A stretch of DNA of 53,331 nt from the NCBI GenBank assembly GCA_020832925.1, contig JAJHRF010000007.1, positions 1-53,331 on the forward strand, written 5' to 3'. This document shows, piece after piece, positions 1 to 53,331 of this stretch. The first letter of the stretch is position 1. Every line of letters begins with the position of its first letter. The stretch comes from Desulfurococcaceae archaeon (lineage in GTDB: Archaea > Thermoproteota > Thermoprotei_A > Sulfolobales > Ignisphaeraceae). Made by a program: the position numbers and the translations under genes. The notes below the pieces were generated by a model that did no database searches, was not told the DNA's origin, and worked only from the letters and a program-made list of their open reading frames with translations.

Positions 1-265
1 ATCTATCCTCGTCATAGATCCATATACTCATATCTCTAGACCTAGCCTCCTCTACAGCTACTTCAAATGCTTCGAACCATTCATTACTTAGGAAAGGTGT
101 TACAAGACCTTCTCTCGCATGGAAAAATGCTCCACCGAACCCAGCCTCATCGAGGAGCGCTACTTGTTTAACGATCTCTTCCTTTCTCAGTAAATCGTTT
201 ATAGACCAGAAGAGAACCCCTCTAAAGATTTTGGGTGGATTCTTAAATATATTTAGATCCAGCAT
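1..265 (-). CDS. Glycoside hydrolase, alpha-L-rhamnosidase-like, N-terminal part (runs off window)
   Basis: Reading leftward from an ATG at 265-263, an open frame of 88 codons continues off the window. The visible protein starts MLDLNIFKNPPKIFRGVLFW and contains FWSIND, EAGFGGAFFHAREGL, LSNEWF and IWIYDEDR. This order is the N-terminal catalytic-barrel signature of large glycosidases related to alpha-L-rhamnosidases (family knowledge, not a search). It probably releases sugar from polysaccharide or glycoside. It points away from the ribokinase gene, and the shared upstream region (266-577) could hold both promoters. Substrate cannot be judged from a fragment of about one tenth of the usual length. 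Confidence 0.6.
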   Translation of the reverse strand, partial: MLDLNIFKNPPKIFRGVLFWSINDLLRKEEIVKQVALLDEAGFGGAFFHAREGLVTPFLSNEWFEAFEVAVEEARSRDMSIWIYDEDR

Positions 266-577
266 CAAGACACCTTATTGCTTAGCCCACGATCTAACTT
301 AATAAACTTAACACAAGAATCATTACATCTATTAAAGTGATTCATGATATATTTTAGAAGTTGATATAAGTTAGCTTATCTATCTAAGATAGAGCTTAAC
401 ACAATGTAAATATTTCTAATAACTGTATTATCTAAACGATACAGAGTTTCCATATTTACGTTATAGGTATAACTATATCGCTGATAAATTGATATAATAG
501 AATTCTAAGTTACTTTACCAAGGATTCATAATATTTTTATACAGGTTTTTGATAAGAATTCTATCGGTGCACATTGT
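266..577. promoter_or_regulatory. Intergenic promoter region with paired AGAATTCT palindromes
   Basis: This AT-rich gap separates the divergent glycosidase and ribokinase genes and holds no ORF. A TATA-like element (ATATTTTTAT, 531-540) lies about 40 bases before the ribokinase ATG, predicting transcription start near 560. A perfect palindrome TAGAATTCTA sits at 498-507, upstream of the TATA box, and a second AGAATTCT at 555-562 would cover the start site. A pair of like palindromes around a promoter is the usual arrangement for a repressor operator. The operator role is inference. Confidence 0.4.
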
Positions 578-1492
578 ATGACTATAGCTGTTATTGGGAG
601 TATACATGTGGATTTCTATATAAAAACCCCTAAGTTTCCACAACCTGATGAAACCGTTTTAGGAAAAGAGTTCGCTATGTACCCTGGTGGGAAAGGTGCT
701 AATCAAGCTGTTGGATGTGCTAGACTTGGTGTTAGAACGTATATGCTTAGCGCTGTTGGTGATGATTTTTTTGGTAAGATAATGGTTGAGAATCTCTCTA
801 AGAATAATGTTGTAACAGACTATATCTATGTGGCGAAAGGTGTTCACACAGGTGTCGCCTTTATCATTCTGAACGAGGTATCTAAAGAGAATATGATTAT
901 AGTTGCTCCAGGTGCAGATGAAGCTATTACACCTGATTATGTTGAAAATACACTATCTTCGTTAACACCTAGAGCTGTTCTAACACAGCTCGAGATACCT
1001 ATTCAAACTGTTTATAAAACTCTTGAGATAGGGAAGAAAATTGATGCAATCACTGTCTTAAACCCTTCACCTGTTAAATACTTGAGCTCTGAGATTTATA
1101 AGTATGTAGATGTTATTATACCTAATAGAGTTGAACTACAACAATTAACAGGTATCGAAGTTAGAACTGAAGAAGATGTTTTTAAAGCTGGTGAATGCCT
1201 TCTATCTAGAGGTGTTAAAGTTGTTGTAGCTACGCTAGGGGCTAGAGGTGCTGCTGTCATCACCTACGATAAGAAGAAAATTGTAGAGGCATTCAAAGTA
1301 GATGTAGTTGATACTGTTGGTGCTGGAGATGCATTTGCAGCAGGTTTAGCTGTAGCTCTTGTTGAGGGTAGAGATATAGAGGAAGCTGTAAGGTTTGCTA
1401 ACGCTGTAGCGGCTCTCAAGGTTACCCGTATGGGGGCTCAGAGTATGCCTTACCGTGAAGAGGTAGAGAAATTCCTTAAGAAATACTTATGA
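578..1492 (+). CDS. rbsK: Ribokinase, PfkB family
   Basis: A 304-residue protein of normal ribokinase length. It would phosphorylate D-ribose (or a similar sugar or nucleoside) at the 5-position using ATP. It shows the N-terminal PfkB signature with GGKGANQAVGCARLG near residues 37-51, the substrate-side NPSPV segment near 164, and the C-terminal anion-hole and catalytic-base motif DTVGAGDAFAAG near 247-258, where GAGD carries the catalytic aspartate. The ATG at 578 follows a TATA box by about 40 bases; no strong Shine-Dalgarno is present, so the transcript may have a very short leader. It lies in line with an FGGY kinase 90 bases downstream. Ribose specificity is likely from motif fit but not proven. 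Confidence 0.85.
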   Translation: MTIAVIGSIHVDFYIKTPKFPQPDETVLGKEFAMYPGGKGANQAVGCARLGVRTYMLSAVGDDFFGKIMVENLSKNNVVTDYIYVAKGVHTGVAFIILNEVSKENMIIVAPGADEAITPDYVENTLSSLTPRAVLTQLEIPIQTVYKTLEIGKKIDAITVLNPSPVKYLSSEIYKYVDVIIPNRVELQQLTGIEVRTEEDVFKAGECLLSRGVKVVVATLGARGAAVITYDKKKIVEAFKVDVVDTVGAGDAFAAGLAVALVEGRDIEEAVRFANAVAALKVTRMGAQSMPYREEVEKFLKKYL

Positions 1493-1581
1493 CGATAAAG
1501 TACATATATATTGAGGTGTTGATAGGATTTTAATCAGGGTACCGATTAAGATGCTGTACCTCTACTAGATATGGTGAGAAT

Positions 1582-3036
1582 TTGAAGCAGTTTTTCATAG
1601 GGATAGACCTCGGTACTGGTGGTATTAAGGTAGAGGTATACAATATAGATGGCGATACCTTGGCTGTAGGTAAAAGCTCTATATCGAGGCAATCCGCAGA
1701 TGAGTGGTTCAAAGCGTTGAAAGAAGCTATACCGGATATAGTGAAGAGATGTACTGATTGTGAAAAACATGTTTCTGTAACCAGTACCTCTGGAACAGTT
1801 CTAGGTGTTGATATCTATGGGAATATTCTCTACGGTCCTAGTATGTACTACGAAAGAGATGAGAAGGCTTTCGAAGAAGTGAAGAACTTACCATCTATAG
1901 CTAAACTAGGTAAGAAAGGTGTTAAGGTCGATCCTACATCGCCTCTCGTTAAAATGTACCGTTTGAAGAAGGATAGACCAGATCTCTACAACAAGATTAG
2001 GTGGTTTATATCCCCTACAACATTCATGCTCTACAGCCTTCTATACGGATTTGAGAACCCATGGGAAGAGGTATATACAGATTACACGAATGCACTAAAA
2101 TTTGGTCTCGATATAACTTGTAAACCTCCTAAGTGGTTTGAAGAAGTATTCCACGAGCTTGGTCTAGACGTAGAGAAATTACCTAAGCTAGCAGCTGTTG
2201 GAGAGTATATAGGGGTAGCTAGGAGCAGGTTTTCAGAAGAGGTTGGTTTGAAGGGGGCACATCTATATCAAGGTTTAACAGACGGTAACGCGGCGGCTAT
2301 CGCTGGAGGAGCTGTAGATATAGGGGATGTAAGCATATACACAGGTTCTACAACAGTACCCAAAGCTGTTGTAGAGAACATACAGGAACACCCAGCTCTA
2401 TACTACCATGTACACCCGATAAGAGGATACTTAGCTGGGTCAGCTTCAGGATTTACAGGAGCTTTCTTATCGTGGTTCGTAGAGAAAGTTCTAGGTTTAA
2501 ATCTAGATAGTGTAGCGGAATATCTTGAGAAAATTCCTCCGGGAACTGAGTACCTCGTCTTCCCCTATGGTGATAGAGCTCCTCACTACGATTCCCTACT
2601 AACCCCTGCTATACTAGATCTAAAGATATATGAAGAACCTAGAGAAATTGTTGTAGGGAGGTTTGTTAAGAGTATTATGCTAGGGATAACTCTTCTAGAG
2701 AATTACTATGTAGAGTTATTCGAAAAACTCTTCAATCTAAGGGTAGAGAATGTTCATGTAACTGGTGGAGGTACTAAATCTAGGACGTGGAACAAGATTA
2801 GAGCAGCTGTTTATGGAAAGAAAGTATCTGTATATGGTGAGATGGTGGGTAGTGGTATAGTTGTACCCTTCTTGATAAGGAATAGATTCTACACCTCTGT
2901 AGAAGAAGTTAAGCAGAGATTTATAAAACCTGTAGAAGTAGTAGAACCTGATCCTGTATGGATTGAAATATATCGAAAGTATAGAGAGGTTTTCGCTAGT
3001 AAATGGCTTAAATTGAGAGAGGTCTACAGAACCTAA
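1582..3036 (+). CDS. FGGY-family carbohydrate kinase (pentulose/glycerol kinase type)
   Basis: This 484-residue protein starts at a TTG with GGTGAG just upstream (1573-1578); the ATG at 1571 leads to an immediate stop. It has the FGGY fold markers: N-terminal phosphate loop FIGIDLGTGGIKVEVYN, the catalytic-aspartate segment QGLTDGNAAAIAGG (about 233-246), and the second phosphate loop VTGGGTKSRTWNKI (about 393-406). FGGY enzymes phosphorylate glycerol, xylulose, ribulose and related sugars. Its placement between ribokinase and the RuBisCO gene favours a pentulose such as ribulose, giving ribulose 5-phosphate, but that is inference. It converges on the HAD phosphatase gene with a 4-base overlap. 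Confidence 0.8.
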   Translation: MKQFFIGIDLGTGGIKVEVYNIDGDTLAVGKSSISRQSADEWFKALKEAIPDIVKRCTDCEKHVSVTSTSGTVLGVDIYGNILYGPSMYYERDEKAFEEVKNLPSIAKLGKKGVKVDPTSPLVKMYRLKKDRPDLYNKIRWFISPTTFMLYSLLYGFENPWEEVYTDYTNALKFGLDITCKPPKWFEEVFHELGLDVEKLPKLAAVGEYIGVARSRFSEEVGLKGAHLYQGLTDGNAAAIAGGAVDIGDVSIYTGSTTVPKAVVENIQEHPALYYHVHPIRGYLAGSASGFTGAFLSWFVEKVLGLNLDSVAEYLEKIPPGTEYLVFPYGDRAPHYDSLLTPAILDLKIYEEPREIVVGRFVKSIMLGITLLENYYVELFEKLFNLRVENVHVTGGGTKSRTWNKIRAAVYGKKVSVYGEMVGSGIVVPFLIRNRFYTSVEEVKQRFIKPVEVVEPDPVWIEIYRKYREVFASKWLKLREVYRT

Positions 3037-3806
3037 GTATTCTCTCTATACCTTTTCGTTTTCTTAGTATACTCAATCAATGTTTTTACCAAGATTTTTG
3101 TCGAGCTTGAAGCTCTGAGAGGTAGCACTATCTTAGCCTCCTTCTTAAGCTCTTCATCAGCATCACCTGTTGCTATACCTATACCAACAGTTTTAACCAT
3201 ATCTACATCTGTAACACTATCCCCTACAGCTATACACTTCAGTAGATCAAGCCCAAGCTTTTGTACAACTATATTTATCGCTATACTCTTTGAACAATAC
3301 TTCGGGTATATATGGAGAACATAACCTGTGTAATAAGCGTAGATACCGGGGTACATAGACATTATCTTCTGCTCTAATTCTCTAACAGCTTTAGTATCGT
3401 TTTTAATTTCTTTAGGTATGTGGAAAGCTCTATCACATAACCTATACATATTACTTGGTGAAGGTCTTAATCCGAGGTTGTGAGCAATCTCTTCAGCTAT
3501 AGGGTCTAAAGATTCTCTACATAGGTTCTGAACCTCTTTATTTATCTGGATAACGCATCCATTCTCAGCTATAAATATAGGGGTAAGACCTAGATATCTT
3601 TGTAGAGTTAGTACAACAGGATAAGCATTACCTGAGACAAGGATTACAGGTACACCTTCAGCCATAAGTTCTCTTAACATTTTTACTAGATCTAGATCTA
3701 CCACATAGCTACCTCTCTCAATAGTCATAACACCGTCTATATCTATAAACAGTGCTTGAGGAGGTACACCTTGGAGATACTTATCCAGCATCTCCTCTAA
3801 CTCCAT
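3033..3806 (-). CDS. HAD-superfamily phosphatase, archaeal phosphoglycolate phosphatase type
   Basis: A 257-residue HAD hydrolase. Motif I is FIDIDGVMTIERG (D22 and D24 as nucleophile and acid), motif II is VSGN near 59, a Cof-type cap follows with AENGCVI, and motifs III-IV end in KSIA and GDSVTDVDMVKTVGIGIA. This layout matches the archaeal phosphoglycolate phosphatase group, which converts 2-phosphoglycolate to glycolate; related members act on other sugar phosphates. GGTG lies 6 bases before the ATG. Its position beside RuBisCO, whose side reaction with oxygen yields phosphoglycolate, fits, though an anaerobe may use it for DNA-repair-derived phosphoglycolate or another phosphate ester. 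Confidence 0.75.
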   Translation of the reverse strand: MELEEMLDKYLQGVPPQALFIDIDGVMTIERGSYVVDLDLVKMLRELMAEGVPVILVSGNAYPVVLTLQRYLGLTPIFIAENGCVIQINKEVQNLCRESLDPIAEEIAHNLGLRPSPSNMYRLCDRAFHIPKEIKNDTKAVRELEQKIMSMYPGIYAYYTGYVLHIYPKYCSKSIAINIVVQKLGLDLLKCIAVGDSVTDVDMVKTVGIGIATGDADEELKKEAKIVLPLRASSSTKILVKTLIEYTKKTKRYRENT

Positions 3807-3932
3807 GAACTACACCAGAAGCTTAAAACTACATGGACTCCAGAAATAAGTTTCAATAACTGTTAAAGTGTATTTGTATTGAATTGATGAGTAAAAATAT
3901 TTGATTTGAGATACAGAAAGGTACAGAGTTAT

Positions 3933-5282
3933 TTATATAGGTATAGCTTTACCCCACTTCTCTAGAGCTCTTCTAAGTTCTTTATGATCTCTTGCATAAT
4001 CTTCTAGAGGTATACCTTTAGTAATAGCTTCTAGAGTTTGTCTAACAGCAGCTGCACCTGCTCTAGGTCCGTCGGGGTGCCCTATAACACCACCACCTAT
4101 CTGCATTACGCAGTCGATACCAAGTACTTTAACTACAGCTGGTAGATTTGCTGGGTGAAGCCCTCCTGAGGATACTGGTAGAGCTGGTTTTATATGGTAG
4201 AAGTATTGCTGTAGATGAAGCTCGTCGTCTTTATCAGGTGTGAACGGGTCTTCCCTTAAAACTTTCGCATTCCTTATAACGTCTATAGTCTTAGCTTCTA
4301 GTTTACCTACTTCTGGTGTACCTATGTGTAGCTGGTCTACACCTATAATTCTATAGAGTTTCGCTAGGGTAAACATCGATATACCGTGGTATGGATTCCT
4401 TGTTATAGCTGCATGCATAGCTCTATGAGCATGTATCGCAAGACCGTATTCTTCAGCTAGGTCCCTGATATATGTTAGAGCTGACCAACCCGCGATAACT
4501 ACGTCGACCATTATGTAGGGGTTGCCGTAGTCTGCTACAAGCTTCAGCCTTTTCTCCATCTCCCTGACATCAGCTGTTATGTTAGCGAACCAAACCTTTC
4601 TCTCACCTGTCTCCTTCTCAACTTTGTCTATGATCTTCATAATAGCTTTAGCACGTGCTTCAAATCTACAATAACTTGGGCTTACGAGGTTTTCATCGTC
4701 TTTAATGTAATCCATACCTCCTACAAGTATTTCGTAAGCTAGTTTCTCAACTTCATCAGCTGTATAACCAACCTTCGGCTTGGGGACTGTACCTACTATC
4801 GGTCTATCGTACACTTTGAATATATCTCTAACACCTTTAACCCCTTTAACAGGTCCTCTAAAGTACTTTATAAAGTCGTAGGGTAGGTATATATCTTCTA
4901 CCCTAAGACCTTTAACCCTCCTCATACCGAAGATATTACCAGCAACACTCGCTAGAAAACCTGGCATATTGTTTTCTTCGAATAGTTCTACAGGATACGC
5001 AATTCTTACAAGCCAAGACCCATCACCAAGATCTTTAAAGTAGTAAGCTTTACCCTTAAGTTTCTCAAGTCTTTTAACATCATACCACGGATACAACGTT
5101 GTCCATGTACCAGTACTACTTTCAGCAGCAACACCACCTGCAGCATCTTCTATAGTAAAACCTTCTGCTGGAGTTATCCTGAAAGTAACTATAACATCAT
5201 TCTTAAGATCTGGCTGATAATCTTTAACAACCCATGCTGAGTAAGGCTCGAAATCAGGCTTAGATTTAGATACTTCAGCCAT
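3933..5282 (-). CDS. rbcL: Ribulose-1,5-bisphosphate carboxylase, form III large subunit
   Basis: A full-length archaeal RuBisCO carboxylating ribulose 1,5-bisphosphate to two 3-phosphoglycerates. Counting from the upstream ATG at 5288, it has TGTWTTLYPW near 59-68, the catalytic KPK at 170-172, the carbamylated lysine in GGMDYIKDDEN (K196, D198, E199), HAHRAMH at 286-292, loop 6 GKLEAKT (K329), SSGGLHP near 373 and GGGVIGHPDGPRAGAAAVRQ near the end. Active-site residues are intact, so it should be a true carboxylase rather than a form IV relative. GGTG lies too close to the first ATG but 8 bases before the second (5282), which I take as the start. Form III enzymes normally work in AMP/nucleoside or pentose salvage. 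No small subunit is present. Confidence 0.95.
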   Translation of the reverse strand: MAEVSKSKPDFEPYSAWVVKDYQPDLKNDVIVTFRITPAEGFTIEDAAGGVAAESSTGTWTTLYPWYDVKRLEKLKGKAYYFKDLGDGSWLVRIAYPVELFEENNMPGFLASVAGNIFGMRRVKGLRVEDIYLPYDFIKYFRGPVKGVKGVRDIFKVYDRPIVGTVPKPKVGYTADEVEKLAYEILVGGMDYIKDDENLVSPSYCRFEARAKAIMKIIDKVEKETGERKVWFANITADVREMEKRLKLVADYGNPYIMVDVVIAGWSALTYIRDLAEEYGLAIHAHRAMHAAITRNPYHGISMFTLAKLYRIIGVDQLHIGTPEVGKLEAKTIDVIRNAKVLREDPFTPDKDDELHLQQYFYHIKPALPVSSGGLHPANLPAVVKVLGIDCVMQIGGGVIGHPDGPRAGAAAVRQTLEAITKGIPLEDYARDHKELRRALEKWGKAIPI

Positions 5283-5315
5283 CTGCATAACACCTACGTA
5301 TATAAGATGAACAAG

Positions 5316-5330
5316 AAGATTATAAAGCTT
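5316..5330 (-). promoter_or_regulatory. TATA box for the RuBisCO gene
   Basis: On the minus strand CTTTATAATC lies about 40 bases upstream of the RuBisCO start, the usual place for an archaeal TATA element that gives a short leader carrying GGTG. Confidence 0.45.
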
Positions 5331-5448
5331 ACTTTAGAAAAAGGTATACTATACATAGGGTTGTATATACATCAGTTTATCTCGTAGTTTAATATAGTTA
5401 AATTTTTAACCTAGTCACTTCCTAAGGTTATACAGTCTGGGTGTAGCT

Positions 5449-6354
5449 ATGGCTAAGATAGTACTTGGTTTAAATCTTAGTTGGGCTGTCAAGAGATGGC
5501 CTATGCCTGAGGATTGGGCTGAGATCGCTGCTAAACTTGATGTAAAGTATGTTCAATTTTCATTCGATTTGCTTGATCCAAGATCAACACCTGTAGCTGT
5601 TGAACATATGGCTAGCTTGATAGTTGATGCTTTAAAGAGGTATGGAGTCGTCATTCATTCTACGTTTACAGGTTTAGGTGCATACAGTTTCAATTTGTTG
5701 TCGCATCCAGACCCTGTTATGAGGTTTGATGCTCTTGACTGGTATATGAAGGCTGTAGACTTCACGGCTAGGATTGGTGTAAAAGCTACTGGTGGACATA
5801 TAGCTGCTAAAAGTGTTAAGGACTATAGTGATCCAGTTAGGAGAGCTATAGTAGATAATGCTCTACTTGAAAACGTTAGAACTTTAAGAAGGTATGCACA
5901 GACGAAAGGGCTTGAAATGATTCTATGGGAACCGATGCCGGTTCCGAGGGAAACCCCGTGGACTATGAAGGAGACTGAAGAGATTCTTGAGAAAGCTAAT
6001 CAAGGTCCAGGTGCAGCTGTTCTACTGAATATTGATCTTGGACATCAATGTACTTTACAAGGTATTGAAGCAGATCCATATGAATGGTTAAGAAGATTTG
6101 CACCTAAATCTCCTGCTATACATATTCAGCAAACAGATGGGAAAGGAGATAGACACTGGCCGTTCACAGAACAATACAACAAGATAGGTATTATAAAACC
6201 TGAGAAAATAATTGAAGCGATAGAAGCTTCAGGAGCTAAAGAAGTATACCTATTCCTAGAATATATACCTCCATTTGAAGCTCCAGACGATCTAGTTCTT
6301 AAAGAATTAGAGGAATCTGTTAAATACTTGAAGCAGTACATCCCCACAAAGTAG
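5449..6354 (+). CDS. Xylose isomerase-like TIM barrel (sugar isomerase/epimerase)
   Basis: A 301-residue protein of the AP-endonuclease-2/xylose-isomerase-like TIM-barrel superfamily. Metal-ligand-type segments occur in order: TGGHIAAK near 117, ILWEPMP near 166, LNIDLGHQCT near 201, IHIQQTDG near 233 and FLEYIPP near 280, supplying the usual Glu/Asp/His/Glu set. Members interconvert keto- and aldo-sugars or their phosphates. The gene is divergent from RuBisCO; GGGTG lies 7 bases before the ATG and AAATTTTTAA near 5399-5408 could be its TATA box. In this island it may make a ketopentose for the FGGY kinase. The exact substrate cannot be read from sequence. Confidence 0.7.
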   Translation: MAKIVLGLNLSWAVKRWPMPEDWAEIAAKLDVKYVQFSFDLLDPRSTPVAVEHMASLIVDALKRYGVVIHSTFTGLGAYSFNLLSHPDPVMRFDALDWYMKAVDFTARIGVKATGGHIAAKSVKDYSDPVRRAIVDNALLENVRTLRRYAQTKGLEMILWEPMPVPRETPWTMKETEEILEKANQGPGAAVLLNIDLGHQCTLQGIEADPYEWLRRFAPKSPAIHIQQTDGKGDRHWPFTEQYNKIGIIKPEKIIEAIEASGAKEVYLFLEYIPPFEAPDDLVLKELEESVKYLKQYIPTK

Positions 6355-6390
6355 TGAATCAAAGTAATTCAATATATTTTTTAGCTAACC

Positions 6391-7452
6391 CTATTCTCTA
6401 CACATCTTTAAACCAGACCCTGTCAACACTATCAAAACCTTCAAACCTTTTAATCTATCTCTATACTTCTTAAAAGCTGCGTAAGCTGTAGCTGATGTAG
6501 GTTCAACAACAAAACCTAGATCTAGAAGCTCTTCTAATGCTTTAATAATCTCGCTATTACCTACTAGAATAACGTCTCCCCCATACTTATCTATGTAGTT
6601 CTTTACCTCATTTAAACGTGGTGGATTTGGAACCATTATCCCCTCAGCTAGAGACGAATCCTCGCCTTTCTCTTCATAACCTTTAACAACTTTGAATACA
6701 GGTTGAACACTATAACCTTCGATAGCTACTGGTCTAGGTATCTTCGATACCTTGCCTAAGCTATTCAAGATCTCGAACCCCTTCATAACACCAAGTAGAA
6801 GACCTCCAGAACCTACAGGTAGCATAACAACATCAGGTACACCGTAATCCTCATATACCTCGAAAGATATTGTGCTAGCACCGTATATATAGAGCGGGCT
6901 CCATGTATGAGCTACATAGAAAGCATCGCTAATTAACGATAAAACATAGTTAGCTGCATCACCTCTCGTAGGAACTTCTACTAGTTCTGCACCAAGCATT
7001 CTCATCAAACACTTCTTCTCTCTAGATGTTGTTTTAGGTATAACAATCCTAGATCTAAGCTTATATATACGAGAGTAAAGAGCTACAGATATACCGGTAT
7101 TACCGCTTGAATCCTCTACAACCTCCTTATACCCCATAGTATAAGCATAAGATATAGCTAAAGCAGTTCCACGATCTTTAAAACTACCACTAGGATTCGA
7201 ATACTCAAGCTTAAAAACAACCTCAACTCCATCTAACTTCTCAATAATAATCTTAGTCTCTCCCTCACCTATGTACTTTAAAGGAGATATAGGGAGAAGA
7301 CCTCTAAATCTATCCAACCCTCTAGACCCATACTCATACACAGGTCTATACTCAATATCCAGAGGAGAACCACATCTAGGACATCTCCAAAAGTAACGCT
7401 TATCTAAAGAAACTCTAAAACCGCATTCTTTGCAGTACCAACTGACTAACAT
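6391..7452 (-). CDS. thrC: Threonine synthase
   Basis: A 353-residue PLP enzyme converting O-phosphohomoserine to threonine. It opens with a zinc ribbon (C7, C10, C24, C27) typical of archaeal/bacterial thrC, then has the PLP lysine motif PSGSFKDRG (K92), the phosphate-contact segment SSGNTGISVA near 115, a GSGGLLLG loop near 217 and C-terminal LTGSGLK. Length and motifs are those of a complete enzyme. AGGTGG lies a few bases before the ATG. It is convergent with the TIM-barrel gene and has no threonine-pathway neighbours here, so it is probably its own transcription unit. Confidence 0.88.
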   Translation of the reverse strand: MLVSWYCKECGFRVSLDKRYFWRCPRCGSPLDIEYRPVYEYGSRGLDRFRGLLPISPLKYIGEGETKIIIEKLDGVEVVFKLEYSNPSGSFKDRGTALAISYAYTMGYKEVVEDSSGNTGISVALYSRIYKLRSRIVIPKTTSREKKCLMRMLGAELVEVPTRGDAANYVLSLISDAFYVAHTWSPLYIYGASTISFEVYEDYGVPDVVMLPVGSGGLLLGVMKGFEILNSLGKVSKIPRPVAIEGYSVQPVFKVVKGYEEKGEDSSLAEGIMVPNPPRLNEVKNYIDKYGGDVILVGNSEIIKALEELLDLGFVVEPTSATAYAAFKKYRDRLKGLKVLIVLTGSGLKMCRE

Positions 7453-7558
7453 TCATACCACCTCACTTAATATGGGGAACCCATTCATATATTATTAAGA
7501 CAGTGACTGGGAAGAACATTATTATAAAATAGAAAAAGCAATAAAGGGGAAAGAGACT

Positions 7559-7636
7559 TTACTTCTTCTTCTCCGCCTTCTTTTCAGCTTTTTTCTCAGC
7601 TTTCTTTTCAGCTTTCTTCTCGGGCTTCTTCGACAT
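7559..7636 (-). CDS. Lysine-rich KKAE-repeat mini-protein, 25 residues
   Basis: On the minus strand an ATG at 7636-7634 opens 25 codons ending at TAA. The peptide begins MSKKPE and continues as repeated KKAE units, ending KKK. It uses only M, S, P, K, E and A, is highly basic overall and should form an Ala/Lys/Glu helix. An ATTTATAAG TATA-like element about 40 bases upstream supports separate expression. Similar KKAE stretches occur in N-terminal tails of crenarchaeal ribosomal and nucleic-acid-binding proteins, but here no domain follows. It may be a short nucleic-acid-binding peptide, or the remnant of such a tail. Function unknown. Confidence 0.45.
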   Translation of the reverse strand: MSKKPEKKAEKKAEKKAEKKAEKKK

Positions 7637-7741
7637 AGGGAGATCACTATATGTTGATAAAACTTTTTTCTTATAAATCTGTGTGTTCAATTAAGATATA
7701 CAAGCTCTAGTAATAGTCTATATTCTTAGGTTAAGATAATG

Positions 7742-8464
7742 CTATACAACTACTATGTATGTAACTAGTGTTTGTGGTAATGAGTTCTTGATGTAATCTA
7801 GACATTCTTTAGTTATATATATCGTTACAATAGCCTTAACTTCTGAATCGCTTTGTTTTAATATATGGAGAACAGCTTTAAGTTTATCAACATCGTCTAG
7901 TGTTATTGTTACTAGGATTGTATTTGTTTTCTCTAAACATGTTGAAGGGGTTATGAATAGCTTTACCTCTCTCTCAGTATTAGATATATACCAGATAACT
8001 TTGACCTTCGTCTCCCCAACTTTAGACTCAAAAATAGGTAAACACATTTTTAAACCTAGTTCCCATGCTAAAATAGTTGCAAAAGGTATTGAATTTTCGG
8101 ATATCGGTAGAACTATATCTGCACCAACATCTCTCAAAATATCCTCTATCTTGAATATGTAAAGAGATAGAAAACCTATGTCGGAAGCTAGGTCATGGAT
8201 TTTATCTCTATAAACTTTAGCCATATCGTTGATAGTCTTCTCTATCAGCTTACCTTCACTTAGCTTAGATATAATATCTATTACAACTTCATCACTAGGT
8301 ATAGTCAGCATATGTATATACTTCCACAGATTTTGATATGGAATATCTAGAATACTTTCTAACTGTCGTAGACTATAGATATAGTTTAAAGCTCTCAACA
8401 TCTTCATAATCTTTATCTTTTCATTACGTCTAAACTTCTTAGTATTAGACACAAACCACCACAC
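7742..8464 (-). CDS. HTH plus phosphoribosyltransferase-like transcriptional regulator
   Basis: A 240-residue protein. The N-terminal 60 residues (MKMLRALNYIYSLRQLESIL then NLWKYIHMLTIPS) look like a helix-turn-helix. The rest follows the order of a type I phosphoribosyltransferase fold: VGADIVLPISENSIPFATIL (PPi-loop region), then a flexible section, then ILVTITLDDVDKLKAVLHIL where a PRPP loop would be, and a final strand. This is the build of archaeal PRTase-like regulators such as GfcR. The canonical acidic PRPP motif (VDDVxTTG) is changed, so catalysis is unlikely and ligand sensing may differ. The start is a GTG; TATA-like CTTTAAGATA lies near 8497, suggesting a near-leaderless mRNA. The regulated pathway is unknown. 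Confidence 0.5.
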   Translation of the reverse strand: MWWFVSNTKKFRRNEKIKIMKMLRALNYIYSLRQLESILDIPYQNLWKYIHMLTIPSDEVVIDIISKLSEGKLIEKTINDMAKVYRDKIHDLASDIGFLSLYIFKIEDILRDVGADIVLPISENSIPFATILAWELGLKMCLPIFESKVGETKVKVIWYISNTEREVKLFITPSTCLEKTNTILVTITLDDVDKLKAVLHILKQSDSEVKAIVTIYITKECLDYIKNSLPQTLVTYIVVV

Positions 8465-8537
8465 AACTTCAAGATGTAGATTATCCTATCTTAAAGAATT
8501 TTAGTTTTTCGTAAATCAATAAAACTTCAATATAGCT

Positions 8538-9011
8538 TTATTTAAACCGCATTATTTCTCTAAGATTATTAGGCCATGGAGCTAATGTATACTTTTTCAA
8601 CCACTCTTTATCTATATCGATATTCTTGAGAACCTCAATTATATTCTTTATAAGGATCTCAGGAATTCTATTCCCTTTCACAGCAGGACAATCAAGATCC
8701 AGATATACAACCTTCTCATCTCTATCAAAATCGTAGTACATCATAACAGGCCATAACCTGCAATCAAATGGTCTTATACTGTATATTCTACATAACCCTT
8801 TCTCGTCTAGGTAAGGACAAGGCTTACCTTGGTTAGAACCTATCGCTTTTACTTTTCCTATAGGTGTCTCTATCTCAAAACTATGTTCATAGAGACCCTC
8901 TTCTTCTGGTAGTAGTACAGCGTAAAATCTTCTACAACAGTTAATGTTACAGAACTTACATATCTCTCCAAAGTCTACGAAATTTAGTAGCTCAGCTAAC
9001 CTTCTATTCAT
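8538..9011 (-). CDS. YkgJ-family cysteine cluster protein (zinc/iron-chelating)
   Basis: A 157-residue protein with the cysteine layout of the YkgJ/UPF0153 family. C18, C21, C25 and C26 appear in ICKFCNINCCRRF, followed by PCPYLDEKGLCRIY, RPFDCRLWP and LDLDCPAV. The family binds a metal or Fe-S cluster and has no settled function. The initiator ATG follows GGGAG by 5 bases. It is the last intact gene before the degenerate region 9012-10021. Confidence 0.8.
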   Translation of the reverse strand: MNRRLAELLNFVDFGEICKFCNINCCRRFYAVLLPEEEGLYEHSFEIETPIGKVKAIGSNQGKPCPYLDEKGLCRIYSIRPFDCRLWPVMMYYDFDRDEKVVYLDLDCPAVKGNRIPEILIKNIIEVLKNIDIDKEWLKKYTLAPWPNNLREIMRFK

Positions 9012-9158
9012 TAATACTCCCTTAAAACGCTGAATACATTAACAATATTCACAGATCTTATCCTCTAGTAATTCTAGACTATACAACACTATTAACAATG
9101 TCGCAGATCTAACCTTAATATTATCTAAACTTAAACCAATCAGCTACCCAGAAACCAT
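9012..9158. other. Gene-free AT-rich stretch
   Basis: No ORF or clear RNA was seen. Two similar 20-base blocks, ATTAACAATATTCACAGATCT-like near 9038 and ATTAACAATGTCGCAGATCT near 9091, form one imperfect direct repeat. This is likely spacer between the YkgJ gene and the inverted repeat. Confidence 0.4.
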
Positions 9159-9482
9159 ACCGTTTATCCCTAAATACCTCCTCATTACTCCATGTCTACT
9201 CGTTACATCTAAGGGTTCCACCTCACCTACAGGACTTTCGATACTCCTGAAGATTCATGAACAGCTATCAAGCCTAACGGAACTAGATTCAAACCCAGAT
9301 TTAGCCCATCTAGAGCTTAGAGCAGAGCTCTCATCTAGGCGGATGGGAGCTCCATTTCGTTGGGCTCGACAGCCGCTCATGAACCTACAGGGATTCCTAA
9401 GTCTCTGTGGGTGAGGTGGAAGTCCCTAGATACAACGAGCGAATACAAACAGATAAGGATGAACATCTAGGGACAAACGATT
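9159..9482. repeat. Large imperfect inverted repeat, candidate paired transposon-end/omega-RNA remnants
   Basis: The minus strand of 9283-9159 and the plus strand of 9354-9482 align over about 125 bases at roughly three-quarters identity by eye. Shared blocks are TCATGAA, GGTGAGGTGGAA, (C)CCTAGAT-like, AACGAG and AGGGAYAAACG. Each arm can form a local hairpin after TCATGAA (ACAGGGA with TCTCTGT on the plus arm; CAGGA with TCCTG on the minus arm), and the plus arm also has TCCCTAGAT pairing with ATCTAGGGA. Both arms retain coding-like similarity (LWVRWKSL in one, VRWNP in the other). This suits 3' ends of two tnpB-type elements pointing outward, now decayed. The region is much more GC-rich than its surroundings. 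Confidence 0.45.
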
Positions 9483-9526
9483 CGGGTCTATAGCTATAGA
9501 AAGCAATACAATATTTTTACTAAGAG

Positions 9527-9746
9527 GTGTTAGAGAATTTCTACAAAGTATTGGAAAGATTTAGAGAAGAACTACAGTATCTCAGTAAGAGTGCTGTTAT
9601 AAACCTCTCTAAGAAGTTAATCTATACTTGGTTGAGTAGTTGTGAGGAAATTAGAGAACTTGTTAAGTGATTTGATTAAGGAGTACGCATCTTTTTTCAA
9701 AATAGCCGCAACCGGACATGCATTAACTGTAAATACTTATGAATAG
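9527..9746 (+). pseudogene. Frameshifted small gene, about 72 residues
   Basis: A GTG at 9527 opens 47 codons (VLENFYKVLERFREELQYLS onward) ending at TGA 9668-9670. Removing one T at that point joins a second open stretch, DLIKEYASFF then KIAATGHALT, to TAG 9744-9746. The product would be an alpha-helical protein of about 72 residues. TATA-like AATATTTTTA precedes it at 9509-9518. I do not recognise a family. It could also be a genuine 47-residue ORF. The frameshift and position between transposon remnants favour decay. Confidence 0.35.
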
Positions 9747-9812
9747 TTGTAAATACCTCATTAGATTTAGCAACCCCTCTACATATGCTTAGCTGTTGAT
9801 GATGAGCTTTAT

Positions 9813-9985
9813 GCTTGAATCACAGTTTTAATGCGGATGAGGGGCTTAGGGGTTATGTGGAGCCCTGATAGCCTGGGCAGCGATGCTATGAAAACCCGAG
9901 CAGAGCCCGGGAACCCCGGGGCAAGAAAAATGTACTCACAACTAATTACAGCTATTCACAAGTAATTGCCTCGGGGAAACCCTAC
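9813..9985 (+). mobile_element. tnpB 3' remnant with IS605-type right end
   Basis: The plus strand from about 9813 matches the end of the intact tnpB at 51927-53162. In frame it reads MRGLGVMWSPDSLGSDAMKT, then RAEPGNPGARKMYSQLITAI and HK before TAA at 9962-9964. The intact copy has MRGSWVMLSPDSSADKGMRT, then RPNTENPKARKIYLQLTTAI and YR. Similarity runs past the stop through GCCTCGGGGAAACCCTAC (9968-9985) and then stops sharply, marking the right end. Upstream tnpB sequence is missing, so only the C-terminal tail and terminal RNA-forming region survive. The retained segment overlaps the part expected to encode the 3' half of an omega RNA. Confidence 0.75.
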
Positions 9986-10021
9986 GCTATTCTATACAAA
10001 CCTAGTAGAGAGCTTGTTCCC

Positions 10022-10243
10022 ATGCTTATCCTCAGGTTTAAGGTATCTGAACCTGTGGAAAGGTTTAAACTTCTACTAGAGTTTACAACTATACTCCCTT
10101 TAACACCTACGGTAGAGGTTCACGATATCCAGTCTCTGGCAGATGATATGAAGAAGATTGTTTCTCACTACGGTGAGGTTCTCTATGTCGAGAGCTACGA
10201 GATCTACTTAGAGGATTCCAAACTTGCATTAAATATCGGGTAG
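10022..10243 (+). CDS. Small hypothetical protein, possibly 5'-truncated by IS insertion
   Basis: A 73-residue ORF beginning MLILRFKVSEPVERFKLLLE and ending EDSKLALNIG. Length fits a small alpha/beta domain; no family recognised. The reading frame is open upstream of the ATG, through AILYKPSRELVP, back to the exact edge of the tnpB remnant at 9985, and no Shine-Dalgarno sits before 10022. The gene may once have started further left and been cut by the insertion, or it may be a non-functional fragment. It converges on the SPOUT gene with a 4-base gap. Confidence 0.4.
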   Translation: MLILRFKVSEPVERFKLLLEFTTILPLTPTVEVHDIQSLADDMKKIVSHYGEVLYVESYEIYLEDSKLALNIG

Positions 10244-10247
10244 CGGT

Positions 10248-11150
10248 TTAAGGTAACCCAAGGTGTTTCTCCTTGATGTAGTTAATAATAGCTAGAACAG
10301 CTATAACAGCTTCTTCAGTCCTCACATTCACGGTTCCTTGTCTAGGGATGAAGTTTACAGAGAAATTCGTGTAACTATTTATATCGAATCCTTCTCTCTG
10401 CGCAACTTCATCTACATCTAGTTTAGGACCTCCGAAAACTATTAATATCTTTTCCCTCTTCATAAACTCTCTAGCTAACTCCTCCTCTACACTGTGCACC
10501 GGTATACCTTTTTTTGTAGCTACTAAAACTAGATAATGAGAATCTTTAGCATTCTCTAGCAACTTCTTTAAAGATTCATATAGTTGTACTGAGTAACCCC
10601 AGTAGATATCAACCTCCGATTTCTCCACAATAAATACATGGAAATACGAAGAAGTTTCACGAACAATCTTAACTGTTACCCTAGACCCTTTAGGAGGACA
10701 TCTACCGTACACAACACCCTTCTTCCCCAACCCTATCTCAACTATACATCTATCCTCACTTCTATCCAAAACCACACCTTCTCTATACGTTGTATCGAAA
10801 ATCTCTAATTCAACATGGTGTGGAGTTTTGAGGGGTGGAATAATACCTACAAATCTTAGCTCTGGAAGAAGAGGTACTAGGAATTTCTTTAAGTAAGGTG
10901 GAACCTCCATATACTTGAGTATAGCTTCCACAAGCTTTTCATCACCTTCACCATCGTTATAGACCATAATATTCTCAACACGAAAAATAGCTGCAGCTCT
11001 ACCGATATAGCTGATTTTTATTGTTTGTTCTCTAAGTGTTTTCGAATCTAAAGATATAGACGTGGGGATAGCTATCGATATAAAAGGCTTTGTCTTCAAA
11101 GGCTTCATAAACTTCCTATGAACATCAAGTTCGTTGCGGATCAAAACCAT
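10248..11150 (-). CDS. SPOUT-fold RNA methyltransferase (COG2106 family)
   Basis: A 300-residue protein beginning MVLIRNELDVHRKFMKPLKT. Features fit the COG2106/C9orf114-like SPOUT methyltransferases: SIAIPTSISLDS near 25, the EIFDTTYREGVVLDRS region preceding an inserted OB-like beta domain (about 120-170), and C-terminal trefoil-knot segments ILIVFGGPKLDVDEVAQREG and FIPRQGTVNVRTEEAV that bind S-adenosylmethionine. The family modifies rRNA or other RNA, but the archaeal target is not settled. It is convergent with the truncated small gene and has its own upstream region. Confidence 0.75.
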   Translation of the reverse strand: MVLIRNELDVHRKFMKPLKTKPFISIAIPTSISLDSKTLREQTIKISYIGRAAAIFRVENIMVYNDGEGDEKLVEAILKYMEVPPYLKKFLVPLLPELRFVGIIPPLKTPHHVELEIFDTTYREGVVLDRSEDRCIVEIGLGKKGVVYGRCPPKGSRVTVKIVRETSSYFHVFIVEKSEVDIYWGYSVQLYESLKKLLENAKDSHYLVLVATKKGIPVHSVEEELAREFMKREKILIVFGGPKLDVDEVAQREGFDINSYTNFSVNFIPRQGTVNVRTEEAVIAVLAIINYIKEKHLGLP

Positions 11151-11292
11151 AGTTTAACCGTATACTCGTGGTATTCAGTATATGTATCTTCTTTTTCAGT
11201 TTGAAGAAATATACTCTTATCATCATCGTTTCAACGAGATATGTAGATGACTGGAAAAGCTAATAAACCTATGAACTATAAGTTACTCTGAT

Positions 11293-11364
11293 CCCCTGTG
11301 GCCAGACTCGTGCAATTGATGAACCTTTGGGGAAGATGAGCACGAGGTCTCCGCAGGGGGTACA
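11293..11364 (+). ncRNA. Candidate H/ACA-type guide sRNA
   Basis: A GC-rich island between two genes folds as a single archaeal H/ACA hairpin. Lower stem CCCCTG (11293-11298) pairs with CAGGGG (11354-11359); an internal pocket has 8 bases on the 5' side (11299-11306) and 7 on the 3' side (11347-11353); upper stem CTCGTGC (11307-11313) pairs with GCACGAG (11340-11346). The apical part holds TTGATGA and GATGAG, resembling a kink-turn that L7Ae would bind. An ACA follows at 11362-11364, 15 bases below the upper stem, which is the known spacing. TAATAAAC near 11258 could be the TATA box. The guided pseudouridine is not identified. Confidence 0.55.
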
Positions 11365-11369
11365 GAACT

Positions 11370-11828
11370 CTATACTGATTCTAGAACAGCTATTAATTGC
11401 CTAACATCTATAAAACTACCCTCTTTAACGAGGATCTTCTTCACCCTACCTCTGTAAGGAGACTTCACCTCTATAACCATCTTCATAGACTCTAACAATG
11501 CTATTGTCTGACCTTTATCGATGACATCACCTTCTTTAACCACGATCCTTACGATTCTTCCAGGGATTTCGCAAACTACTTTAAGCCCAAACTCTTCAAC
11601 AACTGGTTGCTGTAACCTCTGCATTTTCGAGATGTTATCCTCTATAGTTTTGCTAAGTCTTATAGAAACCTCTTCTACCGCTGACTCCATCTCTTCAACA
11701 ACTTCTCTAGGTATGTAGACTATATACTCTCTACCCTCTATCTTAACGAGGAAAATGTTCTCTTCTTTCTCGTAAACCTCTACTTCGTACTTCCTACCCT
11801 CTATAGTTACAGTAAACCTGCTACTCAC
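11370..11828 (-). CDS. Biotin carboxyl carrier protein
   Basis: A 152-residue biotin/lipoyl-attachment protein. The C-terminal half is a complete biotinyl domain: IVVKEGDVIDKGQTIALLES, then MKMVIEV with the biotin lysine K116 in SMKM, and a symmetric second half VKEGSFIDVRQLIAVLES. The N-terminal part is a small beta-rich segment and a linker. It starts at GTG with GGTG 8 bases upstream. It is divergent from a carboxyltransferase gene 117 bases away, with which it should act, carrying carboxybiotin. No biotin carboxylase gene lies in the window. The ESMKM variant of AMKM is common in such proteins. Confidence 0.88.
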   Translation of the reverse strand: MSSRFTVTIEGRKYEVEVYEKEENIFLVKIEGREYIVYIPREVVEEMESAVEEVSIRLSKTIEDNISKMQRLQQPVVEEFGLKVVCEIPGRIVRIVVKEGDVIDKGQTIALLESMKMVIEVKSPYRGRVKKILVKEGSFIDVRQLIAVLESV

Positions 11829-11945
11829 TTTCTAAACACCGCTTTACTAGAATGTATTGTTTAAGGGTATTAAAAAGGGTTTTGATGTAATGAATAGTCT
11901 TAAATATACCGCCTAGAAATACTGGTTTATCAAAGGTTTTACGCT

Positions 11946-13523
11946 ATGGAGAGCGGAGTTGTTAGGAAAGAGATTTTAGAGCTTAAGCAGTTGATAGAGA
12001 AGGCTAAGCTTGGTGGAGGGTCTGAGGCTATAGCTAAACAGCATAGTCAAGGTAAGTTAACGGCTAGGGAGAGACTCGAACTTCTATTCGATAATGGTGA
12101 ATATATAGAATTCGATATGTTTGTTACAACAAGAGCTACAGAATTCGATATGGATAAGAGGAAAGTTCCTGGAGATGGTGTTGTTACAGCTTTCGGTAGA
12201 GTTGATGGTAGATGGGTTGTAGGGATAGCGCAGGATTTCACTTTCATGGGGGGATCTGTTGGGGAAATGCATGCAGCTAAAATCGTTAAAGCTATGCAGT
12301 ACGCTTTAAGTACTGGTGTACCCGTTGTTTTTCTTAACGATTCTGGTGGTGCGAGAATTCAAGAAGGTGTAGATTCACTTAAAGGTTACGGAGATATATT
12401 CTACATGAATGTAGTAGCTTCGGGAGTTATACCGCAGATAGCCGTCATCATGGGGCCTTGTGCAGGAGGAGCTGTCTATTCACCTGCTCTAATGGATTTC
12501 GTTATAATGGTTGAGAAGACATCCTACATGTTTATAACAGGGCCAAAAGTTGTTAAAGCAGCTCTAGGTGAAGATGTTACAGAGGAAGAATTGGGAGGTG
12601 CGCGTGTACATGCTTCTAGAAGTGGTGTAGCTCATTTCATTGCTTCTAATGATAGAGAAGCTATAGAGATTGTGAAGAAGTTGCTAAGCTACTTACCTTC
12701 TAACAATATGGATATACCTCCGCGAGTAGATGTAGGCGATGATCCTTACAGACTTGTACCAGAGCTCGATTCTATTGTACCTGAAGACCCTAAGAAACCT
12801 TACGATATGTATCAAATAATAGAGTCTGTTATTGATAAGGGGACGTTCTTCGAAGTTCAAAAAGATTTCGCGAAAAACGCTATAATAGGTTTTGCACGAT
12901 TAAACGGGTATACTGTATGTATAGTTGCAAACAATCCTCAGTACTACATGGGGGCTCTAGATATAGATTCATCCGATAAGATATCGAGGTTCGTAAGATT
13001 TTGCGATGCTTTCAACATACCCATTATAACATTTGTAGATACCCCTGGATTCGTACCCGGGACTTATCAAGAGCATAGAGGTATAATTAGGCATGGAGCG
13101 AAGATAATCTACGCCTATAGCGAAGCCGTAGTCCCGAAGCTAACTGTTATAGTGAGGAAGGCTTACGGAGGTGCATATATAGCCATGGGCTCTAAACATC
13201 TTGGAGCAGACCTTGTAATAGCATGGCCTACAGCAGAGATAGCTGTTATGGGTCCTGAGGCAGCTGCAGAGGTTATATGGAGGAAAAAGCTGGAGTCTAT
13301 ACAAGATCCTGCAGAGAGAGAAGCTCTTCTAAAGAAGCTTGCCGAAGAATATAAGGAGAAGCTTACGAAACCATACTTCGCCGCATCTAGAGGTTATGTA
13401 GATATGATTATAGAGCCTAACCAAACAAGAGCTATCTTAACTAAGGCGTTAGAGTTCCTGTTAACAAAGAGAGAGATTAGGGTTAGAGGCCCTCCGAAGA
13501 AACACGGTGTAATGCCTGTATAG
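11946..13523 (+). CDS. Acyl-CoA carboxyltransferase / methylmalonyl-CoA decarboxylase alpha-type subunit
   Basis: A 525-residue biotin-dependent carboxyltransferase with N- and C-terminal crotonase-like halves. Visible motifs include QHSQGKLTARERLELLFDNG, an oxyanion-hole region VVFLNDSGGARIQEGVDSLK, MGPCAGGAVYSPALMDF, and in the second half ITFVDTPGFVPGTYQEHRGI and VRKAYGGAYIAMGSK. Length is standard for propionyl-/methylmalonyl-CoA carboxylase beta subunits and for MmdA. With the neighbouring biotin protein it could form an acyl-CoA carboxylase if a biotin carboxylase exists elsewhere, or a sodium-pumping decarboxylase if a membrane beta subunit exists elsewhere. Sequence alone does not separate the two. 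Confidence 0.85.
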   Translation: MESGVVRKEILELKQLIEKAKLGGGSEAIAKQHSQGKLTARERLELLFDNGEYIEFDMFVTTRATEFDMDKRKVPGDGVVTAFGRVDGRWVVGIAQDFTFMGGSVGEMHAAKIVKAMQYALSTGVPVVFLNDSGGARIQEGVDSLKGYGDIFYMNVVASGVIPQIAVIMGPCAGGAVYSPALMDFVIMVEKTSYMFITGPKVVKAALGEDVTEEELGGARVHASRSGVAHFIASNDREAIEIVKKLLSYLPSNNMDIPPRVDVGDDPYRLVPELDSIVPEDPKKPYDMYQIIESVIDKGTFFEVQKDFAKNAIIGFARLNGYTVCIVANNPQYYMGALDIDSSDKISRFVRFCDAFNIPIITFVDTPGFVPGTYQEHRGIIRHGAKIIYAYSEAVVPKLTVIVRKAYGGAYIAMGSKHLGADLVIAWPTAEIAVMGPEAAAEVIWRKKLESIQDPAEREALLKKLAEEYKEKLTKPYFAASRGYVDMIIEPNQTRAILTKALEFLLTKREIRVRGPPKKHGVMPV

Positions 13524-13572
13524 ATTTCCATACCACTATATCAACATCGTTACTAAGTTCAGCTGAATCACT

Positions 13573-14280
13573 ATGCCTAAGTATCACGATATAGTTAGGA
13601 ACTCTGCGATTGAGAGAGCAACTTTTCTATCTAAGCTGATGCTGGAAATAGAGGATGTAGTTGAAGATTTGGTAGAAGGGTTGGGAATAGATTTTGATAT
13701 GTATAGAGTTGAAGGTCTAGAAAATGTTCATGTAGATAGTGTTGAGGTTTACATCAATACAGAAGCTAGGTGTTATAGAGAGCTAGAGGTAGAAGGTGTT
13801 ATTGTTGAAGTGGTTTGTAGAAGAGTTAAGCCTAATATAGCAGAGGTATATAAATACTTAACTGTAAACATGGTCTCTATAGCTGTAGATCTTCTTAAAC
13901 CTTTTATCACTAGATACGAAGAGTATATGGCTATACTGATCGAGGATGGATACGCAGTTATCCTCCAAGGATCACCAGACAAAGTTGTAGTACCTATGGT
14001 GCCCGGAACCCTACTTATATGCCATACCCATCCAAGGTCTTTCAAAGCTGTGCTCTCTAAAGAAGATATCAGATCTCTTATCGAGTTATTATCTCGTAGA
14101 GGTTTCGGCTTCTGTGTTCTATCTCAGAACTCGTGTTTAGCAATATATAGACGAGGCTTTTTTATTCTCGACGATTACTTCAAGCTATTCAATACTATGA
14201 AAGAGTATGGATACCTGGATTCCGAGATCTTGAGATCTCTGAATCTTAGCTCTATCGATTATCTCGAGATAGCTATATAG
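13573..14280 (+). CDS. JAMM/MPN-type metalloprotein
   Basis: A 235-residue protein with a JAMM signature in the C-terminal half: CHTHPRSFKAVLSKED gives H151-x-H153, eight residues, S162-x-x-D165, the spacing that binds zinc in JAB1/MPN deubiquitinase-type peptidases. A conserved-type glutamate is available in ILIEDG (E124). The N-terminal 110 residues are mixed alpha/beta and unrecognised. Archaeal JAMM proteins remove ubiquitin-like SAMP modifiers or act on small precursors. It lies 50 bases behind the carboxyltransferase gene and its end overlaps the convergent HD-domain gene by 8 bases. Zinc site is well supported; substrate is unknown. Confidence 0.55.
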   Translation: MPKYHDIVRNSAIERATFLSKLMLEIEDVVEDLVEGLGIDFDMYRVEGLENVHVDSVEVYINTEARCYRELEVEGVIVEVVCRRVKPNIAEVYKYLTVNMVSIAVDLLKPFITRYEEYMAILIEDGYAVILQGSPDKVVVPMVPGTLLICHTHPRSFKAVLSKEDIRSLIELLSRRGFGFCVLSQNSCLAIYRRGFFILDDYFKLFNTMKEYGYLDSEILRSLNLSSIDYLEIAI

Positions 14281-15073
14281 TTTCAGCTGTAGGGTAAAAT
14301 CTCTCGAATCTTCTCGGTGTATGGATATAGACCTCAATATAGCTACCGATCCCGCTAGTCCTTATCTTCGGTACAAGCACTTCCTCAAGCTGGAATACAC
14401 CTGCATATTCATCCATATATACGATGATCTTTATAGGTCTTTCACTATCTCCAGACTCTATCTCAACCTTCTTAATACTAATAGCTGAGAGTGCATGCAT
14501 ATCAAGTTTCCCTAGTTTATAAGGTACGCGAGCTCTACCTTCAGCCATATCCAACCCATCCCCAACCTTAACAACTCCGCACTCCACTGTTAAACATTTA
14601 ACGTTGTACTCTGTAGCGTAGATTGCATGCATAATCTCCTGTCTCAACGCTATAAACCTTCTATCCGTGATACCTACCTTAGGCAATAATCTATTGAGCA
14701 TATCTTTAGCTAGTAACGCTCCTATAAACTCGTGGTTAACTCTATGAACAGCATTCCCAATGTCATGGAAATAAGCTGCAAATAAAACCACGAGCCTAGC
14801 TTCATCAACATTTCTAGCAGTTCCATCGCGTAACGTTGTCGGTGTGATTTTGTTGTTCATAAGGATATCTAGAAGTTCTAGAGCTGTACCAGCTACTATT
14901 CTCGCATGGGTTATCCCATGATCATTGTATCTCAAACGTGTAACAGCCATTGTATTGCTTATCTTGAGCATCTCCATAACCTCCTCATCTTCCTCCAAAA
15001 CTTTAAAAGCTGTTTTAAGTAAAGGTGAACCCTCTACATGTTTATACACTAGGTGGGGAGATACAGTAACCAA
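14273..15073 (-). CDS. HD-domain metal-dependent phosphohydrolase
   Basis: A 266-residue HD-superfamily hydrolase. The metal-binding residues are arranged as NDHGITHARIV, then FAAYFHDIGNAVHRVNHEFI with the paired His-Asp, then MHAIYAT and VGDGLDMAEGRARVPYKLG. This full set suggests an active phosphohydrolase on nucleotides or phosphoesters. The C-terminal 80 residues are beta-rich and may form a separate sensing or oligomer domain. TTG is the start, with AGGTG 7 bases upstream. Substrate is not predictable. Confidence 0.75.
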   Translation of the reverse strand: MVTVSPHLVYKHVEGSPLLKTAFKVLEEDEEVMEMLKISNTMAVTRLRYNDHGITHARIVAGTALELLDILMNNKITPTTLRDGTARNVDEARLVVLFAAYFHDIGNAVHRVNHEFIGALLAKDMLNRLLPKVGITDRRFIALRQEIMHAIYATEYNVKCLTVECGVVKVGDGLDMAEGRARVPYKLGKLDMHALSAISIKKVEIESGDSERPIKIIVYMDEYAGVFQLEEVLVPKIRTSGIGSYIEVYIHTPRRFERFYPTAETI

Positions 15074-15278
15074 AGTTGTTCACCTATCTTCCTCTAGTTG
15101 TTAACAGTATTAATAGATTTATAATAGATATCTATAACAATCAACGGGGTTGAAGCTCTGTTTAGATGTTAATGATGTTTAAGGTATGATATATAGCTGT
15201 GATTGGTATAACCGCAGTTTTATCATCATTAAAACATATTTTCAGATACCTTAGCTTATACTATAGCTGGGTAAAACC

Positions 15279-15926
15279 ATGAGATTAATTTTCATAGGTC
15301 CTCCAGGTATAGGTAAAGGAACTTACGCTAAGATGATTAGCCAGAAATACGGTATTCCTCACATATCTACAGGAGATATATTTAGAGAAGAGATTGCGAA
15401 AGGTTCAGAGCTAGGTTTAAAAGTTAAGCAATATGTTGAGAAAGGTCTTCTAGTACCTGATGAAATCGTTGTAGAAGTTGTTAGGAAAGTTTTAGAGAGA
15501 CCAGAGTGTAGGAAAGGGTTTATACTCGATGGATTTCCTAGAACAATTGAGCAAGCTAAAGCTCTTGACAATATGACGAAGATAGATGTGGTATTCTTAT
15601 TTGAAGCTCCTGTAGAAGTAATTATTGAGAGAGTTTCGGGGAGATTGATATGTCCGAAGTGCGGAGCTATATATAACATTAGTTGGAAACCACCGAAAAC
15701 ACCTGGTATTTGTGATGTGTGTGGAACTCCGTTAATTCGTAGAAAAGATGATGAACCTGAAGTTGTTAGAACCAGGTACCAAGTATATAAACAAACTTTC
15801 GCACCTGTAATAGACTACTATAGGAGGAAAGGGATTCTAGTAGAGATAGATGCTTCGAGAGATGCAAGAGAAGTTGTAGCAGATGTTGAGAAGATATTGA
15901 GAGAGAAACGGTTAATAAAAGAATAG
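15279..15926 (+). CDS. adk: Adenylate kinase, zinc-containing long (bacterial) type
   Basis: A 215-residue adenylate kinase (AMP + ATP to 2 ADP). It carries the P-loop FIGPPGIGKGTYA, AMP-site STGD and DGFPRT (R88), and a long LID with a zinc knuckle, C125-x-x-C128 and C145-x-x-C148, typical of bacterial-type thermostable enzymes rather than the short archaeal AdkA family. It lies 146 bases before the ATPase operon in the same direction. TATA-like ACATATTTTC-type AT-rich sequence precedes it. Zinc in the LID should add heat stability. Confidence 0.92.
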   Translation: MRLIFIGPPGIGKGTYAKMISQKYGIPHISTGDIFREEIAKGSELGLKVKQYVEKGLLVPDEIVVEVVRKVLERPECRKGFILDGFPRTIEQAKALDNMTKIDVVFLFEAPVEVIIERVSGRLICPKCGAIYNISWKPPKTPGICDVCGTPLIRRKDDEPEVVRTRYQVYKQTFAPVIDYYRRKGILVEIDASRDAREVVADVEKILREKRLIKE

Positions 15927-16017
15927 ATTATGTGAAGATACCTAGGTAATAGAGCTTTAGCATATTCTGTAGAATACGTATCTTCATTAATCATCGCAAA
16001 CTAGTACGTTTTTTCAA

Positions 16018-16031
16018 GAAAAATTATAAAT
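16018..16031 (+). promoter_or_regulatory. Promoter of the A-type ATPase operon
   Basis: AAAATTATAAAT lies about 45 bases before the preferred TTG start of the first ATPase gene. It follows a gap of 131 bases after adk and is the first good TATA-like element for the operon. Confidence 0.5.
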
Positions 16032-16072
16032 CCTATGCATGAAGAATACTTAGTTACTTGGTGGTGAAGTTC

Positions 16073-16387
16073 TTGAGTAGCATTATGAAAGAGATCGAAG
16101 CTGAAGCTGAGAAGATAATCAAGGAGGCAGAGGCTAAAGCTCGAAAGATTATTGAGGAAGCTAAGAGGAAAGCTGATGAGATATTGAGAGATGAGAGCTA
16201 TATTTATGAGCTTGAGAAATTTAAGAGAGAATTAGAGGTTAGGATAGAGCATGAGAGTTTGAAGATTATTGAGGAAGCTAAGAGAAGAGCTAGTGAGGTT
16301 ATTGAGGGGTATAGAAAAGAATTGGATAGAATAGTTAAGAAGGTAGTATCCATCGTTACAGGGGTAGATATCGAGAGTAGGGTGTAG
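16073..16387 (+). CDS. A-type ATP synthase subunit H (peripheral stalk)
   Basis: A 104-residue, almost wholly coiled-coil protein rich in Glu, Lys, Ala and Arg (IMKEIEAEAEKIIKEAEAKA onward). It is the partner of subunit E in the peripheral stalk of A-type ATPase. The frame is open from TTG 16058, but GGTGGTG (16060-16066) lies ideally before the TTG at 16073, which I prefer as start. It is first in the operon, 3 bases before subunit I. Such short coiled coils are hard to tell apart by sequence; the operon position decides the call. Confidence 0.8.
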   Translation: MSSIMKEIEAEAEKIIKEAEAKARKIIEEAKRKADEILRDESYIYELEKFKRELEVRIEHESLKIIEEAKRRASEVIEGYRKELDRIVKKVVSIVTGVDIESRV

Positions 16388-16390
16388 TTT

Positions 16391-18406
16391 TTGAGTAGAC
16401 TTAGGTATGCAATATTTAGCGATCCTGATATCGCTTACAGAACGTACATAATTACATCAAGGGATTACGCTGATGTTGTTTTAAGTAAAGTTGTACAGCT
16501 AGGTTCTTTCGAACCTATAACATCTGAAGATAGAGGTACAGCAAAAGAAGTTGAAGAATATATCAAGTTTATCGAGAGTTGTAAAAAACTCTTCGATTCG
16601 CTCAACTCTTATATAAAAGAGGTTGTAACTGTTGAAGTTAAGGAGATACCGAGTAATACTAAGCAAGAACTTCTAAAGCTGTACGAAAAACTTAGCAATG
16701 TTCTAGAGATACTTAGGAATCTAGATAATGAAAAAGATAAGTATGTTAAGAAGTTGAAAGAGTTAGAAATTTTGAAGAAGTATCTACTATATCTCCGAGG
16801 GATATATGTAAAAGCCGATACAAGTATCGTCGATTACGATGGGGAACTTCTATATGTTAAAACTTTCCTTGGTTCGAAAAACGATATAGAGATGCTGAAG
16901 AAGAAGTCCGAGAAAGTTATAGGTGAACTTTCTGTAGATGAGCAAAACGTTATTACTACCCTTGTATTCGATAAACGTATTTTCAACGAAGTACTTAAAG
17001 ATGTGGAAATGAAAGGGATTAAGGTATTCGAGATAGCTAAGGTTTACAGCATAGATTCCCTAAACAATACCATAGATAGAATAGGGTTTGAAGAGGAGTT
17101 CATAAAGTCGGAGATAGCTGGTATAGAGATGAAGATAAGAGATATTTTGAAAAGCAATATCTACGATATAGCTTTAATGAAAACATTGATAGATATGGAA
17201 TACTCAAAAACAGAGCTTTTGAAAACAGCTTTAGAATCAAAACGTTTATCGCTTTTAACTGGCTGGATATTAAAGTCTAGGAAAGAGGATTTATTGAAAG
17301 AGTTAAAAGATACCCCATCCTATGTAATATTCGAGGAATCTCCTGAACCTCCTGTAGATTTCAATAACTTAAAACCATTCAAACCTTTCGAAATGTATAC
17401 AGAACTCGTAGGACATCCATCCCCAAGGGAATGGGATCCAACACCATTCCTAACATATTTCTACGCACTATTCTTCGCTCTCATGTTCCCCGACATAGGT
17501 TACGCAATAGGTCTTCTCATAGGGTCCAAATACGTTCTACCATACTTTGTTCAAAACCCTGAAACACTACAGAAACTCCGCAAAATAGTTTACACAACAT
17601 CAGCATGCGCTATAGTAACAGGATTGCTTTCGGCAAGCTTCTTAGGTTCGTTAATAGGTCAATATATAGCTAAAATCGTACCCCCTATCCTACCATCACC
17701 ACCACCAGGGCTTTCAGATTTTCAAGCAACAATGAGTTTCATGATGTCGGTTATAAAATTAGCTTTACTCGTAGGCTATCTATCTATACTAACAGCTCAT
17801 ATAGTTGCATTAATAAGAGCTAGTATAAAGATGCACGATATATGGACATCACTACTAGAGCTATGCCTAATCTTAATGATAATATTCGGTCCCCCATTTA
17901 TAACATACAGATTCTCGTCTATCGGGATGAATATCGATGTATTCAAGTTAGGGAAAATAATTCCTGCAAACATAATAGAGCACATCATATACTCATCACT
18001 AATCCTATACATAGTGTTTAAAATTAAGGTTTCAGGAGGTATGGGGGCATTATTCTGGATATTTGATATTATAGGAGTTCTAGCTGATAATATGTCTTTT
18101 GTTAGAATTGCAGGGATTGGTGCTGGAACAGCTATGCTAACAGAAGTATTTAACGGCTTCATATACTCGATAGTGAAATCTCTTGAGGTATACAACATAG
18201 CTATAGGGATTATCGCCGGCATTACAACATCAACATTATTGCATATATTCATACTCGCATCTTCTGTTCTAGGACCATATATACATTCCTTAAGATTAAT
18301 AACATACGAAATGGCGTCAAAATTCTACGAAGGAAGTGGGAGAAAGATATTACCGATAAAAGTTTCTCTAGGTTCGATAACTCTTGGATTAAGAGGAACT
18401 ACATAA
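16391..18406 (+). CDS. A-type ATP synthase subunit I (a subunit, membrane)
   Basis: A 671-residue protein with a soluble, helical N-terminal half (about 1-335) and a C-terminal membrane half with about seven or eight hydrophobic spans. The boundary is marked by the family motif PTPFLTYFYALFFALMFPDI, followed by GYAIGLLIG. Near the C-terminus, SFVRIAGIGAGTAMLTEVFN supplies the arginine expected in the ion half-channel. It anchors the stator and forms the ion path with the K ring. Start is TTG with GGGTG upstream. Confidence 0.9.
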   Translation: MSRLRYAIFSDPDIAYRTYIITSRDYADVVLSKVVQLGSFEPITSEDRGTAKEVEEYIKFIESCKKLFDSLNSYIKEVVTVEVKEIPSNTKQELLKLYEKLSNVLEILRNLDNEKDKYVKKLKELEILKKYLLYLRGIYVKADTSIVDYDGELLYVKTFLGSKNDIEMLKKKSEKVIGELSVDEQNVITTLVFDKRIFNEVLKDVEMKGIKVFEIAKVYSIDSLNNTIDRIGFEEEFIKSEIAGIEMKIRDILKSNIYDIALMKTLIDMEYSKTELLKTALESKRLSLLTGWILKSRKEDLLKELKDTPSYVIFEESPEPPVDFNNLKPFKPFEMYTELVGHPSPREWDPTPFLTYFYALFFALMFPDIGYAIGLLIGSKYVLPYFVQNPETLQKLRKIVYTTSACAIVTGLLSASFLGSLIGQYIAKIVPPILPSPPPGLSDFQATMSFMMSVIKLALLVGYLSILTAHIVALIRASIKMHDIWTSLLELCLILMIIFGPPFITYRFSSIGMNIDVFKLGKIIPANIIEHIIYSSLILYIVFKIKVSGGMGALFWIFDIIGVLADNMSFVRIAGIGAGTAMLTEVFNGFIYSIVKSLEVYNIAIGIIAGITTSTLLHIFILASSVLGPYIHSLRLITYEMASKFYEGSGRKILPIKVSLGSITLGLRGTT

Positions 18407-18454
18407 CAATATGAAACACTGTAGCGATTATATTCTCCCTAGATCAACAAATCA

Positions 18455-18503
18455 AAAAAGTTTTTAAGCTTAACCATGCTGTTTAGGGTGTAGGTGAGAA
18501 ATA
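18455..18503 (+). promoter_or_regulatory. Internal promoter and strong RBS before the proteolipid gene
   Basis: The 97-base gap inside the ATPase operon contains TTTTTAAGC (18461-18469), about 40 bases before the subunit K ATG, and AGGTGA (18492-18497) 6 bases before it. Other junctions in the operon are 2-6 bases or overlap. Extra transcription and translation of K would suit its high copy number in the rotor ring. Confidence 0.45.
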
Positions 18504-18986
18504 ATGATCGAAACACTAGCTTACGTAGCTCCAGGATTAGCAGAAGCACTTGCAGCAATAGGTTCTACAATAGGTATATGCAAAGCTATTTCATCAGGTA
18601 TTTCAATACTTTCTGAAGATCCTGGGCAAAGAGGTAGAGTCTTTGTTTTATCGTTTTTACCTGCTACACAGACATTAGTTTACGGTCTTATCTACATGCT
18701 TATGATGTATAGCTCCTTTCTACCAAGTCTTTACAGCAAGTATGCACATTCAATACCACCACATATTGCTGGAGCAATCTTTGGGGTAAGCCTTTTTGTA
18801 GGATTCGCAGAACTTGTTTCAGCGTGGATGCAAGGAAAGGTATGTGCTGATGGAGCTGCTCATCTTATAAAAACTCGTGGAGCAATATTTGCACCTACAA
18901 TAATTTTAGCAGCATATGAAGAGCTTTTCGGTGTACTTGGAATGGTGTTCGGTCTGTTTATGGCTTTCATCATAATCGGTTGGTAG
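18504..18986 (+). CDS. A-type ATP synthase subunit K (proteolipid, double hairpin)
   Basis: A 160-residue membrane protein with four transmembrane helices, i.e. two fused hairpins. The first helix carries GLAEALAAIGSTIG. Ion-site residues seen are L52, T55 and Q56 in SFLPATQT (helix 2), Q110 in AWMQGK (helix 3) and the carboxylate E139/E140 in AAYEELFGVLG (helix 4). Only one carboxylate per two hairpins is present, as in V-type rings. The Leu/Thr/Gln/Gln/Glu set matches that used for sodium by the Enterococcus hirae ring, so Na+ coupling is possible. Confidence 0.92.
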   Translation: MIETLAYVAPGLAEALAAIGSTIGICKAISSGISILSEDPGQRGRVFVLSFLPATQTLVYGLIYMLMMYSSFLPSLYSKYAHSIPPHIAGAIFGVSLFVGFAELVSAWMQGKVCADGAAHLIKTRGAIFAPTIILAAYEELFGVLGMVFGLFMAFIIIGW

Positions 18987-18992
18987 AATAGT

Positions 18993-19589
18993 ATGAGTGT
19001 TGATGAGCTTAAGAAGGCTGTTTTAGAGAAGGCTAGGAGTGAAGCTGAGGCTATTGTGAAGAAAGCTGAGGAAGAAGCTAAGAAGGTTATAGAGGGGGCC
19101 CAGTTTAAGAAGAAGGAACTTGTTGAACAGAAGAAAGCTGAGATCATGGCTATGCTGAATCCCGAGGTTAGAATTGCGGAAGCTAGGTATAGAGCTAGGA
19201 TAATGATTGCTGAAGCTAAGAATACCGTTCTTAAGGAAATTAGAGAGCATGTGATTAACATGATAAATTCTATGCCTTCAAATAAAAGGTTAGACTCGCT
19301 TACGAAACTCGTCGACGAAACTATGCATGAGCTTCTACAAGCTATTGGGGCTGTTGACGCTATTGTTGTGAAGATCTCTTCAAAAGATCTTCAATACGCT
19401 GACTATATTAAAAACTATATCGAGAAGACGTACGGGGTAAAGGTTTCAGATATACAGGTAGCTAATATTATTGGTGGTTTGATTGTAGAATGTATGGGGG
19501 GAGAGGTAGTTATAAACAATAGCTACGACGAAAGATTGGATAGAGCTTTAAAAACTATTGCACCACATCTGCTTAAGCTTAGCGTGTAG
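18993..19589 (+). CDS. A-type ATP synthase subunit E (peripheral stalk)
   Basis: A 198-residue protein with a long N-terminal helix rich in Ala, Glu and Lys (to about residue 75), followed by a globular alpha/beta C-terminal domain with IVECMGGEVVINNSYDERLD, the family's hallmark loop. It forms the stator with subunit H and binds the top of the A3B3 head. The gene begins 6 bases after K. Confidence 0.9.
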   Translation: MSVDELKKAVLEKARSEAEAIVKKAEEEAKKVIEGAQFKKKELVEQKKAEIMAMLNPEVRIAEARYRARIMIAEAKNTVLKEIREHVINMINSMPSNKRLDSLTKLVDETMHELLQAIGAVDAIVVKISSKDLQYADYIKNYIEKTYGVKVSDIQVANIIGGLIVECMGGEVVINNSYDERLDRALKTIAPHLLKLSV

Positions 19590-19592
19590 ATA

Positions 19593-20462
19593 ATGTCTTA
19601 CAGACTGAGTAGTAATGGGATAAAAGCTGTTCTGATAACGTACTTAGATAAGAATCCCAGACTTGAGGAATTAATTCAAATAGCTTTAGAGAATAAGTAC
19701 GTAGATCTACCATCAATTCTCTCAAGGTATAACTCTAGAATAGAATATGCAAAACTTGTATCAGTAAAAACTGTAGAAGAAGTTGATGTAGTACTCAACG
19801 AGCTTACTAAAAACGAGCTAGAATATATCTCTAGTCTTCTTCCAACACAGTACGTAGATTTCTTCAGATCTTTCCTAGTCATCTACGATCTCGATAGAAT
19901 ATACTCAGAATTTTTACGAGGTTCTCTAGAGAAAATCGCTACAGTGTTTTCACGGTGTGAAGATCTACAGATATTTAGACGATGTTTAGCTAATAAAAAC
20001 TATAGTTGTTTGCTTGAAGTATGGTTGGAGAATATTAAGAGTTCGTTAGAGAGAAACCTTGTTAAGAAGTATGGTTTTGTAGAAGATTATAGGAATGTTT
20101 TTAGATGCTTAAATCTGTTCACCATAGCTAAATATGTTAAGTATATAGTTAACGTGAGAGAGCTAGGTTTTAGCATTCCTCTAAATCCTGTAGAATTCTC
20201 TGAAAAGCTTATCCACATACTTGGTATAGGTACTTGGTATAAATATGAGCTAGAGAACGCTATAAACATCTTGGAAAACCGCTTCAAATCTGAACCTTGT
20301 AGAGCATCTATTCACGAAGTTCACTATGTTTATAGTAGATGTAGAGATCTACTTCTGTACTCTCCTCAAGTAATAGATATTTTAACTTTGTATCTTCTAA
20401 ACAGGTACTACGGGATATATGTGCTGAGATATGTACTACCTCAGGTTTGGGTGATGAGATGA
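19593..20462 (+). CDS. A-type ATP synthase subunit C
   Basis: A 289-residue, helical, cysteine-containing protein in the position of subunit C (the V-ATPase d homologue), which links the central stalk to the K ring. The repeated three-lobed helical pattern of the family is plausible, and ENAINILENRFKSEPC near 220 and conserved-type WYKYELE are present, but identity is weak by eye. The start is 3 bases after E and the stop overlaps the F start as ATGA, so the operon context carries the call. Confidence 0.75.
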   Translation: MSYRLSSNGIKAVLITYLDKNPRLEELIQIALENKYVDLPSILSRYNSRIEYAKLVSVKTVEEVDVVLNELTKNELEYISSLLPTQYVDFFRSFLVIYDLDRIYSEFLRGSLEKIATVFSRCEDLQIFRRCLANKNYSCLLEVWLENIKSSLERNLVKKYGFVEDYRNVFRCLNLFTIAKYVKYIVNVRELGFSIPLNPVEFSEKLIHILGIGTWYKYELENAINILENRFKSEPCRASIHEVHYVYSRCRDLLLYSPQVIDILTLYLLNRYYGIYVLRYVLPQVWVMR

Positions 20463-20803
20463 GTATACCGATGGAATTCAAAAAGAAGATGTGCGCTATC
20501 GTTAAAAGCGATCTTGAACCTTTGGTTAAGATTATAGGGATTTCCGAGGTATATACTGTGAGAGACTGGAGCGAAGCTAAATCTATCCTAGAGAACCTTG
20601 TTAAACGCGATGATCTATCTATAATCGTTATACAGAGAAGTCTTCTACCTAAAGATACGAGTTTTATTGATCTCAACATCGGGAAGCTCTACCCTATTGT
20701 AACTGTTATTCCTGATGATAAGGAAAGCTTATCTGAACCTTTGCAAAGTTTTTATAGAGAGCTTATCCGTAGATACATAGGTTACGAGATACATCTTGGG
20801 TGA
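20459..20803 (+). CDS. A-type ATP synthase subunit F (central stalk)
   Basis: A 114-residue CheY-like alpha/beta protein: MCAIVKSDLEPLVKIIGISE, a middle strand DLSIIVIQRSLL and PIVTVIPDDKESL before a C-terminal helix. The ATG at 20459 has GGTGAT just upstream and overlaps the stop of subunit C, so it is preferred to the TTG at 20447. It sits with subunit D in the central stalk. Confidence 0.85.
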   Translation: MSIPMEFKKKMCAIVKSDLEPLVKIIGISEVYTVRDWSEAKSILENLVKRDDLSIIVIQRSLLPKDTSFIDLNIGKLYPIVTVIPDDKESLSEPLQSFYRELIRRYIGYEIHLG

Positions 20804-20809
20804 ATATTT

Positions 20810-22585
20810 ATGAGTTCGAGAATAGGTAGAATATATAGGATTGCAGGACCACTTGTTGTTGCTGTTGATATTCCGAACCCCGTGATGTACGAAGTTGTTT
20901 ATGTGGGTAGAGAAGGTCTTATAGGGGAGGTTATAGCTGTTAGAGGGGATAAAGTGTATATACAAGTTTACGAAGAGACTACGGGTTTAACTGTTGGTGA
21001 AAAAGTTGAAGCTACAGGAAAACCTTTGTCAGCTGAGTTAGGTCCTGGGCTTATAGGCTCTATATACGATGGTCTTCAAAGACCGGAGAAGGAGATAGCT
21101 AAGCAGCTTAACGATATATTTATAAGGAGAGGGGTTAAGCTTCCTGGTCTTGATAGAAGTAGGAAATGGTATTTCAGGAGGGAGAGAGGGGTTAAGGTAG
21201 GGGATAAGGTAGGTCCAGGGGATATAGTGGGCTACGTAGACGAAACTCCTCTAATTGTACATAGAATCATGATTCCACCGAATGTAAGAGGAGAACTTAA
21301 GTGGATCGCGGATGACGGTGATTACACTGTTGATACTACTATCGCTATTGTTTCAGAAGGTACGCATGAATACAATGTCAAGCTTTACCATGTATGGCCT
21401 ATAAGAATGCCTAGACCTTATGAAGAGAAGCTAAGTCCTGTAGAACCTTTAGTAACAGGTATCAGGGTTATAGATCATGTATTCCCGATAGCTAAGGGAG
21501 GTAAAGCTGCTGTTCCAGGAGGTTTCGGTACAGGGAAAACAGTTTTACTCCAAGAACTCACTAAGTGGAGTCATGCTGATATAGCTATCTATGTTGGTTG
21601 TGGTGAAAGAGGTAACGAGATGTCTGATGCATTGACAAGCTTCTTAAAACTTATGGATGTGAGAAGAGGTAGACCTATGATGGAGAGATCTGTTTTCATA
21701 GCTAATACCAGCAATATGCCTGTAGCTGCGAGAGAGACGAGCGTATTTTTGGGTATGACTATAGCTGAGTACTTCAGGGATATGGGTTACGACGTAATTA
21801 TAGTTGCTGATTCCACTAGTAGGTGGGCAGAGGCTATGAGGGAGATAAGTGGTAGAATGGAGGAGATGCCTGGTGAGGAAGGGTTCCCAGCCTATTTAGC
21901 TAGTAGACTTGCTGAATTCTATGAAAGAGCTGGCAGAGTTAAAACTTTAGGAAGACCTGAGAGGATAGGTAGCGTAACTGTTTTCGGAGCTGTATCACCA
22001 CCTGGAGGAGATTTTAGTGAACCTGTTGTAAGAGGTACTGTAAGATATGTACAGAGTTTCTATGCCTTAGACTACTCGTTAGCTACTAGAAGACATTTCC
22101 CAGCTATAAACTGGTTGACAAGCTATAGTCTCTACGTAGATTTCGTGAAAGAGTACTGGGATAAGCTGGTCGATGAGAAGTGGAGTAAATACAGAGCAAC
22201 GATGCTGAGGATTCTCCAAAGAGAAGCTGAGTTAAGTGATATAGTTAGACTAGTAGGTCCCGAAGCGCTTCCAGAAGAAGATAAGCTGGTATTGGAGATA
22301 GCTAGGATTATAAGAGAGGGATTCCTACAGCAAAGCGCTCTAGATCCTGTAGATGCGTATTCACCTCCCGAGAAAGGCTTGATAATGATGGAAGCTATAA
22401 TGGAGTTCTACAGAAAAGCTTACGAAGCTATTTCTAAAGGAGTTCCCGTGTCAAAGATTAGAGAGCTTAAGAGTAGACATATGCTCTTCAGATTGAAGTT
22501 CTATACCTTAGACGAGCTTAAGAAAGTTATGAACGAGTTTCTCAATATTCTAGATCAAGAATTCCGGGAGGTGATTAAGGTATGA
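20810..22585 (+). CDS. atpA: A-type ATP synthase catalytic subunit A
   Basis: The 591-residue catalytic subunit. It has an N-terminal beta barrel, the non-homologous insertion (about 115-190), the P-loop [16 protein letters not shown] near 240, [20 protein letters not shown] near 335-355 with the catalytic glutamate region, and [11 protein letters not shown] near 398. No intein interrupts the P-loop region, although that is a common intein site in archaea. It starts 6 bases after F and overlaps subunit B by 4 bases (ATGA). Confidence 0.97.
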
Positions 22586-23997
22586 GTACAGCTCTCGAAG
22601 TACCTAAACTCCTAACGAAAGCAACTAAGCAGATCATAGGTACACGCGGAGCATTAATATTTGTTAAAGCCTTGGGCGGTATAAGTTATGGAGAACTCGT
22701 AGAGATAGAAGTTGATGGAGATACAAGGCTTGGGCAGGTAATCGATGTTGGTAAAGATGTAGCTGTTATCCAAATCTTCGGTACATCACTAGGTATAACA
22801 CCTGGTAAAACTGTTATAAAGTTTAGAGGTGAAACTCTTAGAATACCTGTTTCAACTGATATGCTTGGCAGGATCTTCGATGGATTAGCAAGACCTATAG
22901 ATGGAGGTCCGCCGATAGTACCCGAGGATTATCTAGATATTCATGGAGCACCTCTGAACCCATCTATAAGAATCCCTCCATCCGAATTCATAGAGACAGG
23001 GATATCTGTTATAGACGGTATGCTAACCCTGGTTAGAGGTCAGAAACTCCCTATATTCTCGGGTTCAGGTCTACCTCATAATAGAATAGCTATGCAGATA
23101 GTTAGACAAGCCGCTGTAAAAGGTACAGGTGAGAAATTCGCTGTTGTTTTCGGAGCTGTTGGTGTAACACATGAAGAAGCTATGTATTTCTTGAGAGAGT
23201 TAAGATCTATGGGAGCTCTCGACAGAACTATAGCGTTTATAGCACCTGCATCTGCACCAACAGTAGAAAAACTTGCTCTTCCACGAACTGCTTTAACTGC
23301 TGCTGAATTCCTTGCCTGGAGATACGATATGCATGTACTAACTATTCTAACAGATATGACGAATTACTGCGAAGCTCTTAAAGAGATTTCTGCTGCTAGA
23401 GAAGAGGTTCCTGGTAGAAGAGGATACCCAGGGTATATGTATACAGATCTAGCAACTATGTATGAGAGAGCAGGTAGAGTCGCAGATAAGAAGGGTAGTA
23501 TGACTATAATGCCTATACTCACCATGCCTGACGACGATATAACACACCCAATACCGGATTTAACAGGTTATATAACCGAGGGGCAGATAGTTCTATCTAG
23601 AGATCTGTGGAGAAAAGGTATCTACCCACCTGTAGACGTCTTCTTATCGTTATCAAGGCTTATGAAGGAAGGTATAGGGCCTAGAAAAACTAGGGAAGAT
23701 CATAGAGAAGTATTCTCCCAGCTATTTGCAGCCTATTCTGAAGGTTCTTACCTCAGGGAGTTAGCCACAATAGTTGGGATAGAGTCTTTAACAGCTAGAG
23801 ATAAGAAATACCTAGAATTCGCTGATCAATTCGAAAGACTCTTCATTAACCAGGGAGAATACGAACGCCGAGATATCGATACCACTCTCGATATTGCATG
23901 GGAGATACTATCAATATTACCAGAGGAAGAACTTACCCAGATAAGACCTGAGACCATTAAGAAGTACCACCCGGCTTACAGGGGAAAACATAAGTGA
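22582..23997 (+). CDS. atpB: A-type ATP synthase regulatory subunit B
   Basis: The 471-residue nucleotide-binding, non-catalytic subunit. The P-loop is degenerate, [16 protein letters not shown], as usual for B. Other family segments are [53 protein letters not shown] and [20 protein letters not shown]. Start and stop overlap its neighbours by 4 bases on each side, showing tight coupling with A and D. Confidence 0.97.
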
Positions 23998-24626
23998 GTA
24001 CAGAGATAATTAGATTACCTAGACCAACAAAAATCGAGCTTATAAGACTTAGAAGAAGACTTGCTTTAACAAGAAGAATCCATAGAATACTTAGAGATAG
24101 ACTTACATTCTTAATGCAGGAATTCTATATAGCTCTCAGAAAAGCTTACGAAACAAGGAAGAAACTTAATCAGTTATTGAGCGAAATCTACAAAGTTTAC
24201 TCCAGTGCTCTAGCTATTTACGGCCCCAACATTCTTCGCGAAGAAGCACAGACAATCACTGGCAACATTACGATTATTGCAGGTACAAGAAACGTTATGG
24301 GCGTTATAACTCCCTCAATCGAAATCCTGGATATCCCCCAACATACAGATGCTCTACCGTTGGAAGTTCTAGAGATACAGTTGAAGAGAAGAGAACTAAT
24401 CGAAACTATAGCGATGCTGAGTGAATATGAGAAAGAGTTGATAGAATTGGGCAAGGAGATAAATAGGATTAGGAGGATAGTTATAATGCTAGAGAAAGTA
24501 TTGATACCGAGGTTACTGAATACCATAAGGTACTTAATGATGAAATTTGATGAGATGGAGAGAGAGGAGAAGATTAGGAGTATCAAGATCAAAACTCTCA
24601 TTCTTCAAAGATACGAAAGAGCTTAA
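23994..24626 (+). CDS. atpD: A-type ATP synthase subunit D (central stalk)
   Basis: A 210-residue, long antiparallel coiled coil forming the rotor shaft. It begins [20 protein letters not shown], typical of archaeal subunit D (TK.ELI.L..rL.lA), and ends with a second long helix. GTG start overlaps the B stop (GTGA). It is the last gene of the operon; the next gene is on the other strand. Confidence 0.92.
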
Positions 24627-24663
24627 ACAATAATCTATTTACATACTTATTACTTGATACAGC

Positions 24664-25206
24664 TTATTCAGATCTCTTAGAACATATATTCATTATTAAG
24701 GGTGTTAACGTGGAGTTAACTTTCTTAAGTATGTTTAAGGATTCTAAAAACTTTTCATTGATAATAGTGTTAGGTGCTTGGATTAGGTAGTGCGAAGGTT
24801 CTATAAATGTTGGTAAAGTTTTTGATTTGAGAACTCTTACCATAACTACACCTTGTCTAGATGTTTTCTCGAGTATACAGACTTTGTTATCTATATGTGT
24901 ATAGCCTATAACTCTACTCTGTTCATAAAGAGCTCTGGGGACAGGATTTATACCCAATTTCTTAAGTAGAGCGTGATCGAGACTACATAACTCTATGAAT
25001 AGCCTTAGATCGATAATGAAAAAGCCTTTAATACTAGATAAACAAGCTATCTTCTCCTCGACATTGTCTGTTATAACTATGTGGATAGCTCTTTTAACAC
25101 TATCACTTACCACGTTTCTTAATCCGCATTGAGAACATATTCTCAACGCTTTAACTAAGCCGAAATCTATATCGACATCTATATCGACTACAGCTTGAAT
25201 AGCCAT
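24664..25206 (-). CDS. Hypothetical protein downstream of valS
   Basis: A 180-residue protein beginning MAIQAVVDIDVDIDFGLVKA. An internal CSQCGLRN offers a CxxC pair, with further cysteines at CLSS and ELCS. Predicted mixed alpha/beta soluble protein with no signal peptide. I do not recognise a family. It starts 14 bases after valS on the same strand, so the two are likely co-transcribed, which hints at a translation or housekeeping role but does not show one. Confidence 0.6.
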   Translation of the reverse strand: MAIQAVVDIDVDIDFGLVKALRICSQCGLRNVVSDSVKRAIHIVITDNVEEKIACLSSIKGFFIIDLRLFIELCSLDHALLKKLGINPVPRALYEQSRVIGYTHIDNKVCILEKTSRQGVVMVRVLKSKTLPTFIEPSHYLIQAPNTIINEKFLESLNILKKVNSTLTPLIMNICSKRSE

Positions 25207-25220
25207 AGGCTGCGCTAACC

Positions 25221-27665
25221 TTATGCAATAACTAGGTACACATCTTCAGCAAGCTTTACGTAGTTACCTACCTCAGGTTTACCTAGAGCAACATCTTTAA
25301 CTCTATGTAGATACTTAATATCTTTCGCTATAGAGTTGAGCTCTGGTGGTATGTATAGAACAGCATTTAGAGGTTCGGATAACCTCATGTTATGCTGTTT
25401 CTTGTATCTCCATACAGCGCTATTAACCTCTATAACCTTATCCAATATCTTGGCGTACCCCTTATCCCACTCCTCGTTGGGTTGTGGCATCGATTGGAAG
25501 TGCACAGAGTTGCCGTAGAGTTTTCTCCATATAAAATCTGTTACGAAAGGCGTTATAGGTGCTAACATGAGTAGAACAGATTTTAACGATGTATGTAGTG
25601 TATACCATGCACTTCTCTGCTCATCCTCTGAATACCCTTCATCTCCATAAGCTCTAGCTTTCACTAACTCTAGATAATGATCTGCAAAGATATCCCATAC
25701 GAAATGATATAGAGTATGTATCGCTGTATAAACATCGGTCTCTTCATAGCTTTTCCTAACAACTTTAATAACATCGTTAAGTTTTTCAAGAAATGCCAAA
25801 TCTAGTGGATAAAGCTCCTCAACACTATCTATTACCGGGAACATAGATACAAATCTAGCGATATTTATAAGCTTGGTTACGAACAGCATACCTGTTCTCA
25901 TAAGCTGCTCCGAAACCCTGTAATCACTACCCACTTTCGCTACAGCTGCAGCCCAGAATCTAACGCTATCAGCACCGTATTTCTCAACCATAGGCTCTGT
26001 ATAAACAACGTTGCCTTTGCTCTTATGCATAGCTTCCCCTTTCTCATCCAACCCCATACCGTTTATCCTAACAATATCAAACGCAGGTCTCTTGTAGAGC
26101 TGGTATACCCTTAACAAGGTATAGTAAAGCCACGTTCTTATAATGTCGTAGCCTTGAGGTCTCATAGACTTCGCTTTACCGTTTATATAGAGCTCGAAGA
26201 TATGGGGATACTTAGTAATACCTGCTGCATATAGAACAGATATTGATGAATCGAACCATGTATCGAAAACCTTCGTTTCACCAACAAGCTGATCTTTAGA
26301 TGCTCCACACCTAGGACATCTATCCCATGGTGGTGGGTCTACCCATGGTCTATAGTACTTACCAGGCTCTGGAACTAGTATATATCCGCATTGTCTACAT
26401 CTCCACACAGGTACTTCTGTCGCATAGTATCTCGATTTAGATATAGGCCAATCCATAACCAGCGAATCTATCCAGCTTAAAAGTCTCTGTCTATATTCCT
26501 CAGGTATGAAAACCATTTGTTGAGCAATACTCTTCAAATCATCTTTAAATTCTAGCTGTTTAAGGAAGTACTCACGCGTATGTATAAACTCTACAGGTGT
26601 TCCGCAACGCCAGCAAGTAGGTACGTTTCTAACTATTTTCTCGATCTTCACTAGATAGCCTTGCTCTTTGAGAATCTCTGCAATTCTTCTCCTAGCTTCA
26701 GCTATTCTTAAACCAGCTATAGGCCCTCCTCTCTCGTTTATAACCCCATCCTCACCGACTATTATCCTTGGTTGAAGCCCTAATTCGCGTATAACCCTTA
26801 CATCAGCTAAATCACCGTAGCTACATATCATCATAATACCTGTACCGAAACCCGGTTCTACAGATGGGTGTTCTATTATATCAACAGTATAGCCATAGAT
26901 AGGTACAACAGCTTTACGTCCTTTAAGATATTTGTACCTTGTATCCTCGTTGTTATACGCTACTACAAGGCATGCCCCCAGGAGTTCTGGTCTTGTTGTA
27001 GCTATCACTATATCTCCTCCGTCAACGAGAGGAAACCTTATGTAGTATAGCTCACCCTGTTCTTCCTTATACTCTACCTCTGCCTCAGCTATAGAGGTTC
27101 TACACCTAGGACACCAAATAACAGGTCTTTCAGCTTCGTATATCAACCCTTCATTCCACAACTTTATGAAAGTGGCTTGGGTTATCTTTCTATACTCTTC
27201 GCTATCAGTACCCTCTCTCCAGTACTCGAAAGTACATCCAAGTTTTCTCCAGATAGCTATAAACTCCTTCTCTACCTCGTCTAGATGCTTCTTGCACAGC
27301 TCTAGGAACTTCCTCCTACCCTCCGGGGTTTTGGCAACTTCATGCGGATTTATACCGTATGTCCTTTCCACCTGTATCTCTACAGGAAGACCATTCCTAT
27401 CACCGTAGAACGGCATTAAAACGTTGTATCCCATCATCCTGTAAGCACGGGCAATCATATCCATCTGGATATAGGAAGCTACTTGACCTATATGAGGTTT
27501 ACCAGATATATACGGTGGTGGTGTATCTATTATAAGAGTTGGTTTTGAAGAATCGTAGAAGAACTTGCTGTGACCTTCTCTCTCCCATAGCTCTATAAGC
27601 ATCGACTCGTATTCTTTGCTCCACCTAGTTTCCTCAAGTCTAGGTTTAAATAGAGCCCTTTTCAT
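25221..27665 (-). CDS. valS: Valyl-tRNA synthetase
   Basis: A complete class I synthetase of about 814 residues charging tRNA-Val. Motifs are PPPYISGKPHIGQ (HIGH box), an editing domain with ATTRPELLGACL, zinc-knuckle pairs CPRC and CWRC, a second ribbon CRQC...CPRC, and AMHKSKGN as the KMSKS loop, with His replacing the first Ser. A TTG at 27677 would add four residues and has GGAGGG directly against it; the ATG at 27665 is preferred but not certain. It is divergent from rtcB. Confidence 0.95.
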   Translation of the reverse strand: MKRALFKPRLEETRWSKEYESMLIELWEREGHSKFFYDSSKPTLIIDTPPPYISGKPHIGQVASYIQMDMIARAYRMMGYNVLMPFYGDRNGLPVEIQVERTYGINPHEVAKTPEGRRKFLELCKKHLDEVEKEFIAIWRKLGCTFEYWREGTDSEEYRKITQATFIKLWNEGLIYEAERPVIWCPRCRTSIAEAEVEYKEEQGELYYIRFPLVDGGDIVIATTRPELLGACLVVAYNNEDTRYKYLKGRKAVVPIYGYTVDIIEHPSVEPGFGTGIMMICSYGDLADVRVIRELGLQPRIIVGEDGVINERGGPIAGLRIAEARRRIAEILKEQGYLVKIEKIVRNVPTCWRCGTPVEFIHTREYFLKQLEFKDDLKSIAQQMVFIPEEYRQRLLSWIDSLVMDWPISKSRYYATEVPVWRCRQCGYILVPEPGKYYRPWVDPPPWDRCPRCGASKDQLVGETKVFDTWFDSSISVLYAAGITKYPHIFELYINGKAKSMRPQGYDIIRTWLYYTLLRVYQLYKRPAFDIVRINGMGLDEKGEAMHKSKGNVVYTEPMVEKYGADSVRFWAAAVAKVGSDYRVSEQLMRTGMLFVTKLINIARFVSMFPVIDSVEELYPLDLAFLEKLNDVIKVVRKSYEETDVYTAIHTLYHFVWDIFADHYLELVKARAYGDEGYSEDEQRSAWYTLHTSLKSVLLMLAPITPFVTDFIWRKLYGNSVHFQSMPQPNEEWDKGYAKILDKVIEVNSAVWRYKKQHNMRLSEPLNAVLYIPPELNSIAKDIKYLHRVKDVALGKPEVGNYVKLAEDVYLVIA

Positions 27666-27856
27666 AGGTATTCCCAACCCTCCTCTGTAGATACACTCTA
27701 GTTGCAGTCTTCATCAGCATAACATTACGAAGTTTCCACAGAAATAAAATTTTATAGTTGCTCTACCCAGTTTTCGAGTATTTCACTAAGTAAAAGCTTA
27801 TTAATTACTTGGCTTATACCTAGATATAGATTAGGTGAGAACCGCAGGTATACACC

Positions 27857-29305
27857 ATGGTACCTCCACTTAAAAAAATAGAAGATGTTGTTTGGGTTAT
27901 ACCTAAGGAGTATAAGAGATGTATGTTGGTACCAGCAATTATTTATGCAGACGAGTTCCTACTGAATAAGATGAAGGAGGATGCAACACTTGATCAAGCT
28001 GCGAATGTAGCGTGTTTACCGGGTATTGTTGGTGCAAGCTATACCCTACCCGACGGTCATCAAGGGTACGGTTTCCCCATAGGTGGTGTAGCAGGGTTTC
28101 TGGTAGATGAAGGTGTTGTTAGCCCTGGTGGAGTTGGTTATGATATTAACTGTGGTGTAAGAGTTCTTAGAACAGATCTAACTATTAAAGATGTTAAGCC
28201 TAAGCTTAGAAGCATAGTAGATGAGTTGTTCAAGAATATTCCTAGCGGAGTAGGTGCTACAGGTAAGCTTAGGTTATCGATATCGCAACTAGATGAAGTT
28301 CTTGAGGAAGGTGCTCAGTGGGCTCTTAGACAAGGATTTGGAACTGAAGACGATATCCAGCATACAGAGTCTAAAGGTATGTTGGACTGGGCTAATGCTG
28401 AGAAAGTTAGTAGGAGAGCGAAAGAGAGAGGTGCACCACAGCTAGGTACTCTAGGAAGTGGTAACCACTTCTTAGAGGTACAGATAGTGGATAAGATATA
28501 CCTTCCAGAGATAGCTAAAAAGATAGGTATTTTCGAAGAAGGGCAGGTAACCCTCATGGTTCACACAGGATCTAGAGGTCTAGGACACCAAGTAGCTAGC
28601 GATTACTTAATGGTTATGGAGAGAGCTATGAGGAAGTACGGGATAAGCCCACCTGATAGAGAGCTCGCGGCTGTTCCATTCAATAGTAGCGAAGGTCAAG
28701 ACTATTTCGCCGCTATGGCAGCAGCAGCTAACTATGCGTGGGCTAATAGACAGATCATAACCCACTGGGTTAGAGAATCTTTTGCTAGAGCTTTAGGTAG
28801 CGCTGATCCCGAGAAATTCGGTATTAAACAGATATACGATGTAGCGCATAACATAGCTAAAGTTGAGGAACATGAATACGAAGGTAGGAGAGTGAAAGTT
28901 GTTGTCCATAGAAAAGGAGCTACAAGAGCATTTCCACCACGACATCCAGAGATACCTCCAGATCATAGAGAGTTCGGTCAGATAGTGTTGATACCTGGTA
29001 GCATGGGTACAGCAAGTTATATAACGATACCGGGTCCTAGAGCTAAAGATACCTGGTGGTCTGCACCCCACGGAGCTGGGAGATGGATGAGTAGAGCAGC
29101 TGCAACAAGAGCTATATCGCCTAGAGAAGTTATAGAGATGCTGGAGAAGAAAGGCGTCATGGTTAGAGCTGCTACGATGAGAGAGTTAGCTGAGGAAACA
29201 CCTGATGCTTATAAAGATGTGGACAAGGTTGTTGATGTAGCTACTAGAGCTGGTATCGTAAAACCTGTAGCTAGGTTAATACCTCTAGCTGTTGTAAAAG
29301 GTTAG
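27857..29305 (+). CDS. rtcB: tRNA-splicing RNA ligase RtcB
   Basis: A 482-residue RtcB, joining RNA 2',3'-cyclic phosphate (or 3'-phosphate) to 5'-OH ends in tRNA splicing and repair with GTP and manganese. Metal and catalytic residues are visible in PDGHQGYGFPIGG, GYDINCGVR (D96, C99), GSGNHFLEVQ, HTGSRGLGHQ and the guanylylated histidine motif SAPHGAGR. No intein is present, though rtcB is a known intein site. The ATG has AGGTA a few bases upstream. Confidence 0.97.
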   Translation: MVPPLKKIEDVVWVIPKEYKRCMLVPAIIYADEFLLNKMKEDATLDQAANVACLPGIVGASYTLPDGHQGYGFPIGGVAGFLVDEGVVSPGGVGYDINCGVRVLRTDLTIKDVKPKLRSIVDELFKNIPSGVGATGKLRLSISQLDEVLEEGAQWALRQGFGTEDDIQHTESKGMLDWANAEKVSRRAKERGAPQLGTLGSGNHFLEVQIVDKIYLPEIAKKIGIFEEGQVTLMVHTGSRGLGHQVASDYLMVMERAMRKYGISPPDRELAAVPFNSSEGQDYFAAMAAAANYAWANRQIITHWVRESFARALGSADPEKFGIKQIYDVAHNIAKVEEHEYEGRRVKVVVHRKGATRAFPPRHPEIPPDHREFGQIVLIPGSMGTASYITIPGPRAKDTWWSAPHGAGRWMSRAAATRAISPREVIEMLEKKGVMVRAATMRELAEETPDAYKDVDKVVDVATRAGIVKPVARLIPLAVVKG

Positions 29306-29339
29306 CAAAGAGTTTTCGTAACATAGAGTGCTTTACCTA

Positions 29340-30554
29340 TCACTCTTTGTTTTCCTTAGATTCAAAAACTTTTTGTATCGATACCCAGTAGCTATGGAGA
29401 TTCTCAAGAGCTCTCCTCTTTAGTTTACCATCTAAATTAGCATTATTTATAGCTTCTTCTAGGAACTCTATAGTCTCCTTCATCACATCGTATCTTACTG
29501 GAAAAGGTATACCATCCTTACCCCCATGAGCAAAAGCGTAAGCAAAAGGATCTATAGCATGGGTTACAGGATCTCTGAAAGAAGGAGTATCGTTGTATAT
29601 GATGTCTGCAACAAGAGCTAAAGCTCTTATAAACTCAGGACCCACTCCCTCTTGTATAAGAAGTTCGTTGAAAGATTCTACAACTTTTTTAGTGAGGATT
29701 TCTAGTGTTTTCTCTATCCTATTGATGCTCGTTATAGGTCTGTAGAACAAAGGATTAACCTTCCATACCTCAACTACACCTCTATACCTACTACCTAGAT
29801 CTGTAGTAGTACCCATACTTTTTATCCATTGCTCAAGTGTTTTATCTTGTTTAATTAACCTATTCACATACATGATATCTCTAAGGGTTTGACGAGGATT
29901 CGATAGAAGATCCATAATAGTTCTCCTAGTTCTCCAAGAATCAATATCTACAAGATTTAGTGCATAAGATTTAAGATTACACGCTATACCGCTATGAGGA
30001 TCTTTCTCCGATGTTAAGTAATCTGTATGTATATGATATCTCCTAGCCATCTTTTTCTCTATATTCATACCCTGCTGTACAACAGTCCAAACACCACTCT
30101 CTGAAACAATGAGCCCATGGATATAGAGACTGTAGCCATCTTGAAGAGCCGAACTATCAATTTTAGCACTAAGCTTACTGATATACTTGTAGTACCCAGG
30201 GTCTAAACCATATTTAGAAAGTTTCTCCACCTCATTCTTTACTTCTCTAGCATCTCCACCTTTACCACCTAGAACAGCGAACCCAACTTCGTTAAGAGCA
30301 TCAACATTAGCAAAACTTTTTAAAACGTATAGAACAACTGTTGTAGATCCACTGCTATCCCAATCCATTCCTATAACGTTATTGAATGCTTGAAACCATA
30401 GAGGATCAGAAAGTCTTTTAACAACGGTTTCCGGCCCAAAGTTATTGACTATGTACATAATTATCGCTTTACCTAAACGTTTCATATACTGGAGTAAGTA
30501 GGGAGGTACATGACCTTCGTGAAGCGGTAACTCAGCGTATCCTCGGCTAATCAT
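29340..30554 (-). CDS. DUF763-family protein
   Basis: A 404-residue protein with the DUF763 pattern: RGYAELPLHEGHVPPYLLQY at the N-terminus, DPLWFQAFNNVIGMDWDSSG and the following STTVVLYVLK, VLGGKGGDAREV, and DPHSGIAC near 187. The family is archaeal and bacterial, often about 350-400 residues, without an agreed function; a nucleic-acid link has been suggested for some members. The ATG follows no clear Shine-Dalgarno, so the mRNA may be leaderless. Confidence 0.85.
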   Translation of the reverse strand: MISRGYAELPLHEGHVPPYLLQYMKRLGKAIIMYIVNNFGPETVVKRLSDPLWFQAFNNVIGMDWDSSGSTTVVLYVLKSFANVDALNEVGFAVLGGKGGDAREVKNEVEKLSKYGLDPGYYKYISKLSAKIDSSALQDGYSLYIHGLIVSESGVWTVVQQGMNIEKKMARRYHIHTDYLTSEKDPHSGIACNLKSYALNLVDIDSWRTRRTIMDLLSNPRQTLRDIMYVNRLIKQDKTLEQWIKSMGTTTDLGSRYRGVVEVWKVNPLFYRPITSINRIEKTLEILTKKVVESFNELLIQEGVGPEFIRALALVADIIYNDTPSFRDPVTHAIDPFAYAFAHGGKDGIPFPVRYDVMKETIEFLEEAINNANLDGKLKRRALENLHSYWVSIQKVFESKENKE

Positions 30555-30695
30555 GATTAAACACTTAACCTCTACAAATTAGTACATGTAGAAAGAGTTA
30601 TAAACTCGCAGCTGATCGAAACTACCACCTACAGTATCGCAACGGTATCTTAAAGTTTATAACTGTTCAATTTATCTAGACCTTGGGTTCGCATT

Positions 30696-31157
30696 TTGAG
30701 TGATATCGTGGAAAAACTACTCCAAGCTGAACTAAGGATAGTAAATAAGCATCTCCCTGTAGAGAGGAAGACTCTTGCACAGTTACTCAAAGAAGAGATC
30801 CCCTTTGTGCGTTGTAGAGATGGGTCTATCCATGTCTTTAAACGAAGTGAGCTTCTCAAACTTAGGAATTTGGTAAGCGATGAAGAAGCTCAGAAACTCC
30901 TCCTACCAATAGTTATACAGGTAAGAGTAGATATGGATACGCCCACAGGTTTTGTAGAAGATTCTCTAGAAGCATCTGTTATCAGAAGAATTCTCGGTTT
31001 AAAACCACCTCTAGATAGACATGATGAGAAGCTTCACCTATACAAACCTCAGCTCTTTGAATTGAGATATAGATTCTCAACAATATTCCAGATAGCCGTT
31101 GTTGTAGAACTACATGAAGCAGATCTTTTAGTAGATCGAGAAAGGTCAATACCATGA
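30696..31157 (+). CDS. UPF0216 (DUF61) family protein
   Basis: A 153-residue archaeal protein with the UPF0216 core: NKHLPVERKTLAQLLKEE, PFVRCRDGSIHVFKRSELLK and KLLLPIVIQV. Function is unknown. TTG is the start; TATA-like AGTTTATAAC at 30653-30662 suggests a very short leader. It overlaps the following metalloprotease gene by 4 bases (ATGA), so the two are translated together. Confidence 0.85.
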   Translation: MSDIVEKLLQAELRIVNKHLPVERKTLAQLLKEEIPFVRCRDGSIHVFKRSELLKLRNLVSDEEAQKLLLPIVIQVRVDMDTPTGFVEDSLEASVIRRILGLKPPLDRHDEKLHLYKPQLFELRYRFSTIFQIAVVVELHEADLLVDRERSIP

Positions 31158-32398
31158 CGAGAACAGGTTTGTTAAATAATGAATACAAAATCGTTTTCGC
31201 ATTGATTATAGCATTAGTATCTACACTGTTGATATTGATAGCTGTACTCCAGATGTATGGTGTACACAACTATACCTCTATCTCCAGTTACGAAGATCAA
31301 GTAAAACAGCTAGTTTTCGATGTTATGAAGGGTGTTGAGGAGATAAGAGGTCTAACTATAGGGAGAGATATAGAGATTAAGCTCATAAACACCTCCTGGG
31401 CTATAAAGACGTGGGCTCCGAAAGAGGATACCGAGATACCTAAAGAACTTCTCTATAGAGAGCTTCTGTATAAATTAACATTTATCCTACCATACGATAG
31501 GTCTATTGTTCAGAAAGAGAGGGAGTGGGTTGGGATGTTCGCTGCTGCAGTAGCAGGAAAAACGTTATACATAAACACAGATTACTTCGATCCTAAAAAT
31601 CCTTCAATAAGGAATTTACTTGCTCACGAGCTTACCCATGTAGCACAATTCCTTCACTTCCATATAGAGACCTCACAAATACTCGATAATCGTTTAGCTA
31701 TTTTAACTCTTGTAGAAGGTGATGCTGGGTGGACACAGCATCTATACTGTATCAAGACAAAGCTTTGCGAACCTTCTCCTCCAACCTATATATATTTAAA
31801 TGATCTATATCTCTCCCTCAACCTCTTTCCATATATCTACGGAGAGAACTTTGTTCGATATCTACACGATCATGGGGGATGGGATCTTGTTAACAAAGCC
31901 TACAGTAAACCGCCTAAGTCTACCTTAATGATTTTGAAGCCCGAGGTATACCTAGACTACCTGCTTAACAACGTAGATATTGTGATAAACGTTAGCCTCT
32001 ACACTGTAGAGATTGGAAACTGTGTTTATAACGATGTTTTAGGTGCATACTACGTAATGCTGATCCTAACAAAACATACAGGTTTAGATATAGCTCAAGA
32101 TATAGCCACTAATTGGCGAGGAGATAGAGTTGCTCTATGTAACTATGAAGAAGGTAATAGAAGTGTATGGGTTGTGCTATGGAATATAACCTGGAGTAAC
32201 CCTCTATACGCCACCAATTTCTACAACAACTTAACCTCTATGCTTAGAAATAGAGGCGAGGTTTACGAACTAGGGAAAGGAAAGGTTGTGGCTATAATAG
32301 AAGTCCGTGAAAATCTTAAACATGTTATCGAAATAGAGATCGTTACCTCGAACAGCGTATTTATAAAGTCTTGGTTTACAGAGGAAAACCATAGCTAA
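31154..32398 (+). CDS. Membrane-anchored zinc metalloprotease (HELTH gluzincin)
   Basis: A 414-residue protein with an N-terminal signal anchor (about 12-36, YKIVFALIIALVSTLLILIA) and a large outer domain with several Asn-x-Ser/Thr sites. The zinc motif is LLAHELTHVAQF (H158, E159, H162), followed 26 residues later by LVEGDAGW, whose E188 would be the third ligand, as in gluzincins. It would cleave peptides outside the membrane. It overlaps the UPF0216 gene. Peptidase activity is well supported; substrate is unknown. Confidence 0.7.
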   Translation: MTRTGLLNNEYKIVFALIIALVSTLLILIAVLQMYGVHNYTSISSYEDQVKQLVFDVMKGVEEIRGLTIGRDIEIKLINTSWAIKTWAPKEDTEIPKELLYRELLYKLTFILPYDRSIVQKEREWVGMFAAAVAGKTLYINTDYFDPKNPSIRNLLAHELTHVAQFLHFHIETSQILDNRLAILTLVEGDAGWTQHLYCIKTKLCEPSPPTYIYLNDLYLSLNLFPYIYGENFVRYLHDHGGWDLVNKAYSKPPKSTLMILKPEVYLDYLLNNVDIVINVSLYTVEIGNCVYNDVLGAYYVMLILTKHTGLDIAQDIATNWRGDRVALCNYEEGNRSVWVVLWNITWSNPLYATNFYNNLTSMLRNRGEVYELGKGKVVAIIEVRENLKHVIEIEIVTSNSVFIKSWFTEENHS

Positions 32399-32417
32399 AA
32401 TTTAATTTTATAAAATT

Positions 32418-33362
32418 TTATATTGTAGATATGTCTACCTTTAGCAAACCTCTACGTATAATATAATCAACAAACATCTCTAGTTCATCAACTCTCGGAG
32501 AATCTCTAGAAGATCTCTTCGTTGCTTTTAAAGCTGCTGCAACAGTAGAATATTTAAGAGCTTCAACTATGTCATGCATCTTCATATACGTAGAGACGAA
32601 AATACCTGTAAATACGTCTCCACAACCTGCTGTTGATAGTATCTTCATACCTAAACATTTCAACGGTACAGCATTTATCTTCACAACATTTCCTCTATGG
32701 ATCGCGATAACCCCTTTAACCCCTCTCTTAATGATAAGAGAACATTTAGTTCTCTGAGCATACCTCTTCAACCCATCCACATCATCAGCATCGGTAAACG
32801 CATAGAGTTTAAACTCTTCCTCGTTCGGCATATAAAAACAGTCGTTGTTAAGTTCCCGAACTTTGCTCTCTATATCAATCCACAAAGCATGAGGATCTAT
32901 GAATAGAATAGCATCTTGTGGAACAGTATTCAAAAGCTTTTTTGCAGCACTTACTGTTGTATTCCCTAAGACAAGAGCTTTAGCATTATCGATACTCGGT
33001 ACAAGATCTTCTGTATAGAAATCGTTAGCCCCCGGTATTGTTACTATCGTAGGCTCTCCCTCTGGATCGATAAATATGTAAGCTTTACCTGTTTCGTAAT
33101 TCAGTATCTTCACATAGCTAAGATCTATACCTTCAGCACCTAGCTTCTCAAATACGAGATCTTTATAATCGTTACCTATAGCTCCTAGAAGCTTCGTATT
33201 GATACCCTTATCTATTCTAGCTATAGCTGTAGCTATATTTGCTGCTGTACCCCCTACATCAATTTCTACTACTTTTCCACGATACTTCGAACCTCTCTTC
33301 ATATACCCATCGATCTCTATAACGATGTCTATATTAATCCTTCCAGCTACATATACCGACAT
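32418..33362 (-). CDS. PfkB-family sugar/nucleoside kinase
   Basis: A 314-residue kinase. It has the N-terminal VAGRINIDIVIEI strand, DVGGTAANIATAIARI near 37-52 and the C-terminal catalytic motif STAGCGDVFTGIF, with GCGD in place of the common GAGD. Candidates are ribokinase-like, nucleoside (cytidine) kinase, or archaeal ADP-dependent ribose-1-phosphate kinase, the last being of interest because it feeds RuBisCO in the archaeal pentose bisphosphate pathway. Motifs alone do not decide. It is a lone gene between divergent promoters. Confidence 0.7.
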   Translation of the reverse strand: MSVYVAGRINIDIVIEIDGYMKRGSKYRGKVVEIDVGGTAANIATAIARIDKGINTKLLGAIGNDYKDLVFEKLGAEGIDLSYVKILNYETGKAYIFIDPEGEPTIVTIPGANDFYTEDLVPSIDNAKALVLGNTTVSAAKKLLNTVPQDAILFIDPHALWIDIESKVRELNNDCFYMPNEEEFKLYAFTDADDVDGLKRYAQRTKCSLIIKRGVKGVIAIHRGNVVKINAVPLKCLGMKILSTAGCGDVFTGIFVSTYMKMHDIVEALKYSTVAAALKATKRSSRDSPRVDELEMFVDYIIRRGLLKVDISTI

Positions 33363-33527
33363 AAGGCATCAACATAGTTATCAGCTAAGGAAGTGCTGAA
33401 CCCTGGATATATCTTTAATATCGAAGGTTTTATTAATCTTAATAAATTTTCAGTAAACTCTTAGAACATCAATATATTTAAGTATCTCCAATGATAGAGT
33501 ACTCTAGCTGTAACCGAGGTCGAAGAT

Positions 33528-34958
33528 ATGGATGAAGAGCTAGCTTTATTCGCAATCGACTACGCAACTAAGTTGGGAGCTCAGTACTCTGAAGCTAGAA
33601 TTCATAGAGTTGAAGAGTTCGAGATTATATCTAGAAACGGAGTTGTAATAGGTTCAGGTAAAGGTATCTCTGACGGTATAGGTATAAGAGTTCTTGTAGA
33701 TGGTGCTCTAGGTTTCTCAGCTACGAACATACTGACTAAGGAATCTGTTACGAAAGCTGTAGAAGTTGCTTATAGTAGAGCTAAGGCGCTAGCTAAGTTC
33801 ATGAAGAAATCTATAGTTTTCGCAGATGCTAGACTTGGTAGAGCTAGTTATAGTGTTGAAGAGAAGAAGAAGTTTCAAGATGTTTCTCTAGAAGATAAGC
33901 TTAAGATACATAGCGAGTTGTGGAGATCAGTTAGCTCAGCTGTATCTAAGGCAAAGGTCTCTGTATTCACATTAACTTATACAGAGTTTATCGAGGAGAA
34001 AATAGTTGTTAATAGCGATGGAGCTTATATAAGAAGTAGAATCCCTAGAATATTAACTACATTCAATATCGTGGTATCACATCCTCAGAAAGGAACTATA
34101 CAGAGATTCGAAGAACATGGTGCTAGCGGTGGATTTGAATGGTTTGAGAAATGGAGATTAGAAGAGAAACTTGTAGACGATGTTAAAACCTACGAAAGGA
34201 TACTGTTGACAGCTATAGAACCTCCTAAAGAAGATGTACCTGTTGTTGTAGGAAGCGAGATAGTGGGGATAATAACCCATGAAAGCTGCGGTCATCCAAG
34301 CGAAGCCGACAGGATACTGGGGAGAGAAGCTGCTCAAGCAGGTAAAAGCTTTATCAAACCAAATATGCTTGGCTATAGAATCGGGAACGAGTATGCTACA
34401 GTTATAGACGACCCAACGATTCCAGGTAGCTTTGGTTTCTTCCTCTACGACGACGAAGGTGTTTCAGCTAGACCTAAGTACCTCTATAGAGAAGGTGTTA
34501 TAACAGAGTTTCTACACAATAGATGGACAGCTTACATATTCGGTGTGGAGAGTAACGGGTCTTCGCGTTCAATGGATTACGCTTCCGAGCCTATAATAAG
34601 GATGTCGAATACATACCTAAAACCTGGGGATCACAAATTTGAAGAACTTATAGAGGATGTAAAGCTGGGGGTGTATATCAAGAGCTATATGGAGTGGAAT
34701 ATCGATGATGAGAGATGGAGTCAGAGGTATGTAGGGTTAGAGGCTTACCTTATAGAGAATGGAGAGTTAACTAAATTCGTTAGGAATCCTGTTCTAGAGA
34801 TTACAACGAAAGCTTTCTATAGCTCTATAGATGCTGTTGGTAAGGATTTGAGATTCTATACCGGTTTCTGCGGTAAAGGGGAGCCATCTCAAGGTGTACC
34901 TGTCTGGTTTGGAGGTCCTGATGTAAGGCTTAAGAAGATTAGGTTAGGGGTTGGGTAG
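33528..34958 (+). CDS. tldD: TldD metalloprotease subunit
   Basis: A 476-residue TldD. The zinc-binding HExxxH is in ITHESCGHPSEADRI (H251, E252, H256), and C-terminal FCGKGEPSQGVPVWFGGP is typical. In the TldD/TldE heterodimer this subunit cleaves unfolded peptides and processes some modified peptides. TATA-like AATATATTTAAG lies at 33470-33481. The stop overlaps the possible TTG start of tldE. Confidence 0.9.
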   Translation: MDEELALFAIDYATKLGAQYSEARIHRVEEFEIISRNGVVIGSGKGISDGIGIRVLVDGALGFSATNILTKESVTKAVEVAYSRAKALAKFMKKSIVFADARLGRASYSVEEKKKFQDVSLEDKLKIHSELWRSVSSAVSKAKVSVFTLTYTEFIEEKIVVNSDGAYIRSRIPRILTTFNIVVSHPQKGTIQRFEEHGASGGFEWFEKWRLEEKLVDDVKTYERILLTAIEPPKEDVPVVVGSEIVGIITHESCGHPSEADRILGREAAQAGKSFIKPNMLGYRIGNEYATVIDDPTIPGSFGFFLYDDEGVSARPKYLYREGVITEFLHNRWTAYIFGVESNGSSRSMDYASEPIIRMSNTYLKPGDHKFEELIEDVKLGVYIKSYMEWNIDDERWSQRYVGLEAYLIENGELTKFVRNPVLEITTKAFYSSIDAVGKDLRFYTGFCGKGEPSQGVPVWFGGPDVRLKKIRLGVG

Positions 34959-34965
34959 ATTAGGA

Positions 34966-36294
34966 ATGCATGTATCTGAACTCTCAACCAAACTAATTGA
35001 GAAAGCTGTGAAAGAAGGATTCGACGAAGTAGCTGCCCTCGTAACGAAGATTAACAGCGTTATGGCTAAGATAGCTAATAGCGAACCTACAGTTATTCAG
35101 CAGTGGGTAACAATATCTGTAAATCTCTACCTAACTAAGAGTAGAAGAATATTCGTTGTAAGCCTCGAGCCTAGAAGTCTAGAGGAACTCGATAAACCTA
35201 TTAAAGAACTTATAGCACTAGCGGGTAAAGTTATCGAATCCCCATTCTACGCCCCGCTACCCAAGGTAGAGAAGGTCGAGCCTCTCAACATGGTCGATAA
35301 ATCCGTCATCGATTACATGGATAAGATGGATCAGCTAGTAGGGTTGCTGTTGGAAGCTAGCTATAGAGAGAGAATAGATAGTGTTGCAGGGATGGTAAAG
35401 CTGAGCTATGTTAAGAGAGCCCTCTCTACCTCTACCTCTATAAACGCTGTCGAAGAGAAAACCTCTATGACTAGCTATATAAGAGCTTTCGCTGGCGATG
35501 GCTCTGGTCAGTGGAGTTTTACATCAACTAAGGTCGATACCAAAGGTTTAGAATACATGGCGTTAACAGCTGCTAGATTTGCTAACGAGAGTAAGGGTAG
35601 GATAGATATAGAGCCGGGTTATTACGATGTTATCCTGAGCCCTATGGTTTTCGGAAACCTTATCAACTACGTCTGTAGAATGGCTTCGGCGTTCTCTGTT
35701 CTAATGGGTACGTCGATCTTTATGAAGAGAAGTGTAGGAGAAGAAGTTGCATCGAATATTCTGAACGTATACGATGTACCTAGAGATACCGAGCTACCTA
35801 ACTTTGTAGGTTTTGATGATGAAGGTGTTAAAACGTACAACAAACCCGTGATAGAGAACGGGGTACTTAAAACACTTCTACACAATACTAAAACAGCTTA
35901 CATAATGAAGAGTACTACCACAGGTAATGCTGGATGGATAGCCCCTCACCCATGGAATATACATGTATCCCCTGGAGACTCGTCATTCAACGAAATGGTG
36001 TCGGAGGTTAAGAAAGGCTTAATTATAACGAATAACTGGTATACAAGACTTCAGAACTATGTAGAAGGAGAGTTCTCGACCATAGCTAGAGACGCAATAT
36101 TCCTGATCGAGAACGGTAGAATAACGAGATCTGTAAACAGGGTTAGGATTGCTGATAAACTTCTCAACATACTTAAGAATATCGATCTTATCGGTAAGGA
36201 TCTATACAATATCCATTGGTGGGAGGTAGGCATACCTACGAGATCTCCATACATATTAGTGAGGAATATAAGAATAACAAAGCATGTAATCTAG
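34966..36294 (+). CDS. tldE: TldE/PmbA subunit
   Basis: A protein of about 442 residues, the non-zinc partner of TldD. It shares the fold but lacks HExxxH; it has GYYDVILSPMVFGNLINYV, PNFVGFDDEGVKTYNKPVIE, and ILVRNIRI near the end. The frame is open from TTG 34951 but ATG 34966 is preferred because GGGT lies about 9 bases upstream. It directly follows tldD, matching the usual pair. Confidence 0.88.
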   Translation: MHVSELSTKLIEKAVKEGFDEVAALVTKINSVMAKIANSEPTVIQQWVTISVNLYLTKSRRIFVVSLEPRSLEELDKPIKELIALAGKVIESPFYAPLPKVEKVEPLNMVDKSVIDYMDKMDQLVGLLLEASYRERIDSVAGMVKLSYVKRALSTSTSINAVEEKTSMTSYIRAFAGDGSGQWSFTSTKVDTKGLEYMALTAARFANESKGRIDIEPGYYDVILSPMVFGNLINYVCRMASAFSVLMGTSIFMKRSVGEEVASNILNVYDVPRDTELPNFVGFDDEGVKTYNKPVIENGVLKTLLHNTKTAYIMKSTTTGNAGWIAPHPWNIHVSPGDSSFNEMVSEVKKGLIITNNWYTRLQNYVEGEFSTIARDAIFLIENGRITRSVNRVRIADKLLNILKNIDLIGKDLYNIHWWEVGIPTRSPYILVRNIRITKHVI

Positions 36295-36329
36295 ATACCT
36301 AGCCAGAAGATTCCAATACCTTAGGATAA

Positions 36330-36455
36330 ATGGTTGAAGAGTTTTTTAAGATAAAGAGTTCAAAGGGGGAAGTATCGTGAACTTGCTGTAAAGTTCAAAA
36401 AATTGTAGATACTGTTGAAGATATCGCGAAGAAACTTAGAGAGGACTCTAGGTAA
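36330..36455 (+). pseudogene. Decayed 41-codon reading frame
   Basis: An ATG at 36330 opens MVEEFFKIKSSKGEVS, meets a TGA, then continues in frame as VQKIVDTVEDIAKKLREDSR to TAA at 36453. A one-base shift across the break instead reads YRELAVKFKK, which joins better to the flanks. It resembles a small helical antitoxin-like protein that has lost its frame. No family recognised. Confidence 0.25.
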
Positions 36456-36492
36456 GGTTATTTACATAATTATGTATATACCGCTTCAGCAA

Positions 36493-36505
36493 AATTTATA
36501 TAATC
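36493..36505 (+). promoter_or_regulatory. Promoter of the GMP synthase subunit B gene
   Basis: AATTTATATAATC is a strong archaeal TATA box 40-50 bases before the ATG; AAGGTA lies at 36534-36539. Confidence 0.55.
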
Positions 36506-36543
36506 CCACAACATTTTTACAATAAGTCTTGTAAGGTACCTCT

Positions 36544-37650
36544 ATGTCTGGGATAGATATAGTATTTATAGCTAACAAAATCATTGAAAAGTTAAGTGCG
36601 TTAAGAACAGAAGTCGATTGTGCTATTGCTTGTGTGAGTGGAGGTATCGATAGCACAACCTCAGCTATTATAGCTAAGAAAGCTCTTGGTGAAAAAGTCT
36701 ACCCAATATTCATTGATACAGGCTTTATGAGGATGAACGAAGGTATTAAGGTAAAAAAAGCTTTGGAGGGTTTGCTAGATCTTGAGATACATGATTACGC
36801 TGAACAGTTTATATCTAGGATTGAAGGTTTAGAAGATGCTGAAGAGAAGCGTATAGCTTTTAGAGAGATGTTCTACACTGTTGTTAAGAAGATTGCTGAT
36901 GAGAAAGGTTGTAGCTGGGTTGTTCAAGGAACAATAAAAGCAGATGTTATCGAAACTGTAGGAGGTATTAAAACTCAACACAATGTTTTAACCAATGCAA
37001 TTCTTCAAAAATATGGGTTTAAAGTTATTGAACCGTTAATAGATCTCTATAAGAATGAGGTTAGAGCTCTAGCTAAATACCTTGGACTACCGAATTGGTT
37101 AATAGAGCGTCAACCATTTCCAGGGCCAGGGCTTTTAATACGTACTGTAGGCAAACTCTACAGAGAAAAACTTGAGCTTGTTAGAAGGTTAACTGATTTA
37201 GTTGAGCAGTGGTTTAGTGAAAGAGGTTTTAGTCAGTATTTCCCTGCTGTTTGGGAGTACGATGTTATTGAGCATAGAGATTCTAAGGAGTTGAGCTACG
37301 ATGTTTATAAAGTTATGGTTACAGGTGTTTTAGAGGGGAAGCGTACGTATGGTCACCCTGTTATAGTTCGAGGTTCTCCGATAAGTGTAGATTTATATAA
37401 TGTATACAAGTTGTTTGAACCTAAGCTTTATCCACACATCCTTATCGAGATTGGGGGCAGAGATAGAGGTGGATATGTTGTGGCTATAAGGATTGTTAAG
37501 ACAGAGAATTTTATTGTAGCAGATGTTGGTAGAGTAGGTATTGATGAACTGAAGAAGCTTGCAGAAACAGTTATGAGGTTAGAGCCGGAGGTACGTGTTG
37601 TAGCGTACGATGTTACACCTAAACCTCCTGCAACAATAGAGTACGAGTAA
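36544..37650 (+). CDS. guaAb: GMP synthase, ATP-pyrophosphatase subunit B
   Basis: A 368-residue protein equal to the C-terminal part of bacterial GuaA, as in archaea with a split enzyme. The PP-loop is CVSGGIDSTTSAI (S32-S37 region), followed by FIDTGFMRMNEG, VVQGTIKADVIE, KTQHN, and the dimer/XMP-binding end with RQPFPGPGLLIR, PHILIEIGGRDRGG and YDVTPKPPATIEYE. It aminates XMP to GMP with ammonia from the separate glutaminase subunit, not found here. Confidence 0.95.
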   Translation: MSGIDIVFIANKIIEKLSALRTEVDCAIACVSGGIDSTTSAIIAKKALGEKVYPIFIDTGFMRMNEGIKVKKALEGLLDLEIHDYAEQFISRIEGLEDAEEKRIAFREMFYTVVKKIADEKGCSWVVQGTIKADVIETVGGIKTQHNVLTNAILQKYGFKVIEPLIDLYKNEVRALAKYLGLPNWLIERQPFPGPGLLIRTVGKLYREKLELVRRLTDLVEQWFSERGFSQYFPAVWEYDVIEHRDSKELSYDVYKVMVTGVLEGKRTYGHPVIVRGSPISVDLYNVYKLFEPKLYPHILIEIGGRDRGGYVVAIRIVKTENFIVADVGRVGIDELKKLAETVMRLEPEVRVVAYDVTPKPPATIEYE

Positions 37651-37666
37651 ATATTTGAACACAAGC

Positions 37667-38335
37667 TTACCGTATTTTTGATCTTAATTTTTTCGTAAGG
37701 TTATCAGCTATATATAGGGGGTCGGGTAGAGGGTAATGCTTATTCCAAACACTCTCGGTAATTATCAAAGCATTCTCCGGTGTTAATCTATGCCCAACTG
37801 AAATATATACACTACCTCCGTGGATATTCTTCGCCACATAGCCTACGATACTACCATCAACAACTATGGCTTCTCTACGCTTATCATCTAAAACTATTGA
37901 GCCGTAGAGAAGCTTCTTAGCTATACCTATGGAAGGTTTATCTAGTACAACACCTATATGAGAAGCTATACCGAATTTCCTTGGATGAGAAACACCGTGG
38001 CCATTCACCATAACTACATCGGCATCTACACATCTTGCTGAAAGCTCTTTTATAGCTCCTGTCATTAGAGGTGCTTCTCTAAAAGCTAGTAACCCAGGTA
38101 CGTAAGGTATATCAATATCGTCTACGATTGCTACATGACATATTTCCCTCCTTTTCTCAGCGTCATAAGCTACAGCAACCCCTACCCCCTTAGACCCTTT
38201 GTACCCTACATCTGTAGCAACGATAACCTCTATATCTTGAACTTCTATTGGTTCAAAACTAACTAACTTACTTAGCTCTAATTGGAGTTTCTGAGCAACG
38301 ATATAATCGAATCGCTTCTTTATCGTTAAACACAC
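37667..38335 (-). CDS. nfi: Endonuclease V
   Basis: A 222-residue endonuclease V, which nicks DNA one base 3' of deaminated bases such as hypoxanthine. Family blocks are VATDVGYKG (D42), DIDIPYVPGLLAFREAP (E87, with the YVPG wedge) and VNGHGVSHPRKFGIASHIGV. In the last block the usual catalytic Asp (DGHG) is Asn111, which could reduce or alter activity. GTG start at 38335. It follows the proteasome gene by 16 bases on the same strand and may be co-transcribed. Confidence 0.9.
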   Translation of the reverse strand: MCLTIKKRFDYIVAQKLQLELSKLVSFEPIEVQDIEVIVATDVGYKGSKGVGVAVAYDAEKRREICHVAIVDDIDIPYVPGLLAFREAPLMTGAIKELSARCVDADVVMVNGHGVSHPRKFGIASHIGVVLDKPSIGIAKKLLYGSIVLDDKRREAIVVDGSIVGYVAKNIHGGSVYISVGHRLTPENALIITESVWNKHYPLPDPLYIADNLTKKLRSKIR

Positions 38336-38351
38336 CTAGAGCTAAAATGGT

Positions 38352-38957
38352 TTATACAATAGGTAAGCTCTTCTCTATAACACCGTTTCTACTTATAATA
38401 GCTAGGTCTATCCCATCACCTGAGACAGCATCTCTCGATGCGGCAGTCTTTATAGCTTTTATACACAGTTCCTCTGCTTCTTTAAGAGATAAATCTTTCT
38501 TATAACCACTCTCAAGAATACCTATAGCTATGGCAGCTCCTGTACCTACAGCAGCATAATCATCTTCTATCATTGAACCGACAGGATCTAGTACGTATAG
38601 ATGGAATCCTTCCTCATCGTATCCAGCAAATATTATCTCGGAGATGAAGGGCATCAACTTGTAGCTATATAGTATAGTTGATAGAAGTTTAGCAGCAGCT
38701 CTAACACTCATCTTCTTAGACGTTAACCTCTCTCTATACATAACCTCAGCTGTGATTATTCTGCTAATAGTTTGCATATCTCCGAAAAGACCTGCAGCCG
38801 CCATAGCCATTCTATCGCCTATCCTGAAAACCTTTTTCCCAGATTTACTAAGTATAAAACCTCCATAGCTTATCCTTTTCTCAGCCCCTATAACAACACC
38901 TTCACCAACTTTCAAACCTACTGCTGTAGCTCCTGTTAAAACCTTCTCGTAGGTCAT
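38352..38957 (-). CDS. psmB: Proteasome beta subunit lacking catalytic Thr1
   Basis: A 201-residue 20S proteasome beta subunit with a short propeptide MTYEKVLTG. The mature region would begin ATAVGLKV where active subunits have TTTVG; the nucleophile position is Ala10. Other residues, EKRISYGG, KSGKKVFRIGDRM (Lys of the active site), SGDGIDLAII, are kept. Crenarchaea commonly have two beta subunits, one inactive; this matches the inactive partner. A catalytic paralogue should exist elsewhere. GGTGTAGGTC precedes the ATG. Confidence 0.92.
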   Translation of the reverse strand: MTYEKVLTGATAVGLKVGEGVVIGAEKRISYGGFILSKSGKKVFRIGDRMAMAAAGLFGDMQTISRIITAEVMYRERLTSKKMSVRAAAKLLSTILYSYKLMPFISEIIFAGYDEEGFHLYVLDPVGSMIEDDYAAVGTGAAIAIGILESGYKKDLSLKEAEELCIKAIKTAASRDAVSGDGIDLAIISRNGVIEKSLPIV

Positions 38958-39048
38958 GACCTACACCTAAGCTAGATATCATTAAGAGGCTTTATAAACT
39001 TAATACCTTGTGGAGGTCTGGTTAGAGATACAGTAGAACGGTGTTACA

Positions 39049-39387
39049 CTACTTCTTCTCTAAAATATCGTAACCATACAGTAGTTTGAAAAGTTTACGA
39101 CCTTCTTCAGTCATTCTCTCAGGACTCCACTGTCTCTCTAAGTCTAGCCTAACTATAACGTTCTTATCCTTGAAATGCTCTTTCAACAGTGTCTCAACTT
39201 GATATACTACGAGATAACCTATAGGACAGAAAGGCGTTGTTAAACCTAGGATAACTTCTATAGAGTTCTCATCAACATTTACTTCGTATACCAAACCGAG
39301 ATCATATATATTTATAGGTATCTCAGGGTCGTAGACAGTTCTCAACAACTCTAAAACCTTCTGTTTAACATCTTCAACATTGCTCAT
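39049..39387 (-). CDS. MIP18/DUF59 family iron-sulfur assembly protein
   Basis: A 112-residue DUF59 protein with the characteristic LRTVYDPEIPINIYDLGLVY and VILGLTTPFCPIGYLV, including the single conserved cysteine C-P. Such proteins help insert Fe-S clusters or are domains of Mrp/PaaD-like factors. GGGA lies 8 bases before the ATG. Confidence 0.85.
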   Translation of the reverse strand: MSNVEDVKQKVLELLRTVYDPEIPINIYDLGLVYEVNVDENSIEVILGLTTPFCPIGYLVVYQVETLLKEHFKDKNVIVRLDLERQWSPERMTEEGRKLFKLLYGYDILEKK

Positions 39388-39565
39388 GATAGTTCCCTTC
39401 TACATATTTTGCTTCTTACATAGGTAAGGTTATAGGTTTACCCATCATGACAAACTATAGCATATCTTGGTACTACTTAAATACTGTGTAACACAATTCC
39501 AATAAAGTTTAAAAATAATAATGTATTAGATTAGAAGTGTTTAGCTAATTTGCGGGTTAAAGGTT

Positions 39566-40249
39566 TTAGAAGTTCTTGACGTTCCTCAAATTGTTTAAAG
39601 CTATTAAAGTTGATTGGTATGGATCTGAGCTTCTGGTTATAGCTGAACCTATAACTACTATTCTCGCACCGTTAGCTACGAAAAGCCCTACTTCATGAGG
39701 TTTTATACCTCCAGCAACCATTGTTATAACGCCGCTTGCCGATATCTCTGAAACCTCTTTTAGTAATTCTCTCGCTGTTACACCTCTTTTTCTCTGCACA
39801 TCTACACCAACATGTAGAGCTACTATATCTACACCAAGATCTGCGAGACGTAGAGCTTTATTTACAGGGTTAGAGATGTAGATAAGATCCGCTATCAGCG
39901 CTACCCCAGATTCTCTACATACTTTTACAGCTTCTTCGATAACATCATCGTCAACTATACTCAAGATTGTTACACCATTAACACCCTTCTTTATATAGGG
40001 AGAGAACTCTAGTTTTACAGCGTCAACTGTTTTCAAATCCGCTACTATAAGCTTGTCCATAGCGATCCTCTTTATAGAGTCAAGTGCTTGTATACCGTAG
40101 GCTTTGATTAGAGGTGTCCCTAGCTCTACTATATCTGCCCCTGCTTCTACAACTCTTGAAGCAACTTTAAGAGCTTCATCTAGATCTACGAAATCTAGCG
40201 CAATTTGTAGTAAAGGTTTTTTCTTAGCTTCCTCTACCAGTCTAGGCAT
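39566..40249 (-). CDS. 3-Hexulose-6-phosphate synthase
   Basis: A 227-residue OMP-decarboxylase-superfamily barrel. LQIALDFVDLDEALKVASRV, DIVELGTPLIKAYGIQAL and LIVADLKTVDAVKLE follow the HPS/KGPDC pattern (DxKxxD), and ALHVGVDVQRKRG and MVAGGIKPHEV complete it. In archaea without the oxidative pentose pathway HPS works backwards with 6-phospho-3-hexuloisomerase to make ribulose 5-phosphate from fructose 6-phosphate. The isomerase is not fused and not seen nearby. The start overlaps the end of the SerRS gene by 8 bases. Confidence 0.82.
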   Translation of the reverse strand: MPRLVEEAKKKPLLQIALDFVDLDEALKVASRVVEAGADIVELGTPLIKAYGIQALDSIKRIAMDKLIVADLKTVDAVKLEFSPYIKKGVNGVTILSIVDDDVIEEAVKVCRESGVALIADLIYISNPVNKALRLADLGVDIVALHVGVDVQRKRGVTARELLKEVSEISASGVITMVAGGIKPHEVGLFVANGARIVVIGSAITRSSDPYQSTLIALNNLRNVKNF

Positions 40250-41846
40250 TACCTAGACCCTCAAACATTTTGATTATATTCTTCAAAAACTCTTTACCAT
40301 CCTTAGTCTTCGGGTATGTTACGGTAAGTACAGATCTTGGGAAAGGTTCTTTCTTAACATATTCAAGGAATTTCTTAGGCCAGTTATCAGGATTAAACCC
40401 TTTCTGTGCTAGAAGAGATACTAACCATCGTTCACTACCGAAACCTGAACACCCTGTCCAAAGAATTTCACCTCTGTTATGTTTTATTCTGAAAGGCTCT
40501 GTAAACTTTGTTCCGTGTATAGAGATGTTGCCTACCTCTAACCAAGCTTTCTTATCGTCTCTACCACCTTTGTACGGTACCCAAACCTCTATATCTATAG
40601 TTCCAGGTGTATTTATATCGAGCTCCAGCTTCTCCTCGACTACCCCTGCCTGTTCGTAGAACCACGGTGTAACCCATGCAAATCTCCACTCCAAGTCCAA
40701 AACTTTATCTAAGAAATACTCGTACCTCTCCATAAGCTTATTCCTTATATCTATAACATGCTCAGGTTTCCCTAGCCACACAATCTCTATCCTATGGAAC
40801 TCTATTAGCCTCTCAATACCGTGAAGACCTCCTGCCTCCCATCTAAACGAAGGTCCGCTCATATCGTACCATTTTATAGGTAAAACAGCGTCATCGAGTA
40901 TTTCGTTCTCGAAAAACCAGTAGAAAGGTTCGCACTGTGCAAAGCATAAGAAGTATGATGGAGGTTCTAGGTATTTCTGTACTTCTTCAGGAGGAGCTGT
41001 ATCCATTACATACATGTAGTCTATCAGGGGCTCGAACTCAGCTATATTGTAGGTCTTCGGAAGAGATGCAAACACCATAGAGTTTATAACGCCTTTCAAA
41101 TGCCCTGTCTTCAACCCTACCTCTAGAGGGTACATCTTCGGGAAAGTAGCTTCATCAAATCCCAGAGGTTTCACTACCTCGTCTAGGAATAACCTTTTCA
41201 AAGCATTGAGTATGTGTGTTAGAGGTGGTGTATAGATCCACTGACCTATAGATACCCTCTTGATCCAGCCTATATCCTCCAAGATTTTGTTAGGATCATC
41301 AAAGAATTTCACAGTTTTCTCAGCACTTTTCTTGTAGAGTACCCAATGCTCCCCTTTACCACCCCATCTATATCTCCTCTCCTTCTCTTCAACCAATCTA
41401 AGAAGTCTTAAGAATATAGGTTTCTTAAGATCGCTCTCCGATAACTCGCTAAGTTCTACAACTGTTTTAGTTCCATCACTATATATGTTCTTCACGAAAG
41501 GTAGAGATAACGATATAGAGATGCTACCTTCTAACACAATCTTAGGCTCTATAAGCCTTAACCCCCGAATACCTATCCTAAAGTTTTTACCTAGTTCCTG
41601 AGCTAACACATTCCTAATCCTGAGAGAAGCTTCGTCTATTCTTACCCTAGAACCTGTTTCAAGAACGAAAACTATCTTATCCTCTTTCAATTCAAAACTA
41701 GATATATGGGCTCCTTCAACAGGGTCTCTCGCTCCACGTTTAAGATAAACATTGTTTAGGTACTGGATAACCTCTACAACCTTGCTCTTAGCCTCCTCTG
41801 GCAAAGGTTTGCTCAAGGTTACTTCAAGTACACCTGTTATACGCAT
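40242..41846 (-). CDS. serS: Seryl-tRNA synthetase, methanogen (rare) type
   Basis: A 534-residue class II synthetase that does not look like ordinary SerRS. It has the long N-terminal domain and the zinc-dependent core of the rare methanogen type: FAQCEPFYWFF (C305), EFHRIEIVWLG (E354) and WTGCSGFGSERW (C466), matching the Cys/Glu/Cys serine-binding zinc site known from Methanosarcina barkeri SerRS in both residue kind and spacing. Motif 2 lies in GPSFRWEAGGLHGIERLIEF and motif 3 in GFGSERW. It attaches serine to tRNA-Ser. It overlaps the HPS gene. Confidence 0.85.
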   Translation of the reverse strand: MRITGVLEVTLSKPLPEEAKSKVVEVIQYLNNVYLKRGARDPVEGAHISSFELKEDKIVFVLETGSRVRIDEASLRIRNVLAQELGKNFRIGIRGLRLIEPKIVLEGSISISLSLPFVKNIYSDGTKTVVELSELSESDLKKPIFLRLLRLVEEKERRYRWGGKGEHWVLYKKSAEKTVKFFDDPNKILEDIGWIKRVSIGQWIYTPPLTHILNALKRLFLDEVVKPLGFDEATFPKMYPLEVGLKTGHLKGVINSMVFASLPKTYNIAEFEPLIDYMYVMDTAPPEEVQKYLEPPSYFLCFAQCEPFYWFFENEILDDAVLPIKWYDMSGPSFRWEAGGLHGIERLIEFHRIEIVWLGKPEHVIDIRNKLMERYEYFLDKVLDLEWRFAWVTPWFYEQAGVVEEKLELDINTPGTIDIEVWVPYKGGRDDKKAWLEVGNISIHGTKFTEPFRIKHNRGEILWTGCSGFGSERWLVSLLAQKGFNPDNWPKKFLEYVKKEPFPRSVLTVTYPKTKDGKEFLKNIIKMFEGLGNA

Positions 41847-42085
41847 AGTTCTTCACATCTCAAAATCTTACTCTCTAAAATCTTAAACCTCATCTAAAAA
41901 CTACTGCTAACTCAAAATAATTTTTTATGTATACGAGACCATAGATACCTGTTCCTTGATCTTGAAAACAGCTTTACAGAACTAGCAATAATGATTTATA
42001 GAGCTTCCACATATATCATATTCAGATAAAACTTTTTGAGGAGTGCTTTGATCTAGATCTTGGTAAACCTTAGCTAGGTGTCATT

Positions 42086-42544
42086 ATGCCTCGTATACTT
42101 GTAGTATACTACTCAAGAACAGGGAATACTAAGAAACTTGTTGAAGGTTTTGTTAACGGTGTTAAAAGAGTTTCTGGTGTAGAGGTTGTTGTTAGAAGCG
42201 TTGATGAAGCTAAGGTTGAAGAACTGCTCTACGCAGATGCTATAGTTTTTGCAAGTCCGTCGTACTTCAGATTACCTGCATGGCCTTTGAAGAAGTTTAT
42301 CGACGAATCTATAGCTGTTTACGAGAAGCTCGAAGGTAAACTTGGTGGAGCATTGTGTTCAGCTGGTTCTGAAATTGGTGCTATTAAATGTGTTCAAGCG
42401 TTGAAAGATGTTGTAGAGGAGCACGGAATGGTGTTCGTAGGTGAAGGTGTTTGGTGTATCGAGAGCCCAGGTGATGAAGATCTAGAGAGAACTGCTAACT
42501 ACGGAGAAACAATAGCTAGAGCTGTTATACGAACTAAAGGTTAA
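42086..42544 (+). CDS. Flavodoxin-fold protein (NAD(P)H:quinone oxidoreductase/flavodoxin-like)
   Basis: A 152-residue flavodoxin. The FMN phosphate loop is YYSRTGNTKKLV near 9-20; FASPSYFRLPAWPLKKFID and LCSAGSEIGAIKCVQ contact the isoalloxazine region. Length is that of WrbA/flavodoxin-like electron carriers. AGGTG lies 5 bases before the ATG. Partner unknown. Confidence 0.8.
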   Translation: MPRILVVYYSRTGNTKKLVEGFVNGVKRVSGVEVVVRSVDEAKVEELLYADAIVFASPSYFRLPAWPLKKFIDESIAVYEKLEGKLGGALCSAGSEIGAIKCVQALKDVVEEHGMVFVGEGVWCIESPGDEDLERTANYGETIARAVIRTKG

Positions 42545-42577
42545 ATCTGTGATCTAGCTATTGCTAAGGTATCGAGA

Positions 42578-44308
42578 TCATCTATAGTTTTTTCTAGCTA
42601 TAACTCCTAGTTCTTCGAGAATTGCTAGCGATTCTCTTAACCTATCTAAAGGTATTGTCTTGCCGTAGTCTAAGTTAATGTATTTCGCTATCTCATTAAC
42701 TGTACACGGTTTTATCATCGTTAGTAAGGGGATGTACCTAATCACTATATGCTGTATAAAGCTGCTATCCATAAACTTTCTGTAGAATTCTATAGCTTTC
42801 TCAAGACCTAGTTTCTTCGCTATGAATCTAGCTGTGAGAACACCTTTTGAAGCTATGTATATATACTCTGCATCGCTTTGCACATCTATTTGCCCAACTT
42901 CTTCTACATCTAAGTGTTTCAGAGATGCGTACGATTTAATGAAGTCTGTATACGCATCACCTACTTGTTTAACTATACTCTCTTTGAATTTCTCTACAGC
43001 TATAATGTAAAGCGTTGTACCAACAGCTACACCTATATCTTTAGCGATATCGGGGTCGAACTTATCTATAGAGTCCATATTGCTGTGGTAGAAATCGTCA
43101 GGCCATTGATTAAGCATTACTGAAGGTATTCCGAACTGTAGATAGAGATCGTGATCGCTACCGCTATCGTATGGAGTTATATCGAATCTAAAGGATAGAG
43201 CTCTCGAAACATTTGAAAATGTACTACGTTTTGAAATAGAGTGTAGTAGAGATTTTAGTAATAAACCTTCGTAAAACGGTTTCGATAATAAGTAGGGTGG
43301 TCTTATGAAGTACAATGTTGAGTTCGTAATCCACTGTTTCTCTCCAACCATATCTAGGTTAATACCGAAGTCTATACCAGTACCTCTACCTATCTTCTCC
43401 ATGAGGTAAGGAAGAGATCCATAGTACTCAGGGAAGAATACGAAGCTTATCTTCCTCATCTTCGGAATACCTAGTTCACCTCTATTTATAGCTCTATCAA
43501 TTGATTTTACTAGCTCTAAAAGCGTTGCTACCCCACTTACATTATCATTAACTGTTCCCCCCGGATGGCATAGATGTGCATAGCTATGAATCTCCGTATC
43601 TCCATCTCCTACCGAAACCTCGATAACAGGGGCGTATGCTTCTGCTCTATAGCTTGCCTCTACGTAAACTCTAACCCTAACCTTATCTCCTCTCTCCAAC
43701 CTATTTATAATACGCAATGCATCCTCTTTCGAAATAGTTACTGCAGGAGCTTTACACTCTTTAACTTCGTCTCTCGATAGGAATAAGCCTACGTAGGGGA
43801 TAGCTTTCTCGTAGAGACCTCTCTTAAAGAGTATGAAAGCTGATGCACCGAACCTACAACCAAGCTTGTATACTAGGTATGGAGGTCCATACGAAAGCAC
43901 AACCTTATTCTCAACACCTTTATACCTATCCATGTCAAGACCTTCACCAACATAGACTACCTCTGCTTCAATATCACCTCCAGGGCTATGGGCAGCGATA
44001 GCTGTTCTAGCTTCGATAAAACTGCTCAAGATCTTCCCCTGTGGTAGAAGCTGAACAAAACCATCTCTAACATCCCAGCCAACAACATCGCTATGTATAC
44101 CAAAGGCTTCGCTATAGCTATAACGATAAATCTTCACCTCAAAATTCTCTACGTCTAGAACCTCTTTAACAATAAAATCAGCTGCTTTCTCTAATTCACT
44201 ACAACCCTGAATTCTATGGAATCTTGAAATAGATGATGCAATCCATAGAAGTTCCTCTGTAGAGTAGAATTTATTTATAGAGTTGAAAACATTTGATGAG
44301 CTGACCAT
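42578..44308 (-). CDS. M28-family aminopeptidase with PA-type insert and C-terminal HTH-like domain (DUF4910-like)
   Basis: A 576-residue protein. The co-catalytic zinc set is laid out as SYAHLCHPGGTVNDNVSGVA (His and bridging Asp), FVFFPEYYGS (acidic residues), NLDMVGEK and YDSGSDHDLYLQFGIPSVML. Between about 90 and 225 lies a PA-like insert (GGDIEAEVVYVGEG, AFILFKRGL). The last 100 residues, with PCTVNEIAKYINLDYGKTIP and LAILEELGVIARK, resemble a winged helix. No signal peptide is seen, so it is likely a cytoplasmic aminopeptidase, perhaps for fermented peptides. Confidence 0.75.
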   Translation of the reverse strand: MVSSSNVFNSINKFYSTEELLWIASSISRFHRIQGCSELEKAADFIVKEVLDVENFEVKIYRYSYSEAFGIHSDVVGWDVRDGFVQLLPQGKILSSFIEARTAIAAHSPGGDIEAEVVYVGEGLDMDRYKGVENKVVLSYGPPYLVYKLGCRFGASAFILFKRGLYEKAIPYVGLFLSRDEVKECKAPAVTISKEDALRIINRLERGDKVRVRVYVEASYRAEAYAPVIEVSVGDGDTEIHSYAHLCHPGGTVNDNVSGVATLLELVKSIDRAINRGELGIPKMRKISFVFFPEYYGSLPYLMEKIGRGTGIDFGINLDMVGEKQWITNSTLYFIRPPYLLSKPFYEGLLLKSLLHSISKRSTFSNVSRALSFRFDITPYDSGSDHDLYLQFGIPSVMLNQWPDDFYHSNMDSIDKFDPDIAKDIGVAVGTTLYIIAVEKFKESIVKQVGDAYTDFIKSYASLKHLDVEEVGQIDVQSDAEYIYIASKGVLTARFIAKKLGLEKAIEFYRKFMDSSFIQHIVIRYIPLLTMIKPCTVNEIAKYINLDYGKTIPLDRLRESLAILEELGVIARKNYR

Positions 44309-44471
44309 AACATCGACCTTACGGTATTCTAACTCAGCAGATATTTAAATTGTGTACAACATCAACACAATACTTAGAAAGAAAAGAGGAGAACCCGTGG
44401 ACACTCTAAAAGTTAAAAAAGCCTTATTTTTATAGCTATACTTAAGTCCTCATATATTTGTCTATTCCTAT

Positions 44472-45230
44472 TTATTTCCTTAGTTTGCTTAATCTTTTTA
44501 GAAGCTCTTTATCTCCTTCAAAATCGCCAGCACATGTTGCTATAATTCCTTCAACAAGACCTTCTAGTTTTTCTGCATAAGATACAGCGTTCTCTAGATC
44601 TGTTGTGGGATTCCAACCTATTCTTGCAAGTATTTCGGCATTCTTGGGGGTCTTTATCAAGAAGTATGTGTATAGGGGTATGTTTAGTTTCTTTAGTTCT
44701 GCTGAGACCCCTTCCAGTATTGGGAAAGTCTCGTCGGTTAACCTCATAAAGAACGCGAAATCCCAGCCAGTTTTAACTCTGTTAACCATATCTTCAACTC
44801 CAAACTCTTTCTTATACCTATCTCTTACAGGTCTTGGCGAAAGCAGACATCCAAGTTTTACACGTCTCACCTTTACCTCGTTTCTTAGGAAATCTCTTGC
44901 ATCTTCAGATCTCTTCCAGTATTTAGGTGCTAAAGGCTCTCCATACTTAGGTTCGTCGCCGAAGGTTAGAACGAGACCATCTAGACCTAAAGCATCAGCT
45001 GCAAGAGCTAGTGCACCAACTTCTACAGGCCCTTTGTAGTTGAGGATGAATATGGGTATAACAATTTTATCAGGGTACTTAATCTTCAGAACACATCCAA
45101 CAGCTGTTCCACTTGGTGCAGGAACACCGGCTGCGCTGTCGGTGATATTCCATCCATCAACAAGATCTTTCGTTTCCTCAGCCATCTGTAGAAACTTTCT
45201 AGTAGGTACAAATTCGTGTAGTATCTTCAT
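44472..45230 (-). CDS. Methylenetetrahydrofolate reductase-like TIM barrel protein
   Basis: A 252-residue protein resembling the FAD-linked MTHFR barrel: LVDGWNITDSAAGVPAPSGT near the N-terminus, ADALGLDGLVLTFGDEPKYG (the family's GD-containing strand) and LGCLLSPRP. It would reduce a methylene-pterin C1 carrier, or be a divergent relative. It is shorter than bacterial MetF and no flavin site is provable by eye. GGTGG precedes the ATG by 4 bases and CTTATAAAAT is the TATA box; its promoter region is shared with the divergent MfnD-like gene. Confidence 0.6.
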   Translation of the reverse strand: MKILHEFVPTRKFLQMAEETKDLVDGWNITDSAAGVPAPSGTAVGCVLKIKYPDKIVIPIFILNYKGPVEVGALALAADALGLDGLVLTFGDEPKYGEPLAPKYWKRSEDARDFLRNEVKVRRVKLGCLLSPRPVRDRYKKEFGVEDMVNRVKTGWDFAFFMRLTDETFPILEGVSAELKKLNIPLYTYFLIKTPKNAEILARIGWNPTTDLENAVSYAEKLEGLVEGIIATCAGDFEGDKELLKRLSKLRK

Positions 45231-45325
45231 GTAACCACCGTGGAGTATATCCGATGATCCTATTTTATAAGTTTTTATGTATATAAATCCCCTCGATTAT
45301 CTATTGGTAAAGTTTGGGGATAAGC

Positions 45326-46474
45326 TTGAAACAGTTTTCAGTATTAGTAACAGAGTACTTCACAAGCATATTCGATCCTTATACATGTTCAGCAAATCTT
45401 TTAGGAGAGGCTTGTGGAATGCTTTTCTCGTTGATAAAGATATTGAAGATCGCGAATGTAGATATAATCACCACTTTATCGCCTTACCTAGCCGAAATTT
45501 TAAAGCATACGCTAAGAGATGTAGATATCGAAATTACCTCGAAAGAGAAATACTTCGAGCAAATAGATATGTTAAAGAATTACGTAGACTATGTCATAGC
45601 TATAGCTCCCCCAATACAATTACAAACTATAAGCGAAATTGTTAACCAGAAACTCCTAGGACCGCCACCTACCCTCATAAAATCCTTATCCAATAAATAC
45701 GAAGCATTGAATATCTTGAAGAAGTACGGTATTGATACACCAACTACTATAATTTGCTGTAAAGATATGTGCGAATATAGAGTAGAAGATCTGATGATAC
45801 CTGTAGTAGTGAAACCTGCTATGTTAACAGGAGCTGAATGTGTTTACGTTGTTAATGATAAGAATAAGGTTAGAGAATATGTGGAGAAAGTTATGGAGTG
45901 CGATCCAACACATTGTGTTGTTATTCAGGAGTATATCCCAGGGTACCATGGAAGTATATCTGTTGTTCTAGATCATGGCGAAGTTTTACTGGTTTCTCTA
46001 AATCTTCAACTTATCTCGATTAAGAATAGCTCTGTGAAGTACCATGGAAATATCTTACCATTACGTGATAAAGCCTCTGTGAGGAAAGCTTTAGATATTG
46101 CAGATAAATTAAGATACTTAAATGAGTTGAACGGATATATAGGGCTAGATGTTGTATGGAATGAGAAGATGTATGTAGTCGAGGTTAATCCTAGATTTAC
46201 CACATCTGGTATAGGTATAGTAGAGGTATACCCAGTTCTCGGAGCAATTTTTTTAAAGAAAATTAAACCGAAGAAACGTTACCTTGCCGAAGAAGTCCTA
46301 GGCTATGCGTATGTGGTTAAGAGATTGAGAACTCCAAGTAGTTTCTACGATATCTGTTTAAACGGTCTAGCATATGGATATACCGAATCTTTTACCAAAG
46401 TCCTTGAGATTTTGAAACAAGCAAATCCTAACGCTTTAGAAGGTCTTCTCTACAATATTAATACTATTGCTTGA
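45326..46474 (+). CDS. ATP-grasp ligase, tyramine-glutamate ligase (MfnD)-like
   Basis: A protein of about 382 residues (start TTG 45326, MKQFSVLVTEYF, with GGGGA 5 bases upstream; TTG 45314 is an in-frame alternative). It has a pre-ATP-grasp domain (to about 110) with LLGEACGMLFSLI and DYVIAIAPP, then the ATP-grasp: SNKYEALNILKKYGIDTPTT, VVVKPAMLTGAECVYVV, VIQEYIPGYHGSISVVL and YIGLDVVWNEKMYVVEVNPR. This pattern is that of MfnD, which joins glutamate to tyramine in methanofuran synthesis, and of related amino-acid ligases. The actual acceptor is unknown. Confidence 0.6.
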   Translation: MKQFSVLVTEYFTSIFDPYTCSANLLGEACGMLFSLIKILKIANVDIITTLSPYLAEILKHTLRDVDIEITSKEKYFEQIDMLKNYVDYVIAIAPPIQLQTISEIVNQKLLGPPPTLIKSLSNKYEALNILKKYGIDTPTTIICCKDMCEYRVEDLMIPVVVKPAMLTGAECVYVVNDKNKVREYVEKVMECDPTHCVVIQEYIPGYHGSISVVLDHGEVLLVSLNLQLISIKNSSVKYHGNILPLRDKASVRKALDIADKLRYLNELNGYIGLDVVWNEKMYVVEVNPRFTTSGIGIVEVYPVLGAIFLKKIKPKKRYLAEEVLGYAYVVKRLRTPSSFYDICLNGLAYGYTESFTKVLEILKQANPNALEGLLYNINTIA

Positions 46475-47339
46475 TGAGCTTCACCTTGACTAAGAGCGCT
46501 GGATAATGATAAATCTTCCTCATATCTACCCATCTTATGTTATCGAAATTTTCAACACCTAGAGCTTGAATCATCTCCACAATATTTCTTCCAAAACCTG
46601 ACCCCATATATTTTGAACATACCTTAGCTATTTTAAGGATTATAGGTAGACCTAGGTCTATACCTACATAAGCTACAGGGGTTGGGTATAAGGTGAAGTA
46701 TTTTCTAAAAATCCTCCCTAAGAAGTATGCATAAGCACCTAGATCTATAACACCTCTAATTGAGGAAGATCTTGTTGAGAATGCGATGTTTCTCAAGAAC
46801 CTCGGTTTAAAAGTTCTATCTGTATCGATAATAAGTATATTAACAAACTTACCTAGTTTATAGGCAATGTTTTTCCTTATGTCCTCGGCAACTTTAAGAG
46901 GGTTTCTTAGAGGTAGAGAGACATATCTATATGGGAGGTTCGTTGTATCTATACCTGCTTCTGAAATAGGTTTTAGGAAATGTTTAACTCCTCCATATCT
47001 AAGCGCAACCTTTTTATGAGAAGCCGCCAACTCCAGCGGTACATTGTTTATAAGTTTAATAATATTGTAGTTCTTGAACACAAACCTCAGGATTTTCCCC
47101 CACAGAATCTTCATAACGATAAACGTTGCTATACTCGTTAAAGGATCGGCTTTAACAAGATTTTCATCGTATATATTTCCGAGAGCTGTAGATAGAGCTT
47201 TTTCCGATAAAACTACGAAATCGTTACTCTCTATATACCTACGATACTTCCTAATAATCTCGTTAACAACATCTGTTCCCGGGTACCAGTACTGGAAATG
47301 TTTACGTATTATCCTCAACTTCAATCTATACTTAACCAC
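46464..47339 (-). CDS. CofE-like F420-0:gamma-glutamyl ligase family protein
   Basis: A 291-residue protein related to the F420 gamma-glutamyl ligase fold. It has NDFVVLSEKALSTALGNIYD near 37, KHFLKPISEAGIDTTNLPYR near 118-137 and FVNILIIDTDRTFKP, which correspond to the nucleotide and metal segments of CofE. The pattern is divergent, so it may ligate glutamate to another cofactor. Start is GTG at 47339, though a TTG 15 bases inside has GGTGG upstream. It overlaps the end of the convergent MfnD-like gene and lies downstream of the MptN-like gene on the same strand. Confidence 0.6.
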   Translation of the reverse strand: MVKYRLKLRIIRKHFQYWYPGTDVVNEIIRKYRRYIESNDFVVLSEKALSTALGNIYDENLVKADPLTSIATFIVMKILWGKILRFVFKNYNIIKLINNVPLELAASHKKVALRYGGVKHFLKPISEAGIDTTNLPYRYVSLPLRNPLKVAEDIRKNIAYKLGKFVNILIIDTDRTFKPRFLRNIAFSTRSSSIRGVIDLGAYAYFLGRIFRKYFTLYPTPVAYVGIDLGLPIILKIAKVCSKYMGSGFGRNIVEMIQALGVENFDNIRWVDMRKIYHYPALLVKVKLIKQ

Positions 47340-47358
47340 CTATTCTTAACCTCTCTCG

Positions 47359-48255
47359 TCATTTCTTAACCTTATCCACGATATACTTGGCTATTTCTTT
47401 AGCTATATCGATCTCGGGGAAAGCTTCCTGCAACCCTCTCCAACCAGGTTGACTATTGACTTCGAACACGTATATACCTTCCTTCGTATCAGCTATGTCA
47501 ACTCCTGCTATATCGCATTCCAGAACTTTCGCCGCTTTTACAGCTACTTCTTCGATTAACGGATCTAGTTTATCTATTCTAGAAGGTTTGCCACCTCTAG
47601 CAATATTTGTTTTCCAACTACCTTCAGGTGCTATTCTATACATTGCTGCTAGAACTCTATCACCTAAAACGAAAACCCTTATATCAACACCTTTATGAGG
47701 AACAAACTTCTGTATGTAAGCAGTTTTCCTGATAAATGTTATAGACCTGATGATCTCCCACAGAACATCTCTATCCCTAACCCTAGCACTCCCATGACCT
47801 CGGGAACCGAACATAGGTTTAATAACAACATCCTTAAATCTAAACATATCTACAGCTCTTAAAGCTAAAGAACATCTTTCCGTTACCAAGGTCTCTGGAA
47901 CAGGTACTCCATACATTTTCAATAAGTAAAGCGATCTAAACTTATCTACACATTTCTCGATCGCCGAAGGCTTATTAAAAACAGCTACACCATGGTCTTG
48001 TAAAGCGTACAAGAGATCTATTCTAAAAATTGCTTGGTCTAAACTAACACGTCCAAAAGGTCTTACAACAACAGCTGATAAACTTTCAACTATATCTATA
48101 CCTTTTACAAGAAGTTTAAGCCCGTTTTGGGATATATACGCAATGATATCGCTGAACTTAAACGGTAGAACACTATGACCTAGGGATTCAAAAGCTTTTA
48201 TAAGATTCGAAGAACTCCAGCTATTTGGGTTACGAGTTATAATACCTATGTTCAT
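47359..48255 (-). CDS. RimK-family ATP-grasp glutamate ligase, MptN/CofF-like
   Basis: A protein of about 298 residues starting MNIGIITRNP (ATG 48255, with AAGGTG 9 bases upstream; TTG 48267 would add four residues). ATP-grasp motifs are DKFRSLYLLKMYGVPVPETL, VVIKPMFGSRGHGSARV, IQKFVPHKGVDIRVFVLGDR, WKTNIARGGKPSRID and VFEVNSQPGWRGLQ. This is the RimK/MptN/CofF group, which adds glutamate to tetrahydromethanopterin, F420 or a protein. With CofE- and MfnD-like neighbours a cofactor tail is more likely than ribosomal S6. Confidence 0.7.
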   Translation of the reverse strand: MNIGIITRNPNSWSSSNLIKAFESLGHSVLPFKFSDIIAYISQNGLKLLVKGIDIVESLSAVVVRPFGRVSLDQAIFRIDLLYALQDHGVAVFNKPSAIEKCVDKFRSLYLLKMYGVPVPETLVTERCSLALRAVDMFRFKDVVIKPMFGSRGHGSARVRDRDVLWEIIRSITFIRKTAYIQKFVPHKGVDIRVFVLGDRVLAAMYRIAPEGSWKTNIARGGKPSRIDKLDPLIEEVAVKAAKVLECDIAGVDIADTKEGIYVFEVNSQPGWRGLQEAFPEIDIAKEIAKYIVDKVKK

Positions 48256-48366
48256 CAGCTTCAACACCTTGACATAGCAGCTCTAGGTTCCTTAGATCCT
48301 AGAAGAACTTATAAACTACGTGGATATGTAAACAACGCTTAGATCTTATAAACTATTAGAGGAATA

Positions 48367-49449
48367 ATGTTTATGAGAGGTTTTAGAGATAGAGATTTTA
48401 TAGAATCTGTCGAAGGTTTGATATTCTGTGTCATAGGGAATATACATCCAAAGGATAGAGTTATTTCGTATCTTAAATATGTACCTCATCTAGAGTCACG
48501 TATAAGAGTTAAATGGTCTAGAGATGGTGTTATGTATGGCCGTATACTTCCATTCTATAGCGCTATAGGGGTTAAGAGTGCGCTCGATTTCCTTAAGAAG
48601 TATTACCCTCAGTACATTGTTTTCGATAGATATAGATCTATAGAGTTGATAGAAGTTCCTAGAGACAGGATTAAGATACACTACAAACCAGAGGAAAGGT
48701 TAAGAGAACTTGTAGAAGAGCCTAAAGATGGTTTAGAGGTTTTAGCAAAAGAACTAGTTGAAAAACTTTCACAAGAATCTGGTGTACCTCTAAACTACTT
48801 CGGGATTACAGGGTCTATACTCCTCAAAATCCACAATCCATCAATTTCAGACATAGATATAGTGGTGTATGGTAAAGATAATGCGTATAGAGTTAGAGAT
48901 ACATTGATAAAGCTACTAGATACTGAAGCTCTAGGGTTTAGCAGACCTAAAGATGGTATTCTAGAGTCTTGGGCAGAAGATATAACTAGAATACATCCGT
49001 TAACACTTGATGAAGCTAAAACTCTTTATGGTAAGTATAAATGGAATAGAGCATTATATAAAGGGAAACAGTTCTCCCTACACCCTGTTAAACTCGATGA
49101 AGAGGTTGATGAAGAATGGGGGCAGAAGTTGTTTAAACCAATAGGTATTGCAACTATCAGAGCTAGAGTTGTTGATGCTAGCGAATCTATATTCATGCCT
49201 TCGATATACATCGTCGATAACGTGAAGATTCTGGAAGGTGATGAGAAAGGGAGTAGAGTTAGATTCGTAGTTAGCTATGAAGGTCTCTACATAGATATAG
49301 CTAAACCAGGTGATGAAATTATTGCTAGAGGTAAACTTGAAGAGGTACACGATCTAAAGAGAAACGAAGTATATTACCAGCTAACTATAGGTACTTATGA
49401 AGCTCAAGGTAAAGACTATATAAAACCTATCGAATGGATAAAAAGGTGA
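48367..49449 (+). CDS. Predicted nucleotidyltransferase (COG1665-like)
   Basis: A 360-residue protein with a pol-beta-type nucleotidyltransferase core: FGITGSILLKIHNPSISDID has GS at 149-150 and the metal aspartates D162 and D164. The N-terminal 110 residues and the beta-rich C-terminal 100 residues are separate domains. Targets are unknown; archaeal proteins of this type are uncharacterised. It overlaps the MfnB-like gene by 16 bases, so the two are co-transcribed, suggesting a nucleotidyl transfer step in the same pathway, though that is inference. ATG 48373 is an alternative start. Confidence 0.65.
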   Translation: MFMRGFRDRDFIESVEGLIFCVIGNIHPKDRVISYLKYVPHLESRIRVKWSRDGVMYGRILPFYSAIGVKSALDFLKKYYPQYIVFDRYRSIELIEVPRDRIKIHYKPEERLRELVEEPKDGLEVLAKELVEKLSQESGVPLNYFGITGSILLKIHNPSISDIDIVVYGKDNAYRVRDTLIKLLDTEALGFSRPKDGILESWAEDITRIHPLTLDEAKTLYGKYKWNRALYKGKQFSLHPVKLDEEVDEEWGQKLFKPIGIATIRARVVDASESIFMPSIYIVDNVKILEGDEKGSRVRFVVSYEGLYIDIAKPGDEIIARGKLEEVHDLKRNEVYYQLTIGTYEAQGKDYIKPIEWIKR

Positions 49450-50186
49450 TAAAGATTAGAACCCCGAAGCTCTTAGTCTCGATAAAGAATGTAGATGAAG
49501 TTTACGAAGCTGTTGAAGGTGGAGCTGATATTGTGGATATCAAAGATCCTAACGATGGTAGTCTAGGTCTTCCAGATCTTGAGGTAGTTAGAGATGTTAT
49601 TAAAATTGTTAGATCTCTTAGTAGTAATCCTGTTAGTATTGCTTTAGGTGATATAAGGAGGTATAGTAAGTACTTATCGTATTTAGTGTTTGCTAGCTGT
49701 GTTCTAGGTGTAGATTATATTAAGACAGGTATAGCTATGGAGAATCTAGATGAAGCTCTCTATGTAGCTACTAAGGTAGCAGATATATCAAAAACGTTTA
49801 GTAGAACCAATGTTGTACTTGTAGGTTACGCAGATTACATTAATATAAATTCTATCGAACCGCTAAAAGTAGTTGATATAGCATTGAAAACTGGTGCAAA
49901 AGGTGTTATGATAGATACTTTTGAGAAAAAAGGTTTATCAACCTTCGACATACTCTCGGTAGAATACCTTAAGACTTTCGTTAAGAAAGCTCAAGATGCA
50001 AATCTTTTAACAGCTATAGCAGGTAGTTTAAAACTTAACCATATACCTCTCTGTGTAAAACTAGGTTTCGATGTAATAGGTGTTAGAGGAGCTGTATGCA
50101 TAGGTAATAGAAACGGTAAAGTATCTAAAGAATTAGTGAAGATGCTTAAGGTAGAGATAGCTAAAACTCTACAGAATATCCGATAG
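49434..50186 (+). CDS. MfnB-like (5-formylfuran-3-yl)methyl phosphate synthase
   Basis: A 250-residue TIM barrel of the DUF556/MfnB family, which in methanogens condenses two glyceraldehyde-3-phosphates into the furan precursor of methanofuran. Visible are LLVSIKNVDEVYEAVEGGAD, DIVDIKDPNDGSLG with K37 in the place of the methanogen Schiff-base lysine, VDYIKTGI (K97), GVMIDTFEKKG (D161, K165/K166) and FDVIGVRGAVCIGNRNGKV at the phosphate-binding end. The catalytic residues expected from methanogen MfnB appear kept. It is the last intact gene before the decayed zone. Confidence 0.78.
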   Translation: MDKKVIKIRTPKLLVSIKNVDEVYEAVEGGADIVDIKDPNDGSLGLPDLEVVRDVIKIVRSLSSNPVSIALGDIRRYSKYLSYLVFASCVLGVDYIKTGIAMENLDEALYVATKVADISKTFSRTNVVLVGYADYININSIEPLKVVDIALKTGAKGVMIDTFEKKGLSTFDILSVEYLKTFVKKAQDANLLTAIAGSLKLNHIPLCVKLGFDVIGVRGAVCIGNRNGKVSKELVKMLKVEIAKTLQNIR

Positions 50187-50214
50187 TTATGATCAGCGTA
50201 AGTTCTTGCTATCC

Positions 50215-50591
50215 CTATATCTCTAGAGCTGATATCATTGCTCTTGTTGAAGCAACTTTAGCTCCGTGAGCATCTGCATAGTGTTCTCCCAGCCTAGACG
50301 CTGCTAACACTAGTAACTGCATGAACGCGTTCACCACTACCAGTAATAGCGGTAGCCCTGCACCACCCTCACTTCTCCTCCTCCACCATCTCTGTAGACT
50401 GTAGAGAACATGTCTATGTACATGAGGTACCTGCCGATGTAGTATACTACCGAGGGAGAGCTCCAGAGATTAGCATAACTACATTGTCTCTGTGCTTATG
50501 GTGCCCTAGCTCATGCCCTATCACAGCCTCTATCTCTTGCAAACCCTACCCCAAGCACTGTGTTAGTGGCTATAGACCCGTTAGTTGGTGC
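50215..50591 (-). pseudogene. Decayed M48 (HtpX-like) peptidase fragments
   Basis: On the minus strand IEAVIGHELGHHKHRDNVVM (zinc HExxH at about 50515-50501) appears in one frame, ending at a stop, and SRLGEHYADAHGAKVAS, the block with the third zinc ligand, about 200 bases later in another frame, ending at TAG 50217-50215. The part upstream of HExxH is in yet a third frame. At least two frameshifts and a shortened C-terminus mean no working peptidase can be made. Confidence 0.7.
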
Positions 50592-50876
50592 CATAACTGT
50601 CTGTATGATATCGAAGGCTACGAGAGAACCTATGACACCAAGCCCTATAACAGAGCTAAATATGTAGAAGTACATAGTCTTTCCAAATGGGTCAAAACTC
50701 TCTTCCCGCTTCAAAGCAATTTTATTATCTGTGTACGCTAAGGAGCTGTTTAAAAGATTGCCAAAGCTCCTCAAAGCCTCTACAAAAACAGCTTTAGATC
50801 TTGTGAGCAGAGCTGTAAATAGATTTAGTAAGAGTACAGCTATATTGGATAGAAAGGCTGTGAAAGGGCTCTTCAA
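50592..50876 (-). pseudogene. CDF-type cation transporter fragment
   Basis: A TTG at 50876 opens a frame with two hydrophobic spans around SKAVFVEALRSFGNLLNSSL, DPFGKTMYFYIFSSVIGLGV and GSLVAFDIIQTV. This is the order of transmembrane helices 2-3 of cation diffusion facilitators, whose metal site aspartates (D in ALRSFGD-type motif) are replaced by Asn here. It runs straight into the M48-like fragment, so it seems a deletion joined two genes. Only about a third of a CDF protein remains. Confidence 0.45.
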
Positions 50877-50979
50877 ATCATTTGCAGAGTGCTACCCCGT
50901 AGCTATAATTACTGCGGAAAGTACTTAAAAGCTTTTAAACGATGCCCATCTCTAATCTGTGGAGAGAGGTTGGTAATTA

Positions 50980-51498
50980 TTGGTCTCTCAAGCTATTGAT
51001 GTACCTGCTTACATTATAGCTGCCGCACTTGGTGTTGTACTTTGCCTTTGGGGGGTTCAGCTATCTAGGTTCATAGCGTCAATAACTACAGCTGCATTAC
51101 TAGGATACATAACCTACGTCTACACTTACATGGTCTTTAAAAGCATAGCCATAGCGATAATCTTCATGCTCACAGCAATAGTTATAGGGTTTGTGATAGG
51201 CTTTACACTCTTTAGGCTAGGGCTTTCAATAGTTTTCGGGTACACCATAGCCTCAATAATTACGAGATCTGTTGCTGGCTCGCGAGAAGTTACACTATTA
51301 CTTGTTCTTATAGTGATTTTTGCTGCTCTAATATATGTGCTGAGCAAGTATTTGCTCGCTCTACTATTTGCTGCTACAGGTGCTAGTCTTCTATACAAAA
51401 GCCTTGCTGCTCTAGGGCTCTCTCAAACAGCTACACTAGCTATAGTAGTGTTACTTGCTATTGTAGGTGTTTTTAACCAGGTGAAGAAGGTTATCTAG
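50980..51498 (+). CDS. Polytopic membrane protein, unknown function
   Basis: A 172-residue protein with about five or six hydrophobic spans (for example AYIIAAALGVVLCLWGVQLS, ASITTAALLGYITYVYTYMV, IVIGFVIGFTLFRLGLSIVF, LLLVLIVIFAALIYVLSKYL). No charged active-site pattern is evident and no family is recognised with confidence. TTG start with GAGAGG upstream. It stands alone between pseudogenes and is intact, so it may be expressed. Confidence 0.6.
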   Translation: MVSQAIDVPAYIIAAALGVVLCLWGVQLSRFIASITTAALLGYITYVYTYMVFKSIAIAIIFMLTAIVIGFVIGFTLFRLGLSIVFGYTIASIITRSVAGSREVTLLLVLIVIFAALIYVLSKYLLALLFAATGASLLYKSLAALGLSQTATLAIVVLLAIVGVFNQVKKVI

Positions 51499-51507
51499 CT
51501 ACTCCCC

Positions 51508-51926
51508 CTACTCCTTCTCCTCTTCGTACTCCATGAACTCCTTCTTCATAGATTCCCTCAGCTCCCTAATCTTCTCAGTCTGCTCAAGAGTTTTCTTAAT
51601 CAGCTCTCTGCTAGCCTCAATACCCTTCTTAATTAAAGTAAGCCACAGCCTCACCTCTACTCTTAAAGACGTCTATGTCTACGACCTCCAACTCCTTGGC
51701 GCTAATCATTGCTGAAACAACTTCGCTAACTCTCTTAGAAACCCCTAAACATCTCCTCTACAGCTTCCCTAACTTCACTAAACATATTATCTATGAAGTC
51801 CGCTAACCTCTTGAAAGACTTTATGAAGATCCTCGATACAGTATCAAAGTCAGATATAGAAATAGCAATCCCTACACCAACACCTCTAAATATCTTAGAG
51901 AACCGTGTAGGGTTTCCCCGAGGCAA
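51508..51926 (-). pseudogene. Frameshifted coiled-coil protein gene
   Basis: Three minus-strand pieces in different frames run in order: FSKIFRGVGVGIAISISDFD to MFRGF, then SKRVSEVVSAMISAKELEVV to YFN, then IKKGIEASRELIKKTLEQTE ending EYEEEKE at TAG 51510-51508. Each break is cured by a one-base change. The product would be a helical, coiled-coil-rich protein of about 135 residues or more. Its 5' end abuts the right end of the tnpB element at 51907, so the insertion probably removed its start. Confidence 0.5.
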
Positions 51927-53162
51927 TCATCTGTAAATAGCTGTAGTTAGTTGTAAATATATTTTTCTTGCCTTGGGGTTCTCTGTATTGGGTCGGGTTC
52001 TCATCCCCTTATCTGCAGAGCTATCGGGGCTCAACATAACCCACGAGCCCCTCATCTGCTTTAACTTCTCCAAGCCCCTCAACGCTATATTCCAAGATGC
52101 TACAACATCTCTAGATGTTACCACACCCCCAAGTTCAACATATCTGTAGTTTATGAACCTCAGTTTTTTGCCATTAGGCGATTTTTTAGATGTTTTTGAT
52201 GGATTCACATAAATTGTTTTAATTCCGTAGACCATAGCTTTATACTCTGTAAACATTTGTATTCTCTTATAGCACCACAAGGATTTTTCCCACGATAGTT
52301 TGTAACTGCTGTTGCCATTTTCTTTAAGCTTATCCAAATCCTCAAAAACTATTAGAGCACTGTACTCTTTGGCTATCTCCACAAGATTTTTAGATATTCT
52401 GTGAGCTGAATCTATCAATATGTTTCTAGCCTTATTAAGCCACCTACCCCTAACCCTTCTAACCCATTTTATGAACCTCCAGCTCCTTGGAAACCTCTCC
52501 TGAAGTTCTTCAGCAAGCTTCTTTAAGTGTAGAGCCCTCTCCAACCCTTTAAAAGGTATAACACCAATCGTGATTAGATTGCTATTCAGGTCTAGAACTG
52601 TATATGTTATGTTGTTGAAGTTTATGTCTACACCCATAACAGCTCTAGGGGTGGTCAGCTCAACATCTTTGTGAAATGTTATATAAACAAATATCTTATT
52701 ATTTCTATAGCTAACCATTATCTCCCCTGGTCTCCAAGAGCCATCGAGATACCTATCTAAATACTTATACCATTTGAGTTTTAGCTCAATCCACTGATCA
52801 TTCAATACGGCTATTCTCAATGTTTTTGCATTAAAGTCTATTTTGTAGTCTAGTGGATGTATTCTAGCAGTCAACTTCTTTAAAACAGGTTTAGAACCGT
52901 TATTCTTCTTAGTAGCTTCAACAACCTCCCTAGCCCTCCTATAGATTTCAGAGACATGGTGTGCTCTAAAACCTAGTCTCCTCAGCTCGCTATAGAACAT
53001 TCTATGTAGCTTCTCTTCAGATGGAATATCATCTAAACACCAAATCTCATCAACTATATACTGAACTGCATCTCTATATGCTTTTAGGAATTGAATTAAG
53101 AGAGCCTCACCTCCCTCGGGGGCAACCGCCTCAACTCTTGCGGTTGCTAAAACCCTCATCAA
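51907..53162 (-). mobile_element. tnpB-only IS200/IS605-type element
   Basis: The element comprises tnpB and a right end. The right end is set at 51907 because similarity to the remnant at 9813-9985 stops there, after GGGGAAACCCTAC in both. The first bases outside are ACGGTTCTCTAA here and GCTATTCTATAC there; in TnpB systems this flank supplies the guide of the omega RNA. No tnpA is present. The left end upstream of the gene was not located. Confidence 0.65.
51927..53162 (-). CDS. tnpB: TnpB-type RNA-guided nuclease, cysteine-less zinc-finger region
   Basis: A 411-residue TnpB. The RuvC residues are kept: MGVDINFNNI (D179), IVFEDLDKLK (E274) and VTSRDVVASWNIALRG (D352). Between the last two, where TnpB normally has CPxCG and CxxCG, the sequence reads TSKKSPNGKKLRF and YRYVELGG, so all four zinc cysteines are gone while the spacing holds. 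The C-terminal 40 residues overlap the likely omega-RNA region. ATG start, with palindromic TTTATAAA at 53214-53221 as TATA box. It is probably intact but of uncertain activity. Confidence 0.85.
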   Translation of the reverse strand: MMRVLATARVEAVAPEGGEALLIQFLKAYRDAVQYIVDEIWCLDDIPSEEKLHRMFYSELRRLGFRAHHVSEIYRRAREVVEATKKNNGSKPVLKKLTARIHPLDYKIDFNAKTLRIAVLNDQWIELKLKWYKYLDRYLDGSWRPGEIMVSYRNNKIFVYITFHKDVELTTPRAVMGVDINFNNITYTVLDLNSNLITIGVIPFKGLERALHLKKLAEELQERFPRSWRFIKWVRRVRGRWLNKARNILIDSAHRISKNLVEIAKEYSALIVFEDLDKLKENGNSSYKLSWEKSLWCYKRIQMFTEYKAMVYGIKTIYVNPSKTSKKSPNGKKLRFINYRYVELGGVVTSRDVVASWNIALRGLEKLKQMRGSWVMLSPDSSADKGMRTRPNTENPKARKIYLQLTTAIYR

Positions 53163-53213
53163 GAGGTTAATAGGCTAAACACCAAAGCTTTCAATAGCTA
53201 AATAGTATACAAG

Positions 53214-53221
53214 TTTATAAA
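53214..53221. promoter_or_regulatory. Shared palindromic TATA box, divergent promoters
   Basis: TTTATAAA lies 36 bases before the rightward ATG at 53257 and about 52 bases before the leftward tnpB start, and reads the same on both strands, so it could serve either gene. Confidence 0.4.
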
Positions 53222-53256
53222 ATTTTGTGTTCAGACTAATGCCTTATGGTGTTGGT

Positions 53257-53331
53257 ATGTGTTTTGTATACATTTTTGAAGCTACAATTGTTAAAACTGG
53301 TAACAAATACCTCATATACCCACCAAAGGAT
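53257..53331 (+). CDS. N-terminus of a hypothetical protein (runs off window)
   Basis: ATG at 53257 with GGTG close upstream and a TATA box 36 bases before it opens 25 codons to the window end, reading MCFVYIFEATIVKTGNKYLI then YPPKD. A beta-strand with ATIVKTGNKYLIYPP is reminiscent of small AbrB-like or antitoxin proteins, but the fragment is too short to assign. Confidence 0.4.
   Translation, partial: MCFVYIFEATIVKTGNKYLIYPPKD

Follow-up and report, generated by a model that had tools for sequence, protein, structure and literature searches.

The window analysed here is a stretch of 53,331 nucleotides, contig 23 of the 1.88 Mb genome (G000) of a thermophilic, Ignisphaera-like archaeon that is not a known methanogen, its genus being Ignisphaera or an equivalent. 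An earlier note, made from the letters of this DNA, had described six consecutive open reading frames at 44472-50186, five of them resembling enzymes of methanogenic cofactor synthesis or use, and had suggested a methanofuran- or pterin-like carrier, perhaps a new one, with a glutamate tail. All six reading frames were found as described (Table 1), and all five kinships hold, though with uneven strength, that of MfnB being clear and that of the MfnD-like protein weak.

Table 1. Genes of the cluster, with positions in the window
Feature	Position	Strand	Basis or proposed role
MTHFR-fold protein	44472..45230	-	AlphaFold model and Foldseek; probable F420-independent methylene-tetrahydropterin reductase
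ATP-grasp ligase, MfnD/MyfA-like	45314..46474	+	Candidate tyramine/tyrosine or methanofuran glutamate ligase
CofE2, divergent CofE-fold ligase	46464..47339	-	Candidate methanofuran glutamyl ligase
MptN/MyfB-like RimK-family glutamate ligase	47359..48267	-	NCBIfam MptN and RimK family scores
Nucleotidyltransferase-domain protein (NTase)	48367..49449	+	PF01909
MfnB, (5-formylfuran-3-yl)methyl phosphate synthase	49434..50186	+	PF04476

Profile searches were run for the MfnB, MfnD, CofE, MptN and MTHFR families. MfnB gave a clear result, matching the Pfam 4-HFC-P synthase family (PF04476) with 215.5 bits against a cut-off of 22.4 and aligning with MJ1099 of M. jannaschii (4rc1/4u9p) at E 6.9e-39, with its DTxxK segment in the region of the catalytic Lys155 of MJ1099; it remained below the NCBIfam equivalog cut-offs. 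The family membership and catalytic lysine segment ascribed to MfnB from its sequence were thus confirmed. The gene was present in 10 of 10 high-quality genomes tested of the family, in two of them as fragments. The MptN-like ligase scored 248.5 bits with the NCBIfam MptN model, under the cut-off of 350, and 207 bits with the RimK family, above the cut-off of 143, and its gene adjoins mch/fwd in several relatives. The ATP-grasp ligase matched Pfam ATP-grasp_3 with 108.7 bits. Its top NCBIfam model was MfnD, at 68.5 bits against a cut-off of 400, the match spanning only residues 193-320 in the C-terminal half. MfnD was also the NCBIfam model of best E value for all six ATP-grasp homologues (6/6), the window's own copy lying far under the cut-off. 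It had been reasoned that the idea would fall if MfnB and MfnD belonged to other families; MfnB stays firmly in its own, but the placement of the MfnD-like protein is weak, being below the cut-off and confined to one half of the protein. The NTase matched PF01909 at the cut-off (21.2 bits); its reading frame overlaps mfnB by 16 bases, and it is a recurrent neighbour of both mfnB and CofE2.

The MTHFR-like protein showed no Pfam or NCBIfam match, the MTHFR sequence family included. Its AlphaFold model (pLDDT 91.5), however, gave top Foldseek matches that were all MTHFR, with E values of about 1e-7. Glu6 and a GD motif (Asp92) were invariant across 12 homologues; the equivalent glutamate (Glu28/Glu9/Glu6 of MTHFR/Mfr/Mer) is a key catalytic residue (PMC11094777), the equivalence being drawn from sequence order and not from superposition. 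With MTHFR/MetF and Mer the protein thus shares the TIM-barrel fold, the glutamate near the end of the first strand and an aspartate after glycine, and differs from them in lacking detectable sequence family membership. Within the genus the protein is at least 75% identical where present. The gene was missing from G005 and G011, which alone in the genus carry CofD, and from G006, a genome 75% complete. The protein probably replaces the F420-dependent Mer as an F420-independent methylene-tetrahydropterin reductase, which fits its absence from the CofD-bearing G005 and G011; MetF has been proposed as a replacement of Mer in ANME-1 (PMC9012536).

For CofE2, the Pfam F420_ligase family was matched partially, with 47 bits against a cut-off of 25. 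Its AlphaFold model matched CofE structures only (2phn at E 1.2e-9), this being the sole family at E <0.001 by Foldseek; the protein retains two segments, AGID and D-x-D, that can be aligned with CofE.

The arrangement of the cluster is not due to chance. In G010 the ATP-grasp, CofE2, MptN-like, NTase and mfnB genes stand in an order identical to that of the window, in G009 the same five are largely kept together, and pairs from this set turn up both in further species of the genus and in a different family, with identities of 35-74%. Linkage of the ATP-grasp gene to mfnB was seen in five further genomes. Elsewhere in relatives mfnB adjoins mfnE/mfnF, the ATP-grasp gene or a gene of the MtrH family, and in a further genus (G061, G124) it occurs together with NTase, mfnE and mfnF. 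Lack of conservation in any relative, named beforehand as an observation that would refute the idea, is therefore contradicted outright.

The remainder of the pathway was found on other contigs of the same genome. Contig C51 carries mfnE, mfnF and an orf17-like gene related to HisA/F; Methylorubrum requires a member of this family, Orf17, for methylofuran (PMC8141765). Contig C59 carries an operon for an MtdA/B-like protein (PF09176), Ftr, an FwdD-FwdB fusion, FwdA, FwdC and Mch, together with complex-I/hydrogenase-like and antiporter subunits. MfnF, MfnE, Ftr and Fwd are thus encoded in one genome. The matches of Ftr, Fwd and Mch to their families are strong and conventional; the NCBIfam scores of MfnB, MfnE and MfnF are below the equivalog cut-offs. 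The statement that nothing else suggests methanogenesis holds within the window, but the C1 branch lies elsewhere in the genome. The joint presence of MfnF, MfnE, Ftr, Fwd and Mch in this genome and the preservation of the cluster in related genomes make it very probable, as far as can be judged from the genes, that the organism produces a glutamylated methanofuran. The expected company of formyl-methanofuran enzymes was accordingly found, and the proposal of a carrier with a glutamate tail is largely supported. An H4MPT/methanofuran pathway in Ignisphaera is not new in outline, as some Ignisphaera genomes have been reported to encode these C1 functions and others not (Chistoserdova 2016, PMC5020050).

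The genus also includes species that lack this branch. Among 30 genomes, MfnF, Ftr and FwdA (the last counted over its cut-off) were confined to those with an intact mfnB. Neither Ignisphaera aggregans (G002) nor a second species (G008) had mfnF, ftr, fwdA or an intact CofE2. In G002 mfnB is broken across frames and a scrap of CofE2 is left, and in G008 only the last third of mfnB remains. Both retain the MTHFR-like gene and G008 retains MtrH. The methanofuran branch is lost as a unit in these two species.

The distribution of CofE2 was then considered in 397 Thermoproteota genomes. Since MfnF was present in only 63 of them, it makes by itself a poor test of co-occurrence, and Ftr and Mch were used instead. 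With a CofE2 threshold of about 140 bits, the fragmentary G151 being included as well, and with Ftr counted over its cut-off, CofE2 was present in 117 genomes and Ftr in 119, with 113 having both (Fisher p 5.6e-86, uncorrected for phylogeny); Mch was present in 119, of which 112 had CofE2. Every CofE2 genome (117/117) carries Ftr or Mch, and 57 CofE2 carriers, most of them with Ftr, are without MfnF. As a marker of the formyl-methanofuran pathway in Thermoproteota, CofE2 is more reliable than MfnF. Its relatives occur in Methanomethylicia, Culexarchaeum, Sulfolobales, Bathyarchaeota and Geothermarchaeota; public genomes were searched with degenerate patterns, by which more distant kin, including any in methanogens, could be missed. 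Beside the CofE2 gene of Methanomethylicia, Culexarchaeum, Sulfolobales and Ignisphaera lie ftr/fwd/mch/mtd or mfn genes. In Bathyarchaeota it stands after the CODH/ACS genes cdhABCDE and a pair of MinD/ParA-type ATPases, or before a set of H4MPT-synthesis genes (for a dihydropteroate synthase-like protein, beta-RFAP synthase and DUF447), or before F420-Mtd.

From gene content and linkage we infer, with a probability of roughly 0.55, that the cluster serves methanofuran synthesis and H4MPT-linked C1 metabolism and that CofE2 would be the glutamyl ligase of the methanofuran tail. MfnB would make the furan phosphate, which MfnE and MfnF, encoded on the other contig, would activate and join to (glutamyl-)tyramine or tyrosine. 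The MfnD-like ATP-grasp protein, the MptN/MyfB-like ligase and CofE2 would attach and extend the glutamate tail. CofE lengthens the tail of F420 by phosphorylation of a carboxylate followed by addition of glutamate at the chain end (PMC10861534). By analogy CofE2 may use a nucleotide and a metal to phosphorylate the terminal carboxylate, which L-glutamate would then attack, in repeated rounds. The finished methanofuran would carry the formyl group between Fwd and Ftr, Mch and the MtdA/B-like dehydrogenase would then act on H4MPT, and the MTHFR-like protein would reduce methylene to methyl without F420. With the MfnA-F pathway of M. jannaschii this scheme shares homologues of MfnB, MfnE and MfnF and the use of the product by Fwd and Ftr; it differs in that the MfnD of the window is only distantly similar and that CofE-fold and MptN-like ligases sit in the cluster. 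Polyglutamylation of methylofuran in methylotrophic bacteria provides a parallel for MfnD-like, MptN-like and Orf17-type HisA/F-like proteins linked to mfn genes, the bacterial MyfA (MfnD-like) and MyfB (MptN-like) being reported to extend the tail, but no CofE-type ligase is described there, whereas the window has one tightly linked (PMC8141765). The same study states that the enzymes lengthening the glutamate tail of archaeal methanofuran are unidentified, and among the best matches in the open-access literature we found no CofE-type ligase acting on methanofuran. The odds appear about even that CofE2 adds the glutamates beyond the first to archaeal methanofuran, as a Thermoproteota-wide, F420-independent family of the CofE fold that would accompany formyl-methanofuran wherever it is in use there.

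Given its fold and the partial Pfam match, CofE2 might instead be a diverged F420 gamma-glutamyl ligase of these archaea, but the evidence makes this very improbable. Within the order, G000 and seven further genomes with CofE2 yielded neither CofD nor a canonical CofE, and in the absence of CofD the protein cannot serve F420 in G000. G005 and G011 encode CofD, a canonical CofE and F420-dependent Mtd alongside CofE2, and G011 has a CofC-like gene in addition. CofE2 scored 28.7 bits with the NCBIfam CofE model, whose cut-off is 180.65, and nine homologues likewise matched it weakly. In a tree of 72 sequences CofE2 (49) and CofE (23) formed separate clades with 100/100 support. Compared with CofE (2phn, 2g9i, 7uld), CofE2 has the same fold and segments but is longer (291 aa) and only about 15% identical. 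A role as an F420 enzyme was rejected on the absence of CofD and the coexistence of canonical CofE.

The main competing explanation, which we regard as unlikely yet deserving weight, is that CofE2 glutamylates the pterin carrier H4MPT, for example acting with the MptN-like ligase to build a tail like that of sarcinapterin. The Bathyarchaeal neighbours beta-RFAP synthase and the dihydropteroate synthase-like protein would suit this role, CofE2 tracks Mch as closely as Ftr, and 57 of its carriers are without MfnF. Against it, G008, with MtrH and the reductase, and G002, with the reductase, probably still use a pterin although their CofE2 is lost or broken, and the CofE2 gene of Ignisphaera and related archaea is linked to mfnB and ftr. 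Methanofuran is favoured as the substrate because of this linkage and because CofE2 was lost with the methanofuran genes while pterin enzymes remained. A novel furan or pterin carrier in place of methanofuran is a good deal more doubtful. The low scores of the MfnD-like protein and of MfnB, MfnE and MfnF, and tail enzymes that differ from those of methanogens, would agree with such a carrier; however, homologues of MfnB and MfnF are present, and Fwd and Ftr, which like Mch are strong and conventional matches, are known to use methanofuran as their substrate. The cofactor need not be new, as the core enzymes are homologues of known Mfn enzymes.

The new part is thus CofE2, an uncharacterised ligase that tracks the formyl-methanofuran pathway across the archaeal phylum Thermoproteota. 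It offers a single, expressible, thermophilic candidate for lengthening of the methanofuran tail, with a clear assay. The genus itself is a natural experiment in which F420 species, having CofD, canonical CofE and F420-Mtd, can be compared with F420-free species, having the MtdA/B-like dehydrogenase and the MTHFR-like reductase, and with a third class of species that lost the methanofuran branch.

The archaeal ftr-fwd-mch operon of the window's own genome (contig G000:C59) opens with a gene for an MtdA/MtdB-type dehydrogenase, a type familiar from methylotrophic bacteria. This enzyme is common to that genome and several relatives without F420, and its place in the operon is held by F420-Mtd in the F420-containing genus members G005 and G011.

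A nucleotidyltransferase-domain protein recurs near mfnB or CofE2, the divergent CofE-fold ligase, from Ignisphaera to Bathyarchaeota. At L133 and similar Bathyarchaeota loci, CofE2 adjoins a three-gene set for H4MPT synthesis, and the DUF447 protein encoded there may represent a further step. Ignisphaera aggregans retains a decayed mfnB and a scrap of CofE2, and G008, of the same genus, a truncated mfnB adjoined by an intact MtrH gene (L022:9284-9884, L172:926-1084, L023:9489-9689).

Also encoded in the window are a methanogen-type seryl-tRNA synthetase, surprising for this order, and two carbon-metabolism genes, a RuBisCO large-subunit-like ORF and 3-hexulose-6-phosphate synthase.

Positions of the features discussed
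Feature	Location	Strand	Basis
MtdA/MtdB-type dehydrogenase	L061:11384-12298 (G000:C59)		PF09176
Seryl-tRNA synthetase, methanogen-type class	window 40242-41846	-	PRK00960, 601.9 bits; serS_MJ, 330 bits
RuBisCO large-subunit-like ORF	window 3933-5288	-	by-eye judgement
3-hexulose-6-phosphate synthase	window 39566-40249		
Nucleotidyltransferase-domain protein	window 48367-49449		
H4MPT-synthesis set (dihydropteroate synthase-like TIGR00284, beta-RFAP synthase, DUF447)	L133:3697-6852		

In the phylum search, TIGR03123/MfnF had no match in about half of the Thermoproteota genomes that carry Ftr; in these organisms methanofuran must therefore either be built by a different condensing enzyme or be acquired.
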